DNA of 64,000 bases, from assembly GCA_029547205.1 (NCBI GenBank), contig JAKPPT010000115.1, positions 62,001-126,000 on the forward strand, given 5' to 3'. Below are positions 1-64,000 of this stretch, piece after piece; the first letter of the stretch is position 1, and every line of letters begins with the position of its first letter. The stretch comes from Spirochaetota bacterium. GTDB lineage: Bacteria > Spirochaetota > Spirochaetia > Treponematales > UBA12059. The notes below the pieces were generated by a model. That model was not told the origin of the DNA and ran no database searches. It saw nothing but the letters and a program-made list of their open reading frames with translations. The translations under genes and the position numbers were made by a program.

Positions 1-1689
1 CAGTCCCAGATCATAGAGTACCTTATGCCAGAATCGCGCATACAGGAGGTGCAATACCGCATGTTCCGTACCTCCTACGTATAGTTTTACAGGAAGCCAA
101 TAATTAAGTTTTTCCCTATCAGCAAATGCCAAAGCATTATGCGGATCGATGTACCTGAGATAGTACCAGCAGGAGCCAGCCCACTGCGGCATGGTATTAG
201 TTTCTCGTTTTGCTTTACCTCCGCACTGCGGACAGGTTGTATGTACCCATGAATCAATTCGTACGAGCGGTGATTCTCCTGTACCACTCGGGGCATAACT
301 TTCAACATCAGGAAGCACTACCGGCAATTCGGATTCTGGCACCGGCACTATGCCGCAGTGTTCACAGTGCACGACGGGAATTGGTTCGCCCCAGTAACGC
401 TGTCTTGAAAAGAGCCAGTCACGCAGCTTATAGCTCACCGCATACTTACCTAAGCCATGAGCTTCGAGCCATGCTGTGATTTTCTTTTTAAACTCAGCTG
501 TAGGAATTCCATTAAACTCGCCAGAATTAACTGCAATACCATCACCGGAAAAACAGCCATCTTTCTCGGTACAGTAATCGGGTTTATCTACAGGCTTAAC
601 AACATCAATTATAGGAAGCCCGAATTTTTTAGCAAACTCATAATCGCGCTCATCATGTGCAGGGACTGCCATAATTGCACCGGTTCCATAGCTGATGAGT
701 ACGTAATCGGAAATCCAGATAGGTATTTCTTTTCCATTAACAGGATTTATTGCATAGGCACCTGTCCACACCCCGGTCTTTGTTTTAGCAAGATCCGTGC
801 GTTCAAGATCGCTCTTGTGAGATGCCTCATCAATATAGCGCTCGACAGCTGTGCGCTGCGAATCTGCAGTAATCTTTTGTACCAGAGCATGTTCCGGTGC
901 AAGTACCATGTATGTAGCACCAAACAGGGTATCCGGTCGGGTTGTAAACACGGTTATCGTATCATTAGTTCCCTTAACCTTGAAATGCACATGCGCGCCT
1001 TCGGATTTACCAATCCAGTTTCTCTGCATTGCTTTAACTGGTTCTGGCCAATCAAGATCTTCGAGGTCTTCAAGGAGCCGATCGGCATAGGCAGTTATTT
1101 TTAATACCCATTGGCGTATACGCTTTCGTACAACTTTAGTACCACACCGATCGCAGAGGCCTTCTTTTACCTCTTCATTTGCTAGTCCGGTTTTACATGA
1201 AGGACAAAAATTAATAGGTTCATCAGACTCATACGCAAGTCCTTTTTTGAAAAGCTGAAGAAAAATCCACTGCGTCCATTTGTAGTACTCAGGATCGCAG
1301 GTTGAAATTTCTCTATCCCAATCATACGAAAAACCAAAGCTCTTTATCTGTTCTCTAAAGCGTTTAATATTGGCCTGTGTGGTGATAGCGGGATGTGTTC
1401 CTGTTTGAATTGCATAGTTTTCAGCAGGAAGTCCAAATGCATCAAACCCCATAGGATGGAGCACATTGTACCCGCGCATTCTCAAAAAACGACAAAAAAT
1501 ATCGGTAGCGGTATAACCCTCGGGGTGTCCAACATGGAGTCCTGCTCCAGACGGATAGGGAAACATATCAAGCACGTAATATCGCCTGTCTTCGGGGAAT
1601 TGTGCATCTTCCGAACACTTAAACGTTTTATGCTCTTCCCAGTACTTCTGCCACTTTTTCTCTATTTCAGTATACGCATATCGAGCCAT
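1..1689 (-). CDS. leuS: Leucyl-tRNA synthetase, N-terminal part (C-terminus beyond window start)
   Basis: Reverse-strand translation from ATG at 1689: [23 protein letters not shown]...[64 protein letters not shown], the class I LeuRS HIGH region. Absent from the ORF track because it runs off the edge. Confidence 0.95.
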
Positions 1690-1734
1690 GATAAACCTCA
1701 CTTGTGCATAGGAGCATAACAAAAATAGAAATGG

Positions 1735-1895
1735 GTTTCAAGGCAAGCATGGTGAATTATAGATTTTACAAGGCGCGCTGGTGAGCGCTCAGGCTCTCCG
1801 TTTCAAGGCAATCATGGTGAATTAAAGCTTCATTTCCTCCGCTATTCAGGCGGCGTGCTCCTCCATTTCAAGGCAATCATGGTGAATTAAAGCTT
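1735..1895. CRISPR. CRISPR-like mini-array: 3 repeats (about 30 bp, GTTTCAAGGCAATCATGGTGAATTAAAGCT), 2 spacers (about 35 bp)
   Basis: Repeat starts at 1735, 1800 and 1865 (exact 65-bp period). Copies 2 and 3 are near identical; copy 1 is degenerate. Intervening sequences differ. No cas genes in window. Confidence 0.45.
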
Positions 1896-1898
1896 ATT

Positions 1899-3074
1899 TT
1901 ATTGCCCTGTTACCTGAGCTGGAATTCTCTGCCGGGCAATTGGTATAAAACCCTTGCCAATCTGATAGAAATCCTGTGCTACCAGTATCGTTCGCATTGA
2001 ACGAATACCTGTTGCAGGATCTGTAAAATACGAAGCTTCCCACCCAATAGAACTATCAATCTTTTTTAAGTTTTCAAGCACTGTTTTAGTATTGACAAAT
2101 CTCGTTATAGCTGTTCGCCTGTAATTTTTGGCTTCAAGAATACGAGCAATTTCATTACAGGCAGATTCTACCAGTGCAACTTCCTGTGGATATCCCGGAA
2201 CAACCATCTTTATGTAGGGATTTACTGTTATATAATACTTATTTATGATTCCAAGCAATCTTCCTGGCAATGTTGGAAGCCAACTCCCATCATTGCCATA
2301 CTGATTAAAAAGGGCTTCGAGATATGGCTTATAGCTGATAGGAAACCCAGGAATAAACACAAGCAAATTGTTCATTTGTGCTATTTTTTCTTCACTAAAT
2401 TTTATTGACGGCGCATACAGAACAGCTGCATTTTGCATACTATAATCAAACGTTTTTTCATTATAAAGAATACTTTCCGCGTTTTCATATTTTATAGATT
2501 GCAGTAACGTGTTGTTATAAAAGTATGCAAGGCTGTTTTTAGGTTCTTTAGAGTAATCTGGAATTATGATTTTTTCTATTCCAAGCTTTTTTGCCGTTAC
2601 AATAGCTCCATAAGCACATTTACGGTAATCGGTTGCAAGCACAAAATCACATTCAGCTTCCACTTCATAAATATTATTTTCAGGCTCAATTGCTGCAATA
2701 ATAATGTCAGGATACGTCTTGCGCACCTCTTGAACTGCAGTAACCATACCCGTTACTGCCGGTGCAATGATAAAAGCCCTTATGCCCTGTTGCTCTATCA
2801 TTGTGCGCATAGCATGCTCTAACCATGCACTTACCTTGCTTCTGCCCTGAGGAGCATCGAACGTACCCGGATAAGTCATTGAAAATCCAGCTCTGCCCAT
2901 GTAGACACCTTCCGGGTACCCGCTTGATGCTGCATACAGGACTGCAACTGGCAGTACCTGTTTTATAGCATCAGCTTTGACCGGTTTTTGCACAGAATCA
3001 GTATTTTGCTGAGGTTTTTGAGTACAGGAACATACAATACCAATGAGACATATGAGTAATACAAGACGCTTCAT
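1899..3074 (-). CDS. Lipoprotein, DUF3798-like (periplasmic-binding-like)
   Basis: 391 aa, lipobox-like N-terminus (LIGIVCSC); resembles the DUF3798 family by eye. Confidence 0.6.
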   Translation of the reverse strand: MKRLVLLICLIGIVCSCTQKPQQNTDSVQKPVKADAIKQVLPVAVLYAASSGYPEGVYMGRAGFSMTYPGTFDAPQGRSKVSAWLEHAMRTMIEQQGIRAFIIAPAVTGMVTAVQEVRKTYPDIIIAAIEPENNIYEVEAECDFVLATDYRKCAYGAIVTAKKLGIEKIIIPDYSKEPKNSLAYFYNNTLLQSIKYENAESILYNEKTFDYSMQNAAVLYAPSIKFSEEKIAQMNNLLVFIPGFPISYKPYLEALFNQYGNDGSWLPTLPGRLLGIINKYYITVNPYIKMVVPGYPQEVALVESACNEIARILEAKNYRRTAITRFVNTKTVLENLKKIDSSIGWEASYFTDPATGIRSMRTILVAQDFYQIGKGFIPIARQRIPAQVTGQ

Positions 3075-3094
3075 GGTGTACTCTGGTTTATAGC

Positions 3095-3799
3095 TTATGA
3101 ATTTACTGTTTCAAGAGCTAGCTCAAGCATAGTCTTAAACGTGGTTTCCCGTTCCTGGGCAGATGTTGCCTCATGCGTTACCAGACTGTCGCTTACTGTA
3201 AGAATTGCAAGAGCTTTGGCATTGAACTTTGCGGCAAGCGTATAGAGTTCAGCTGTTTCCATTTCTACTGCAAGCACACGGTACCGTGCCCACATTTTCC
3301 ACTGGTCAGGGTCTTCTGAATAAAATGAATCGCTTGAAATGATGGAACCAACCTTAACAGAAAGTCCCATTTCTTTACCCCTGCGCCAGGCTTTTTCGAG
3401 AAGCTCAAAATCTGCAGTTGGCGCAAAATCAAGTCCCTGAAAGCGAATTCTATTGACATTTGAATCGGTACAGGCACTCATTGCAATAATGACATCCCGA
3501 ACTTTAATATCTTCCTGGAGCGACCCGCAGGTTCCAACACGAATAAGTCTCTTAACTCCATATTCACGGAGTAATTCATTCACATAAATAGAATGCGAAG
3601 GCATTCCCATACCTGTCCCCATAACCGAGACTTTTTGTCCTTTATAGGTACCAGTATAGCCAAACATGTTGCGAACTTTGTTAAATAACACGGGTTCAGT
3701 CAAATAATTCTCTGCAATAAATTTTGCTCGCAGAGGATCTCCCGGTAGTAATATTGACTCAGCAATTGCACCTTTCGGGGCTTCGATATGAATACTCAT
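3095..3799 (-). CDS. deoD: Purine nucleoside phosphorylase, DeoD type
   Basis: [33 protein letters not shown]...[16 protein letters not shown]...RVGTCGSL...VEMETAELY. Confidence 0.95.
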
Positions 3800-3914
3800 G
3801 GCTTTTCCTTTCGTTCACTATAGCATGTGATTACCGTCACAGGCGCAACAGCGCCACAGGGACAGACCTACTATAGCATAAACATACGTTTCTGTAAAAT
3901 TAGCCGTTTGCTGC

Positions 3915-5222
3915 TCACTGATACATAATCACAAGCGGCATGGGTTCTAAAGAAAGCACATCCAGCGGGCTCATGAGTGGATTATCCCAGCCAGCACCTT
4001 GAATTGCCGGAGGATAAAAGAGCTTAAACCCTTTTACAGGGATATTTTTTGCCTGAGCAATCATCGAATAGGTGGATTTTTTAAGCTGCGGATTGCCAAA
4101 TCCATCTGCAACATGGACAAGAATGACCTGGTCATATGTTGTCTTTACAGCATCCCGATTCATAATCATTTTGGGCTTAAACTGATGAATAACGAGCATG
4201 CGAGGACCTGGAAACTTATTGGCAACAAGGTATTCCTGAAGCCGTTCCTGCGCCCGATTAATCTCATCTGCTGTGACATAGCCTATTTCTTTCATCGGCT
4301 TGGTGGTTCGCCATTCCGGATCAAGTGCCAGGTGTACGTTAGGGTAGGATAAAAACTCAAACATGGTTTCGAGCGACTTTACTACATCATACTTTCCTAT
4401 CTGATGATCAAGAAACACAATCCAACCGCGCGCTAATGCAAACTCGATATAGTCTTTCACTACCGTTTTTGACATGTATCCAATATTGCCTTCGGGCCAA
4501 CAGGTGCCATAAATAATGTAAAATGCGGGCACAATCCCTAAATCGCCATTTAACGCATCATATTCACTGGCAAGTTTTTCGAGCATGGGAGCAAGCTGTT
4601 CTTTGCTGTATTGTCCTAGAATGCCCATTGACCGAACTCCTGGCTTGCCATAGTAGGCCAGTATCTGACTGTGTGCCAACACAGGTATTCCAGCTTGTGA
4701 TAAGCTTTCTTGAGGACTGTCCTCTTTCTGCCCTTCCTGGTTGGCTTGGTTATTCTGTTCAGCCAGCGACTGTGCCGCAGCATGTATTGCACTGAGTGAT
4801 GGCCCTGCCGGTTCTTGAGCAGGCACCGAATGGAGCGATAAGCCTGTTTCGTTATAAGGCATGCCCAATTTTTCAAGCGATTCACCTATAGCAGGCAGAG
4901 CAGTTTGTTTGTTGTGTATAAAAAATCCTTTAGGGAAAGGTCGTAGACTATTAAAATAGCGATGCAAGTAAGGAGCTCTATCAAGCTGAGTCATCACGAT
5001 ATCATCCGCATTATCAACTATATTGATAGCTTTTTCTAGAGATAATGGTTCGGCGTTGAGCTTTTGTTCATATGTGATCTGCGTTGCTATCATGCCTTCA
5101 TCGTTGTTTTGACTATGCAGCATTGCGCGTATGAGCAAAAACAGCATGGGTGTACACATGCTGATACCCAACCCCAAAACAATTGCAAGTATTCCTGATT
5201 TGATTCGTTGATGTTCGCTCAT
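3915..5222 (-). CDS. Hypothetical membrane-anchored/secreted protein
   Basis: 435 aa ORF with an N-terminal hydrophobic segment; no family recognised. Confidence 0.75.
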   Translation of the reverse strand: MSEHQRIKSGILAIVLGLGISMCTPMLFLLIRAMLHSQNNDEGMIATQITYEQKLNAEPLSLEKAINIVDNADDIVMTQLDRAPYLHRYFNSLRPFPKGFFIHNKQTALPAIGESLEKLGMPYNETGLSLHSVPAQEPAGPSLSAIHAAAQSLAEQNNQANQEGQKEDSPQESLSQAGIPVLAHSQILAYYGKPGVRSMGILGQYSKEQLAPMLEKLASEYDALNGDLGIVPAFYIIYGTCWPEGNIGYMSKTVVKDYIEFALARGWIVFLDHQIGKYDVVKSLETMFEFLSYPNVHLALDPEWRTTKPMKEIGYVTADEINRAQERLQEYLVANKFPGPRMLVIHQFKPKMIMNRDAVKTTYDQVILVHVADGFGNPQLKKSTYSMIAQAKNIPVKGFKLFYPPAIQGAGWDNPLMSPLDVLSLEPMPLVIMYQ

Positions 5223-5418
5223 TGTATGCCTCGTCTATGCTGTTGATGTATTGATTCGGTACCTCGTTGAACAAACTTGCTGTCAAAAACAATTTATTCA
5301 TCAAGGTACTGTACTCTAAATATCGGAGCTATAAACTCGTTCTTGATTATAAAAATATTTACAAGTACCCATACACCATCTTGATTTTTATTACCATATT
5401 ACCGATGATAAAAAAACC

Positions 5419-6765
5419 ATGAGGCGATGCAGTCGAACGATCATATGTTTATTGCAAACAATTATCTTTTTCTCAACTGCAGTTGTTTTTGCTCAGCAAA
5501 TTCCAGGTGACGCATCAATCTACGACATTAAAGATTCAGCAGATATACGTGGGAAGCTGTGGAAATCGACTATCAATGCAGACATCATCACAGCACGTTC
5601 ACTAAAATCGCTCGTGCTTGCTAATGGGTGGGGACAGTGGAAAATAAGCACTAGTCTAACCACGACTCACCTCTATACAATTATCAGCCCTGAACGCAAC
5701 GGGAAATATGCTGACTACATGCAGGGGACATGGATTTTCAAAAGATCATTAAAAACAGGTGATTTTGAGCAAGTTAAAATATTTTTACTAAGCTCAGAAG
5801 ATACATTTATGCGGATATATCCGTTTGGAGAACGCACGAAAGCCGACATTATTATTTTTGGCGCAGTAATTTACCACGAAGTAATTATCCCGCTGTCATT
5901 TGAAAACCTTGCAGTAGCAAGCATGAAGACTATTATCAATGCAACAAATGCTGTTATTGATTGGAATCTGTTCGCTCCAGAGCATGTACTATACAACAAC
6001 GCTAAGAGACTTATCGAAAACATTCGTGCACGCTTGCCAGAACTTGCCTACAATGACGATGGAGCTATCGATACCGATGGATCTCCTCGATGGATACGCA
6101 CACTGGAACTGCAGCAGCCTCCATATGGCTTAAATTGCTCTGGATTCCTTAAGTGGATTACAGACGGTATGTTATTCCCTTATACTGGCACCTTGCTTTC
6201 CATTCGGGAAATCAAAGAACGCATGCTTGATTACCGCGGTTCAAGCTTTACAAAACCGTTTGAAGAACTGTATGACCCCTATTTTGGCATTGATTGGGTT
6301 CGAGCCCTTGCGCGCTCTGCATGGAATGTTGTAAATAACACATCACAGACTGATCCATTACGGCACGATGTTGACGAACCAACCTTTAGTCTTATGGTAA
6401 ATGGAACTAACCCCATTTCCGGTGGCGTTCAGTATCGTCTGGTTACACAAAATTTTCAAGATGTAGGATTTGAGATTCAAGCACTGGTTCCCATGCTGTA
6501 TTTGCTTGCAGTGCGCGAACCTGGTAATATGTATTTTGCAGCTCTCAGTGTGCGATCAAAAGAACCACCATACCTCCGCCGCTTTTTCCATGTTGCAGCA
6601 CTCATTCCATTTTTTACTCAAGAAGGAATTTTTACAGTTGCGGTTTTTGAAAGCGCAGCTGAAACATCGATTCAACGCATAGTCAAAAGCAGACAATATG
6701 ATTTTGTAAAACTGGTTCGTATGCCAATTACTAATCAATTTAATCCGCCTCCATTAAAAAACTAA
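5419..6765 (+). CDS. Hypothetical secreted protein
   Basis: 448 aa ORF, signal-like N-terminus; contains PPYGLNCSGFLKWITDG, possibly a Cys-peptidase-like motif (weak). Confidence 0.75.
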   Translation: MRRCSRTIICLLQTIIFFSTAVVFAQQIPGDASIYDIKDSADIRGKLWKSTINADIITARSLKSLVLANGWGQWKISTSLTTTHLYTIISPERNGKYADYMQGTWIFKRSLKTGDFEQVKIFLLSSEDTFMRIYPFGERTKADIIIFGAVIYHEVIIPLSFENLAVASMKTIINATNAVIDWNLFAPEHVLYNNAKRLIENIRARLPELAYNDDGAIDTDGSPRWIRTLELQQPPYGLNCSGFLKWITDGMLFPYTGTLLSIREIKERMLDYRGSSFTKPFEELYDPYFGIDWVRALARSAWNVVNNTSQTDPLRHDVDEPTFSLMVNGTNPISGGVQYRLVTQNFQDVGFEIQALVPMLYLLAVREPGNMYFAALSVRSKEPPYLRRFFHVAALIPFFTQEGIFTVAVFESAAETSIQRIVKSRQYDFVKLVRMPITNQFNPPPLKN

Positions 6766-6801
6766 TTTTCTACTATATATATTTATATTACAGGAGCATC
6801 C

Positions 6802-8079
6802 ATGCCGTGGTTTTTTGAACGCGGAAGAGCACTTTCCAGACAAACAATACTTGAATTAACGCAACAATGCGCTGAGACAGCAAAACAGCGCTACTCTTCA
6901 GATCCTAAACGAATTCTCCTCCTCCCCCCTGATATCACACGCATACACAGTGGTTCAGGCTGGATTACAGAGGCTTTATATAACTACTTTGCACCACACG
7001 CAGAGGTTTTTATAATGCCCACACTTGGGCAGCACCAACCACACACGCCTCAACAAAATAAAAAGATGTTTGGTTCTATTCCTGAAGACCACATATTAAA
7101 ACACGATTGCATTACTGGCGTTAAAACCGTCGGCAGTATTCCACGAACATATGTTTCAGCCATCATGGAAGGCAAGGCAGATTGGGATATACCCATATCG
7201 GTCAATTCGATTCTCTTTGATAAACCATGGGATATAATTATCAGCGTGGGACAGGTTGTCCCGCATGAGGTAGTCGGTTTTGCTAATCATAATAAAAATT
7301 TTATCATCGGCATCGGTGGAAGAGACACTATTGCTGCCACTCACATGGCGTCAGCGTGCTATGGTATTGAAAACACCATGGGCAAGATACTCACACCATT
7401 GCGCTACTGCTTTAATAAAGCCGAACATGAGTTTCTGAATTCGCTTCCTAAAATTTATATTCTTGTTGTAATGTCTCGTGATGAAAACGGGAACCCGGTA
7501 CATACCGGTTTTTATTGCGGAGATGATATCGATACCTATTTAATGGCAGCGGAACAATCCCAAAAAGAAAATATAACCGTCGTACCGCCATTAAAAAAAG
7601 TCGTTGCATATATGGACCCTGATGAATATGAGAGTACATGGGTTGCCAATAAAGCAGTATATCGTACCTGCAAAGCCATTGCTGACGGTGGTGAACTCAT
7701 TATCATTGCACCGGGGCTAAAACGGTTTGGCGAGCATGAGAATATTGATACGCTTATCCGTAAATATGGGTACAGCGGTTCCCCAGCAATCTTACAAGCA
7801 TGGAAACAAGACCCGGAACTGCAAAAAATGGCTCACGCTGCAGCGCACCTCATTCACGGTTCATCAGAAGGAAGGTTTACCATAACATACGCACCAGGAT
7901 ATCTCTCGCGTGATGCAATTGAACAGGTACATTACAGTTACATGGATCTCAACACGGCATTAAAACGCTACAACCCGGACAAACTTACCGATGGGTTTAA
8001 CGAATTGCCCCATGGCGAGCAAATTTTCTTTATCAGAAATCCCTCGCTCGGTCTCTGGTCAACCCGGGAAAAACTATAA
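6802..8079 (+). CDS. Lactate racemase (LarA/DUF2088)-family protein
   Basis: 425 aa; ILLLPPDITRIHSGSGWITEALYNYF and MPTLGQHQPHTPQQNKKMFG resemble the LarA N-terminal domain. Confidence 0.8.
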   Translation: MPWFFERGRALSRQTILELTQQCAETAKQRYSSDPKRILLLPPDITRIHSGSGWITEALYNYFAPHAEVFIMPTLGQHQPHTPQQNKKMFGSIPEDHILKHDCITGVKTVGSIPRTYVSAIMEGKADWDIPISVNSILFDKPWDIIISVGQVVPHEVVGFANHNKNFIIGIGGRDTIAATHMASACYGIENTMGKILTPLRYCFNKAEHEFLNSLPKIYILVVMSRDENGNPVHTGFYCGDDIDTYLMAAEQSQKENITVVPPLKKVVAYMDPDEYESTWVANKAVYRTCKAIADGGELIIIAPGLKRFGEHENIDTLIRKYGYSGSPAILQAWKQDPELQKMAHAAAHLIHGSSEGRFTITYAPGYLSRDAIEQVHYSYMDLNTALKRYNPDKLTDGFNELPHGEQIFFIRNPSLGLWSTREKL

Positions 8080-8115
8080 GTCAAAACGATCCATGTTTGA
8101 ACATCTGTCCTCCTC

Positions 8116-8502
8116 ATGATGATAACTGCGTCTACCAGCAACTGGCATAAAATTACAGCAGCCTGTGCACGGATAAAATTTCCAGATCTCATACTGTTTA
8201 TAGTTGACTCCACAATTCGTTTTATATACATGCTTGCAGAACGATCAGGAAACATCATTGAAGCAAGCATCAAAAGAAGCACAGGCATACTTCATAAACC
8301 TAAAAAAGTTGCTGGCGATATGCTTGGCAATCTTTTTATAACAACAACTCAAATGAATATAGAATTATCACATGCCATGGAATGCCGCTGTTTTGACGGC
8401 AAATTTGTTCATCAAAAAAGTAAAAAGCTGATGAAAAGCGACTATTACTTCTTATTTGCTTCTTCTGTTCTTTTCACCACTTTTTTACTATTAAACAAAT
8501 AG
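8116..8502 (+). pseudogene. Truncated ECF-transporter transmembrane component (CbiQ-like C-terminal half)
   Basis: 128 aa: FPDLILFIVDSTIRFIYMLAERSGNIIEASIKRSTG...AMECRCFDGKF resembles the CbiQ C-terminal half. No room for an N-terminus, since larA-like ends at 8079. Confidence 0.6.
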
Positions 8503-8521
8503 GAGTGCTCTCTATCACATC

Positions 8522-8986
8522 ATGATCTGCGCAGAGAATATCAGTTATTATTACGATATGAAAATACCGGGACTCTACAACATCAGCTTCACAATTGAAA
8601 GCAGAGAAAGTGTTGCAATAGTAGGTTCTAATGGATCGGGTAAATCAACATTGCTCCGACTGCTCAACGGACTAATTTTTCCTACCAGCGGAATTTTTTC
8701 AGTTAATAATATTCGCATTACAGAAGCCTACTTAAAAGACCCAGTTCATCGAAAGGCTTTTCATAAACAAATTGGCTTTGTATTCCAAAATCCTGATACC
8801 CAGTTGTTTTGTCCAAGCGTCTATGAAGAAATTGCTTTTGGCCCGACACAGTTAAACCTCACCGATATGGAACTCAAAGATCGAGTCGGAGACTGCCTGA
8901 TGCTGCTTGGTATTGAACACCTTTGCGACCGTACACCGTATACCCTGAGCCGCGGTGAAAAAAAGAAAGTTGCAATTGCTGGTTAG
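8522..8986 (+). pseudogene. Truncated cobalt/nickel ECF ATPase (CbiO-like), ends at the signature motif
   Basis: Walker A GSNGSGKSTLL, Q-loop FQNPDTQLFCPSVYEEIAFGP, signature LSRGEKKKVAIAG, then TAG inside an inverted-repeat element; Walker B and H-loop missing. Confidence 0.8.
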
Positions 8987-9040
8987 TGTCAGGAAGCCTG
9001 TGCGTACAGGTGTTTGCACTTACAATTTTCGTGACACTAG
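8983..9040. mobile_element. Inverted-repeat element copy A (MITE/REP-like family)
   Basis: ttagtgtcaggaagcctgtgcgtac...cacttacaattttcgtgacactag; ends match other copies in the window. Confidence 0.7.
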
Positions 9041-9149
9041 CGGATAGAATGCATCAATTTTTTACTTAATAAAAATATATTGATGCTTTTTTATCAATAG
9101 TATATGCTTATGGGGCCTGATCGCTATCTTAAAATCCCGGAGAGCAGCC

Positions 9150-9833
9150 ATGAACACCTTCAGAATACTGGAAATTAAACAGAGCGTGTACGAAGGCAAC
9201 GACAAGCGTGCAAAAGAGCTCAAAGAAGAATTGCATACTAAAGGCGTATTCTTATTAAACCTCATGTCATCTCCCGGCTCTGGCAAGACCACTACAATTC
9301 TCCAAACAATTAAAGCACTTTCTAGCAGGCTTCGCATCGGTGTCATGGAAGCAGATATTGACTCGGATGTCGATGCACACGCGGTTGCAGATACCGGCAC
9401 AAGAGTTATACAGCTCCATACAGGCGGTATGTGCCACCTTGATGCTGCAATGACGAGGCAAGGTCTCACTGGATTGGGTATTGAGAATCTCGATCTCGTC
9501 ATTCTCGAAAATGTCGGAAACCTTATCTGCACAGCCCAGTTTGCAACTGGAGCTTCTAAAAATGCAATGATACTATCGGTCCCGGAAGGCGATGATAAAC
9601 CGCTCAAATATCCCATCATGTTTGAAATGGCTGATGCTCTCCTCATCAATAAAATTGATACCTGTTCGTTATTTAATTTTAATTTTGAATTATTTAAAGA
9701 TCGTGTTAGAAAACTTAACCCGCACATACAAATATTCCCCATATCAGCAAAGACCGGAGAAGGAATTCCGGCATGGACGGATTGGCTCTATAACGAAGTT
9801 ATAGCATGGAAAAATATTAACACTAAGGAGTAG
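9150..9833 (+). CDS. hypB: Hydrogenase/urease nickel incorporation GTPase HypB
   Basis: NLMSSPGSGKTTTI, EADIDSDVDA, LHTGGMCHLDA, ENVGNLICTAQF, INKIDTC. Confidence 0.93.
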   Translation: MNTFRILEIKQSVYEGNDKRAKELKEELHTKGVFLLNLMSSPGSGKTTTILQTIKALSSRLRIGVMEADIDSDVDAHAVADTGTRVIQLHTGGMCHLDAAMTRQGLTGLGIENLDLVILENVGNLICTAQFATGASKNAMILSVPEGDDKPLKYPIMFEMADALLINKIDTCSLFNFNFELFKDRVRKLNPHIQIFPISAKTGEGIPAWTDWLYNEVIAWKNINTKE

Positions 9834-9836
9834 CAC

Positions 9837-10502
9837 ATGGCACGTGAAAAAATTATTAACCTTGCATGCAAGATCAGCAGGGTAAAACGCGGTTCAAAAG
9901 ACGAAATTAAACCCGAATATCCTGAATACAAAATACTCGAACCAATTGTTACCGACGAAATGGCTGATGTTGCAATGTTCTTAAAATTCAGACAGCCACA
10001 AAGCGCAGAAGAAATCGCAGCACAGTGCGGCAAAAGTGTTGAGGAAACATCACGCCTGCTCTGGGAACTTGCTGTTGCCGGTGTTGCTATAGTTAATAAA
10101 AAAGACGGTGTTGACAAGTATTGGCACGATGTCTGGGTTCCCGGACACATGGAAATGATTGTTAACAACAAAGAGAATGTCCGTAAGTATCCTCAAGTTG
10201 GAGAAGCGTTTGATGCATACGGTAAACGACGCGGTCCAAAAACCGCAGGTAACTTTCCTGTTGGTACTGGCGTTATGCGTGTTATACCCATTCAAAAAGC
10301 GCTCGATGCGGGAACACGACATGCGAGCTATGAAGAAGTATCAAAATATCTTAACGAGGCTACTATTTTCTCTGTTTCTGATTGTTCATGCAGAACTTCT
10401 CGGGAAGTAATGGGCGAAGGCTGCGGTCACCTCAAGGAGGACATGTGTATTCAGCTTGGACATGCAGCCGAATACTATATCCGAACTGGACGAGGACGCT
10501 AG
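9837..10502 (+). CDS. N-terminal segment of a 4Fe-4S/flavin oxidoreductase, terminated by in-frame TAG
   Basis: 221 aa, winged-helix-like start, SDCSCRTSREVMGEGCGH; same frame as ORF 10557-12545. Confidence 0.85.
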   Translation: MAREKIINLACKISRVKRGSKDEIKPEYPEYKILEPIVTDEMADVAMFLKFRQPQSAEEIAAQCGKSVEETSRLLWELAVAGVAIVNKKDGVDKYWHDVWVPGHMEMIVNNKENVRKYPQVGEAFDAYGKRRGPKTAGNFPVGTGVMRVIPIQKALDAGTRHASYEEVSKYLNEATIFSVSDCSCRTSREVMGEGCGHLKEDMCIQLGHAAEYYIRTGRGR

Positions 10503-10556
10503 ATTACGCGGGAAGAAGCATTTGAAATTATCCGCCGTGCAGAAGAAAATGGACTC

Positions 10557-12545
10557 ATGCACAGCATTCCCAACCTTGACGGACCGGGACACACACATGC
10601 TATCTGTAACTGCTGCGGCTGCGGTTGTTTCTCAATGCGCATTGCAAACATGTACCGCAATCCGGATATGGTTCGCTCCAATTTTGTTGCACAGGTTGAC
10701 CCTGAAAAGTGCGTTGCCTGCGGAGCCTGTGTTGAGAACTGTCCCTCGAACGCTGCAAAACTCGGACAAAAAATCTGCGCCGATAAGCTCGGAAAACCCG
10801 AGAAGAAAGTACTACCCTACGACACCGAATGGGGTCCTGACAAATGGAACCCCGATTACCGCATCAATCGGAAAGTTGTAGAAGATACCGGATCAAGCCC
10901 ATGTAAAGCTGGCTGTCCTGCTCATATTGGAATTCAAGGTTATATGAAATTAGCAGCACAGGGCAAGTATACCGAAGCACTCGAACTCATCAAGCAGGAA
11001 AACCCATTCCCTGCTGTTTGTGGCCGCATCTGTCCGCGCAAGTGTGAATCGGAATGTACACGAGGCAACCTTGACGATCCGCTCGCTATTGATGAAATAA
11101 AAAAATTCATTGCAGAAAAAGACCTCCATGCTGGGAGCCGCTACATACCGCGGAAGCGGCACGAGTATGGCAACAAAATTGCAGTGATTGGTGCAGGACC
11201 TGCAGGACTCTCCTGCGCGTACTTCCTGGCTCAGGATGGTTACAATGTAACAGTCTTTGAAAAAGAAAAATTGCCTGGCGGAATGCTCACATTTGGTATT
11301 CCCGCTTTCCGTCTTGAAAAAGATGTTATCGATGCTGAAATTGATGTACTCCGTGCGCTGGGTGTGACTATAAAAACCGGAATCGAAGTCGGTAAAGACG
11401 TAACAATACCGCAGCTTCGAAAAGAAGGCTATGAAGCGTTTTACATTGCTGTAGGCGCACAAGCAGGCCGCATGCTCAACCTCCCCGGAGAAGACGCTGC
11501 AGGAGTTATGACCGGTCTCGATTTTCTCCGCAAAGTTAACCTTGGGGACAGACCTCAACTTTCCGGAAAAGTTGCTGTAATCGGAGGCGGAAACGTAGCT
11601 ATCGACGTAGCCCGCACTGCAGTACGCACTGGTGCGCAAAAAGTAACCATGTACTGTCTTGAAAAACGTGAAGAAATGCCCGCTCTTCCCGAAGAAATCG
11701 AAGAAGCGCTCCATGAAGGCATCAGTATTGAAAATTCATGGGGACCAAAACAAATTCTTACCAGGAACGGGAAAGTATCAGGTGTCGAGTTCAAACGCTG
11801 TACCGCTGTCTTCAATGCAGAAGGAAAATTCAGTCCGACATATAACGAAAATGAAACCATTACCATTGATGCTGACTATGTGCTTCTCTCTGTCGGACAG
11901 GCCATTGACTGGGGCAAACTCCTTGAAGGCACAACAATCGAACTCAATCCCAATAAAACGATAAAAGTTGATCCTATTACCTTCCAGACCAGCGAGCCTG
12001 ATGTGTTCGCCGGAGGCGATGTTGTCACCGGTCCTAAATTCGCAATTGATGCAATTGCAATGGGTAAAGAAGGTGCAATTTCACTGCATCGGTTTGTACA
12101 CAAGGGCCAGAGTCTTGTTCTCGGACGGCTCAAGCGCGACTATAAACCGCTCGACAAAGAGAACCTGGACCTCGAAGGCTATGACAGAATACCTCGGCAG
12201 CGACCCCTCGATAAAGAAACTCATGGAGCACCAGCAATGCGAGACACGCGCGGAACCTTTACCGAAGATCAAGTCAAAAAAGAAACTGAGCGCTGCCTTT
12301 CCTGTGGTGCATCGGTTATTGATGAGTTCATGTGTGTTGGCTGCGGACAATGCGTCACGCAATGTAAGTTTGATGCAATAAAGCTTGTACGACGTTATGA
12401 TGAACCCGGTGTTCCCTTTGAAAAACTCAAACCCACGGTAGTAAAATATATGCTCATGCGCAAGCTGAGAATCGCTGGTAAAAAATTAGTAACATCAATT
12501 TCCAAACCATTCAGCGGTTCCAGGCAAAAAGAAAAGACAATGTAA
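10557..12545 (+). CDS. FAD-dependent oxidoreductase with 4Fe-4S domains (glutamate synthase small-subunit-like), continuation of the upstream ORF
   Basis: CVACGACVENCPSNA; IAVIGAGPAGLSCAYFLAQDGYNVTVFEK; AVIGGGNVAIDVARTA; C-terminal CVGCGQCVTQCKFDA. Confidence 0.9.
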   Translation: MHSIPNLDGPGHTHAICNCCGCGCFSMRIANMYRNPDMVRSNFVAQVDPEKCVACGACVENCPSNAAKLGQKICADKLGKPEKKVLPYDTEWGPDKWNPDYRINRKVVEDTGSSPCKAGCPAHIGIQGYMKLAAQGKYTEALELIKQENPFPAVCGRICPRKCESECTRGNLDDPLAIDEIKKFIAEKDLHAGSRYIPRKRHEYGNKIAVIGAGPAGLSCAYFLAQDGYNVTVFEKEKLPGGMLTFGIPAFRLEKDVIDAEIDVLRALGVTIKTGIEVGKDVTIPQLRKEGYEAFYIAVGAQAGRMLNLPGEDAAGVMTGLDFLRKVNLGDRPQLSGKVAVIGGGNVAIDVARTAVRTGAQKVTMYCLEKREEMPALPEEIEEALHEGISIENSWGPKQILTRNGKVSGVEFKRCTAVFNAEGKFSPTYNENETITIDADYVLLSVGQAIDWGKLLEGTTIELNPNKTIKVDPITFQTSEPDVFAGGDVVTGPKFAIDAIAMGKEGAISLHRFVHKGQSLVLGRLKRDYKPLDKENLDLEGYDRIPRQRPLDKETHGAPAMRDTRGTFTEDQVKKETERCLSCGASVIDEFMCVGCGQCVTQCKFDAIKLVRRYDEPGVPFEKLKPTVVKYMLMRKLRIAGKKLVTSISKPFSGSRQKEKTM

Positions 12546-12554
12546 AACAAAAGA

Positions 12555-12585
12555 GCAGGCATCTGGCTCATAGCCAGCTGCCTGC
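12555..12585 (+). terminator. Strong hairpin between oxidoreductase and hypA (attenuator or mRNA processing site)
   Basis: GCAGGCAtCTGGCT/AGCCAGcTGCCTGC inverted repeat followed by a short T tract. Confidence 0.5.
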
Positions 12586-12616
12586 TTTGTAGCACACAGA
12601 GACAGGGATTTAACAA

Positions 12617-12958
12617 TTGCACGAATTAGGAATACTAATTAACATAGCCGAAACAATTACTTCGATCGCACAGGAGCAGGGAATTCAGGAAATTCAGACG
12701 CTCGTTTTAGAAATTGGCGAACTCTCTCCAGTCGTTCCTCACTATATAGAAGAATGCTACCCAGCTGCTGTTCATGACACTATTCTGGAAAATACTGAAC
12801 TAAAAATTGAACTTGTGCCCGGCATTGGGAAATGCAGATCATGCGGTGAAACCTTTAATGTAGTAAAGCATCATGCACAGTGCCCAGTATGTTCACATAG
12901 TGCTTTTGACGTTCTCTCCGGTAAAGATTTTATTATAAAAGAAATAATAGCACGGTAA
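12617..12958 (+). CDS. hypA: Hydrogenase nickel incorporation protein HypA
   Basis: TTG start: MHELGILINIAETI...CRSCGETF...CPVCSHSAF zinc motif. Confidence 0.93.
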   Translation: MHELGILINIAETITSIAQEQGIQEIQTLVLEIGELSPVVPHYIEECYPAAVHDTILENTELKIELVPGIGKCRSCGETFNVVKHHAQCPVCSHSAFDVLSGKDFIIKEIIAR

Positions 12959-13019
12959 AATATTTTTATTCGCCTGCATCGTATTATCACTAATAACTTT
13001 CCAAAAATGTTCGCCCAGT

Positions 13020-13071
13020 GGCGCTCATTAGACGCGCCTGTAAGGCGCTATTAAGACGCCTGTGAGACGCC
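13020..13071. repeat. Short imperfect repeat/hairpin cluster
   Basis: GGCGCTcATTAGACGC / GGCGCTATTAAGACGC and GCGCCTGTAAGGCGC / ACGCCTGTGAGACGC. Confidence 0.5.
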
Positions 13072-13090
13072 ACACTCGAATACACACACA

Positions 13091-13121
13091 AAAAAAGCTG
13101 CCCGCGTGGGGCAGCTTTTTT
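13091..13121. terminator. Bidirectional intrinsic terminator between convergent hypA and nifJ
   Basis: aaaaaaGCTGCCCgcgtGGGGCAGCtttttt. Confidence 0.85.
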
Positions 13122-13228
13122 ATCAGGCATATAGAATGAGCCGATAGTAAGTGGCTCGCGATAGCACTGAAATCAGGACACCCTGTCGAAAACTCAAAAA
13201 TTTCTCGCGGTGCCTGGTTTTTTACCGT

Positions 13229-16200
13229 TTAGAACGGCCGTTCCGAAAGGTACTTATATTCCTTCCAGCGGCGCTCAACAAGCATTCGCTCTTTTTGCAT
13301 GAGCATTGCAGCGCGTTCAGGATTCATTGCAGTAAGACTCTTGAAGCGAGTTTCACTGTTCATGAATTCTTGTACCTTTTCAAACACTGGCTCTTTGCTG
13401 TCAAGCTGGAACGGATTCTTGCCTTCTGCAACGAGGCGCGGATCATAGCGATAGAGCGGCCAGATTCCCGATTCTACAACGAGCTTCTGCTGATTCATAC
13501 CCTTCATCATATCGATGCCGTGATTGATACAGTGGCTATACGCAATGATTACTGAAGGACCGTTATAACTCTCAGCCTCGCGGATTGCTTTGAGCGCCTG
13601 GTTCATGTTAGCACCCATAGCAATTTGTGCGACATACACATATCCATAGCTCATTGCGATCATACCGAGATCTTTCTTTCCAATATCCTTACCGCTTGCA
13701 GCAAACTTTGCAACCGCTCCATACGGAGTCGATTTGGACATCTGACCACCGGTATTTGAATACACTTCGGTATCGAGCACGAGGAGGTTAACATTTCTTC
13801 CGGAAGCAATTACATGGTCAAGACCACCAAAACCAATATCGTAAGCCCAGCCATCACCACCAAAAATCCAGACTGAGCGTCTTATAAGATAGTCAGCAAC
13901 ATTGGAAAGCTCTTTTGCCCACTCTTCGTTTATACCAGCAAGTGTTTTTTTGAGTTCTGCAACCTGCACACGCTGAGCTTCAATTGCTGCATCATCTTCC
14001 TGAGTATTGTTGAGCAGCTTATCCGCCATGGGGAGCTTTGCTTTGTTAGCGATAAGCAACTCGCGTGCATATTCAGCGAGCTTATCGGCATTGAGACGCA
14101 TACCGTAACCAAACTCTGCAGCATCCTCAAAGAGGCTGTTTGACCAAACAGGTCCCCTGCCATCTGCACGCTGTGCATAGGGGGTTGTGGGCAGGTTACC
14201 GCCATAAATTGATGAACAACCGGTTGCATTCGCAATAATAGCGCGGTCGCCAAAGAGCTGGCTAACCATTTTAATGTATGGTGTTTCACCACAACCAGCA
14301 CACGCTCCTGAGAACTCAAAGAGCGGGCGTTTCATCGCAACACCCTTAATCGTACCCAGATTGAGATTTTCCGGTTCGGGCAGCGAGAGGAAGAATTCCC
14401 AATTTTCAGCTTCCTGTTTGCGGACAGAGAGCTGATCCACAAAATTGATCGCCTTGCGCGATGGATCGGCTTTATCCTTCACAGGACAAATATTGATACA
14501 GGCTCCGCAGCCGGTACAATCCTCTGGTGCTACCTGAATTGTTGCTTTGAGACCCTCAAACTCTTTACCCTTTGCATCGGCACTCTTGAATGCAGCAGGT
14601 GCGTTCTTGAGCAGTTCGGGCTTGTATGTTTTCATGCGGATAACAGCGTGGGGACAGACCACCGTACACTGGCCGCACTGAATACAGATTGATGGATCCC
14701 ATTCGGGGATTTTTTCCGCGATATTGCGCTTTTCGTACTGAGTGGTTGCCGTCGGATAGGTTCCATCAACAGGAAAGCTGCTCACGGGAAGCTTGTCACC
14801 CTTAGCGGCAATGATTTCACCAAGCACCTTGCGCACAAACTCTGGCGCTTGTGCCGGCACAGGCGGAACCATTCTAATTTTGCTTGAAGGCTGTGAAGGA
14901 TACTTAACTTCCTGCACTGCATTCAATGCCATATCGATTGCCTTGAGGTTGTTCTCCACAACATCGGCACCTTTGCGGGCATAGGTTTTTTCTGTGTATT
15001 TCTTAATGAGCGCAACAGCTTCTGCTTCAGGCAGCACACCGGAAATCTTAAAGAATGCGGTCTGCATAACCGTATTGATGCGGTTACCCATGCCTGCCTT
15101 TTCCGCAATATCCATACCATCAATCACATAGAACTTGAGTTTCTTTGCAATAATTCGTTCCTGCACTTCATACGGGATTTGGTCCCATACTTTGTCAGCG
15201 GGGAATGGGCTATTCAAGAGGAACGTGCCGCCCTCTTTTGCCCAGGAAAGAATATCGAGCTTCTCCAGGAAGGAGAACTTATGGCAAGCAATAAAATCGG
15301 CCTTTGTGATGAGATACGGTTTTTCAATTTTACCGGGTCCAAAGCGGAGATGGCTGATAGTATAGGTACCAGCTTTCTTGGAGTCATACACAAAGTAACC
15401 CTGTGCGGCAAAATCGGTTTCATCACCAATGATCTTGATCGAGTTCTTATTAGCACCAACAGTACCATCAGAACCGAGACCAACAAAGATGCATTCTTTT
15501 ATGCCATTGAGCGGGAGCTCAAAATTTTCATCATACTTGAGATTGAGATTAGTGACATCATCGGTAATACCTACGGTAAACTCGTGCATGGGCTTGGCTG
15601 CATCAAGATTCTCAAACACAGCCTTAACCATTGCAGGAGTAAACTCCGCAGAACCAAGACCGTAGCGTCCACCAACAACAAGCGGCCAATCATTAAAGTG
15701 ACCCTTGCCAGATTCCATCGCCTCACCAATTGCCGTGCGGACATCTTCATAGAGCGGCTCGCCTATGGAACCAGGCTCTTTTGTGCGGTCTAGCACTGCA
15801 ATTTTTTTAATGGTTTTAGGAAGAGCGTTGATAAAGGCATCGACACTGAATGGCCGATACAGTCTGACCATGAGCACACCAACTTTTTCGCCCTTTGAAG
15901 CAAGGTATGCAACAGTTTCCTCAGCAGTGTCCGAACCAGAGCCCATAATAATGATAACTTTATCTGCATCGGGAGCACCAACATAGTCAAAGAGGTGGTA
16001 CTGACGTCCGGTGAGCTTTGCAAACTTGTCCATGTAAGCCTGAACGATACCCGGTACAGCCTGATAGTATTTGTTTGCAACCTCACGACCTGCAAAGTAA
16101 ACATCGGGATTCTGGCTCGTACCGCGAATTGCCGGTTTTTCGGGATTGAGACCGCGTGCACGATGAGCGCGTACGAGATCGGGGTTGATCATAGCACGCA

Positions 16201-16774
16201 TGGTGTCGTAAGAAAGCTCTTCAACTTTTAATACTTCGTGCGAAGTTCTAAAACCATCAAAGAAGTGCAGGAACGGAACACGAGCTTCCAGCGTGGCAGC
16301 ATGTGCAATGAGCGCGAGATCCATTACTTCCTGTACATTAGCAGATGCAAGCATAGCCCAGCCTGTCTGCCGGCATGCCATTACATCTTGATGATCACCA
16401 AAAATTGAAAGCGCATGAGCAGCGACAGCACGAGCTGCTATATGGAATACCGTGGGAGTAAGCTCACCTGCAATTTTATACATGTTGGGGATCATGAGGA
16501 GGAGCCCCTGGCTTGCAGTAAACGTTGTTGTTAAAGCACCGCTTGTGAGTGCACCATGGACTGCACCTGCAGCACCAGCTTCTGATTGCAGCTCAACAAC
16601 CTGGGGGACAGTCCCGAAAATATTCTTGCGCCCTTGAGCGCTGAATTCATCTGATAGCTCACCCATAGGCGAGGATGGAGTAATAGGATAAATAGCTATT
16701 ACTTCCGAGCAGGCATGGGCAACATGAGCTGCGGCAGCATTGCCGTCAATCATGACCATTTTCTTCTCTGACAT
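13229..16774 (-). CDS. nifJ: Pyruvate:ferredoxin (flavodoxin) oxidoreductase
   Basis: 1181 aa; YPITPSSPMGELSDEFSAQGRKNIFG, two 4Fe-4S motifs (CIQCGQCTVVCPH, CTGCGACINICP), TPP domain GGDGWAYDIGFGGLDHV. Confidence 0.97.
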   Translation of the reverse strand: MSEKKMVMIDGNAAAAHVAHACSEVIAIYPITPSSPMGELSDEFSAQGRKNIFGTVPQVVELQSEAGAAGAVHGALTSGALTTTFTASQGLLLMIPNMYKIAGELTPTVFHIAARAVAAHALSIFGDHQDVMACRQTGWAMLASANVQEVMDLALIAHAATLEARVPFLHFFDGFRTSHEVLKVEELSYDTMRAMINPDLVRAHRARGLNPEKPAIRGTSQNPDVYFAGREVANKYYQAVPGIVQAYMDKFAKLTGRQYHLFDYVGAPDADKVIIIMGSGSDTAEETVAYLASKGEKVGVLMVRLYRPFSVDAFINALPKTIKKIAVLDRTKEPGSIGEPLYEDVRTAIGEAMESGKGHFNDWPLVVGGRYGLGSAEFTPAMVKAVFENLDAAKPMHEFTVGITDDVTNLNLKYDENFELPLNGIKECIFVGLGSDGTVGANKNSIKIIGDETDFAAQGYFVYDSKKAGTYTISHLRFGPGKIEKPYLITKADFIACHKFSFLEKLDILSWAKEGGTFLLNSPFPADKVWDQIPYEVQERIIAKKLKFYVIDGMDIAEKAGMGNRINTVMQTAFFKISGVLPEAEAVALIKKYTEKTYARKGADVVENNLKAIDMALNAVQEVKYPSQPSSKIRMVPPVPAQAPEFVRKVLGEIIAAKGDKLPVSSFPVDGTYPTATTQYEKRNIAEKIPEWDPSICIQCGQCTVVCPHAVIRMKTYKPELLKNAPAAFKSADAKGKEFEGLKATIQVAPEDCTGCGACINICPVKDKADPSRKAINFVDQLSVRKQEAENWEFFLSLPEPENLNLGTIKGVAMKRPLFEFSGACAGCGETPYIKMVSQLFGDRAIIANATGCSSIYGGNLPTTPYAQRADGRGPVWSNSLFEDAAEFGYGMRLNADKLAEYARELLIANKAKLPMADKLLNNTQEDDAAIEAQRVQVAELKKTLAGINEEWAKELSNVADYLIRRSVWIFGGDGWAYDIGFGGLDHVIASGRNVNLLVLDTEVYSNTGGQMSKSTPYGAVAKFAASGKDIGKKDLGMIAMSYGYVYVAQIAMGANMNQALKAIREAESYNGPSVIIAYSHCINHGIDMMKGMNQQKLVVESGIWPLYRYDPRLVAEGKNPFQLDSKEPVFEKVQEFMNSETRFKSLTAMNPERAAMLMQKERMLVERRWKEYKYLSERPF

Positions 16775-16922
16775 TGCTTTGTCCTTGAAACTATAGATTC
16801 CTGGTCTACCGTAGAAGTGAGAAAAGCCAGGTTTTAATGCTGGCAGTATAATAGTAAGTTTCTAAAATTTACGCAATAGCATGAAAAACTTACCAAATAG
16901 TACCAGATCGATGAGATTTTTC

Positions 16923-18014
16923 TTAATACTCAATACGCTGAGCGCAAAAGGTGATTGTTTTTTTAATCACATCGCTTGCCTCAGGAAGCAATGGAACGAG
17001 CATCCAATCATGAAACATGCCGGGATACTCATAAAAGAACAAATCCGGATAGGTCTGCTCTGTGCCGCACTTGACTGGTTCGTTGCACGGGCGCTCTGCG
17101 CGTGCTGCTGCTCTTCGTTCAGCTTGGACAAACCGTTCCTTAAAGCGAACCGCGTCAGCATATAAAAGATCGTCTGTCCCTGTAAAAAGAGCAGTGGGAC
17201 AAAGATTGTGAAAACTCCCATAGAGCGGACTTATATGGTACTCATCGAGCGGTGCACCCTGTGCATAGTACGCCGCTGCAGCCCTGAGCCCTTGCACGCT
17301 CAATATTGCATCGACCGCCTCAAGTTCAGCAAGCTGTGAATTGTTCATGGTTAAATCCAGCCAGGGTGAATAGAGTATGAGCGCATCTGGGAGCCTCTCG
17401 CCTCTATCGCGAAGCTCGAGCGCCATACTCAGAGCAAGTCCTCCTCCAGCAGAGTCCCCCATGAGCACTACTCTCGAAGCTGAATACCGTTCCAGAACAT
17501 CATGATAGAGCGCTAACGCAAATTTCTGTATATCTCGACACCCATGCTCTGGCGCAAGCGGATAGTCGGGGAACACCATTGCCCCGCCCCATACCTGTGC
17601 TAACTTTTCAATCAGGAGCCAATGCCGTTTTGTTACACCCTCAAGAAACGCGCCGCCATGAAAATAGAGTAGAATTGGTACAGCATCGCTCTCTCTCGCT
17701 GCAAGAGGAGTTTCGCTTACCCAAACTGCTCTCGGATCAGCCTTGTTTACAGCGGCACCAATAGCTCTGTTTGCTTTCTCTGCCCGTTCAACCCTGCGCC
17801 GTATAGTCCAAACCTTTTGTCCGTAAAAATGCTCCACGCTGATGTTACAAGAACGATGCAGCTTACCCGGCACTGCCTCCGGCGTTTTCTTAAACCTATT
17901 TAACAGCATGTTTCGCTCGGTATTTTTTTTCATACCGATGAACCGCATTACCGCACGGAGCATGCGCGCTGTGTGAGGAGTAGATTGTACATAGTGAGTT
18001 TCAAAAACACTCAT
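16923..18014 (-). CDS. Alpha/beta hydrolase (HSL/lipase-like)
   Basis: YFHGGAF, MGDSAGGGLAL, YSPWLDLT, FHDW. Confidence 0.88.
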   Translation of the reverse strand: MSVFETHYVQSTPHTARMLRAVMRFIGMKKNTERNMLLNRFKKTPEAVPGKLHRSCNISVEHFYGQKVWTIRRRVERAEKANRAIGAAVNKADPRAVWVSETPLAARESDAVPILLYFHGGAFLEGVTKRHWLLIEKLAQVWGGAMVFPDYPLAPEHGCRDIQKFALALYHDVLERYSASRVVLMGDSAGGGLALSMALELRDRGERLPDALILYSPWLDLTMNNSQLAELEAVDAILSVQGLRAAAAYYAQGAPLDEYHISPLYGSFHNLCPTALFTGTDDLLYADAVRFKERFVQAERRAAARAERPCNEPVKCGTEQTYPDLFFYEYPGMFHDWMLVPLLPEASDVIKKTITFCAQRIEY

Positions 18015-18027
18015 TACTGCAACCCTT

Positions 18028-18172
18028 CAGTGTCACGAAGATTGTAAAAACTGTTTGCAGTATACCACAAGAGTTGATATAGTACATACTATACGTAACA
18101 GAGCGTATCAGTTTCTCTAACATTCAAAGATGCTATAATAAAACTGGATCTTTACAAGCTTCGAGACACTAA
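18028..18172. mobile_element. Inverted-repeat element copy B
   Basis: agtgtcacgaagattgtaaaaac ... tttacaagcttcgagacactaa. Confidence 0.6.
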
Positions 18173-18247
18173 CCAAAAAACAATTATTGCCGATAGCTTG
18201 TTTTTTATTTTGCTGTGATATATAATTTTTTTTCATAAGGAGTTTGA

Positions 18248-19819
18248 ATGAAATATACCAGATTATTAACGCTTATTTGCGCATTTTCATTGATAACGCT
18301 TTTTACGGGCTGCCCCCAAAAACCATCCGATCCTGTACCGCCGAAAACTATTTTAACAGATCTTTTTCCGACCTCTTACGAAGGAGCAAAAGGAAATCTT
18401 TGGACCATCATGGTCTATATGGATGGGGACAACAACTTGGAAGCTGCTGCAATCGAAGATTTCAATGAAATGGAAGCTGGTCTATTTGCAGCGAAAGTCC
18501 AGGATCCTTCAATCGAATCAAAAATCAATATAATCGTTTTATTTGACAGAATTCCAGGCGAAGACAGTTCGAACGGCAACTGGACAAATACCCGGCTTTA
18601 CAAAGTAAAACCTGATACAAATCCTGACTTCATCAACTCCGAACTGATATATGACAGCCCGGAACAAAATCTGGGTGACCCCAATTTGCTTAAAAATTTC
18701 ATAAGCTGGTCAAAAAGCAATTTCCCCGCTACTAATTATGCACTCGTGCTGTGGAATCATGGTGGTGGAGCTCGTAGCAGAAATACAACTCCCAGTACCA
18801 CTGTCACCGGGGATAAAAATGTTAAGGCAATCTGTTGGGATGACACGAATAACGGCGACTGTCTATATCTCGAAGAAGTACAGCAGGCTATCGGAGCAAA
18901 TTTTTCGTCTACCGACAAACTTTCCGTCCTTGGTTTCGATGCCTGTCTCATGGGAATGGTTGAGGTAGCGTACGAATTCAGGAATCTCGCTAAGTATATG
19001 GTCGCATCCATGCACACCGAGCAGGGCGATGGCTGGGATTACGAATATATTCTCAACCGGATCGCTACCGGGTCTATCAAAAATTACAGCGGCTCATCAA
19101 CATTCAATTTCACTGCCGGCAATCCGAGCCCCGAGGATTTCGCCAAGCTTGTCGTTTATGCCTACGAACATTATATCGAAAACCCCGGAAATAGATCTAA
19201 TAACTCAGGCGAAACTCTGTCAGCCATCGATCTTGATCCGACCAAAATAGAAGCTCTGAAAACTGCACTTTTTTCCCTGGCAAATGCTATGGATGCCGAA
19301 GGCAAGAAGGACTTCATAGAGAGCGACCGTGATGACGCAGTGAATTACTTTGCAAGTACCCTGGCGGCAAACAATGTCGATGGCGACGAGTTGGAATACC
19401 CATTTTTTGACATATACGACCTCTGCGACATAATTGCACATGATAGAAATACTCGCGAATATGGCACTGCTATAAAAAGGGCAGCTTCAAATGTAATAAC
19501 AAAACTCCACGATGTCATCGTCTGGGCATATGGAGATAGTGGCGGATACTGTGGTCCCTTCCGCGATGGCACCGGCTACTATTTTGGGAATACAAAATCC
19601 GGCCTCTCAATATTTTTCTCGCGGGGCAATATTACGTATACATCACAGGGAAACTCACCCGCAAGCCACTACGCATACCAGTGGTGGTATCGAGCAACCC
19701 GCATTACGAATCCCGGCAATTACGGGAACATAGATTTCGCGGTTTCTAATACCAATGGCAGCGTAGATACATGGAGAGAGCTCATGAATAAATGGTACTA
19801 TCCAAGCTGGGGTTATTAA
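18248..19819 (+). CDS. Clostripain-family (C11) cysteine peptidase lipoprotein
   Basis: Lipobox FTGC; WTIMVYMDGDNNLE; YALVLWNHGGG; LGFDACLMGMVEVAYEF. Confidence 0.9.
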   Translation: MKYTRLLTLICAFSLITLFTGCPQKPSDPVPPKTILTDLFPTSYEGAKGNLWTIMVYMDGDNNLEAAAIEDFNEMEAGLFAAKVQDPSIESKINIIVLFDRIPGEDSSNGNWTNTRLYKVKPDTNPDFINSELIYDSPEQNLGDPNLLKNFISWSKSNFPATNYALVLWNHGGGARSRNTTPSTTVTGDKNVKAICWDDTNNGDCLYLEEVQQAIGANFSSTDKLSVLGFDACLMGMVEVAYEFRNLAKYMVASMHTEQGDGWDYEYILNRIATGSIKNYSGSSTFNFTAGNPSPEDFAKLVVYAYEHYIENPGNRSNNSGETLSAIDLDPTKIEALKTALFSLANAMDAEGKKDFIESDRDDAVNYFASTLAANNVDGDELEYPFFDIYDLCDIIAHDRNTREYGTAIKRAASNVITKLHDVIVWAYGDSGGYCGPFRDGTGYYFGNTKSGLSIFFSRGNITYTSQGNSPASHYAYQWWYRATRITNPGNYGNIDFAVSNTNGSVDTWRELMNKWYYPSWGY

Positions 19820-19847
19820 TACTGTTCGCAAGAAGCATTAAACGAAG

Positions 19848-19881
19848 ACAGTGCTGCCCATTTTTGGGCAGCGCTTTTTTT
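19848..19881 (+). terminator. Intrinsic terminator after clostripain gene
   Basis: GCTGCCCAtttttGGGCAGCgcttttttt. Confidence 0.8.
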
Positions 19882-20040
19882 ATGCGCAGAGAGACAGACC
19901 TCATATCTTTTATAACTATTTTATGGTCTGTCCCTGGATTTTTCCTAATACCTATCACAAAAATCAATATTACTTTTTTTATTTGACAGCTCGAATTTTG
20001 CGTAGTAAAACGCTACGAACTTTTTATTCAGGATGTTTCC

Positions 20041-22143
20041 GTGAAACGACTTTCCCTTGGATATGGCATTGCGTTTGTGTTTATTGCCATTCTCGCCCTT
20101 ACTGGCTGTCCGCAACCTGAGCAGCCGGCAGCAAAAAGCACCGATGCCTGTCTTACATATATTGGTGTAAAAGGCTCGGACGACATCGTTACCCCGCTTT
20201 CTCCCCTTTTCAGCCCAATCTTCATTGATTATGAGGCGGGCGTAAAGAAGGATGTTACTTCCGCTACAGTAACGGTAGAACCTGCAAGTTCGGAAGTAAA
20301 ATCCATCACAATTAACGGCACCGATGTCACATCGACAAAAAGCGCGTTGGTATCTTTGTCGAATGGTACCGGCACTGCCGTGATTGTAGTGACCGCCGAA
20401 GACAAAACTACAACAAAAACATATACCGTTAATATAAGGGAAGCGGCAGCAACGGTACCACTGACGATTCTCACAGTAGAGTCAGTCAACGGAACGATAC
20501 TGTCTGACGTGACATATAATATTCTTGATTCTTCAGGTAATCCGATTTCTGGAGCAAACGGTACGACCAATACTTCGGGACTTGCAATCTGCGATCTTGA
20601 ACCAAACCAGTACGTGACAATAATAACGAACAAAGCCGGATACGGATACAATGTCATACAACGTTACTGGGTCAACGCGCTCGGAGATAATACTGTTGTC
20701 TGCGTAAACCCCAGGTTGGGGATGAATAACCATCAAGAGCATAAAATGACCATGCACCAGGCGTACACAAGTACAAGTTCCTCGTTTGGAACAGCGACGC
20801 CGATCGATCTCACTGATCCTACGGTGCAACTTGATATTTCGGGTACAAAGTACCTTTTTGTCGAAATTTATGGTGGAAACTCAATTGAACCAACGTATGG
20901 TTCCGGTTTCGGCGCCCGTCTTGGCATCGATATGGTTCCGAGCAGCGCGGGCGGCATTGACGGCACACTCCTCATCTCCGAGGCCATTAAAGGAGATTAT
21001 GAGTACAGGGCTGTATACCGCTTTGACCTTTCCGGACAGGAAATCCTTAGTGGTGCTCATGCACTCAATATTGTGGCTTACGATATTACTAACAATAGGC
21101 TCCATGTTCCGGCTATTGTACGCTGCAAAGGAAAAGGCGCTATAGGTTTATCATTATCGTCTGCTTCGTTTACGAGTTTTACCGCTGATATCCGCTCGTA
21201 TGGCTTAAGCCGCGAGTTCTTTAGTAAGGAAACAGGGGTAGGTACCTTCGCCCTGAATCCATATGACCCGGGAAGCGGTGCAGTACCCGTATCCTACCGG
21301 GCAGTCGTCAACTTCAAGCTGCAATCGGGCAGCACCAATGTCGGAATCAGGGGCTTTGATGTGTACAGGAAGGAAGGTTCCGGCGGCACATGGGTTAAAA
21401 TTGGTTCCAAAAACTACGGCACGCTATCAACCGGATCGAGTGGAAGCCATACCTATTTTGACTTTGACAGCACACTGACAGCGGGTCCTATCTACTATTA
21501 CAAGGTCAAAGTATGGACTGATGCGCTTAACACCAAGGAAAGCGACGGAACTGCGTGTTCTTCTGTCATGGCTCCCTTCCAGGCTAACCTTTCAGCGCCG
21601 GCAAATCGGAGTAGTTTTGACTACAACCCGGCCAATCCACTGTCAACCCTTCCCGCATTCAAGTTTACAGTCAGCAATACAAATTTGTGGAATGCGACAA
21701 TTTCCGATTACTTTTACTTTGTACTCGTTATACGCAACAAAACTGGCACATATAGCTATGTCGGATTGTTCAGGTATAATTTTGCCCAGATAAGATTCGA
21801 AGCCTTCGATTTAGATATTACGCCCCAAGCGTATGTCGATATCGCGTCCGCAAACCTCGACCTCGCGGGCAAGATAACGTTAAGCGGTAATGAAATATCA
21901 ATAGCACCCGAAGTTCTCAGAACAGGCAGGGTTAACGCCGTAGGTAAGACAGTTTTCTCGCCCCTTGAAGGTGCTACCTATGAATGGGATATTTACGGCG
22001 ATCTCGAAGTGCTCAACGGAACCTCCGATCATCCCTGCTACTTCGAAAAAGCGTATACGAACGGAGTCGCGCGTAGTTATGGCGACAATTACGACTCCGG
22101 GGCAAACACCATCAACGGCCATTTCGAATTTTCTGTAGAATAA
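20041..22143 (+). CDS. Lipoprotein with cadherin-like beta-sandwich and FN3-like regions
   Basis: GTG start, lipobox LTGC; KDVTSATVTVEPASSEVKSITING...KTYTVNIREA. Confidence 0.75.
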   Translation: MKRLSLGYGIAFVFIAILALTGCPQPEQPAAKSTDACLTYIGVKGSDDIVTPLSPLFSPIFIDYEAGVKKDVTSATVTVEPASSEVKSITINGTDVTSTKSALVSLSNGTGTAVIVVTAEDKTTTKTYTVNIREAAATVPLTILTVESVNGTILSDVTYNILDSSGNPISGANGTTNTSGLAICDLEPNQYVTIITNKAGYGYNVIQRYWVNALGDNTVVCVNPRLGMNNHQEHKMTMHQAYTSTSSSFGTATPIDLTDPTVQLDISGTKYLFVEIYGGNSIEPTYGSGFGARLGIDMVPSSAGGIDGTLLISEAIKGDYEYRAVYRFDLSGQEILSGAHALNIVAYDITNNRLHVPAIVRCKGKGAIGLSLSSASFTSFTADIRSYGLSREFFSKETGVGTFALNPYDPGSGAVPVSYRAVVNFKLQSGSTNVGIRGFDVYRKEGSGGTWVKIGSKNYGTLSTGSSGSHTYFDFDSTLTAGPIYYYKVKVWTDALNTKESDGTACSSVMAPFQANLSAPANRSSFDYNPANPLSTLPAFKFTVSNTNLWNATISDYFYFVLVIRNKTGTYSYVGLFRYNFAQIRFEAFDLDITPQAYVDIASANLDLAGKITLSGNEISIAPEVLRTGRVNAVGKTVFSPLEGATYEWDIYGDLEVLNGTSDHPCYFEKAYTNGVARSYGDNYDSGANTINGHFEFSVE

Positions 22144-22155
22144 GGAGAACGCAGA

Positions 22156-24339
22156 ATGAAAAAATACCTGTTTTTTGTTCTAATAGTGCTCACGCTAATG
22201 ACAGCATGTACAAATTCTCTGGACAGGACGAATCCTGTCTCTCAGGTTCCCACCTTAAACAAAATCAATCCACTCGCTAGTGATGCTGAGCTCATGGCAA
22301 ATGAATGGGTCAATTATGGCTATATCATTGCTAAAACCGATGCGTCAACTAATCCTGAGGTTTTCAAACGGCTTGGACTTGCAGTAAAAGGCAAGCTTGA
22401 ACTTGACAACGGCGCTGTGTATTACAGGCTTTACCGTGAAAACAAAATAGCAAAGGCTCTCCACGACCTTAGGGGTCTTACCGGCGTTGAGTATGCGCAA
22501 GCAGAACTCAAATCAAAGCTTATTGAGCCCGTAAAAGGGTTCCAGAACCAGTCCGATGTTCAGTATCGCGGTCTTACCGGCGGCAACCTCGAGGACGATC
22601 CCAAAAGCGCGATGAACGACTACGCGCTTGCCATAACAAAAGCACTTGACTCCTACAAGCCGGTCTCAGAGGGTGGCAATGGCTACGGCACTAACACGGT
22701 TTATGTCGCCGTAATCGATACCGGCATCAATATGACCCATGAGGATTTCTATGATGACCAAAATAACCTTATCGTAGAATATGCGAAGAGCGCCTTCACC
22801 AAGAATCCAGACAATACCTTTACCTGGGTCGGCGACGGCAAAAATTTTGTTACAATACCCCAAGGCGAGAACTGGGATGATGAAGCCCATGGTACCCATG
22901 TCAGCGGAACCATCGCAGCAGTCGGTGATAATGGCAAAGGAGTCGCTGGTGTAGCATGGAAAAACGTTAAACTGATTTCGTACAAATGTTTTGCAAACGC
23001 AGATTCCGGTTCTGGCGCAGACTGGTCAATTTACGGCGCATTGGGTGATCTCGCGGACTGGGTCAAAGCTAATCGGGCGAGTAAAATGAATGGACAGGTT
23101 ACGGTACCAGTCAATATGTCCCTTGGCGGCAGCTATGCAGGTTCCTTCGAACTTGAAATGATCAACTATGCAATCGAAAACGGTGTCCTCCCCATCGTCG
23201 CGATGGGTAACGACGGTCAGCGCGTTACCAAGTTCCCCGCTGCCTACCAGGGTGTCGTTGCAGTCGGCGCAACGAATGGCCGTGACGAGAAGGTTCATTT
23301 CTCAAATACCGGTCACTGGATAAGCGTTTCCGCTCCCGGGTACGATATCCTTTCATGCGGAAACGGCGGCGACTACTGGGATGATCCGAACTTGAGTGCC
23401 ACTGACTACCAGTGGATGAGCGGTACCTCAATGGCTACACCCTTTGTGACTGGTGTCGTTGCCTATATGCTGTCATTCAATAACACGCTTACTCCTTATC
23501 AGGTCAAACAGGTACTCGAACTTACCGCTGATGACAAAGGTACTTCCGGTTTCGACGAATCGTTTGGCCATGGTCGCGTGAATGTGCTCGCGGCCGCAAC
23601 CAAGGTTCGTACAGGGATAGACCTCCCCCCGAGCGGCAGCTACTATGTCACCAAAAAACTCGTCGTGACAGTAAACAACAACTCGAACAACTATCATTCG
23701 GGGCTTGGCGATCCGTATGACAAAGTACTCATAGACCAAAAAGTCTACCTCTACGATGCTAATGGCAAGATTGTCTCCATAGCCATGACGAATGGCACCA
23801 ATGGCCAGGCCGCTTTCTACGGCCTGCCTGCAGGAAACTACACGATCAAGACGAGTTTCTTTGGAGACCTTCAAACGCGCACGGTAAGTGTGGATAATTC
23901 GGCGGATCAGAACATTAGCATTGATTATAATAAAAATATAATCTATGTCTGCACCGTCAAGAACAACGCTTATAATGGTGGTGCCGATACAACGGACACC
24001 ATAATAGAAGTTTATTCGGATGATGAGCTAACAACGCTCGTAGGATCAATCGACCAAGGTTACCTCGACACGCTTGCTATCGAGCTTTCCGCGGGAACCT
24101 ATTACGCCAAGATTTCGCCATATAACAGCAAATACGGCAACTATGGTATCCAGATCGGGTTCACCCGCATTACGGAAGTAAACCTTCAAGACGGCAGCCG
24201 CACCGCGATTGAGGACGACTCCCATGAAGAAGATGATGATGGCGCTCTAGCGACAGCAAAAGGTGCTTTAACGCTCGATACTCCCTTCGCGGCGAACCTT
24301 CAGGACACTGCTGATGTATTCATGTTTGTAGTGCCATAA
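22156..24339 (+). CDS. Subtilase (S8) family serine protease lipoprotein
   Basis: AVIDTGINMTHEDF, DEAHGTHVSGTIAA, SGTSMATPFVTGVVAYML; lipobox LMTAC. Confidence 0.95.
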   Translation: MKKYLFFVLIVLTLMTACTNSLDRTNPVSQVPTLNKINPLASDAELMANEWVNYGYIIAKTDASTNPEVFKRLGLAVKGKLELDNGAVYYRLYRENKIAKALHDLRGLTGVEYAQAELKSKLIEPVKGFQNQSDVQYRGLTGGNLEDDPKSAMNDYALAITKALDSYKPVSEGGNGYGTNTVYVAVIDTGINMTHEDFYDDQNNLIVEYAKSAFTKNPDNTFTWVGDGKNFVTIPQGENWDDEAHGTHVSGTIAAVGDNGKGVAGVAWKNVKLISYKCFANADSGSGADWSIYGALGDLADWVKANRASKMNGQVTVPVNMSLGGSYAGSFELEMINYAIENGVLPIVAMGNDGQRVTKFPAAYQGVVAVGATNGRDEKVHFSNTGHWISVSAPGYDILSCGNGGDYWDDPNLSATDYQWMSGTSMATPFVTGVVAYMLSFNNTLTPYQVKQVLELTADDKGTSGFDESFGHGRVNVLAAATKVRTGIDLPPSGSYYVTKKLVVTVNNNSNNYHSGLGDPYDKVLIDQKVYLYDANGKIVSIAMTNGTNGQAAFYGLPAGNYTIKTSFFGDLQTRTVSVDNSADQNISIDYNKNIIYVCTVKNNAYNGGADTTDTIIEVYSDDELTTLVGSIDQGYLDTLAIELSAGTYYAKISPYNSKYGNYGIQIGFTRITEVNLQDGSRTAIEDDSHEEDDDGALATAKGALTLDTPFAANLQDTADVFMFVVP

Positions 24340-24376
24340 GTAAGACGTGAGCTTTTAGGGAGCAATTCCTAATACA

Positions 24377-24405
24377 AAGGCCGCCCTTCCCGGGCGGCTT
24401 TTGTT
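24377..24405 (+). terminator. Intrinsic terminator after subtilase
   Basis: aaaGGCCGCCCttccCGGGCGGCttttgtttt. Confidence 0.8.
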
Positions 24406-24511
24406 TTGCATGCGCAATAAATTTTCAAAAAAGCCCCCAAGGCGGCTTTTTTTGCTTAGTAGTTACTTACCAAATAGGAATTCTCAGGCAGCTCTTTTAT
24501 GCTCTCCGTGC

Positions 24512-24655
24512 TTAGTGTCAGGAAGCTTGTGCATACTGCTAGACCCACAATATGTTGTATATATATTTTCCTGCTGCACTGTATGTTCAAACTTCCTATA
24601 AAAACCAAACCGGTAGTAATCCAAATCTGTGTTTTCACAATGTTCGTGGCACTAA
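24512..24655. mobile_element. Inverted-repeat element copy C
   Basis: ttagtgtcaggaagcttgtgcatac ... gttttcacaatgttcgtggcactaa. Confidence 0.7.
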
Positions 24656-25530
24656 GCAACCAAAGATGACACCACAAGAATAAGCGGCATCATGATGAGT
24701 GCTGGCAGAAAATCAGCTGTCTTTATTTTGGTAAGCTTGAGCAGGTTGAGTCCGATCATGAGTACGAGACATCCCCCAACTCCAGAAATACCGGTCATAA
24801 TGACGTCGCTCAGAACCGGCTCTAGGAATATACCGAGCCACGTGAGGATGCCTTGATAAACCAGAATCGTCAGAGCAGAAAACGCAACCCCGATACCGTA
24901 CATGCTGGCAAACACAATCGCCATGAATCCATCGAGCACGCTTTTAGTTAAGAGGAGCGTATAGTTTCTATTGACTCCCGCTTCGATTGCTCCGAGTATC
25001 GTCATCGCCCCGGCACAAAACAGTACCGATGCGTTTAAAAATCCTTTTCCAAACTTGCTTGTGGACCCATCATCGCTAGTGGCAGGAAGATTGTTATTTG
25101 TTTCCATGCTGGCGGGCATGCTATGCTCAGTTGTATCGGCTGTATTCATTGTTTCGCTCATTGTGGTTTTAGCCGCTGTGCCGGCTCTACGTGTCGTATT
25201 CATTGCATTCATTGTATGCGTACCGGCTTGTGTGCGCCTCAGCGACAGCCGCTCCAGCCTGTTTCCGAGCGCTTCAATGCTGTCCTCAATGCGTAGCGCT
25301 GACCCGATGAGTCCTCCAATGATCAGCGCCAGTACAAGCTCGACAAAGGCTGTTGTTTTGAGCCCCATATAGATCCCAATGAGCACGGTTACAATGCCCG
25401 CGCCAGTCATGACGATATGCTGTTTTTGCGCGGTAACGTATTTACCGAGAACAAGGCCAATGAGTGAACCCAGAATAACTGAAGCCGCATTAATTACTGT
25501 TGCGATCATAGCTCTAAATACTCCCTGCAT
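24652..25530 (-). CDS. DUF554-family membrane protein with a Thr/Met/Ala-rich insert
   Basis: MIATVINAASVILGSLIGLVLGKYVT...; low-complexity insert in the middle. Stop TAG lies in element C. Start probably at the internal MIATV. Confidence 0.8.
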   Translation of the reverse strand: MQGVFRAMIATVINAASVILGSLIGLVLGKYVTAQKQHIVMTGAGIVTVLIGIYMGLKTTAFVELVLALIIGGLIGSALRIEDSIEALGNRLERLSLRRTQAGTHTMNAMNTTRRAGTAAKTTMSETMNTADTTEHSMPASMETNNNLPATSDDGSTSKFGKGFLNASVLFCAGAMTILGAIEAGVNRNYTLLLTKSVLDGFMAIVFASMYGIGVAFSALTILVYQGILTWLGIFLEPVLSDVIMTGISGVGGCLVLMIGLNLLKLTKIKTADFLPALIMMPLILVVSSLVA

Positions 25531-26222
25531 AGTGTGTCAATGCGAGCGCTTGCGACACCTGCTTTTTCATAGAAAACATGGGTAAATACTCGGTCATCGA
25601 TTGCCGGCTCGGGGTCAAGATTGTTTAAGATGCTCACTGGTGCTGCTCGTGCAAAGAGTTCTACAGGAAGCACCTGTCCCGACGTGCCAATAACTACGAG
25701 CATGCTTTCTGTCGCAAAGAGCCTATCAATTGTTGCATAGAGCAGCCAATAGAGCGGCGCTTCCTCATGGAACATGACGACATGGTGGCGGGTTTTATGG
25801 TTTCCACAGTCCGGGCACTGTTCATCACCATATATTGCTTTATAACCGATGTGCCAGGTATGTCCACAAAATTCACAGCGGGCTTTGGTTAGTTCCCCAT
25901 GGAGGTGCATGACAGCGCTGCACCCTGCTTTTTCAAAGAGGTCATCGATATTCTGCGTTATATTGATGATGCGGCTCCCATAATCTTTCTCAAGTGCTGC
26001 TATCATGCGATGTGCTGGATTGGGCAATTTATCGTGCAATTCTGCCCGCCGCTTGTTATAAAACTCGAGTACAAATTTTCTGTTTCTTCTGAACGCTTCT
26101 GGTGTGCACACTTCATCGATGCTGTATGTCTCCCAGAGTCCGCCTGCGCTGCGGAAAGTATTTATTCCTGACTCTGCGGAAATACCCGCACCGGTTAAAA
26201 ATACAATTGAACGTTGTTCCAT
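25506..26222 (-). CDS. Sir2-family NAD-dependent protein deacylase
   Basis: FLTGAGISAESGINTFR, TQNIDDLFEKAG, LHGE, CEFCGHTW...CPDCG; start chosen at MEQRS. Confidence 0.93.
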   Translation of the reverse strand: MEQRSIVFLTGAGISAESGINTFRSAGGLWETYSIDEVCTPEAFRRNRKFVLEFYNKRRAELHDKLPNPAHRMIAALEKDYGSRIINITQNIDDLFEKAGCSAVMHLHGELTKARCEFCGHTWHIGYKAIYGDEQCPDCGNHKTRHHVVMFHEEAPLYWLLYATIDRLFATESMLVVIGTSGQVLPVELFARAAPVSILNNLDPEPAIDDRVFTHVFYEKAGVASARIDTLCREYLEL

Positions 26223-26250
26223 GCAAACCTTCTTGTCTGTAGGGTACCTG

Positions 26251-26276
26251 CCTAGTGTCACGAAGATTGTAAGAAG
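26251..26276. repeat. Solo end of the inverted-repeat element family (copy D)
   Basis: ctagtgtcacgaagattgtaagaag matches the end of copy B; no partner end nearby. Confidence 0.5.
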
Positions 26277-26292
26277 TATAGCAAGGAATATG

Positions 26293-28086
26293 CTACTTGC
26301 TATAAAACAATCGTATGTCCTCTTGTGTTTTCTTGTGCTTCATTTTCACAAAGAGCTTTCGTTCATTTCTTTTATAAAAGTATCCGGACGCATTATAAAT
26401 TTCAAACTCAGGGTCCATATTATAGTTTATTCCATAGAGCTGAATCCGTTCAAATGGCACAATCCCTTCCATAATTACATAGTGAGAGTACCCTTCGGGA
26501 TACGATGTGCTAAATTGCATGCCAAAATCTGTTTTTTCCAGTACAAATTTTGCACCTGCGGTGTAAACTCGTATAAATTCCCCATTTTCCTGTGGATAGC
26601 GTATTTTCCTCGGATAGTAAGGGGATAGTGTAAATAAGGCATACACGGTTTCAGGCGCTATAAGCCTTGCGGTATCAGGGAGAATTCTACCATTTTCCAC
26701 TTTAAGTTCCGCAGGCAGCATGCCGTTGCTATCTGCAAAATTAAGAATTGATAGTATGAGTGTCCTGCCTATTGCGGTATAAGCAGACCGCTTTGTTAGC
26801 TCGCCGTAGCGAATGAGCAGTGATGCAAACCGTAATACTGTGGGAACATCTTCTGCACCCTGCGTGGTCTCTAAATAAAAGAATGAATCAATTTTTTGAA
26901 TGAGGGGTATCACGGAATCAATCTGTTCCGGAACATAGGTAAATGGGTTTTCTTCCCGCGGAAAGTATTCAGCACAATCAAGGTAATGTCCAAGCAATGC
27001 AGAGAGCCGACTAATATCTGTAGTCTTAACAGTAATTTTCTTTGCAAGCCCGAGATATGCTTTTAGTGTGTTATTGCTGTAAGTATCAATGAGCAACTTG
27101 ATAGTATCAAACCGATAAAAAATCGATTCGTCACCAGCAAGCACCACTTTTCGAATTTCATCAACCAGTGCATCATCTTTTTCAAACCGTACGGTATTGA
27201 GCGGCATGGTTTTTCCGGTAAAAACAGAGGCTTCCCAACTCAGTTTACCAGGGAATTCTGAACGTGCTCTCACAATTCCTGCTGCAGCTTCTTCATACTT
27301 GCCATGCGCTAAGAGTTCCGCAATGTAGGTAATAAATGTTTTTTCGTTAAACTCATACGCTCCATCTGCAGTTTTCCACTGAAATGTATCCGGACGGAAT
27401 CGGCCTGATACTAAACCGTTATACACCTGTTCCTGCCAGTATTTTACGTTTTGTGACCAGGTGTCCTCAGAAACAGAGTTCTGTGCAAGGTAATCGAGAA
27501 TCGATTCATTACCAGTGCTGTATACTCGTGTAATATTGATAGGCAGTATCTTGCCATTACTGCTCCGCCAACCTAAATAGCCTTTAAGTGTTGCAGCGCC
27601 TTCTATGCTCCAGAACGTATTGTTAGTTCCGTAGCGCGTGCCCCGGGCATCAACATAGAGCCGGGCACCTTGAACAAACCGATAATCAACGCTTGCGGAA
27701 CCAATCGGTTCTGGAAATTCAAATGCCAGTACATACGAATTGACCGATTTCTGCTCTATTGCAAGGGACGCACCATTAGAAAAAAGTATAGCATAGCCTC
27801 CCTCATGTTTTTTTATTTGTTTTGGCAGTGCAGTAAACTCTTTTCCTGAAAGGTTTCGATACCGTAACGGAGTATGAGCTGTAAACTGCAAGCGAATACC
27901 GTTTATATATACATAGAGTATTTCATTGACACTGTAATCATCTGCAATGTTACCTTGGATGGTGCAGTCTCCGAGCGTAATCGTAACAGTCTGTTTTTGC
28001 GGATACTGTAAGATTACAACTCCAGCAAAAAATGCTAAAAACCCAAGTGTAATTACTACCATTCGGAGACCTATAGACATTTTCAT
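26293..28086 (-). CDS. Hypothetical membrane-anchored protein
   Basis: 597 aa ORF with N-terminal TM segment. Confidence 0.8.
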   Translation of the reverse strand: MKMSIGLRMVVITLGFLAFFAGVVILQYPQKQTVTITLGDCTIQGNIADDYSVNEILYVYINGIRLQFTAHTPLRYRNLSGKEFTALPKQIKKHEGGYAILFSNGASLAIEQKSVNSYVLAFEFPEPIGSASVDYRFVQGARLYVDARGTRYGTNNTFWSIEGAATLKGYLGWRSSNGKILPINITRVYSTGNESILDYLAQNSVSEDTWSQNVKYWQEQVYNGLVSGRFRPDTFQWKTADGAYEFNEKTFITYIAELLAHGKYEEAAAGIVRARSEFPGKLSWEASVFTGKTMPLNTVRFEKDDALVDEIRKVVLAGDESIFYRFDTIKLLIDTYSNNTLKAYLGLAKKITVKTTDISRLSALLGHYLDCAEYFPREENPFTYVPEQIDSVIPLIQKIDSFFYLETTQGAEDVPTVLRFASLLIRYGELTKRSAYTAIGRTLILSILNFADSNGMLPAELKVENGRILPDTARLIAPETVYALFTLSPYYPRKIRYPQENGEFIRVYTAGAKFVLEKTDFGMQFSTSYPEGYSHYVIMEGIVPFERIQLYGINYNMDPEFEIYNASGYFYKRNERKLFVKMKHKKTQEDIRLFYSK

Positions 28087-28216
28087 AGTACTGCACTATA
28101 TAATCTTTTAGTAAATTTCACAAGATAAGGATAATTATCTGATAAATAAATCATTCAAGAAAGTGCATAAACTATTCGAATCTTACAGTAATACGCTAAT
28201 GAGGAGTGTTTATATT

Positions 28217-29605
28217 ATGAAGAAACTGCTTGCATGTTGTATGGTAGTACTAGCTTTTATGGCATGTAATACCTTTCAAAAACCAGCTACAACTGCCGTC
28301 CAACCCAAAGAAACAAAAGCCGAACGAAATTTACGCCTGCTAGATGAGGTGTATACCAATACTAGTGCTGGGAACTTTGTGAAAGCGCAGGAACTTATGT
28401 CCCAGCTCATTGCAGAGAACCCGGATGAGCCAAAGTATGTAATTCTCCAGGGGGCAATCTATATTTCCATGAATGATTTCCCTCGAGCAATGGCAAGTGC
28501 GGAGGCAGTTCTTGCAAAAGATCCAGAGAATATTGATGCCCTCATGCTTGCAGCAAAAATCCTCATGTTCCAAAACAAAACAGCAGACAGCCAGAAATAC
28601 CTCCAGCGTATTCTGGCAAAAGATCCAAGCAATGCGTTTGCGCTAACAGCGCTTGGGGATATTGCATTGGCAAGTCAAAACTACTCCCAGGCTGAACAGT
28701 ATTATAATAAAGCCATTGCATCGAATCCGAATGAGTCTGCCGCATTGGCTGGGCTCGCTCGTATTTACTACAAAAGGGGCCAGAACCGAGAGGCTCTCGA
28801 AACGTTCAATAAGGCGCTGACTATTGATCCCACCGATCCAGCTGCGCTGCTCGACAGGAGCAGAGTACTCTACGATCTCGGACAGTACGAAGCATGCGAA
28901 GCCGATCTCAATGCGTCAATTAAACTTGATGACGGTGTTTTTTGGTCTTATATTGAGCGCGGACGGCTCTATATGGACAGTGGCAGGTATGATGAAGCGC
29001 TCAAAGACTTGAGCCGCGCTATTGAGCTTAATGCTAATTACTTTCTTGCGTATATCTACCGTGCAGCAATTTACGAAAACAAAGGACAGGATGAAAACGC
29101 ATATAACGATTACGCTAAAGCTGTTGAAATGCGGCCTGACTACTGGTATGCCCTTGAATCGATGGGTCTCCTCGCGTACCGCATGCATGCATGGAATAAA
29201 GCGTATGAAGCATTCCATAAGGCAACAACGTACACTACCAATCATCCCGAATACTATGTTGCAGCAGCGCTCGCACTACTCAGATCAGGAGATAAACAAA
29301 AGGCAAAAGACTATGCCGGACGCTATCTCCCCAAAATTGATAAAGAAAAATTTTACCCCTATTGGCTGCTGCTCCGTTACGTTATTGATCAGACAACTAA
29401 CACCAATGAGCTTGAGCTTAAAATAGCAACAGAAAAAAGCCTCGATACGCGTGCAGCCCTCCTCTTTTATGTAAGCCAGTACTGGATGGCGCTTGGAAAA
29501 GATGAAATGGCGCTCAAGTATCTCGATATGGTCAAAGAAGCTAACCGACAGGGTACCATCGAATGGCGTATGGCAGAGGCAGAATGGAAATGGATGAGCA
29601 AATGA
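28217..29605 (+). CDS. TPR-repeat lipoprotein
   Basis: Lipobox VLAFMAC; repeated TPR units (ALTALGDIALASQNYSQAEQYYNKAIASNPNE etc.). Confidence 0.9.
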   Translation: MKKLLACCMVVLAFMACNTFQKPATTAVQPKETKAERNLRLLDEVYTNTSAGNFVKAQELMSQLIAENPDEPKYVILQGAIYISMNDFPRAMASAEAVLAKDPENIDALMLAAKILMFQNKTADSQKYLQRILAKDPSNAFALTALGDIALASQNYSQAEQYYNKAIASNPNESAALAGLARIYYKRGQNREALETFNKALTIDPTDPAALLDRSRVLYDLGQYEACEADLNASIKLDDGVFWSYIERGRLYMDSGRYDEALKDLSRAIELNANYFLAYIYRAAIYENKGQDENAYNDYAKAVEMRPDYWYALESMGLLAYRMHAWNKAYEAFHKATTYTTNHPEYYVAAALALLRSGDKQKAKDYAGRYLPKIDKEKFYPYWLLLRYVIDQTTNTNELELKIATEKSLDTRAALLFYVSQYWMALGKDEMALKYLDMVKEANRQGTIEWRMAEAEWKWMSK

Positions 29606-30798
29606 ATGGTACTGTTCCTGTATCACCACCATCAATGGCGACACAACGATTTGTAAAAATAGGTGAACGATCTTTCACATTGGTCGGTACTGCTCACGTG
29701 TCCTCCGCCAGTATTGATGAAGTGATAACGGTTATCCGTACGGTAATGCCCGACAGAATCTGTGTTGAACTCGATGATGCCCGATACAAGGCAATGATTA
29801 ACCCCGCATCATGGGAACAAATGGATATCGTTAAAATTATCAAAGAAGGCAAGGTGTTTTTTATGCTCGCTAATCTTGCCCTCTCATCTTTTCAACGCCG
29901 CATGGGCACCGGAATTCAGCCAGGAAGAGAAATGCTCGCCGCCATTGAGACTGCGCAGGAACTGGATATCCCCTTTTCACTCTGCGATCGTCCAGTGCCG
30001 ATTACATTAAAGCGTGCATGGTCAAAATCAAACTTCTGGAACAAGAGCAAGCTTATTGCGCAGCTTATCGCTGCAGCTTTTAGCAATGAAAAACCCGATG
30101 AAGAGGAAATCGAAAAGCTTAAAAATGCTTCAGAACTGGATTATATGATGGAAGAAATGGCATCCTATTTGCCATCGGTCAAAGAAGTGCTCATTGATGA
30201 GCGCGATAAGTACCTTGCGTCCAAAATCTGGGAAGCTCAGGGAAACAATGTTGTAGCGGTGGTTGGAGCCGGACACATGAAAGGCATCGAAGCATGGCTG
30301 CATCGGTTTGCAGGCGGAGAATCTGCCGATGTATCGTCATTTGAAGTGCTTCCACCCAAATCAGTGCTGAGCAAGTACAGCGGCCTCCTGTTCCCGCTCA
30401 TACTGCTCGGACTTATTGTTGCAGGCTTTTTTACTTCCGGAATACTGAAAAGCGTCGAAATGCTTGCTCAGTGGTGGCTTTTGAGTGGGACTCTCTCTGC
30501 TATCGGTACTGCACTATGCTGGGTTCATCCTGTAAGTATCCCCATTGCATTTCTCTCTGCACCTATTGGAACGATATCACCGGTGCTGGCTATGGGCATG
30601 TTCCCTGCCCTCTTTGAAGCATGGATTCATAAACCCCGTGTAGAAGACTTCCAGAACCTCATGTCTGATGTTGCTTCCCTCAAAGGCTTTTACAAAAACA
30701 AGATTACCCATATTCTGCTCGTCTTTATCATGTCCAGCCTGGGCGGCGCAATAGGAAACATTATCAGTGTGCCAACCCTGGCAATGCATCTCAAATAG
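29602..30798 (+). CDS. TraB/GumN-family protein
   Basis: FTLVGTAHVSSASIDEVITVI...RICVELDDARY; GAGHMKGIEAWL; C-terminal TMs; ATGA overlap with the TPR gene. Confidence 0.85.
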   Translation: MNGTVPVSPPSMATQRFVKIGERSFTLVGTAHVSSASIDEVITVIRTVMPDRICVELDDARYKAMINPASWEQMDIVKIIKEGKVFFMLANLALSSFQRRMGTGIQPGREMLAAIETAQELDIPFSLCDRPVPITLKRAWSKSNFWNKSKLIAQLIAAAFSNEKPDEEEIEKLKNASELDYMMEEMASYLPSVKEVLIDERDKYLASKIWEAQGNNVVAVVGAGHMKGIEAWLHRFAGGESADVSSFEVLPPKSVLSKYSGLLFPLILLGLIVAGFFTSGILKSVEMLAQWWLLSGTLSAIGTALCWVHPVSIPIAFLSAPIGTISPVLAMGMFPALFEAWIHKPRVEDFQNLMSDVASLKGFYKNKITHILLVFIMSSLGGAIGNIISVPTLAMHLK

Positions 30799-30849
30799 CA
30801 TTGGACAGAACACAAAAGCTCTTGTATGCTATAGTAAGCAGGAACGCAT

Positions 30850-31830
30850 ATGCCAACGCAGCTCGACCAATTAATCGCGGTGCTCAAGCATGCCCCCGAC
30901 GAAATTTTTATTCAGACACACGATGTACCAGATCCTGATGCTATAGGCGCAGCTTTTGGTTTACAGTATCTCCTCAATCAAAATGGCATATCAGCACAAA
31001 TTGTTTACAATCATGAAATCGAAAAAGCAGATACAGCTAAAATGATTGAAATTTTTTCTATTCCTATCCACCATTACAGCCGTATCACAACGCTAGGAGC
31101 AGAAGACTGGACAGTGCTCATCGATGCTCAAAAAGGCAATTCGAACGTGCTCGATCTTCCTACCGATGAAGTTGCCTGTATCGATCACCATGAGCACAAG
31201 CAGGATGTGCACTACCAGTTTGAAGATATCCGGTCTGAGCTGGGGGCTTGCTCAACCATTATTGCTGACTATTTTTTTGAAAATAAAATTGAGCCTCCGC
31301 CTATTGTAGCAACTGCACTGCTCTACGGCATTTTTGTCGATACCGATAATTTAAGCCGCGGTGTTTCTAATCTCGATGTGGAAATGTTTTACCGTTTATA
31401 TACGCTTGCGGAGAAAAACAAGCTTACAACACTGCGTGGCAGTCAGATAACCAAAAAAGATCTGCTCCTCTATGCCGAAGCTTTTAGAAATGTTGAAACA
31501 TACGATTGTCTTGCTTTCTTAAAAATCCAGGATACTAACGATTCGCTCATCGGGGCTGCAAATGATTTTGTACTCTCCATTGATACCGTGAATGTTTCGA
31601 TTGCATACTCTCAAAAAAAGGACGGAATAAAGCTGTCTATCCGGAGTACCATCCCTCATATTAAAGCTAATGAACTCATTCGTTTTATTACTGCAAACAT
31701 TGGTGTTGGTGGCGGCCACGCACATATGGCTGGCGGTTTTATTCCGGACAACCGCATTCCGCCCGATAAAAATATTGATCTCTATATCCGTTACAAAGCT
31801 ATACGCTACCTTGAAGGAATAATACTGTAA
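30850..31830 (+). CDS. DHH/DHHA1 phosphoesterase (NrnA/RecJ-like)
   Basis: HDVPDPDAIGAAFGLQYLL, CIDHHEH, GGGHAHMAGG. Confidence 0.9.
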   Translation: MPTQLDQLIAVLKHAPDEIFIQTHDVPDPDAIGAAFGLQYLLNQNGISAQIVYNHEIEKADTAKMIEIFSIPIHHYSRITTLGAEDWTVLIDAQKGNSNVLDLPTDEVACIDHHEHKQDVHYQFEDIRSELGACSTIIADYFFENKIEPPPIVATALLYGIFVDTDNLSRGVSNLDVEMFYRLYTLAEKNKLTTLRGSQITKKDLLLYAEAFRNVETYDCLAFLKIQDTNDSLIGAANDFVLSIDTVNVSIAYSQKKDGIKLSIRSTIPHIKANELIRFITANIGVGGGHAHMAGGFIPDNRIPPDKNIDLYIRYKAIRYLEGIIL

Positions 31831-31894
31831 TCTGCAAAAATGCCGATGATATAACAAGATACATGCGCTATACTACAATGTAAGAGGAGACTCT

Positions 31895-33079
31895 ATGAAA
31901 CGAAAGCTCATTGTGAGTATTATACTTTTTACGCTAGCCTTAGGTGCATTTGCTGGTGATTTTGCGTTTCCATCTTTATACCTTCTTTCGAATGGATACT
32001 TTGATGCAAACGAAAGTTTTATTATCGCAACCCAGTTTGATTTTTCGCTTGCCTTCAGGAGCCAAACTAACCTCGCAACAGAAATTGTTTTAAGTTTTTA
32101 TACCAATTCTCTGGAAGATTATTTTTTAGCAGAACAGACTCCACTTACTGTTACCAATAATCCTGACGATCTGGCAAATTCGTTGGGTATACTCAATGCT
32201 CAAAACTTTGCTGGTATTAAAAGGATTGCAATTACCATACCACAGATTTTTGTTCCAGGCATCTCTGCATCGTTTTTCAGCGGACACTATGATGCGCTGG
32301 GTTCTAAAACAGTCGTAAAAAAAGCTGGTACCTATAAAGCACTTCTTCCCTACATTACCGATAGAGTTTATATGCCACTCGGCATTAATAATACTGGATT
32401 GCGATGGTATGAGGGCATTCATCCAGTATTCGGAACCGGTCTTAAATTATCATACACTGGTAAATCCTTTGAAACATCAGCCTATATTTATCAGGATTCC
32501 TGGATTGGCAATGGATACTATTCAAGCGATATCCGTTTTATGGTTTTCTCTCCGCATGTATCGCTCGATGTTTTTGGAGGAATCAGCTTTCCACAGGGAC
32601 CATGGGGCTTATACCGTATGGGATTATTTTTTAATTACAACACCGGCGATATAGCTGAAATCACCGCTCAAATAGGTGTACCGTACTGGATGAGCGGGAC
32701 CGCACTAACCATGGATATGTTCTACTTTATGCTTGAGCCGCGTGTGAACTTTGGTGCAGGTTATTTAACACTGGCTATTTTCTTCCACCCTGGATACTTT
32801 GCACAGCAGGAAACTCATGAATCGGGTATGCTAGACTTTAAGGCTGCATTAGCGCTTGGCTCTCTGGAAAAGGGAGGCTTACAGAGCGGTATTGAAGCAT
32901 TACTGCGCTTAAACCCAAACGTGGCAAGTAACCAATTTTCTATGGCTGTTTCTCCATTTATATCAATGAATCAAGCAAAAACACAGTGGCAGATTAAGCT
33001 TTCCATGGCTATTTTGCCCATTCAAGCAAGTTGGTATACTATGTTCAGTCCATCAGTAATGGTTCAAATTCTTGAATAG
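31895..33079 (+). CDS. Hypothetical secreted protein, probable outer-membrane beta-barrel
   Basis: Signal peptide; alternating aromatic/hydrophobic strands. Confidence 0.65.
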   Translation: MKRKLIVSIILFTLALGAFAGDFAFPSLYLLSNGYFDANESFIIATQFDFSLAFRSQTNLATEIVLSFYTNSLEDYFLAEQTPLTVTNNPDDLANSLGILNAQNFAGIKRIAITIPQIFVPGISASFFSGHYDALGSKTVVKKAGTYKALLPYITDRVYMPLGINNTGLRWYEGIHPVFGTGLKLSYTGKSFETSAYIYQDSWIGNGYYSSDIRFMVFSPHVSLDVFGGISFPQGPWGLYRMGLFFNYNTGDIAEITAQIGVPYWMSGTALTMDMFYFMLEPRVNFGAGYLTLAIFFHPGYFAQQETHESGMLDFKAALALGSLEKGGLQSGIEALLRLNPNVASNQFSMAVSPFISMNQAKTQWQIKLSMAILPIQASWYTMFSPSVMVQILE

Positions 33080-34088
33080 GATGTATGCTATGAAAAAATT
33101 ATTGTGTATCACTGTAATGCTTACAATTCTGAGTTTCGCATTTAGCATGGATATTTCTGTGCTTGGGACATTTGGCAATGCTAACATGAGCTGGACGTCG
33201 ACGACCCCCATTGCAGAACCAGCTTTTCCATACACAAATTGGCTCCCTGGCATGGAAATCACTCTATCCGAAAACACAGCAAACAATATTTCATTTTCCA
33301 TTGATTATCTTTTAGATCCAGTACTACGTTCATTGCTAACCGGTACAATTAACTATAACCTCGGTATTTTTAAACTCGGCATCGGACCCATGGCTGGATT
33401 ATTTAACACGTGGTCTGTCCCTGTAAAAGCGGGAATAACAACACTTTTTGGCATTGATATCATAGGTTCATTTTTTGCTGGTATATCGGTCGGATCGAGT
33501 ATCGGAGCACCTCCATCTGCCCCTGGTGATTACATGCAAGAATATAATACACTCTATGCGGGCTACTATCTTTCCAATGCTGTCTGTACACTCGCAGTAG
33601 ACACCAAGAGTCTTTATGTCATGGGAGAGGCAAACACACGCATCATTGATCGTTCTACTGAATACAAATTCATAACAGAATTGTTTAAGAAAAATGTGCC
33701 CTATACCCTCACCCTTGGTTTTTCAGCGATAAAAATTTCACGCGACTATGGAAATAGCGTAATCGACAGCTTGTTTAACCTGATGGTTAAAACCAAATTT
33801 TCTTATAGCGTGGTACCGGGCGTGTATATCGATATGGTATTTAATGGTGTTGTTTATTCTCTTGGACTCGATGCACTTGCAGGAAGAGGACCAGCCAACA
33901 ACACACTGCTATTTTCTGCTGGTTTTGGTGTAACATTTCGTCCCGATCTTTACCGGACATCAGCAGCATTACCATCAGAGCCCACTACAGAACCCACTAC
34001 AGAGCCGGAAACTAATGTACAATCAGAATCTACTAACGAACCAGCGGCTGAAACACAATCAGAATCCGAAGAGGCGTCGGCCCCTTAG
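33072..34088 (+). CDS. Hypothetical secreted beta-barrel-like protein with Pro/Glu/Thr-rich tail
   Basis: 338 aa; signal peptide; tail EPTTEPTTEPETNVQSESTNEPAAETQSESEEASAP; stop falls in a 19-bp tandem array. Confidence 0.65.
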   Translation: MNRMYAMKKLLCITVMLTILSFAFSMDISVLGTFGNANMSWTSTTPIAEPAFPYTNWLPGMEITLSENTANNISFSIDYLLDPVLRSLLTGTINYNLGIFKLGIGPMAGLFNTWSVPVKAGITTLFGIDIIGSFFAGISVGSSIGAPPSAPGDYMQEYNTLYAGYYLSNAVCTLAVDTKSLYVMGEANTRIIDRSTEYKFITELFKKNVPYTLTLGFSAIKISRDYGNSVIDSLFNLMVKTKFSYSVVPGVYIDMVFNGVVYSLGLDALAGRGPANNTLLFSAGFGVTFRPDLYRTSAALPSEPTTEPTTEPETNVQSESTNEPAAETQSESEEASAP

Positions 34089-34183
34089 AGAACCGTCAGC
34101 ACCTTAGAGAACCGTCAGCCTCTTAGAGAACCGTCGGCCTCTTAGAGAACCGTCGGCCCCTTAGAGAACCGTCAGCCTCTTAG
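34076..34183. repeat. 19-bp tandem repeat array (about 5.7 copies of GTCRGCCYCTTAGAGAACC)
   Basis: Direct reading of units at 34076, 34095, 34114, 34133, 34152, 34171. Confidence 0.95.
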
Positions 34184-34273
34184 GAATAAAAGCAGCTACC
34201 AGCAAGTATTTTGGCATAAATTTTGCTAGTTAATCTCTTACAGTACTACACTACTCACACAATTGGAGGTTAC

Positions 34274-35620
34274 ATGAAACGTTTACCAATAATCACTTTC
34301 AGTTTGTTTTTTATTGCTGCATGTGTTTCAAACCAAATAAAAACCACAGAAACACAATGGTTTGAAGGCGAACTGAAAGCTGCCAAAACGCCTGTCATTA
34401 TTACCATAAAAGGATTAAAACCCAATACTCCGTACAATATTCAGGTATATGATCGCTACCATCAATCTGAAAAAAAGGAAACAGCGTCTACAAAAACCAC
34501 ACTGATGCGTCCAGACAGGTCTGTCCCCGAAAGTTATAAGGGCACACACGACGGAGTTCATTACTCTGACGACCCAGGTGGTATTACTGTGGTTGTTTTA
34601 GACAGCACGCTCATTTTGAGCATTGAGACAAGCAAAGCGAGTGGTGTAGGATTTTTCCGCATCTCAATTACCCCTGCTACAGAAGAAGCGGTACGTGCAG
34701 CTCAGCGTCAAAACCTCACCATTGATGGTATTCCGATAATACGAAGAGGCACACCCGGGTCTGTCCCCGTATCTAACAGTTATGGTGTTTTCCTGCATGG
34801 AAGTTCTATCGTACCTGAAGCACGGGATCTCATGGGGTCCTATGCTGCTGGCGGTGACTTTGTGTTCGTAAGTGCTGAGGTTGGACGCTTTGTTGATCTT
34901 CCAGGTGTTCGTTCTGCTGAAAGTCTCATTCTCGATACAAAGGAACGTGCAAATGCTCCGTATGCTGTCGAGCGAGCAGAACTTGCATCTGCTTTCCTGT
35001 TTGATGGCGGTGACCAGAGTATCTATTACCGTGCATGGATCGATAGCGGATTTGCAAATAGCGTCAATAAAGCTCTCTCACGCAAACAAGCATCGATTGG
35101 AGGGAACTCCGCAGGACTCGCAATTCTCGGTGATATTGTCTATGCTGCGCTCCATGACGAAAGCTTTACTGCCGAAGAAGCATTGCAAAACCCATACACT
35201 CCCCTCATGACACTGCGGAAAGGCCCATTTAGAATTCCAGAACTTAAAGGCGCAATCACCGAAACACATTTTTCAGAGCGAAACCGACAGGGAAGGCTCA
35301 TAGCATTCCTGGCACGTATTTTAGCTGACAACATGCTCTCGCTAGCTGATGCATATGGAATCGCTGTAGATGAAAACACATGTCTGGTTATAGATAATAC
35401 CGGCAAAACAAAAGTGTACGGACCAGGATCGGCATGGATCTATGTACCGCAATCAATGCCCGATACCTGCAAAGAAGGTTTCCCGCTAACATGGAAAGGC
35501 AATGCCATAAAAGTCATTCAACTTACTCCTCAATCTCAAGCATATACCTGGGCAACTATCAAACAAGCCCCTGCAAATTTCTATTATGAAGTTATTGAAG
35601 GGAAATTGCACAAACGATAG
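34274..35620 (+). CDS. Cyanophycinase-like S51 peptidase lipoprotein
   Basis: FLFDGGDQSIYYRAW, ASIGGNSAGLAILGD, ITETHFSERNRQGRLIAFLAR; lipobox IAAC. Confidence 0.88.
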   Translation: MKRLPIITFSLFFIAACVSNQIKTTETQWFEGELKAAKTPVIITIKGLKPNTPYNIQVYDRYHQSEKKETASTKTTLMRPDRSVPESYKGTHDGVHYSDDPGGITVVVLDSTLILSIETSKASGVGFFRISITPATEEAVRAAQRQNLTIDGIPIIRRGTPGSVPVSNSYGVFLHGSSIVPEARDLMGSYAAGGDFVFVSAEVGRFVDLPGVRSAESLILDTKERANAPYAVERAELASAFLFDGGDQSIYYRAWIDSGFANSVNKALSRKQASIGGNSAGLAILGDIVYAALHDESFTAEEALQNPYTPLMTLRKGPFRIPELKGAITETHFSERNRQGRLIAFLARILADNMLSLADAYGIAVDENTCLVIDNTGKTKVYGPGSAWIYVPQSMPDTCKEGFPLTWKGNAIKVIQLTPQSQAYTWATIKQAPANFYYEVIEGKLHKR

Positions 35621-35659
35621 CAGTACAGAAATCTGTTTCATACCGTTTTGGAAACTATG

Positions 35660-35757
35660 AAGCATATAAAGAGGCGGGGACTAAGGGACCAGGAAGTTAA
35701 AGAAGCCGGGGACAGACCTCGTTATAAAGCATATAAAGAGGCGGGGACAGACCCCGC
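35660..35757. repeat. 22-bp direct repeat (aagcatataaagaggcggggac, at 35660 and 35727) ending in a GC-rich hairpin
   Basis: Exact repeat; second copy runs into GCGGGGACAGACCCCGCC-tttttt. Confidence 0.8.
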
Positions 35758-35886
35758 CTTTTTTCGCCTTTTACCGCCTTTTTGCTGCCTGTTTTCGGCT
35801 TTTACTCTTGAGGTAGAGCCCACCATCCCTTGCACTAGACAGGTTGTGTTTAGAACTGCGAATCTTCAGCATCAGGACTGGCACAT

Positions 35887-35918
35887 TAAAAAAGGGCTGC
35901 ATGAATTCCATGCAGCCC
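35887..35918 (-). terminator. Intrinsic terminator for the 35939-36493 gene
   Basis: aaaaaaaGGGCTGCATGaattcCATGCAGCCC; T tract on the minus strand. Confidence 0.85.
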
Positions 35919-35938
35919 TAAGAGGAGGTATAACGTCG

Positions 35939-36493
35939 TTATTTTTTAACTACTTTAACCATAAATTTCCCGGTATAGGTTGCTTTATAGCGCTGAACAT
36001 GTACATATAGTATGGAATCCTGTGCTTTTACAGTTGCAACTGGACCAGGTGCTTTATCGAGCGTAAATCCAATAAATCCATAACCACTCTTAGAGTCATC
36101 ATCAGTCTCTACATAAATTGAACGGGGATATGCTGTTTTCGCATCAGAGCGAAGAATCCAGAATCCAACTGCTTTTGCAGGAGTGTCCAGCTGCATATCG
36201 GGGTTCTGTCCATTGTTGTAGCCATCGACGACATACACGAGGTATTCAGCACCCTTTTCAACAGCGTATTCATAGTAATAATCGTTAATATCACCACTGA
36301 ACTCACCGGTAAACACTTTTCCAAACTCACCTGCTACTTTGATAGCGGGTGGCTGAATATTTGCAGGGGGAAGTGCAGGCTCAGCTTGAAGAGCAGGCTG
36401 CGATTGACTGGTTTTTGCTTCTGAGCTGACGCATCCTGTAATGATAAAAAGCACTGCGATAAGTGCTGCAAGTAAGATTTTTGCTGTTTTCAT
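35939..36493 (-). CDS. Hypothetical lipoprotein
   Basis: 184 aa; lipobox FIITGC. Confidence 0.8.
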   Translation of the reverse strand: MKTAKILLAALIAVLFIITGCVSSEAKTSQSQPALQAEPALPPANIQPPAIKVAGEFGKVFTGEFSGDINDYYYEYAVEKGAEYLVYVVDGYNNGQNPDMQLDTPAKAVGFWILRSDAKTAYPRSIYVETDDDSKSGYGFIGFTLDKAPGPVATVKAQDSILYVHVQRYKATYTGKFMVKVVKK

Positions 36494-36705
36494 AAAACCT
36501 CCAGATACTTGTTATACAAAATAAGGTATACTTACCTTGCTTTTTATGAAGCAATTTTCATGCCAATACAGTGCTTTTTAATAAACAAGAAGCATAGCAT
36601 CGATGTATCGAGTGATTTACCGTGAAGTGAATCCATATTGGTATGGCAGACTCTATTGAGTTCACTGCAGTAGACGTGCTAAAAGCCTGTTAACGCATCT
36701 TTTGT

Positions 36706-36776
36706 CTGGTGTCACGAACAATGTGAAACTGCTGTTTTTGTAGGTATACGTTTATGCACAAGCTTCGTGACACTAA
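36706..36776. mobile_element. Inverted-repeat element copy E
   Basis: ctggtgtcacgaacaatgtgaaac ... gtttatgcacaagcttcgtgacactaa. Confidence 0.7.
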
Positions 36777-36846
36777 GCAATGATGCGATCACGAACCAAT
36801 TAACCTATTTAGCCATTTATTATCCAATTTTACCAATTATAAAGCA

Positions 36847-36875
36847 AAACAGCTGCCCTGTAAGGAGCAGCTGTT
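36847..36875 (-). terminator. Hairpin downstream of the ABC transporter operon
   Basis: aACAGCTGCcctgtaaggaGCAGCTGTtt. Confidence 0.55.
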
Positions 36876-36925
36876 TGAGCAATCGTGAGTGGTTTTACTA
36901 TCAATTTATAAACAAAAGCATCGAG

Positions 36926-37870
36926 TTATCGTTTCCCCTGGTCGTATGGTTCACCAGCAGCACGAGGTGCCTGTGAAGATTTAGAGAAAATCATGAGTGC
37001 AGCAAGCGTAACAACATACGGGAACGCTTTGAGAATAAAACCCGGTATATTCTTAAATTCTGGTACTACCTGTGATACATTGGCGATAGTAGCTGCAAAT
37101 CCAAAAAAGAAGGTAGAACCGAGGATGCCGAGCGGTTTCCACTGTCCAAAAATTAACGCAGCAAGAGCCAGGAAGCCTAAACCTGCAACATTACCGTTAA
37201 ACTCTGAAGAATAGGTGACAAGAATAATTGCTCCAGCAAGTCCAGCTAATGCTCCAGAAATTCCGACTGCAATATATCGCATTGTATACACATTAACACC
37301 TGCGGCATCGGCAGTTTGTGGATGTTCACCACACGCTCGCAAACGGAGGCCAAATGGTGTTTTATACAAGAGGAAATAGGAAATTATAAGAACCGCTAAC
37401 ATAACCCAGGTAGTTGCATACGTCTTGGTAAAGAACATGGGACCAATGATGGGAATTTTGCTTAACAGAGGAATATCGGTAGGGATAAAACCCATCTGAA
37501 TATGAATATTTCCAGAACCGGTAATTGTTCGAGCTAAAAAAACAGTCAGTGCTCCGGCTATCATGTTGATTGCAGTACCGCTGATAACCTGATTAGCTTT
37601 AAGATTGATGCTTGCTACTGCATGGAGCATGCTAAAAGCAATACCAGCAATCATTGCTCCTAATAGTCCAATCCATAAAGATGTAGAGCCGAGGTATGGA
37701 TATAAGTCATGAATAATAACAGCTGATACAAACGAACCAATTACCATGAGCCCTTCCAGTGCTATATTAACAACACCCGAGCGCTCACTGTAGAGCCCTC
37801 CGAGAGCAGCTGTCAAAAGCGGAATGGTGAAGCCAATTGCATAAGGGAAAATACTAATGAGTGTGTTCAT
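36926..37870 (-). CDS. ABC transporter permease (nucleoside/BmpA-associated type)
   Basis: ALGGLYSERSGVVNIALEGLMVIGSF...; overlaps the upstream permease gene. Confidence 0.88.
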   Translation of the reverse strand: MNTLISIFPYAIGFTIPLLTAALGGLYSERSGVVNIALEGLMVIGSFVSAVIIHDLYPYLGSTSLWIGLLGAMIAGIAFSMLHAVASINLKANQVISGTAINMIAGALTVFLARTITGSGNIHIQMGFIPTDIPLLSKIPIIGPMFFTKTYATTWVMLAVLIISYFLLYKTPFGLRLRACGEHPQTADAAGVNVYTMRYIAVGISGALAGLAGAIILVTYSSEFNGNVAGLGFLALAALIFGQWKPLGILGSTFFFGFAATIANVSQVVPEFKNIPGFILKAFPYVVTLAALMIFSKSSQAPRAAGEPYDQGKR

Positions 37871-38943
37871 GCTGCTGCCTCCGTGCTGGTTTCTTTATTC
37901 GCCTTTATCTTTTTCATTATCTTCTCGTAGAGATTTTCAAAAAGAATACTCGTTGCAGCAAAATAAATAATAATTGCTATAATTGTATCACCAATATCAG
38001 GTGGGATATGCGTCATTGCACTCATGTAGCCTTTCCCGGAGTGCAGAATTCCAAAGAAAAATGCTGCTGCTGCTACTCCCCAGGGAGAATTCGCACCAAG
38101 GAGGGCAACAGCTATGCCATCAAATCCTGCAGCAGGGAGCACTCCAATCTGCATATTGTATGCATAACCGACATAGAACGCTGCACCAGCAAGTCCTGCA
38201 AGACCTCCAGAAATGCCCATTGCAAGGGCAACATTTTTCGGTACATTAATACCAGCATATTCTGCTGCATATCGGTTAAAACCAACTGCCTTAAGCTCAT
38301 ATCCCAGTGTTGTCTTATCAAGTATTATTGCAATGATTATTACTGCGATAATAGCAATAAAAATTCCCAGATTGATGTAGGAGCCCTGAAATAGTTTTGT
38401 CAGCCAAGACACTCGCAACGAAGCATAATCCGGGATACGAGCAGATTCTGTTTCGAGCATCGGTCCCTTAAAATACGCTGGTACTGTGTAGTACACCATC
38501 CAGTAAGCAATCCAGTTCATCATGATAGTCGCAACTACTTCATGCACATTAAAAATTGCTTTGAGTAATCCAGGAATTGCAGCCCACAGTGCACCTGCCA
38601 GCATTGCTCCAACAATGATAATCGGAAGCATAAGCTCTTTAGGAAGTTTAAGGGTAAGCGCTAAAGCTGTTGCCATAAGACCACCTGCCAGCATTTGCCC
38701 GGAAGCACCAATATTAAAAAGACCTGTTTTGAACGCAAAAGCAACCGAAAGACCGGTTAATATTAACGTCGTTGCAGAACCGAGCGTATTCCCAAAACGC
38801 TCCATATTCATAAGTCCACCGCGGAACAAATATGCATACCCTTCTATGGGATTTGATCCGGTAACTAGCATAAGTAAGGCTCCGCCGATAAGACCGAGCA
38901 CTACTGCTGCTAAAGCTGTAAATAAACTTTTAGTCCACTTCAT
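37867..38943 (-). CDS. ABC transporter permease (nucleoside type)
   Basis: FKTGLFNIGASGQMLAGG; GFDGIAVALLGANSPWGV. Confidence 0.88.
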   Translation of the reverse strand: MKWTKSLFTALAAVVLGLIGGALLMLVTGSNPIEGYAYLFRGGLMNMERFGNTLGSATTLILTGLSVAFAFKTGLFNIGASGQMLAGGLMATALALTLKLPKELMLPIIIVGAMLAGALWAAIPGLLKAIFNVHEVVATIMMNWIAYWMVYYTVPAYFKGPMLETESARIPDYASLRVSWLTKLFQGSYINLGIFIAIIAVIIIAIILDKTTLGYELKAVGFNRYAAEYAGINVPKNVALAMGISGGLAGLAGAAFYVGYAYNMQIGVLPAAGFDGIAVALLGANSPWGVAAAAFFFGILHSGKGYMSAMTHIPPDIGDTIIAIIIYFAATSILFENLYEKIMKKIKANKETSTEAAA

Positions 38944-40502
38944 GCAGCACCTCCATGAGCAACACCAGCCATCATGAGACCAATTTCATTTTCATTCGTT
39001 TCTTCTGGTTTTTTAATTCCTACAAGTTCACCATGACTGATAACTGCGATTCTGTCTGAAAGATCCATAATCTCATCAAGCTCTAGTGAAACGAGCAGCA
39101 CCGCTTTACCTCTGTCACGTTGTTCTACGAGACGTTTGTGAATGTATTCAATAGAACCGACATCGAGACCACGGGTTGGCTGAACGGCTATGAGAAGCTC
39201 CGGGTCGTGAGATATTTCTCGGCCAACAATAGCTTTTTGCTGATTACCACCAGAAAGTGTTCGTGCCAATGATATAGAACCAAGACTTGAACGCACGTCG
39301 AAATTTTCAATAATTTTTTGTGCATTAGCTTTTATTTCTTTTTTATTCAGAAAACCATGTTTTGAATATGGCTCTTTATAATAAATCTCGAGAATAAAGT
39401 TTTCTTCAATTGTATAATCGAGTACCAGTCCTCGTTTCTGCCGATCTTCTGGAATGTGAGCCATTCCCTCTTCTATTCTGGTACGAATTGTATCATGTGT
39501 TATGTCTTTACCCTTAAATTTTATAGTGCCAGATTCGGCTCGTCGTAGTCCTGTAAGAACCTCAACGAGCTCAGTTTGTCCATTGCCATCGACACCAGCT
39601 AGTCCGACAATTTCTCCTTTTCGTACAGTCAGACAAAAGCCCCGCAGTGCAGGTATTTTTCTGCTCGAGAGCGCATGCAGGTTTTCAATCTCGAGCACAA
39701 CATCACCAGCTTCTTGTGGTTTTTTATTGACAGAAAAACTTACTGCTCGACCAACCATCATTTCAGCCATCTGTGCTTCATTGGTTTCTGCAACATTGAC
39801 TGTACCTATCACTTTGCCTCGCCGGATTACGGTACATCGATCTGCAATAGCTTTTATCTCTTTAAGCTTATGCGTAATAAGAATTATAGATTTTCCTTCC
39901 TTAATTAGATTACGCATAATGTCCATGAGATCGTTTATTTCCTGCGGTGTTAGCACAGCAGTCGGCTCATCGAAAATGAGAATCTCGGCATTCCGGTATA
40001 GCATTTTTAATATTTCCACACGCTGCTGCATACCAACTGATACATCTTCAATTTTTGCCCAGGGATCAACATTGAGACCATATTGTTCAGAAAGCTCTTT
40101 GATCCGTTGCGCTGCTTCTTTAATCTTGATAAACGGTCCAATTGTTGGCTCAAGACCAAGAATGATGTTTTCAGTAATCGTAAAATTATGTACCAGCTTA
40201 AAATGCTGGTGCACCATACCAATGCCGAGTTCATTAGCAACATTAGGATTACTAATATGCACAGGTTTTCCCCGCACACGAATTTCTCCTGAATCAGGCC
40301 TGTAGAGACCAAAAAGGACACTCATCAGTGTTGATTTCCCAGCACCATTTTCACCAAGTAATGCAAGAATCTCTCCCTTTTTTAGTTGAATACTAATGTT
40401 GTCGTTTGCAACAATACCAGGGAAAGTTTTGGTTATATTGAGCATTTCGATTATATACTCATAGTTAGAACCATCCACTTGCCCATGCGGCTGTTTGTCC
40501 AT
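38940..40502 (-). CDS. ABC transporter ATP-binding protein, dual ATPase domains (nucleoside/sugar type)
   Basis: GENGAGKSTLMSVLFGLYRPDSGEI; VGMQQRVEILKMLYR; second domain VDGNGQTELVEVLTG, LSGGNQQKAIVGREI. Confidence 0.95.
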   Translation of the reverse strand: MDKQPHGQVDGSNYEYIIEMLNITKTFPGIVANDNISIQLKKGEILALLGENGAGKSTLMSVLFGLYRPDSGEIRVRGKPVHISNPNVANELGIGMVHQHFKLVHNFTITENIILGLEPTIGPFIKIKEAAQRIKELSEQYGLNVDPWAKIEDVSVGMQQRVEILKMLYRNAEILIFDEPTAVLTPQEINDLMDIMRNLIKEGKSIILITHKLKEIKAIADRCTVIRRGKVIGTVNVAETNEAQMAEMMVGRAVSFSVNKKPQEAGDVVLEIENLHALSSRKIPALRGFCLTVRKGEIVGLAGVDGNGQTELVEVLTGLRRAESGTIKFKGKDITHDTIRTRIEEGMAHIPEDRQKRGLVLDYTIEENFILEIYYKEPYSKHGFLNKKEIKANAQKIIENFDVRSSLGSISLARTLSGGNQQKAIVGREISHDPELLIAVQPTRGLDVGSIEYIHKRLVEQRDRGKAVLLVSLELDEIMDLSDRIAVISHGELVGIKKPEETNENEIGLMMAGVAHGGAA

Positions 40503-40600
40503 GATTCCTCCTGAAAAAGTAAAATTGGAGTATCTTTCATATTATTATAGAAAAGCATAAAACGCAATAAATATGCGTGCTCAAAGTATTATTTATAACA

Positions 40601-42679
40601 CTATTCGACCTTAAAACTTTGAATCTGATCAATAACTGCCTGAAATTGCCGTGTAAAATGCTGATTCAGTTCATTTACGCGATTAATCGAATCTCTGATT
40701 TCATTGGTACCTGTTGCGACTTCTGCTATACCATGCCGTATTTCAGAGGAAACATTCCGAACTGTTTCAAAAATTTCTGAAAGTAAACGGGTATTTTCAT
40801 CTACCGATGAAACATCTTCTTTAACATGAGCAGTATAACTATTGAGCTGATTCATTGCCTGCATGACCTGATCACTGCCAATCGCTACCTCTTTGAGCGC
40901 CTGTAATATTTCATTAAAACTCATGCCCATTTCCTGGACTTCCCGTTCGATTTCAGAAAAAATCGCAGCCGTTTTTTCAATGGTCTGTCCCGTTAAATCG
41001 ACACCATCCTTCATCGATCGAATTGCAGTGCTGATATTCTTTGCATTTGTTGCTGTTGCCTCAGCAAGATTCCGTATTTCATCTGCAACGACTGCAAAAC
41101 CAGCTCCGAGTTCCCCTGCATGGGCAGCCTCAATAGCAGCATTCATTGCAAGTAAGTTCGTCTGTGCTGCAACCTTTGCAACCAACGAGTTCATATCGCT
41201 AATCGACTTCATGCGGTTTTCAATAAGCTCGCGAAACGAAGCTTTTGTCTCTTCCAGTGATGTGCCGCCCGTATGTGCTATTTCAACTAGCTTATTTACC
41301 GTTTCGGTTCGTTTTTCAGATAATTCAGAAAGATTCTTTATTGAAGCCTGCATTTCCACAATTGAAGCTGTCGATTCTTCAACCATTGCAGCCTGTTCCA
41401 CTATGCGCTGGCTATATTGATTGACCGATTTAACAATAACACTGGTCTTTTCTTTTGATGCATCCATATGGCTATCGAGTGCTACAGAACGATCGTTGAT
41501 TGCTTTTATATTTGCTGCTATTTCTACAATTGCCACACTGCTCTCATGTGTTGACTGGAGAATTTCAGTATTGAGTTCTTTTGCCTGTTCTATTGCTGTT
41601 CTGATTTCTTTAATAATTGACTGCAGATTTGTCACAAATATATTAAACTTTTCAGATACCAACCCAATTTCATCTTTTGTTACTGTAAGACGACCTGTCA
41701 GATCGCCGGTACCTGTCACCATCTCATGCAGTGCAACCTGAAGCTGCTTTAAGTTTTTTAATGCAAGCCGGAGGAGCAGCTGAACAACAAAAGCTATTAT
41801 GAGCGATGCCAGTAAAGAAATAAGTATTGCCAGTTTATTTAGCTGCCAGAATCCAGGTAAAAAGTCGGTGAGGGGCATGATCGCTGCTATTGAATAACCC
41901 GAATTACCAATCGGAGATTTAGCAAGAATATACCTCGTTCCATTATTTTCAAAATAAGAAATGCCAGCATAGCCTTTTAATTCATTGAGTTTGCCCATAA
42001 TAAAATCATTTAATTTTGATGCTTCTGTTTTTTCTGAACTTGTAATTAAAATTGATTCAGTTGAATCAATGAGAAAGATTGTACTATTTTTACTTGGAAC
42101 AGCGCTTTTAAATTTATTAACCACTTCTGTTATCGCAATGCCTATACCGGCTATACCGAGCGTATCACCATTGTGACGAACAAGTGCATTAAACCATAAA
42201 TTGGTAGTTTTAAGGCTTTCGTTATAATCAACATTTAAAAGCACTGCTTCCGGAGAAGAGAGACTACCAAAAAACCAGCTATCATCTGGATTATTGGGAG
42301 ATAAGGTATTTAAATATTTCCCTCTATCGTAATAATTGCCAGTAAGTTTATTGGCAGCAAATGAAGTTGTAAAACCCTCCCTCGAAGCCAGTTCTTCCAT
42401 TGTAGCTACAACAAGGGTGGTCAGCCGAGCATCATTCTCTGAAGACAAAAACCAATCGATTAACACCGGGCTCCTTGCAAATGTTAGCGAAGCCTCAGTA
42501 CCACGTGTTATTTCAGTCTGTATATCTATTTTTATTGAATCTAGCAAAGCCGGTATCTGGCTGTAAAACCTGTTTTCAATCACAGCTTTTACAGGAAACG
42601 TTGCTAAACCTAATGCCAACAATATAGCAATGAGTATTGATACGATAGTGACAATGCTAATTCGCTGCTGAATAGTCAT
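40601..42679 (-). CDS. Methyl-accepting chemotaxis protein
   Basis: N-terminal TM and Cache-like region, HAMP, signalling tip VAAQTNLLAMNAAIEAAHAGELGAGFAVVADEIRNLAE. Confidence 0.97.
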   Translation of the reverse strand: MTIQQRISIVTIVSILIAILLALGLATFPVKAVIENRFYSQIPALLDSIKIDIQTEITRGTEASLTFARSPVLIDWFLSSENDARLTTLVVATMEELASREGFTTSFAANKLTGNYYDRGKYLNTLSPNNPDDSWFFGSLSSPEAVLLNVDYNESLKTTNLWFNALVRHNGDTLGIAGIGIAITEVVNKFKSAVPSKNSTIFLIDSTESILITSSEKTEASKLNDFIMGKLNELKGYAGISYFENNGTRYILAKSPIGNSGYSIAAIMPLTDFLPGFWQLNKLAILISLLASLIIAFVVQLLLRLALKNLKQLQVALHEMVTGTGDLTGRLTVTKDEIGLVSEKFNIFVTNLQSIIKEIRTAIEQAKELNTEILQSTHESSVAIVEIAANIKAINDRSVALDSHMDASKEKTSVIVKSVNQYSQRIVEQAAMVEESTASIVEMQASIKNLSELSEKRTETVNKLVEIAHTGGTSLEETKASFRELIENRMKSISDMNSLVAKVAAQTNLLAMNAAIEAAHAGELGAGFAVVADEIRNLAEATATNAKNISTAIRSMKDGVDLTGQTIEKTAAIFSEIEREVQEMGMSFNEILQALKEVAIGSDQVMQAMNQLNSYTAHVKEDVSSVDENTRLLSEIFETVRNVSSEIRHGIAEVATGTNEIRDSINRVNELNQHFTRQFQAVIDQIQSFKVE

Positions 42680-42714
42680 AAAACCTCCCTGATTTCATAT
42701 CTATGAATAGAATA

Positions 42715-43941
42715 TTACAAATCCGGGTATCTATTCCGAACTTGCTTCAAATTGGGATATATAGTAAAGAAAATATCAACTAACTCAGGATCAAATTTAG
42801 TCCCTTTCAATTTTTTTATTTCATCGAGCACTTGCCCTTCTTCCCATGATTCTTTATAAACACGTTTTGAAGTAAGAGCATCGTATACATCCGCAAGTGC
42901 TACAATACGGCCAGCAATTGGAATTTCTTCTCCCTTGCGCCCCAGCGGCTTGCCATGCTCATTCACTTTTTCAGGCTGCAATGTAAATGGGTTTATATAT
43001 CCAGGATATCCTGTTCCATCCCAATTTTCATGATGGGTTAATGCAACTTCATACGCCATTGTATCAAAATCTGACTGGGGATCATTAAAAAGCCTCGCTC
43101 CAAAACAGGTATGCTGCTGCATAGTCTCATATTCTTCTGGTGTGAATCGAGCTGGCTTTTTTAGTATTAAATCAGAAATTGCTACCTTACCGACATCATG
43201 GAGCATTGCTGCCAGTTTCAAGATATCTTTATTTTTAATTATTTCTTTTTCACTTAAATTATGACGCTCCGCCCATGCTTCATATAGCTCTACAGCATAT
43301 CCTGCAACACGGTTTACATGTGATCCCGTTTCTTTGGGATCACGCAGTTCTGCCATGCGAATCATTCTGATAATCATGGAACGGGTTAAGTATGCACGTT
43401 GTAAAGCGACCGTCGCATTTGCTGCAAAATGTGTTACGAGAATTTCATCATCTTTTGTAAAAGGGACAATTTTCCCATTATCATCGAGCGCATTTATAAT
43501 CTGAATAACTCCAAGAATTTTCCCTTCCTGCGTTTTAAGTGGTACGGTTAACATCGATTTAGTACGATACCCTGCTTCCTTGTCATACCATGAATTGTAC
43601 TTGTATGGCGCTTTTTTAGATATTTTATACACATCGGGTATAGAAAGCGCTGTACCGGTTAATGCTACATAGCCAGAAATGGTTTGATCATTGATTGGAA
43701 TGGTAAAAATGGTATAGATTTGCTTTTCTCCTGGCTTAAGGTGCTTTTGAATGGTATCATTTTGAGCATATTTTATGGCAAGCACATCATTTTCTTTAAT
43801 ATAAATTGAACCAGCATCCGCATTAACAACACGTCTCGCCTCTTGCAAAATGCGTTCAAGGAGAAGATCATAGTCCCTTATTTTATTGAGCTCTGAATCA
43901 ATACGGAGAATACTCTGAATTTCATCACTGCTTAATGCCAT
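42715..43941 (-). CDS. GAF + HD-GYP domain protein (putative c-di-GMP phosphodiesterase)
   Basis: GAF region; LAAMLHDVGKVAISD, HHENWDGTGYPG. Confidence 0.92.
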   Translation of the reverse strand: MALSSDEIQSILRIDSELNKIRDYDLLLERILQEARRVVNADAGSIYIKENDVLAIKYAQNDTIQKHLKPGEKQIYTIFTIPINDQTISGYVALTGTALSIPDVYKISKKAPYKYNSWYDKEAGYRTKSMLTVPLKTQEGKILGVIQIINALDDNGKIVPFTKDDEILVTHFAANATVALQRAYLTRSMIIRMIRMAELRDPKETGSHVNRVAGYAVELYEAWAERHNLSEKEIIKNKDILKLAAMLHDVGKVAISDLILKKPARFTPEEYETMQQHTCFGARLFNDPQSDFDTMAYEVALTHHENWDGTGYPGYINPFTLQPEKVNEHGKPLGRKGEEIPIAGRIVALADVYDALTSKRVYKESWEEGQVLDEIKKLKGTKFDPELVDIFFTIYPNLKQVRNRYPDL

Positions 43942-44113
43942 TGCGCTTCCAATACCTATACAAAATACTACAGTAGATTTTCATAAAGTAAAATATATTT
44001 TCAAGTACAATTATCTATTATTTGGACACATTTTGCAATCAAAAAGTTGATTTTTTCTATTTGTTGACATGCAATACGTACCGTGCCATAATCCTCACGA
44101 AAGGAAAATCACC

Positions 44114-45520
44114 ATGCATACCTGTCCCTCAAGTGAATATTTACAAAAAGTCCATCCGGTAGCGTACAGCTGTATCAAAGAATTACAGACTGCTTTTGAT
44201 TACATTTCTGTACTTGGTACCGACTCATCGGGATTGGCTTTTTCTGCAACACCCGGCGAACTTCGCGTGTCTGATTCCCGCTGGATTGAACGAGGATTTG
44301 TTTTCCGCGCTCAACGCAACGGTAAAATAGGGGAATACGCCTGCACTGAGCTTCCTCAAACTGCATCATACATACAGGAAAAATTAGACGAACTGTTATC
44401 ATCACCAGTTACAGCAATTCAGTATCCCCTCATCCCCGATGAGCCTGCACAAAAACAGTATTTCGCAACTATCGAAAAAGATCCGTTTACAGCTCCACCA
44501 GAATCAATCCTTTCTGTATTGGCAACTATCAGGGACAGACTTGCTGCATATTCCAAAGAAATCATACACACATCAGCCGTAGCAGAGTTTATGCGGGTTT
44601 CCAAGATTTTTATCTCTCCTAACCGATCGCTCAAGCAATCGTTCTATTGGAGTCAGAGCTACCTCATAGGACTGGCACGAAGAGGAAACAGAACAAAAGA
44701 AATTTACCGCTCATTTTCAGGCTTAAAAGGGCTAGAACTCCTCGATGAAATGGCTACAGAAATTGATGACGCTGGTGCTGTACTCATGGAACTCCTTGAT
44801 GCATCATCAATCGAACCAGGGGTCTATGATGTAATCCTCGATCCCGATGTGTCAGGGACACTTGCTCATGAAGCCTTTGGCCATGGTGTGGAAATGGATA
44901 TGTTTGTAAAAAAAAGAGCACGAGCTGCTGAATATCTAGGTCAACCAGTAGCTAGCTCTATTGTACAAATGTTTGATGGCGCAGCAGACGTACAGCATTG
45001 CGGAAGCTATCTCTTTGATGATGAGGGACAGTTCTCTACCACCACACAGATTATCAAAGACGGAATATTACTAACTGGAATTTCGGACACACTCTCAGCA
45101 CTGAAGTTAGGAACTAAACCTACCGGAAATGGTAGACGTCAGGCATACGATCATAAAGCCTATGCACGCATGACCAATACCTACTTTGCACCAGGAAATG
45201 ATACTTTGGATGCTATGATTAAAAGCATTGAATATGGCTGGCTGCTACAGAAGATGAATTCCGGCATGGAAGATCCTAAAAACTGGGGTATACAGCTTAT
45301 AGTGCTTATCGGTCGGGAAATAAAAAATGGCAAACTGACAGGAAAGGTAGTAAATCCTGTTGTCTGCTCTGGATATGTTCCCGAAGTGTTATCAAATATC
45401 ACTATGATATCGAAAGATTTTGAACTCTCTGGCTCTGGACACTGTGGCAAAGGCTACAAAGAATATGTAAAAGTCTCGGCAGGCGGGCCTTACATAAAAA
45501 CGAAAATGAGGTTAGGTTGA
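44114..45520 (+). CDS. TldD-family metalloprotease
   Basis: DVILDPDVSGTLAHEAFGHGVEMDM (HExxxH), SGHCGKGYKEYVKVSAGGPYIK. Confidence 0.9.
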   Translation: MHTCPSSEYLQKVHPVAYSCIKELQTAFDYISVLGTDSSGLAFSATPGELRVSDSRWIERGFVFRAQRNGKIGEYACTELPQTASYIQEKLDELLSSPVTAIQYPLIPDEPAQKQYFATIEKDPFTAPPESILSVLATIRDRLAAYSKEIIHTSAVAEFMRVSKIFISPNRSLKQSFYWSQSYLIGLARRGNRTKEIYRSFSGLKGLELLDEMATEIDDAGAVLMELLDASSIEPGVYDVILDPDVSGTLAHEAFGHGVEMDMFVKKRARAAEYLGQPVASSIVQMFDGAADVQHCGSYLFDDEGQFSTTTQIIKDGILLTGISDTLSALKLGTKPTGNGRRQAYDHKAYARMTNTYFAPGNDTLDAMIKSIEYGWLLQKMNSGMEDPKNWGIQLIVLIGREIKNGKLTGKVVNPVVCSGYVPEVLSNITMISKDFELSGSGHCGKGYKEYVKVSAGGPYIKTKMRLG

Positions 45521-46824
45521 TGTTAGAAAGAATAAAAGAATTATTACAGCAAACAAACACTATTAGTGATTTTCGTATAACAGAAATTCGTAAGAGTGGT
45601 CTCGAATGGTATCTCATTGGGAAAGAAATCGAAACAGCTCGCTCAAAAGATACACTGGATTATGAGGTCGCTGTATATGTAGATAGTAATAATGGCAGCA
45701 CGCGGGGTGCCTGTATCTTTCATATTCAGCCAACTATGAGTGTAAAAGAAATTACTGCATCAATAAACCGGGCAGTTCAAACGGCAGAGAGCATTCACAA
45801 TGATTGGTATCCTATTCCAGAAGCTCACCATGCAAACAATCCTGCCCCAATCCCCATGAGCCAATTTGCTAAAATGAGCTTATCCCAAGCAATGCAAACT
45901 GTCTGTGATTCACTGTATAAGCATAATGGCTTAGATGGGGCAACCATCAATTCACTTGAAATATTTTTAACAAAAATTGATGAACACATTATCAATTCCC
46001 GCGGAATTGATATTTACATTTCTAAATTTCATGGCTACACAGAATATATTGTTAACGCTGGATCTGGAAAAGAGGAAATAGAACTCTATGACAGCATTCA
46101 CTTTTCAGAACCGCTCCTGGACACACTCAGCAATACAGTGAGATTAAAACTTAAGCAAGCCCATGACAGGCTTGCTGCCATACCAACACCGGATTGTTCA
46201 AACCTTCCTGTTATTTTTTCAGGCTCTCCTGCTGAAGAGTTTTATCGGTACTGGTTTCAGGCATGTCAGAACAGTGCCCACTATCAGCACACAAGCCCCT
46301 TTGCGCTGGGAGAAAACATTTCAGTACCTGACGCCACAGGTGATACTATAACGCTCAGTGCAGTACCGTTTGTATCAGGATCCCCATTTTCCCGACCCTA
46401 TGATTCCGAAGGTTTTGCATTGAAACCAATTACCTGTATTGACAATGGCATACTGACAATGCTGACGGGTCCGTTAAAATATGCACACTATCTCAAGCAA
46501 CAGGCTAATGGAAGTCATCCGCTCTTTGAATTATCAGGAGGAAAACAATCAAAAACAACACTCACGGACAAGGATCATCTTGAAGCAGTATCGTTTTCTG
46601 ATTTTTACCTCGATCCAAGCACGGGTAATTTTGGCGGAGAACTACGTCTCGGATACCTCGTCACCCATGGGAACCGGATTCCTGTAACAGGAGGTTCTAT
46701 TACAGGAAGCATTCCAGAAAACCGTGGAATGATTCTCTTTTCACGCGAGCTTGTTGATTATGCTACCTGTCGAGCACCAGAAATCTGTCTGGTGCCACAC
46801 GTAAGAATTGCAAAAGCCACGTAA
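45517..46824 (+). CDS. TldE/PmbA-family protein
   Basis: ATGA overlap with TldD; LPVIFSGSPAEEFYRYW, RPYDSEGF; C-terminal TldD/PmbA fold. Confidence 0.82.
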   Translation: MMLERIKELLQQTNTISDFRITEIRKSGLEWYLIGKEIETARSKDTLDYEVAVYVDSNNGSTRGACIFHIQPTMSVKEITASINRAVQTAESIHNDWYPIPEAHHANNPAPIPMSQFAKMSLSQAMQTVCDSLYKHNGLDGATINSLEIFLTKIDEHIINSRGIDIYISKFHGYTEYIVNAGSGKEEIELYDSIHFSEPLLDTLSNTVRLKLKQAHDRLAAIPTPDCSNLPVIFSGSPAEEFYRYWFQACQNSAHYQHTSPFALGENISVPDATGDTITLSAVPFVSGSPFSRPYDSEGFALKPITCIDNGILTMLTGPLKYAHYLKQQANGSHPLFELSGGKQSKTTLTDKDHLEAVSFSDFYLDPSTGNFGGELRLGYLVTHGNRIPVTGGSITGSIPENRGMILFSRELVDYATCRAPEICLVPHVRIAKAT

Positions 46825-46857
46825 CAGGTATTGTGACTGGCACCATTTTCCCGTTCA

Positions 46858-46972
46858 TTACTATGCTACGTTACTACGCGCTTTTTGCTTTGGAGTAATT
46901 CCGGCAAAAGAAAGTGAATCCGATTGCCGGACGCTTTACTATGCTACGTTACTACGCGCCTTTTGCCTTGAG
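46858..46972. repeat. Direct repeat (ttactatgctacgttactacgcgc) duplicating the 3' end of the acyl-CoA synthetase gene
   Basis: Exact 24-bp copies at 46858 and 46936, with further similarity (tttttgcttt / cttttgcctt). Confidence 0.8.
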
Positions 46973-49216
46973 CCATATATTGAGCATTGCAAGAGCACGG
47001 TCTGCAGTGCGAAAGGTAGGAACACCACGCCGCTCAAGCTCTCGAGCAAGCGGATCATAGAGTGCACCTGAGTCGACTACAGCCACCCATGGTTTCTTTG
47101 TCGCATGAATGAGCTTTCCATAGAGTCCTGCTATTGATGTATCCAGCGTAACGTCTTCTGTATGTCCTTCGCCTTTAGCAAGCGTATTCATTCGTACGGT
47201 GAGCGGTACAATGCCTACAATACCCGTATCGACATTTTCATCTTCGAGTACTGCTTTGAAGGTTTCGTAGTATGCCGTATCATCTGCCATCGGTGTAAGA
47301 TCGACCGGATTATGGACATCAACAATGTCGCTGATTTTTGCGTCCTTAAAAATAGCTTCAAGTTTTGGGTGTGATGATGCACTAAACTCTGTAAGTGACA
47401 ATGACCCAAGATTATCAGCAAAAGCAACACATTCAAACCCGGCATTGGAAACAGCACCGAGCTTATAACCTTTTGCCTGTTTCCCTTCCAGCAATGAAAA
47501 CATCGTCATTGCATCATCGAACTCATCGAGACTTTCTGCAACAACAACACCTATTTGTTTAAGAAGCTCTCGTGTTACAGGATAATCGCCTGCAATTGAT
47601 GCAGTATGGCTTGCACTAGCAGCAGCTCCTGCTGCGGTTCGTCCAGCTCTATAGAAAATCACGGTCCGTCCTGATGTTATAATTTTTTTACAAGCACTAA
47701 GCACTTTAGCACCATCGAGAGGCTTAAATCCCTCAACATACACTGCAAATGTTGTTATTTCTTTATCTTGCTCCAGATACTCAAGGTAATCACCGATAGT
47801 AACGTCCATCTGGTTACCGCACGTGATTACATATTTGGGATTGATATCGGGATGTTTTGATATTCTGCAAATTGCAAATGCACCCGATTGCGAAATAACA
47901 GCCATTGGTGCTACCTTGCCTTTTGGCATAGGAAGCTTATATTCAGGAATAAAGAGTGTGTTATATTTTCCTGGCACCGAACGAATACCAAGACAGTTGC
48001 CACCATTCAAGAGCGGGCCGCGCGAGACAGTCGTTCGTGATTTTGCTAGCGCTTGTTTCATGCGCGCAACAAGATCCTCGGTGCCTGATTTTTCTTCGAG
48101 ACCTCCAGGAATTACTATAACACTTTCTGCCTTATCCAGTTCAGCAAGTTCTGCGATGCACTGAGGTGCTTGCGCTGCAGGAATAACGAGCACAAAGAGA
48201 TCGACTTTTTCAGGCAAACTCTGTACATCGGGGACACATTTACAGCCATCAAGTTCTGTAAGACCTGGTTTTACTACATAGAGACGTTTGGTATCAAAAC
48301 CATTTTCGATAAGATTTCTTAATATGATGCGTCCATTATTCATGCCTTTTTCTGAGACACCAATTACTGCAGCACTAACTGGTTGTAAAATATTTTTAAT
48401 TTTATTAACCGGCCTATTTTTTTGGTTTATATTTACAGGCTCTTTAGAATCAGTAAACGCAATATCACTACCTGCAGAACCAAGCTTAATGAGTACGTCG
48501 AGCGCAATGAGTCTGCTATCCTTCGTTACAACAAATGGGTTAATTTCAAACTCAGTAATGCCAAGACTTGCCAGCGTATTTGCTGCATCAATAAATTTCA
48601 TGATGGTATTGACAAGTACTGTTTCTTCCAGAGCTATTTTGGTACCTCGAAGCCCACCGGCAAGCAGATTACGTACAGCATTAGTAGCAAGCACTTTCTC
48701 CACAAGTTTCGGCGATGCTGTGAGCGGACTAAAAAATACATTTGCTTTTCCGGGAATAAATTGTTTTGCAAGGAATTCGGTATAAATACCACCAGGACCG
48801 AATGATATGATGGGACCAAAATCACGTGCAAATCGGTAACCAATAATTATTTCATGCCCAAGTTTCGTATCATAGGGAATAAATTCATTAACCGTATATC
48901 CGTGCACAGTGTAATTTTTAAACCGTGCCTCCATATCCTGTATGGTTTTATGGACAGTTTCAAAATTATTGTCTACAATCTGCACACCACCCATTTCGGT
49001 TTTGTGCAAAATTTCTGGAGATATTACTTTGACAACAGCTTTAGGTCCTTCAAAAAGCATCCCTGCACCAAGTTCTTGTGAATTTTTTATAAAAACATTT
49101 CGAGGTGCTGGAATATCCAGTGCCTTGAGCACTGCAAGACCTTCATATTCAGTTAAAGCATCACGGTTTTCCGATCGTGCCTGTTCTACAATATTACGAA
49201 TTGTAATTTCGTCCAT
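46952..49216 (-). CDS. Acetate/acyl-CoA ligase (ADP-forming), fused ATP-grasp and CoA-binding subunits
   Basis: N-terminal ATP-grasp (KAVVKVISPEILHKTEMGGVQI), AAVIGVSEKGMNNGRIILRNL, SQSGAFAICRI, SHTASIAGDYPV. Confidence 0.92.
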   Translation of the reverse strand: MDEITIRNIVEQARSENRDALTEYEGLAVLKALDIPAPRNVFIKNSQELGAGMLFEGPKAVVKVISPEILHKTEMGGVQIVDNNFETVHKTIQDMEARFKNYTVHGYTVNEFIPYDTKLGHEIIIGYRFARDFGPIISFGPGGIYTEFLAKQFIPGKANVFFSPLTASPKLVEKVLATNAVRNLLAGGLRGTKIALEETVLVNTIMKFIDAANTLASLGITEFEINPFVVTKDSRLIALDVLIKLGSAGSDIAFTDSKEPVNINQKNRPVNKIKNILQPVSAAVIGVSEKGMNNGRIILRNLIENGFDTKRLYVVKPGLTELDGCKCVPDVQSLPEKVDLFVLVIPAAQAPQCIAELAELDKAESVIVIPGGLEEKSGTEDLVARMKQALAKSRTTVSRGPLLNGGNCLGIRSVPGKYNTLFIPEYKLPMPKGKVAPMAVISQSGAFAICRISKHPDINPKYVITCGNQMDVTIGDYLEYLEQDKEITTFAVYVEGFKPLDGAKVLSACKKIITSGRTVIFYRAGRTAAGAAASASHTASIAGDYPVTRELLKQIGVVVAESLDEFDDAMTMFSLLEGKQAKGYKLGAVSNAGFECVAFADNLGSLSLTEFSASSHPKLEAIFKDAKISDIVDVHNPVDLTPMADDTAYYETFKAVLEDENVDTGIVGIVPLTVRMNTLAKGEGHTEDVTLDTSIAGLYGKLIHATKKPWVAVVDSGALYDPLARELERRGVPTFRTADRALAMLNIWLKAKGA

Positions 49217-49769
49217 ATTCAAACGCCTTTAAGTTAATATCTACTAACGCTTCACCCTTACGGGCAAAAAGTTCTCGTATAGCATTTTTGAGGTTCTCTT
49301 CTTTAAGCGGAAGGAATCGTGAGGCAACTCCAACCAATACTATGTTTGCTGCACGCACATTTCCTGCTTCCCGAGCAAGGGCATCAGCATCAACGAGGAC
49401 CTTGCGTGGGAGCGCATTGATTTCTGCCAGAACACTATCTATGTCAGGATAGTTTGGTATATTTTTTATCGGAGTAACAGCTGAAATCATTGTTCCTTGT
49501 TCGGCAGAAAGCCAGGGAAGGTAGCGCAATCCTTCAAGCGGCTCGAATGAAAGTATTAAGGAAGCACTGCCACGTGGAATAATGGGGCTTGCTGGTTCTT
49601 CTGTGCCAAGCCGGAGATGTGCTAATACCTCTCCCCCACGCTGGCTCATGCCATGAACTTCTGACTGTTTTACACGCAGACCTTCTGCCATTGCTGCACG
49701 CGCAATTACAACGGAAACAGAAATTCCACCCTGACCGCCAACACCACATAACACTATATCGTATTTCAT
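49194..49769 (-). CDS. iorB: Indolepyruvate oxidoreductase subunit beta
   Basis: MKYDIVLCGVGGQGGISVSVVIARAAMAEGLRVKQSEVHGMSQRGG. Confidence 0.92.
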   Translation of the reverse strand: MKYDIVLCGVGGQGGISVSVVIARAAMAEGLRVKQSEVHGMSQRGGEVLAHLRLGTEEPASPIIPRGSASLILSFEPLEGLRYLPWLSAEQGTMISAVTPIKNIPNYPDIDSVLAEINALPRKVLVDADALAREAGNVRAANIVLVGVASRFLPLKEENLKNAIRELFARKGEALVDINLKAFEYGRNYNS

Positions 49770-51376
49770 GCTTTCCTCGCTTTCTTTAAAGCTTCCAGGC
49801 ATTCGCGCACCATTACAATGACCGATGGGCCTCTATATGCAAGTTCTTCTTTTATAACAGCAACATTTTTCTCGTTATCCATCTTATGCGCGCGCAATAT
49901 TCGTATATGTGCAGGATCGATTCCACAACCCTTAAGTATCGGTTCAAGTTGACTAGAAGGCAAAATAGTCGGCTGAGCTCCAGTCATACCAGTAGTTGAG
50001 TTATCAAGGATTAACACTTTCATATTGGTTTTATGACTTACAGCATCAAGAAGGTTCGTGAGACCGGAATGATAGAAAGTTGAATCTCCAATAACAGCAA
50101 CAACCGGCTCAAGCCCTACTTCTGCCGCGCCGCGAGCCATACCGACACTGGCTCCCATATCTACCGTAGTTTCTATTGCGCTGTAAGGAGGAAGAGCACC
50201 GAGTGTGTAGCAGCCAATATCACTTGTAACGGCATAGAGCATATATCCTTTGAGGGCTTCTTTAAGTGCTGTATAACTGTCCGCATGTGGACATCCTTGA
50301 CAGAGCTGAGGCGGTCTCCCAACAAGTGAAATATTTTTTACCATCAATCCTTTGTTTTCCAGAAGTCCAAGTGCTTTGCGTACGATATCGGCATTGAGTT
50401 CTCCATCATAAGGAATGGTACCGTCCTCTTTCCCATGAACAGGTTTCCCCGGAACAATACCGCGCAAGAGATGCTCGACGTACGGGTAGCCATCTTCGAT
50501 GACGAGGATTTCATCACACGTTTCATACAAAGAGCGTATGAGCTCCGTGGGCATAGGGAAAAAGCCTATGTGGAGATGCATGGGGTCTGACCCTTTTGCC
50601 GCTCTATAGTCAGCAAGATTCTCTTTATAATACTGCAATGCTAAACCGGTAGTAATAACGCCGAGCGCTTTACTCCCTTTTGAAAGCAGATTCCATTTCA
50701 CTGCATTTGATTCTTCAGACAGCATTGACTGCCGCGCAATTACTTCTTTCCACCTGCGCCGTGCTACAGCAGGCATGAGAATCCAATCCATTCCTTCTGG
50801 TTTTTTTATAAGGTTCTGTGATTTTTGATCACGGATATCTACAATAGATCGAGAATGCGCAAGCCGTGTAGTAATGCGTATCAATACCGGGCAATGATGC
50901 TTTTCTGAATAATCAAAAGCCTCATAGGTCATATCATAGGCTTCCTGCTGCGTCGCTGGTTCAAAACATGGTATCCGTGCAAAATCTGCAAGCAGACGTG
51001 AATCCTGTTCATCCTGTGAGGAATGCATACCGGGATCATCAGCAACAACAACAACTAGTCCGCCATTAATATTTACTAACCCAGAGTTTACAAAAGGGTC
51101 CATTGCCACATTGAGCCCTACATGTTTCATAGATACCATAGCACGTCTACCAGCAAATGATGCACCCAGAGCGCTTTCATACGCTGTTTTTTCATTAGTA
51201 CACCATTGGGCTACAAATCGATTAGGACTATCCTGAGGAATTTTAGCTGCAAGTTCCTGCAGTGTTTCCATAATTTCTGTTGATGGAGTTCCGGGATATG
51301 CAAAAGCACCGCTTAATCCTGCATGAACTGCAGCATAAGCAATCGCTTCGTCTCCCATCAAGGTTTCTTGTGCCAT
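49766..51376 (-). CDS. iorA: Indolepyruvate ferredoxin oxidoreductase subunit alpha
   Basis: MGDEAIAYAAVHAGLSGAFAYPGTPSTEIMETL; DDPGMHSSQDEQDSR; TSDIGCYTLG; DNSTTGMTGAQP. Confidence 0.94.
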   Translation of the reverse strand: MAQETLMGDEAIAYAAVHAGLSGAFAYPGTPSTEIMETLQELAAKIPQDSPNRFVAQWCTNEKTAYESALGASFAGRRAMVSMKHVGLNVAMDPFVNSGLVNINGGLVVVVADDPGMHSSQDEQDSRLLADFARIPCFEPATQQEAYDMTYEAFDYSEKHHCPVLIRITTRLAHSRSIVDIRDQKSQNLIKKPEGMDWILMPAVARRRWKEVIARQSMLSEESNAVKWNLLSKGSKALGVITTGLALQYYKENLADYRAAKGSDPMHLHIGFFPMPTELIRSLYETCDEILVIEDGYPYVEHLLRGIVPGKPVHGKEDGTIPYDGELNADIVRKALGLLENKGLMVKNISLVGRPPQLCQGCPHADSYTALKEALKGYMLYAVTSDIGCYTLGALPPYSAIETTVDMGASVGMARGAAEVGLEPVVAVIGDSTFYHSGLTNLLDAVSHKTNMKVLILDNSTTGMTGAQPTILPSSQLEPILKGCGIDPAHIRILRAHKMDNEKNVAVIKEELAYRGPSVIVMVRECLEALKKARKA

Positions 51377-51433
51377 ATAAGCCTTCCTTGCTGGTAATAT
51401 GTATGCCCTTACCGGGCACAATGATATAGAGAA

Positions 51434-51463
51434 TAAAGCCAGCAAAAAATTGCTGGCTTTTTT
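51434..51463 (-). terminator. Intrinsic terminator downstream of glnA
   Basis: aaaGCCAGCaaaaaattGCTGGCttttt. Confidence 0.8.
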
Positions 51464-51472
51464 AGTACACAG

Positions 51473-52825
51473 TTAAAAATACAATTCATACTCCTGCGGC
51501 ACAGGTGCATTGTAAACATATTCAGCTTCTTTTTCTTTTAGAGCGATCCATGAATCAATGAGATTTTTTGGGAAAACAGGAAGCAAATATTCATTATCTT
51601 TTTTTAACCCTGCAAGCACATGGAAAAGCCCTGTTGGGAATGTATTTTTAGCAGTTTCCTGTGTTTTTGAAAAACCCATAGCCACAGGATCCATTTTTTT
51701 CTGAATGCCATCAAGTCCTGCGAGCAGCATTGCAGCTAGGAAGTAATACACGTTTGCGGTTGCATCTCCCGTGCGGAATTCAATTCGGGCCTCACCCTTC
51801 TTAAGGTAACCAGGAATACGCACAGCTGCAGCTCTGCTGGCCTGCGCAAACGTTGCTGCTACCGGTGCTTCGTAACCGGGAACCAGCCGTCTGTAACTAT
51901 TCGTGCTTGGATTAAACCATGCAAGGAGCGATCCTTTTAGTGCATGACTCAAGATACCTGCAGTGTATGCAAGTCCCTGCTCAGAAAGTCCATACATACC
52001 TTCACCAGGGAAAATACTGCTGCCATTTTTCTCAACAAACTGATGCACGTGCATACCGCTCCCGGCTATTTTGTACATCGGTTTAGGCATAAATGTTACA
52101 TAAAGCCCCATTTCTTGAGCAATTGTCTTAATAATCCATTTCGAGAGAACTACTGCATCAGCAGCTCCGACAAGTGATATAAAATTAAGTTCAATTTCAA
52201 GCTGCGCAGCACCTACTTCATGGTGGTGATACTTTACCGGAATGCCTGCATCCTGCATACAGGCTACAACTTCATTTCTGAGCTGGTTATAGCGATCATC
52301 TGGAGTAAGCCTGTGGTATCCTTTTGAAAGACCGAATCGCGGAACATCTTCATAATTCTCACCAATACCTTCACAGCTCTCAACCATATAATAGGAATGA
52401 CTAACCGTCGTGGAATACTTAACATCATCGAACACGTAAAATTCAAGTTCAACGAGCATTTTGGCATCATCACCGATACCGGTTTTTTTCATATGCTCAA
52501 CAGCTTTTTTAGCAATAGTTCTCGGATACTGCTCAAACAGCTCACCCTGTGTAGTCCAGACATCACAAAATGCATGCAGGATGCGGAACCCATCACGCTC
52601 CTCAACAAATGTTGCCTGCATGTCGGGAATTGCCACCATGTCACTGTGATGCACCTGGGCAAAGCCGAAATTGCTGGCATCAAAACCAATACCATTTTTG
52701 AGCACTTTATCAGTAACATACGATCGTGGAAGCGAAACCGACCGAAGCTGCCCGTTTATATCAACAACAAGCATGCTAAGATAATCAATATCATCAAGAT
52801 TTCCAGAAAATTTGTATAATTTCAT
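51473..52825 (-). CDS. glnA: Glutamine synthetase
   Basis: VELEFYVFDDV; YHHHEVGAAQLEIELNF; MPKPMYKIAGSGMHVHQF; STNSYRRLVPGYEAPV. Confidence 0.93.
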   Translation of the reverse strand: MKLYKFSGNLDDIDYLSMLVVDINGQLRSVSLPRSYVTDKVLKNGIGFDASNFGFAQVHHSDMVAIPDMQATFVEERDGFRILHAFCDVWTTQGELFEQYPRTIAKKAVEHMKKTGIGDDAKMLVELEFYVFDDVKYSTTVSHSYYMVESCEGIGENYEDVPRFGLSKGYHRLTPDDRYNQLRNEVVACMQDAGIPVKYHHHEVGAAQLEIELNFISLVGAADAVVLSKWIIKTIAQEMGLYVTFMPKPMYKIAGSGMHVHQFVEKNGSSIFPGEGMYGLSEQGLAYTAGILSHALKGSLLAWFNPSTNSYRRLVPGYEAPVAATFAQASRAAAVRIPGYLKKGEARIEFRTGDATANVYYFLAAMLLAGLDGIQKKMDPVAMGFSKTQETAKNTFPTGLFHVLAGLKKDNEYLLPVFPKNLIDSWIALKEKEAEYVYNAPVPQEYELYF

Positions 52826-52950
52826 AAAATTCCTCCAGGGACAGTCTTATAGTAGTATGCTACACACATTTAGGCAAGTAGGAAATTTTGATAATTGCTA
52901 ATGTCGTTTTGATTATTAAAACAAAACCGGCTTAAACGGTGGCGAACGCG

Positions 52951-53052
52951 TTACTGTGACGAAGCTTGGGTTACTGTCACGAAGCTTGTGAAGCCATCTC
53001 ATTTTTTATTGAGACTAGCAAATTAGTGCGCTTCACAAGCTTCGTGTCACTA
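52951..53052. mobile_element. Inverted-repeat element copy F with a duplicated left end
   Basis: ttactgtgacgaagcttggg|ttactgtcacgaagcttgtgaag ... cttcacaagcttcgtgtcactag. Confidence 0.7.
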
Positions 53053-53547
53053 GAGGGATTGTTCCAGCTTTTCAGCTTTCAAAACGACCTCGTCGTGCAT
53101 GCGCGCTTGATACGTGCGCATCTTTTCTGCAAGCTCCGGATCAGCAATACTCAGGATACGAACGGCCAAGAGGCCAGCATTTTTCGCACCATCGATCGCA
53201 ACCGTTGCAACCGGTATACCGCCAGGCATTTGTACAATCGAAAGCAGCGAATCGAGGCCATCGAGCGATTTGCTCTTAATGGGAACTCCTATTACGGGAA
53301 GCTCTGTCATAGAAGCTGTCATTCCCGGTAGATGTGCAGATCCACCAGCTCCTGCAATAATCACCTTTATTCCCCTGCTTGCCGCTGTTCGGGCATATTC
53401 CACCATACGATCGGGAGTTCTATGCGCAGACACAATAGTAATCTCATACGCCACACCAAACTCATTGAGTATTTCAGCAGCTGCTTTCATAACAGGCAGA
53501 TCAGAATCACTGCCCATAATAATTCCTACTGTTGGTTTCATAATCAC
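53050..53547 (-). CDS. purE: N5-carboxyaminoimidazole ribonucleotide mutase
   Basis: [52 protein letters not shown]; stop TAG lies in element F. Confidence 0.95.
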
Positions 53548-53551
53548 TTCG

Positions 53552-54364
53552 TTAGACCTCCCGACAAGATTTTAATCCAGTTTCCTTATACGCAACCGCA
53601 TTGATAAATATATCAATTCCCAGGAGGTTTTCCTGGTTTCTCCTTCGGTCTGGATGAACTTCTGCATGAATCGATGCTTCGGGATGCGGCATAAGGCCAA
53701 ACACTCTTCCTGTACTGTCACAGATACCGGCAATATCACGCATGGAACCATTAGGATTGTCCCTGTATCGTACTGCAACTTGTCCTGCTCGTTCGAGCGC
53801 ATCGAGGACAGCATCATCTGCAACAAAACGGCCTTCCCCATGACGAATGGGAAGCAACCGCGGTGCAAGACCTTTTGTCCAGACACAGCGCGAGTTTTCA
53901 GGGAACTCTACAGGCACCCATGTATCGAGAAACGTGCCCTGAATATTGTGAATTAACGATACCTCTGGTGTCATAGCGATTTCTGTTTCATACCTGTTCC
54001 GTGCCTGATCGGCAGGAGAGCCTAAGTTATTCCCGCAACGAGGGAGCAAACCTGATTTCACAAGCGTCTGAAAACCATTACAGATTCCAATAACGAGCCC
54101 GCCTTGCTCAATAAACGTTTCAAGAAGTGGCCGCAATTTAAGTAATAATAAATTTGCAAGCACTCTTCCTGAACCTAAATGGTCACCAAAAGAAAAGCCG
54201 CCTGGAAACCCGAGGTAATCAGCTTTTAGCAACAATTCCGGTTTTTCAATAACATTCTGGATATGCTCAATTTCTCCATGAGCTCCTGCAATCTCAAATG
54301 CTTCCCGAAGTTCATCCTGCGCATTGATGCCATATCCAGTTACGATGAGTGCATGCGTTTTCAT
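53552..54364 (-). CDS. purQ: Phosphoribosylformylglycinamidine synthase, glutaminase subunit
   Basis: [51 protein letters not shown]. Confidence 0.94.
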
Positions 54365-57300
54365 ACATTCTGCTCCTTGCCGTCTGTATTGTGTACTATG
54401 AGGTAGTTAGCAGTATCGCTCGCTTGTGTTTCTTTACTATTCATAAAGGTTTTTTTGAAGCTCTGCACCAGCTGTTCAAGAGGAATATGAGCCAGAACAT
54501 CACTCTGGTACTTTATAACCATGTATTTAGATTGCTCCACAGTCCCAAGGTGATAGCAGGCTATACCCGACATCGTCTGTTCAAAGCGTTCTCGATCTTC
54601 CCTACGGACAGAAACAATAAAACGGCCTCCCGTTTCAGAAAAGAGCGCACGCACAATGCTTTGTGCTTCATCGAAACGTGGTTGCAGCTCATCAGTAAGT
54701 GCATCAAGCTTAATGGTGCACCCCAGCCTTCCACCAATACATGACTCTGCGAGTGCAACAGCAAGCCCGCCATCAGAGAGATCATGACATGATTGAACAA
54801 TACGCCCCTGAATAGCCCGATGGAGCGCACGGTAGAGTCTATCGGTTTTACTAAAATCAATATCAGGCGCTGTACCACAGGAAAATCCGCAGACCCGTTC
54901 GAATATCGTACCACCGAGTTCCCCGTTTGTTTCACCAATTAAATAAATATAATCTCCGCTCCGCAGAAAATCTGTCGATGGTACTTTACGGACATCTTCG
55001 ACTGCTCCAACGAGCGTGATGAGCAAGGTTGGCCTAACTGAAATTACTTTTCCTCCGCTCCGAGCATCATTTTTCATCGAATCTTTTCCGGAAACAAGTG
55101 GCAATCCATATGCAAGACAGGCTTCTTTAAGCCCCTCACAGGCGCGCACAAGCTGAGCCGCTTTGTAAGCACCATCTGGTGTTGCTGCTGATTCTACAGG
55201 GTCAGGCCAGCAAAAATTATCAAGAAGTGCAGCTTGTCCGGGAGTTCCTCCTAGAGCAATATGTGCCCGATACGCTTCATCTACTGCCATTCGTGCCATG
55301 ATGCGCGTATCTGTGTCTCCATATCGCGGACAGATCCCATGTGTTATGGTTATACCAGAATAACTTCTGTGTGTGAGCTTTACGACACCACCATCACTTG
55401 GCGCATCGCGTTCGATTCCGGTGAACGGTTTTTCGACGGTGCGCGCCTGCACTTCATGGTCGTACTGCCGGATAAGCGGTTCCTTGCTCGCGACATTCGG
55501 TTCGGCAAGGAGAGCCAGAATGATTTCTTCACAGGTACCGAGCCTACGCTTCTCGCCACTCGCTGTAATGTGCACAACCTGCCAGCCAGATGATGCGCAC
55601 GTTGACAAGCCAGCCGACGGTACGCCGGTGAGTAGCTGATCTGCCAGCGATTGTTTTACTAATGGTACGCCAGTGAGTGGCTGATTTGCCAGCGACGGGT
55701 CAGCCTTTCGCGTGTCCGACGATGTCCAGCTGACTACCGGCGAATCTGTCGATGGTGAGTCTTTTTGAGTCGAATTTTCCGACGGCAGATCTGTCCCTTG
55801 CTTTTCCTGTTTCTCAGGATTCCGATTTTGTTCGTGCACACGCACAGCTGCAAGAATTGGCTCAGGCCGATGTGGTGCTGTCCAGCGTGCTGGGAGTTCC
55901 ATTACAGGTAGGCCCCGATGCAAAAACTCAAGCGGCAGGAGCCCAACGAGCTTTTCATGTGCTTCTATCTCGATGTATCCCGAATTGGTAAACTCGCCCA
56001 CAACCGTCGCTTCTACATCCCTACGTCGTGCCAGTTCCATAAACTCCTCAATTTTCTCAGGAAGAACGGCAAGGCTCATGCGTTCCTGACTTTCTGATAC
56101 GAGAATCTCCCAGGGGGACAGACCCTGATATTTGAGCGGACACGCTGATAGATTGATGCGCACGCCGCCTGAGCCTTCAGCCATTTCTCCCAGGCTGGAA
56201 GAAAGACCGCCAGCACCATTGTCAGTAATGGCTTCATAGAGTCCTCGATCACGGGCTTCCAGAAGAAAATCAGTCATGCGCTTTTGAATAATGGGATCTC
56301 CAATCTGGACAGCAGAAACTGGACTCGTTTCATCAAGCGCCAGGCTCGAAAACGTTGCGCCATGAATGCCATCTTTACCAATTCTGCCGCCCAGCATTAC
56401 TGCGAGCATACCGGGCTGCACTGCTTTTTCCCATGATGGTCTACCGTTAATGGTCTCCGGAAGAATACCGCCCGTGCCGCAAAATACGAGCGGTTTGCCA
56501 CGGTAGCTTTCATCAAAAAGAAATGCGCCTGCAACGGTTGGTATACCTGACTGATTGCCGCCATCGACAATACCTTTGTGCACACCTTCCATGATATCGC
56601 GAGGGTGCATAAAACCATCAGGCATTTCCTCCTGCGGCGTATCGGGGTATCCAAAACAGAGGACATTCGTATTGAATATCGGTTTTGCACCTAAACCTGT
56701 CCCCAAAATATCCCTGTTCACACCAACGATCCCGGTAATTGCGCCACCATACGGATCGAGCGCACTCGGACTATTGTGTGTTTCGGCTTTAATACAGACT
56801 AGGGAACCAGGATAAAACTGTACTACCCCTGCATTATCGGTAAAAACCGAACGCAAAAAAGATACACGGTGACGCAATTCTTCAGTTACCGCACGAATGT
56901 ATGTCTTAAAAAGCGAGTGTATTGTTTTGTTACCATTCTCATCGGAGTAATGAATCACCGCATTAAATATCTTATGCTTGCAATGCTCGCTCCAGGTTTG
57001 AGCAATCATTTCGATTTCGACATCGGTTGCATCCTGTGGTAATCCGCGAGCCTTGCGAGCAGCTATCGTTGCAGCATTGGCATAGTGATTGCGAATAGCC
57101 TGCATTTCAGGCAATGTTAACGCAAGCAATCTCTCGCGAGAGAGCGCTTCAAGCTCTGCGTCGTTCATGCCAGCAATCGGAATGAGTTCAGGTTCAGCCC
57201 TGTCATGTACAGCAGGACGCGGATACCGGTCAGGTGGCCGAACACCGTTATCCCATTCATGTTTGGAAATTACAAGTGCTGTCTGAACAAGTGGGTTATA

Positions 57301-57702
57301 AAACAGATGGGCAGCCTGTTCTGCTTCGGATTTTGAAAGCTTTCCACAAATAATATACTGTCGTGCAGTGCTCACATAACCTGCATCAATCCCTGCCAGC
57401 TTTAATGATTGCTGTACAGTAATTGCAAGCGTATCTGTAACACCGGGTTTCCATGCTATTTCGATGAGCCAGTCCCAGGGATATGGCCACGTCCATGCAC
57501 CTGCACACAGTGTATCGTAATACATATCCTGAACGACAGGGTCCATAAATAAAAAACGAGCCGTTTCAGCTTGAATTGGCTCGTCTGCTATAATGACATC
57601 GACAGTTCGGACATGCGCACTGATGCCTAGCCGCTGTTCCAGTTTCTTAGCTGCCGCTGTACTCTCAAATGCTTCTTTTTTATACGCTATTTCTATACGC
57701 AT
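54361..57702 (-). CDS. purL: Phosphoribosylformylglycinamidine synthase, large PurL with a low-complexity internal insert
   Basis: MIAQTWSEHCKHKIFNA; CIKAETHNSPSALDPYGGAITGIVGVNRD; LVSESQERMSLAV; LPLVSGKDSMKND; QSCHDLSDGGLAVAL. Start chosen at MRIEIAYKKEAF. Confidence 0.95.
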   Translation of the reverse strand: MRIEIAYKKEAFESTAAAKKLEQRLGISAHVRTVDVIIADEPIQAETARFLFMDPVVQDMYYDTLCAGAWTWPYPWDWLIEIAWKPGVTDTLAITVQQSLKLAGIDAGYVSTARQYIICGKLSKSEAEQAAHLFYNPLVQTALVISKHEWDNGVRPPDRYPRPAVHDRAEPELIPIAGMNDAELEALSRERLLALTLPEMQAIRNHYANAATIAARKARGLPQDATDVEIEMIAQTWSEHCKHKIFNAVIHYSDENGNKTIHSLFKTYIRAVTEELRHRVSFLRSVFTDNAGVVQFYPGSLVCIKAETHNSPSALDPYGGAITGIVGVNRDILGTGLGAKPIFNTNVLCFGYPDTPQEEMPDGFMHPRDIMEGVHKGIVDGGNQSGIPTVAGAFLFDESYRGKPLVFCGTGGILPETINGRPSWEKAVQPGMLAVMLGGRIGKDGIHGATFSSLALDETSPVSAVQIGDPIIQKRMTDFLLEARDRGLYEAITDNGAGGLSSSLGEMAEGSGGVRINLSACPLKYQGLSPWEILVSESQERMSLAVLPEKIEEFMELARRRDVEATVVGEFTNSGYIEIEAHEKLVGLLPLEFLHRGLPVMELPARWTAPHRPEPILAAVRVHEQNRNPEKQEKQGTDLPSENSTQKDSPSTDSPVVSWTSSDTRKADPSLANQPLTGVPLVKQSLADQLLTGVPSAGLSTCASSGWQVVHITASGEKRRLGTCEEIILALLAEPNVASKEPLIRQYDHEVQARTVEKPFTGIERDAPSDGGVVKLTHRSYSGITITHGICPRYGDTDTRIMARMAVDEAYRAHIALGGTPGQAALLDNFCWPDPVESAATPDGAYKAAQLVRACEGLKEACLAYGLPLVSGKDSMKNDARSGGKVISVRPTLLITLVGAVEDVRKVPSTDFLRSGDYIYLIGETNGELGGTIFERVCGFSCGTAPDIDFSKTDRLYRALHRAIQGRIVQSCHDLSDGGLAVALAESCIGGRLGCTIKLDALTDELQPRFDEAQSIVRALFSETGGRFIVSVRREDRERFEQTMSGIACYHLGTVEQSKYMVIKYQSDVLAHIPLEQLVQSFKKTFMNSKETQASDTANYLIVHNTDGKEQNV

Positions 57703-57841
57703 ACGGCAGTATAGCAAAAACTGAGCTTTTGGGACAATACATCGCATTGACTTATAATTAATCTCGTCGAAAAAATGTGGCTGCCTCATAACAAAATCTC
57801 GCCCAAAGGGTACACTACGCAATGGGGATAAAAACATTGAA

Positions 57842-58378
57842 CAGCGAAGGGAGATGGTCCCCCCATGGCGCTACTTGAAGTCAACGAAATCAGGTAGCAT
57901 TACTATACATAACACCAGCCACAGGAAGGACCATGTTTACGTTTAATTATTATGAACTCTATCGTAACAGTAAAGACCCTGTACAGTATGATGAAACCCT
58001 ATTGGTATTATAAGATTCAGGACATCTGTACTCAGGCTCAAACTCGTCACAAACGCATTACTGCCACTTGGATACAGAAAACCTACACCATTCCCTATTC
58101 GACTCGCACCATTTGTAAAGTGATGCACCAGGTCGGTGGTATGCCCCAGAAACGAAAAAAGTATCAACGTAGTCAGGATCTGAGGGAGATAAAGCGACAG
58201 CTTAAAGCCTTCCAGAACGTACAGGTATATATTACAAGCAATCGCTCCAGCTATAGACAGTTGTGTCCTATGTTTGAAACCTGTCGTTATTGACAACCTC
58301 TATGGGATGTATAAAGATGTCTTGAGAACTTTGGCTGCTTGATCCTTGGGGGGGGGGGGGAACCATCTCCCTTTGCTG
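57842..58378 (+). mobile_element. Remnant insertion sequence with terminal inverted repeats and a truncated transposase
   Basis: Left CAGCgAAGGGAGATGGTcCCCCC; right end reverse complement CAGCaAAGGGAGATGGTtCCCCC. Inner ORF 57952-58293 resembles an IS481/integrase-type N-terminus (ICKVMHQVGGMPQKRKKYQRSQDLREIKRQLKAFQNVQV). Confidence 0.8.
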
Positions 58379-58397
58379 ATCAAAACATTTTATTTTT

Positions 58398-58426
58398 TTG
58401 ACATATTTTTATCATATTGGTATGAT
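58398..58426 (+). promoter_or_regulatory. Sigma70-type promoter for the R-M operon, -10 overlapped by a palindrome
   Basis: TTGACA (58398) - 17 nt - TATGAT (58421); palindrome TTATCATA-TTGG-TATGATAA at 58409-58428. Confidence 0.65.
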
Positions 58427-58466
58427 AACAAAGTTTTAAGTTAATACGGAATTTCGGATAAAAGAA

Positions 58467-58503
58467 GATGAGCAAAATGTCGCAAGGCTTTATTTTGCTC
58501 ATC
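58467..58503 (+). promoter_or_regulatory. Leader hairpin upstream of hsdR
   Basis: GATGAGCAAAAT-13 nt-ATTTTGCTCATC, perfect 12-bp inverted repeat. Confidence 0.65.
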
Positions 58504-58558
58504 GCGGTGGCGGGCGAAGAAAGAGAAAATTAATAATGATATTTAAGAAGGCTTGAAT

Positions 58559-61087
58559 ATGGCAGAGAAAGAAGCAAAGGCACGAATAAAAATAAACAAA
58601 CTCCTCGAAGAGGCTGGCTGGCGTTTCTTTGATAGTGAAGCTGGCAAGGCAAATATCCTGCTTGAGAATAATGTCAAGCTCACTAATGAAAAACTAAAAG
58701 AGTTTGGAGAAGATTTTGAAAAAACTCAAAATGGATTTATTGATTTCTTGCTTCTCGATGCTCAAGGGTTTCCGTTTATCGTTTTAGAGGCAAAAGCAGA
58801 GGATAAAAATCCGCTATTTGGCAAGGAACAAGCCCGCCGCTATGCCGAGTCACAAAATTGCCGCTTTGTCATTCTATCAAATGGAAATATTCACTACTTC
58901 TGGGACCTTAAAAGAGGCAATCCTCACATCCTAAGCCGTTTCCCATCGCCTGATACAGTTAAAGGCTATGCTGATTTCAAACCCGATAAAAACAGACTGG
59001 TAGCTGAAACCGTAGAAGATGACTATATTGTTTTGACTCAAAAACCAGATTACAAAACAGATCCTTCATATATAAACGTAGAAAGTCGGAAGAGCTACAT
59101 TGAAACTAACAAATTACGATTTTTACGAAAATATCAACTCAATGCAATCAAAGCAATTCAGAATGCTGTTAAAGAAGGAAAAGACCGTTTTCTTTTTGAA
59201 ATGGCTACAGGTACAGGAAAAACGCTTGTATCTGCTGCGGTTATCAAATTATTCCTGCGAACCGGAAATGCCCGAAGGGTTTTGTTTCTGGTAGATCGGC
59301 TTGAACTTGAAGGTCAGGCATACAACGCTTTTGTTGCGTATCTTAAAAATGATTATAAAGCGGTTATTTACAAAGAAAACCGTGATAATTGGCGTAAAGC
59401 AGAAATTGTTGTTTCAACGGTTCAGACTTTTTTAGCAAAGAACCGATATAAACGATTGTTTTCGCCAGATGATTTTGACCTTGTGATTTCCGATGAAGCT
59501 CATCGCAGTATCGGAGGGAATAGCAGAGCGGTTTTTGAATACTTCATCGGCTACAAGCTTGGATTAACCGCCACACCCAAAGATTACTTAAAACATATCG
59601 ATACCGCCGAACTTGGTGAGAACGACCCGCGTCAGCTCGAACGCCGTTTATTACTCGATACATATAAAACATTCGGTTGCGAAAACGGCGAGCCTACCTT
59701 CCGCTATTCACTTGTGGATGGTGTTAAAGATGGATTTCTTGTAAATCCTGTTGTGGTTGATGCAAGAACCGAAATTACAACCCAACTTCTTTCAGACCAA
59801 GGCTACACGATAACCACGCAAAATGATGATGGAGAAGAGATCGAAGAAACATATTTCCAGAGAGATTTTGAGAGAAAGTTTTTTTCTGAAAATACAAACA
59901 AAGCTTTTTGTAAAGCATTTCTCGATAATGCCTATAGAGACCCGATAAGCGGTGAGATTGGAAAAACAATTGTTTTCTGCGTTTCGCAAAACCACGCAGC
60001 GAAAATAACCCAGATTCTCAATGAAATGGCTCATAAAATGTTTCCGGATAAATATAATTCTGATTTTGCCATCCAGGTAACTTCAAGTATTAAGGATTCA
60101 CAGCAGTTTACCATAAAATTTACAATCAACAGTCTTTCTGGAACAGGAAATTTTAACCCGTTCTATAAAACCAGCAAAACTCGCGTGTGTGTAACTGTTG
60201 GAATGATGACTACAGGATACGACTGCCCCGATATACTCAACCTTTGCCTGATGCGACCAATATTCTCGCCAACTGATTTTATTCAGATAAAAGGCAGAGG
60301 AACGAGAAAACACAACTTTGCCAATGAAATTATTGATCCGCAGCTGAAAGCACAGATTGGCGAAAAACAAAAAGAGAATTTTAAAATGTTCGATTTCTTT
60401 GCAAATTGTGAATATTTTGAAGAAAAATTTAACTATGATGAAGTATTGAAACTTCCAAGGTTCGGCTCAGGTGAGTCAAGTCCATCCGAGGTTCGGGAGC
60501 CGTTCGAAATTGACGGATATACTAGTACACGCCCAGACCAGATAACAAGGATCGAACATTCTGTAGTTGGACCTGACGGAATGAAGATCGACAGAATGTA
60601 TTTCGAGAAATTTGAAAAGAAAATTCTTGAACATCCTGTACTAAAAGAACAGGCTGAAGCAGGTAAATGGGATGAACTTTTGGATTATGTTGAGAAGAAT
60701 ATACTTAACAAGCCCGAAGAGTATTTTACCCTTGAGAAACTTCGTTCATCCATCCAGATAGACCGCCGTGTTTCCATGCGCGAAATTATTGAAAAAATAT
60801 TTGGCATTATACCCTATTTTAAAACAAAGAATGAGCTTTTGGACGAGGAGTTTGATAAGTTTGACAGCAGGTATTTGCCAAAAGAAGAATATTTTAACTA
60901 CGCCAAAACTGTTTTCAAGGCATACATTCTTGATGCAGAATTCAGAACCATCATTGACAACAAGAATTTTGCATTACTCAATGTTTCGCCCTATGGTGAA
61001 GCATTTAAGAAGTTACCACCTGATTTACGTAACGCAATACCTGAATACATCAAAGATTTTGTACCGCTTAACAAGTTTGTGGCATAA
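58559..61087 (+). CDS. hsdR: Type I restriction endonuclease R subunit (EcoEI-like DEAD/helicase)
   Basis: DFLLLDAQGFPFIVLEAKAEDKNP; FEMATGTGKTLVSAAVIKLF; ISDEAHRSIGG; LTATPKDYL; GRGTRKHNF. Confidence 0.93.
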   Translation: MAEKEAKARIKINKLLEEAGWRFFDSEAGKANILLENNVKLTNEKLKEFGEDFEKTQNGFIDFLLLDAQGFPFIVLEAKAEDKNPLFGKEQARRYAESQNCRFVILSNGNIHYFWDLKRGNPHILSRFPSPDTVKGYADFKPDKNRLVAETVEDDYIVLTQKPDYKTDPSYINVESRKSYIETNKLRFLRKYQLNAIKAIQNAVKEGKDRFLFEMATGTGKTLVSAAVIKLFLRTGNARRVLFLVDRLELEGQAYNAFVAYLKNDYKAVIYKENRDNWRKAEIVVSTVQTFLAKNRYKRLFSPDDFDLVISDEAHRSIGGNSRAVFEYFIGYKLGLTATPKDYLKHIDTAELGENDPRQLERRLLLDTYKTFGCENGEPTFRYSLVDGVKDGFLVNPVVVDARTEITTQLLSDQGYTITTQNDDGEEIEETYFQRDFERKFFSENTNKAFCKAFLDNAYRDPISGEIGKTIVFCVSQNHAAKITQILNEMAHKMFPDKYNSDFAIQVTSSIKDSQQFTIKFTINSLSGTGNFNPFYKTSKTRVCVTVGMMTTGYDCPDILNLCLMRPIFSPTDFIQIKGRGTRKHNFANEIIDPQLKAQIGEKQKENFKMFDFFANCEYFEEKFNYDEVLKLPRFGSGESSPSEVREPFEIDGYTSTRPDQITRIEHSVVGPDGMKIDRMYFEKFEKKILEHPVLKEQAEAGKWDELLDYVEKNILNKPEEYFTLEKLRSSIQIDRRVSMREIIEKIFGIIPYFKTKNELLDEEFDKFDSRYLPKEEYFNYAKTVFKAYILDAEFRTIIDNKNFALLNVSPYGEAFKKLPPDLRNAIPEYIKDFVPLNKFVA

Positions 61088-61117
61088 ATATAACATGATA
61101 AACAGGATGTTTATGAT

Positions 61118-61534
61118 ATGAAATATGAAAGTATTACAGAACAGATTTTAGGGTGTGCTTTTGAGGTAATTAACGAGCTTGGATCAGGATTTCTTGAGTC
61201 TGTTTATGAAAAAGCCATGGTAATTGTGTTAAAAGAAAAAGGATTATCTGTTGTTAACCAATTTCCCATAAATGTTTATTTTAGAAACAAGGTTATTGGA
61301 GAATTTTACGCAGACCTATTGGTAGAAAATAAAGTAATTGTTGAACTGAAAGCTGTAAAAACCATTTTACCTGAGCATAAAGCTCAGGTAATTAATTATT
61401 TAAAAGGTACCGGTATTGAAGTTGGATTATTAATAAACTTTGGCAATCAAAAGCTGGAATATAACCGTCTTTATTTGCCTAATAGTACAGATCCTAATCA
61501 TCCTGATAATCTTGTTAATAGTGGAGGAAATTAA
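61118..61534 (+). CDS. GxxExxY-family protein
   Basis: 138 aa; EVINELGSGFLESVYEKAM; FYADLLVENKVIVELKAV; INYLKGTGIEVGLLINFG. Confidence 0.92.
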   Translation: MKYESITEQILGCAFEVINELGSGFLESVYEKAMVIVLKEKGLSVVNQFPINVYFRNKVIGEFYADLLVENKVIVELKAVKTILPEHKAQVINYLKGTGIEVGLLINFGNQKLEYNRLYLPNSTDPNHPDNLVNSGGN

Positions 61535-61536
61535 TA

Positions 61537-64000
61537 ATGTTAGACAGCGAAACTAAACGACGAATTGATACTGCGCGTGATATACTCGTAGGCAAAGTGC
61601 CCGACCCAAAAAGTCAGGTGGAGCAGATTACCATTGCTCTTGTGTATAAGTTCATGGATGACATGGATAAGGAAGCGGTTGCTCTTGGAGGAAAACCAAG
61701 CTTTTTTACCGGCGATTATGAACGCTACGCATGGAGCAACATATTTGACCCCCGCCTTGGTGGTCATGAAATGCTCAATTTATATGCTGAAGCCATTACC
61801 CGGATGAGCCAGAACCCGAATCTTCCTCAACTCTTCCGTGATATTTTCAAGAATGCCTATCTACCATACCGTGACCCGGAAACCTTGAAACTTTTCCTTA
61901 AAACCATCAATGATTTTACCTACGACCATTCTGAACGATTGGGCGATGCCTTTGAGTATCTTCTTTCGGTTTTGGGAAGTCAGGGTGATGCGGGGCAGTT
62001 TAGAACCCCCCGGCATATCATTGATTTTATGGTGCAGGTTGTAGACCCCCAAAAGCATGAAACAGTTTTAGATCCTGCCTGCGGTACCGCTGGTTTTCTG
62101 ATTTCTGCTTACAAACATATTTTAAGAGAAAATACATCACCCCAATATCGCAATCAGAACGGTACCAATAGAGGCGACTTACTCAATCCTGAAGAACGTA
62201 AAAAACTATTAACCAATTTCAAAGGTTACGATATATCACCGGATATGGTGCGGCTTTCGCTTGTCAATATGTATCTGCATGGATTTGTTCAGCCGCAGAT
62301 TGTGGAATACGATACCCTGACCAGTGAGGACCGCTGGAATGAATACGCTGATGTTATTCTTGCCAATCCCCCTTTTATGACACCGAAAGGCGGTATCAAA
62401 CCTCATAAACGCTTTAGCGTACAGAGCAACCGAAGCGAAGTGCTGTTTGTTGATTATATTGCCGAGCACCTTACCCCTACTGGCAGGGCTGCGGTAATTG
62501 TACCCGAAGGCATTATCTTCCAGAGTGCAAATGCGTATAAGCAACTGCGTAAAATGCTGGTCGAAAACCATCTTTATGCGGTAGTATCGCTTCCTGCAGG
62601 TGTGTTTAATCCCTATTCCGGGGTGAAGACCTCTATACTGCTTATGGACAGGCAACTTGCAAAGAAGACCGATTCTATTCTATTTGTAAAGATCGAAAAC
62701 GACGGCTTTGATCTTGGTGCCCAGCGCCGACCAATAGACAAAAACGACCTGCCCGATGCGTTGAATGTTATTAAGGATTATATTACTGCTGTCAGAAATA
62801 ATACACCGGAATTATTTATTGCAGAAGAAAAGCCCTGTAATGCTTTGCTGGTAAAAAAAGAAAAGCTGGCAGAAAATGGGGAATACAACCTGACCGGGGA
62901 TAGATACAGAATTGTAGAAAAACGAAAACACCAGAAATGGCCGATGGTGAGGTTGATGAAAGTATGTGAGATTGAAAGTGGTTCTCGCCAAAAAGGAGGT
63001 GCGGTAAGTGAAGGTGTCTATAGTATTGGCGGTGAACAGATAGCAGAAGATAGTTCAATCCGTTTTGATAAAATGAAATATATCACCAGAGAACATTTCT
63101 CAGAAATGAGACGAGGAATTCTCAGAGAGAACGATGTATTAATGGTAAAAGATGGTGCAACCACTGGAAAAATTGGATTTTGGAAATATTCCTACGAAGC
63201 GGCAGTAAATGAGCATGTTTATATTTTTCGTGCTAATGAATATATCGAAAGTTATTTTCTTTTTAGAATATTACAGTCGGAAAAGTTTCAAGATTTATTG
63301 AAACCGTATAAAAAAGGAATAATCGGTGGTGTGAGTTTGGAGATTCAAAATATCCAAATCCCCCTTCCGCCGCTTGAGGTCCAGCGCGAGATTGTTGCCG
63401 AGATAGAGGGTTACCAGAAGCTGATTGACGGCTGCCGTCAGGTGGTCGATTCGTGGAAACCGCAGATTGATATTGACCCCAAATGGCCAATGGTGAAGTT
63501 GGGGGAGGTGTGTGAATTGATAAGGGGTATAACGTATTCAAAAGAAGATGAAGTTGAAGAAAATGGCTATCCTGTTTTAAGGGCAAATAATATCAATTTA
63601 GATGGCACCTTGAACTTTGATGAAGTTAAACAAATATCTAAAAAAGTAAATTTAAATGAAAATAAGAAGTTAAAAAAAGGTGATATTTTTATCTGTTTAG
63701 CTAGTGGTAGTAAAGAACATATTGGTAAAGTAGCATTTATTAACAATGATATTGATTATTATTTCGGCGGTTTTATGGGAGCTATTCGGACTTTAAATAA
63801 TGAGATTCTAAACTCAAAATTTCTATTTATAAATTTAAAGAATTCCAAGTTTAATGAATATTTAAGAATTCAAATTAGTGGTGTTAATATAAATAACTTA
63901 AACTCAAAAATTTTATATGAGTTCCAAATCCCCCTCCCCCCACTTGAAGTCCAGCAAAAAATTGTTGCCAAAATCGAAGCTGAACGAAAAGTCATCGACG
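61537..64000 (+). CDS. Type I R-M methyltransferase fused to specificity subunit (HsdM-HsdS), 3' end beyond window
   Basis: Continuous frame from ATG 61537: MLDSETKRRIDTARDILVGK...LDPACGTAGFLISAYKHI...NPPFMTPKG...; then two S-type segments, IQIPLPPLEVQREIVAEIEGYQKLIDGCR and FQIPLPPLEVQQKIVAKIEAERKVID. No in-frame stop to the window end. Confidence 0.9.
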   Translation, partial: MLDSETKRRIDTARDILVGKVPDPKSQVEQITIALVYKFMDDMDKEAVALGGKPSFFTGDYERYAWSNIFDPRLGGHEMLNLYAEAITRMSQNPNLPQLFRDIFKNAYLPYRDPETLKLFLKTINDFTYDHSERLGDAFEYLLSVLGSQGDAGQFRTPRHIIDFMVQVVDPQKHETVLDPACGTAGFLISAYKHILRENTSPQYRNQNGTNRGDLLNPEERKKLLTNFKGYDISPDMVRLSLVNMYLHGFVQPQIVEYDTLTSEDRWNEYADVILANPPFMTPKGGIKPHKRFSVQSNRSEVLFVDYIAEHLTPTGRAAVIVPEGIIFQSANAYKQLRKMLVENHLYAVVSLPAGVFNPYSGVKTSILLMDRQLAKKTDSILFVKIENDGFDLGAQRRPIDKNDLPDALNVIKDYITAVRNNTPELFIAEEKPCNALLVKKEKLAENGEYNLTGDRYRIVEKRKHQKWPMVRLMKVCEIESGSRQKGGAVSEGVYSIGGEQIAEDSSIRFDKMKYITREHFSEMRRGILRENDVLMVKDGATTGKIGFWKYSYEAAVNEHVYIFRANEYIESYFLFRILQSEKFQDLLKPYKKGIIGGVSLEIQNIQIPLPPLEVQREIVAEIEGYQKLIDGCRQVVDSWKPQIDIDPKWPMVKLGEVCELIRGITYSKEDEVEENGYPVLRANNINLDGTLNFDEVKQISKKVNLNENKKLKKGDIFICLASGSKEHIGKVAFINNDIDYYFGGFMGAIRTLNNEILNSKFLFINLKNSKFNEYLRIQISGVNINNLNSKILYEFQIPLPPLEVQQKIVAKIEAERKVID

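Follow-up and report, generated by a model that had tools for sequence, protein, structure and literature searches.

A probable I-B-style CRISPR mini-array overlapping the predicted leuS promoter in a Spirochaetota bacterium

The window analysed here is a 64,000-nt stretch of DNA from a Spirochaetota bacterium, and near its left end a gap of 209 bp separates the start of leuS (1689, minus strand) from the stop codon of the gene upstream (1899). Most of this gap is occupied by three direct repeats of 28-31 nt, whose start-to-start distances are 65 and 65 bp (Table 1). An earlier note, made from the sequence alone, had described this arrangement as a CRISPR-like mini-array upstream of leuS, with repeats recurring at exactly 65 bp, two different intervening sequences and a degenerate first copy. 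All four of these descriptive points were reproduced in our analysis: the copies lie at 1735-1765, 1800-1830 and 1865-1895 when the repeat is taken at its longer length, and the ATG of leuS is found where this description requires it.

Table 1. Coordinates of the mini-array, the predicted leuS promoter elements and the flanking genes in the window
Feature	Position	Strand	Description
leuS (leucyl-tRNA synthetase), 5' part	1..1689	-	ATG at 1689; first 200 residues 68-83% identical to orthologues in relatives
Leader-side flank	1690..1734	+	45 bp, ending in AAATGG; doubles as the 5' region of leuS
Predicted leuS -10 box	1713..1718	-	TATGCT, in the leader-side flank, 17 nt from the -35 box
Repeat copy 1	1735..1762	+	GTTTCAAGGCAAGCATGGTGAATTATAG; leader-proximal; end at 1765 with a 31-nt repeat
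Predicted leuS -35 box	1736..1741	-	TTGAAA, inside repeat copy 1, with TGCC before it
Spacer 1	1763..1799	+	37 nt (28-nt repeat) or 34 nt, 1766-1799 (31-nt repeat); about 61% G+C
Repeat copy 2	1800..1827	+	Consensus copy, GTTTCAAGGCAATCATGGTGAATTAAAG; CTT common with copy 3, to 1830
Spacer 2	1828..1864	+	37 nt, or 34 nt (1831-1864); about 58% G+C
Repeat copy 3	1865..1892	+	Distal; to 1895 at 31 nt; base 1 changed from G to A
Upstream gene	1899..3074	-	391 aa, lipoprotein-like, signal peptide with Cys; stop codon 6 bp from the 28-nt distal repeat

Across 31 nt, only base 1 distinguishes copy 3 from copy 2. Copy 1 is the most divergent of the three, with changes relative to copy 2 at positions 12, 26 and 29, and we accordingly set the repeat length at 28 to 31 nt. 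The two spacers are of equal length within the array (34/34 or 37/37) and have no mutual similarity beyond chance (9 identical positions of 34, shuffle P = 0.61), and each holds a small G+C-rich inverted repeat. When the window was scanned for the 24-nt repeat core with up to three mismatches, three matches were obtained, compared with zero in 100 shuffles. The locus thus displays what is expected of a CRISPR array, namely near-identical direct repeats (within the usual range of about 23-47 nt) at regular spacing, which alternate with unique, mutually unrelated spacers of near-constant length.

Genome-wide DNA and pattern searches (2.65 Mb) placed the repeat at one locus, in three copies only. 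At three or fewer mismatches, it was absent from 394 genomes of the order and 393 genomes of the phylum, two draws that overlap in part and from which the bacterium's own genome is excepted; the exact 28-mer had no match in a large genome collection, and the 24-nt core had none in viral contigs. Since the repeat is confined to a single genomic locus and is missing from the order and phylum draws, it is not a dispersed element, and the alternative raised in the earlier note, that of some other small or dispersed direct repeat, can be discarded. Other kinds of short direct repeats are common in the window, which lends some plausibility to an ordinary tandem duplication, but such an event would not be expected to produce units that are about 90-97% alike in one half and unrelated in the other. 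A dispersed intergenic repeat or tandem duplication is accordingly extremely improbable.

Cas1 genes are present on two other contigs of this genome, C83 and C63, while none is found on C69, the contig to which the window belongs. Contig C83 carries a complete type I-B locus consisting of cas6, a large gene in the cas8 position, cas7 (Cst2/DevR), cas5, cas3, a short gene in the cas4 position, cas1b and cas2, with cas8 and cas4 named by position; the 540-aa product of the cas8-position gene (L010:10832-12454) matched no NCBIfam family. The cas2 gene is followed by an array of 29-nt repeats (GTTTTAGCTGCCAATAGTGGGATTTAAAG) with a period of 65-67 bp, the distal end of which is probably located on C57, a contig that terminates with these repeats; across C83 and C57 this array amounts to about 45 spacers. 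The nearest named relatives of the Cas1 proteins come from Brevinematales and Spirochaetes MAGs, and both these relatives and the gene content point to a spirochaete host. Contig C63 holds a type III-B locus with a 36-nt repeat unrelated to that of the I-B array, and its cas1 gene is adjoined by two neighbouring cas2-like genes (L011:10900-11477). The earlier observation of an array with no cas genes is therefore correct locally and incorrect for the genome as a whole, and the plain orphan array that it offered as an option is not right, because the genome holds a complete I-B locus and a III-B locus. The search that the note had proposed, for a main array and cas locus elsewhere in the genome, finds both on C83, with the III-B locus on C63 in addition.

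The mini-array resembles the host I-B array in several respects. Its consensus (copy 2) aligns to the host I-B repeat with a score of 10, which none of the 127,550 other 28-mers of the window attains and which has a chance probability of 1.0e-5 in 12 million simulated sites. Copy 2 matches the I-B repeats of L051 and L052, the loci of the two closest Cas1 relatives, equally well, and those of L054 and L055 moderately, and it has no likeness to III-B or I-C repeats; an origin from the III-B system was rejected, as the repeat of that system is 36 nt long and unlike that of the mini-array. The alignment is obtained with the plus-strand form, GTTTC...TTAAAG, and both arrays share the GTTT start and the TTAAAG end. 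The reverse complement scores much worse, so the sense strand of the mini-array is plus; the earlier note, which had taken the reverse complement ending in ...CTTGAAAC as a likeness to type I/III repeats, had chosen the wrong strand. The junction AATGG/GTTT (the slash separates leader end and repeat) is also common to the mini-array and the host array, where the leader ends in GCAATGG. Among the arrays beside related Cas1 genes, GG at the leader end recurs in L051, L052, L054 and L055 and is missing from L056 and L057. Within the window, AATGGGTTT(C/T)A occurs once. Finally, the main I-B array has seven repeats towards its distal end with the same G-to-A change at base 1 as the distal copy of the mini-array. 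Repeat, period, leader end and distal-repeat change thus all support the CRISPR-like reading of the earlier note, and we are confident, if short of certain, that positions 1735-1895 are a real CRISPR-type mini-array of I-B style whose cas genes are present elsewhere in the genome.

The two arrays also differ. The mini-array repeat is about two-thirds identical to the host repeat, with indels, it delimits 2 spacers against about 45, and it lies at another locus, with neither adjacent cas genes nor a long A+T-rich leader. The host I-B leader has no match at the mini-array locus beyond its last 5 bases, no plus-strand promoter was recognised in the 45-bp leader-side flank, and the A+T-rich, promoter-bearing leader that stands beside the first repeat in type I-B arrays is missing. 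For these reasons we call the mini-array I-B-style rather than a complete I-B locus. Its repeat is nevertheless of the I-B type, and compatible I-B cas genes exist in the cell, on C83 and not adjoining the mini-array; very probably, it is a type I-B-type array served in trans by the I-B locus. Spacer composition was considered as an argument against CRISPR, given that the mini-array spacers have 58-61% G+C, whereas 24 main-array spacers from the leader side average 33%. This argument was dropped, and the composition is no objection, because some distal main-array spacers are visibly G+C-rich too.

The leader-side end of repeat 1 coincides with the predicted -35 box of leuS on the minus strand. 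The predicted promoter has the form TGCC-TTGAAA-17-TATGCT and lies about 52 to 24 nt upstream of the ATG. A comparable form (TTGnnn, 16-18 nt, TAnnnT) was found in 16 of 17 relatives when the 110 bp preceding leuS were examined, against a mean of 0.5 and a maximum of 3 in shuffled sequences. In these relatives the TTG is mostly preceded by C, and TGCC-TTG as in the window is found in two of them. Based on this conservation of form, we infer that repeat copy 1 is used as a leuS promoter element. CRISPR repeats, on the other hand, commonly end in TTGAAA, and part of the -35 match may therefore be fortuitous. The overlap was missed in the earlier note, whose overall interpretation stands as regards a CRISPR-like mini-array and fails on the absence of cas genes, the orphan status and the strand. 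Neither an array nor a convincing single repeat copy was found upstream of leuS in the relatives; as these belong to other genera, they do not reveal the state before insertion. In one relative (G002), a match to the upstream gene is situated just before leuS, likewise without an array. As a separate observation, the divergent end of copy 1 gives rise, at 1748-1770, to an exact TATAAT match on the leuS strand (CTATAATTCACC), where copies 2 and 3 have TTTAAT; this could be an extra leuS promoter element.

The position upstream of leuS might also suggest that the repeats are a non-CRISPR cis-regulatory element of this gene, such as a leader peptide, a set of protein-binding sites or a structured leader. 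Each copy has ATG(A/C)TTGCCTTGAAA on the leuS strand, and the inverted repeats in both spacers would be in keeping with such a role. Against this, covariance models of Rfam recognised no family in the region at E values up to 1, including any known leuS leader RNA (T-box or other), and on both strands the predicted folding is no more stable than that of shuffled sequences (z +1.07 and +0.63); a structured leader RNA was rejected on these two grounds. The repeat is also absent from all relatives, and a cis-regulatory element leaves both the fixed 65-bp period with unrelated inserts and the I-B likeness unexplained, making this a very unlikely explanation.

Searches for the origin of the spacers returned no convincing protospacer for either one in 50,697 phage records, 72,556 plasmids and viral contigs (exact 20-21-mers in the last), so the comparison with phage and plasmid databases that the earlier note had recommended yields no source for them. 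Missing protospacers are usual for spacers of poorly sampled hosts, and since this host is poorly sampled, their absence is uninformative. A 25-bp match of spacer 2 in a relative (G020) was set aside as being at chance level, in G+C-rich, apparently coding sequence. Within the bacterium's own genome, both spacers gave short chance matches only, in a search whose reach does not extend down to complementarity of 8-11 nt.

This last result bears on the possibility that the mini-array has been exapted for regulation in the style of CreTA or scaRNA, in which case a crRNA-like RNA would direct the I-B Cascade to a promoter, perhaps the one of leuS. In published work on CreTA, which guards type I-B systems, repeats lying outside arrays are as a rule degenerate, with the first copy more affected than the second (PMC9458426). 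The present locus fits this pattern in having ectopic degenerate repeats with copy 1 the most diverged, in a host with an I-B effector. It departs from it in having three repeats and two spacers instead of one, in lying away from the cas locus, and in that no toxin gene was recognised and no target was found in the genome, where complementarity of 8-11 nt would fall below the reach of the search. We consider this explanation quite unlikely.

The explanation that we consider most likely, at somewhat less than even confidence, is that the locus is an I-B-style mini-array which depends in trans on the I-B locus and was seeded by off-target integration. In its specific form, which we hold more tentatively still, the locus would be a natural neo-CRISPR locus in which the I-B Cas1-Cas2 inserted two spacers into the promoter of leuS, an essential gene, with a piece of a housekeeping promoter becoming the repeat and the promoter region standing in for the leader. 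Read from left to right on the plus strand, the array would have its leader end at 1734. The resident Cas1-Cas2 would have mistaken AATGG/GTTTC...TTAAAG at the leuS promoter for a leader-repeat junction, inserting one spacer first and a second later and duplicating about 28-31 bp per insertion. Because the duplicated stretch begins with the leuS -35 box, each insertion would have rebuilt a working leuS promoter and hence been tolerated. The crRNAs predicted from the plus strand would be about 65 nt long with the handle AAUUAAAG. With the array promoter not found and repeat 1 degenerate, the array probably confers little or no immunity now. Both the off-target origin and the processing of the array in trans are, at this stage, inferred from comparison of sequences.

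Several observations agree with an off-target origin. Subtraction of the two inserted units leaves a gap of 79 bp in which the leuS promoter is retained. The site resembles a canonical leader-repeat junction, both in the common AATGG/GTTT and in its junction scores, with the caveat that AATGG is a match of 5 bases only, recognised post hoc. The repeat is unique in the genome and overlaps the promoter form of leuS that is conserved in relatives, distant as these are (other genera), and the flank bears no I-B leader save for the last bases. At simulated rates, a genome of this size is expected to hold about 20 chance sites at the junction score of copy 1 and fewer than one at that of the consensus; the off-target route is therefore possible and is not proven by similarity. 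Spacer integration outside arrays is described for Cas1-Cas2 overexpression in a 2018 study by Nivala and co-workers, which two later papers cite (PMC11788318, PMC9456107). The locus studied here would differ from such cases in being natural, apparently old, the product of two insertions and situated in the promoter of an essential gene, with the native single-copy site not seen; it is alike in having spacers outside the canonical array, repeat duplication at a junction-like site and an intact-looking Cas1-Cas2 in the cell. Neo-CRISPR loci formed through non-canonical spacer integration under Cas1-Cas2 overexpression were reportedly described by Nivala, Shipman and Church in 2018.

Other observations are less easily reconciled with off-target integration. 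In a recently active array the freshest repeat is expected to be leader-proximal, and here the copy at that end has diverged most. Among the genomes available there is no array-less sister that could show the single native copy, the nearest relatives being other genera. The failure to find a protospacer or a plus-strand promoter also counts against this origin. Moreover, the likeness to I-B repeats fits a diverged imported I-B array equally well. This leads to the main competing explanation, which we judge almost as likely: a relict orphan array. In this view, the locus would be all that survives of a type I-B array that was older or had been acquired horizontally; its repeat had diverged from the present one, its cas genes and leader were lost, and it adjoins leuS by coincidence. 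Such a relict would account for the resemblance to the I-B repeats of the same Cas1 clade, both in the host and in L051 and L052, and for the one degenerate copy, as in a decaying array. Orphan and degenerate CRISPR arrays are widespread (PMC8616872), and they share with this locus the small number of repeats, the lack of neighbouring cas genes and the presence of a degenerate copy. The locus differs from them in that its host has a compatible I-B system and in that the repeat was not found in relatives. A relict also has to contend with the repeat being absent from every genome sampled in the order and phylum, and with the failure to find a second copy, a cas remnant or a leader, the I-B leader having no match here and Cas1 being on other contigs. 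It further requires that the array landed by chance with its end exactly 17 nt from the leuS -10 box. The strength of the similarity was tried as a means of discriminating between the two origins, and the simulation does not separate them.

Isolated mini-arrays are common, and their origin can seldom be traced. In this case, the same host holds an I-B array whose repeat, leader end and drift of distal repeats offer a comparison for the mini-array, and the mini-array repeat overlaps a promoter form conserved in relatives. An off-target origin, if true, would make this locus a natural example of how new CRISPR loci could arise without breaking the target gene, because repeat duplication restores the promoter, and would also explain orphan repeats that are only roughly like known repeats.

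The window contains several other repeats. At 34051-34202, a 19-bp unit (AGAACCGTCAGCCTCTTAG) is repeated in tandem about six to seven times. A REP-like palindromic element around GTGTCACGAAGCTTGTG is dispersed in both orientations (8980, 24509, 26249, 36738 and 52968-53052), and a similar sequence, GAAGCTTCGTGACAC, stands upstream of leuS in the relatives L066 and L077. Two 35-bp direct repeats (TTACTATGCTACGTTACTACGCGC...), 78 bp apart with one unrelated 43-bp stretch between them, are found at 46858-46970 and are unlike the I-B repeat, while two 26-bp repeats 67 bp apart are located at 35656-35748, the second overlapping a terminator-like hairpin (GGCGGGGACAGACCCCGCC then T). Lastly, a 78-bp stretch is repeated at a spacing of 570 bp in 63353-64000, possibly representing the two halves of a restriction-modification specificity subunit.
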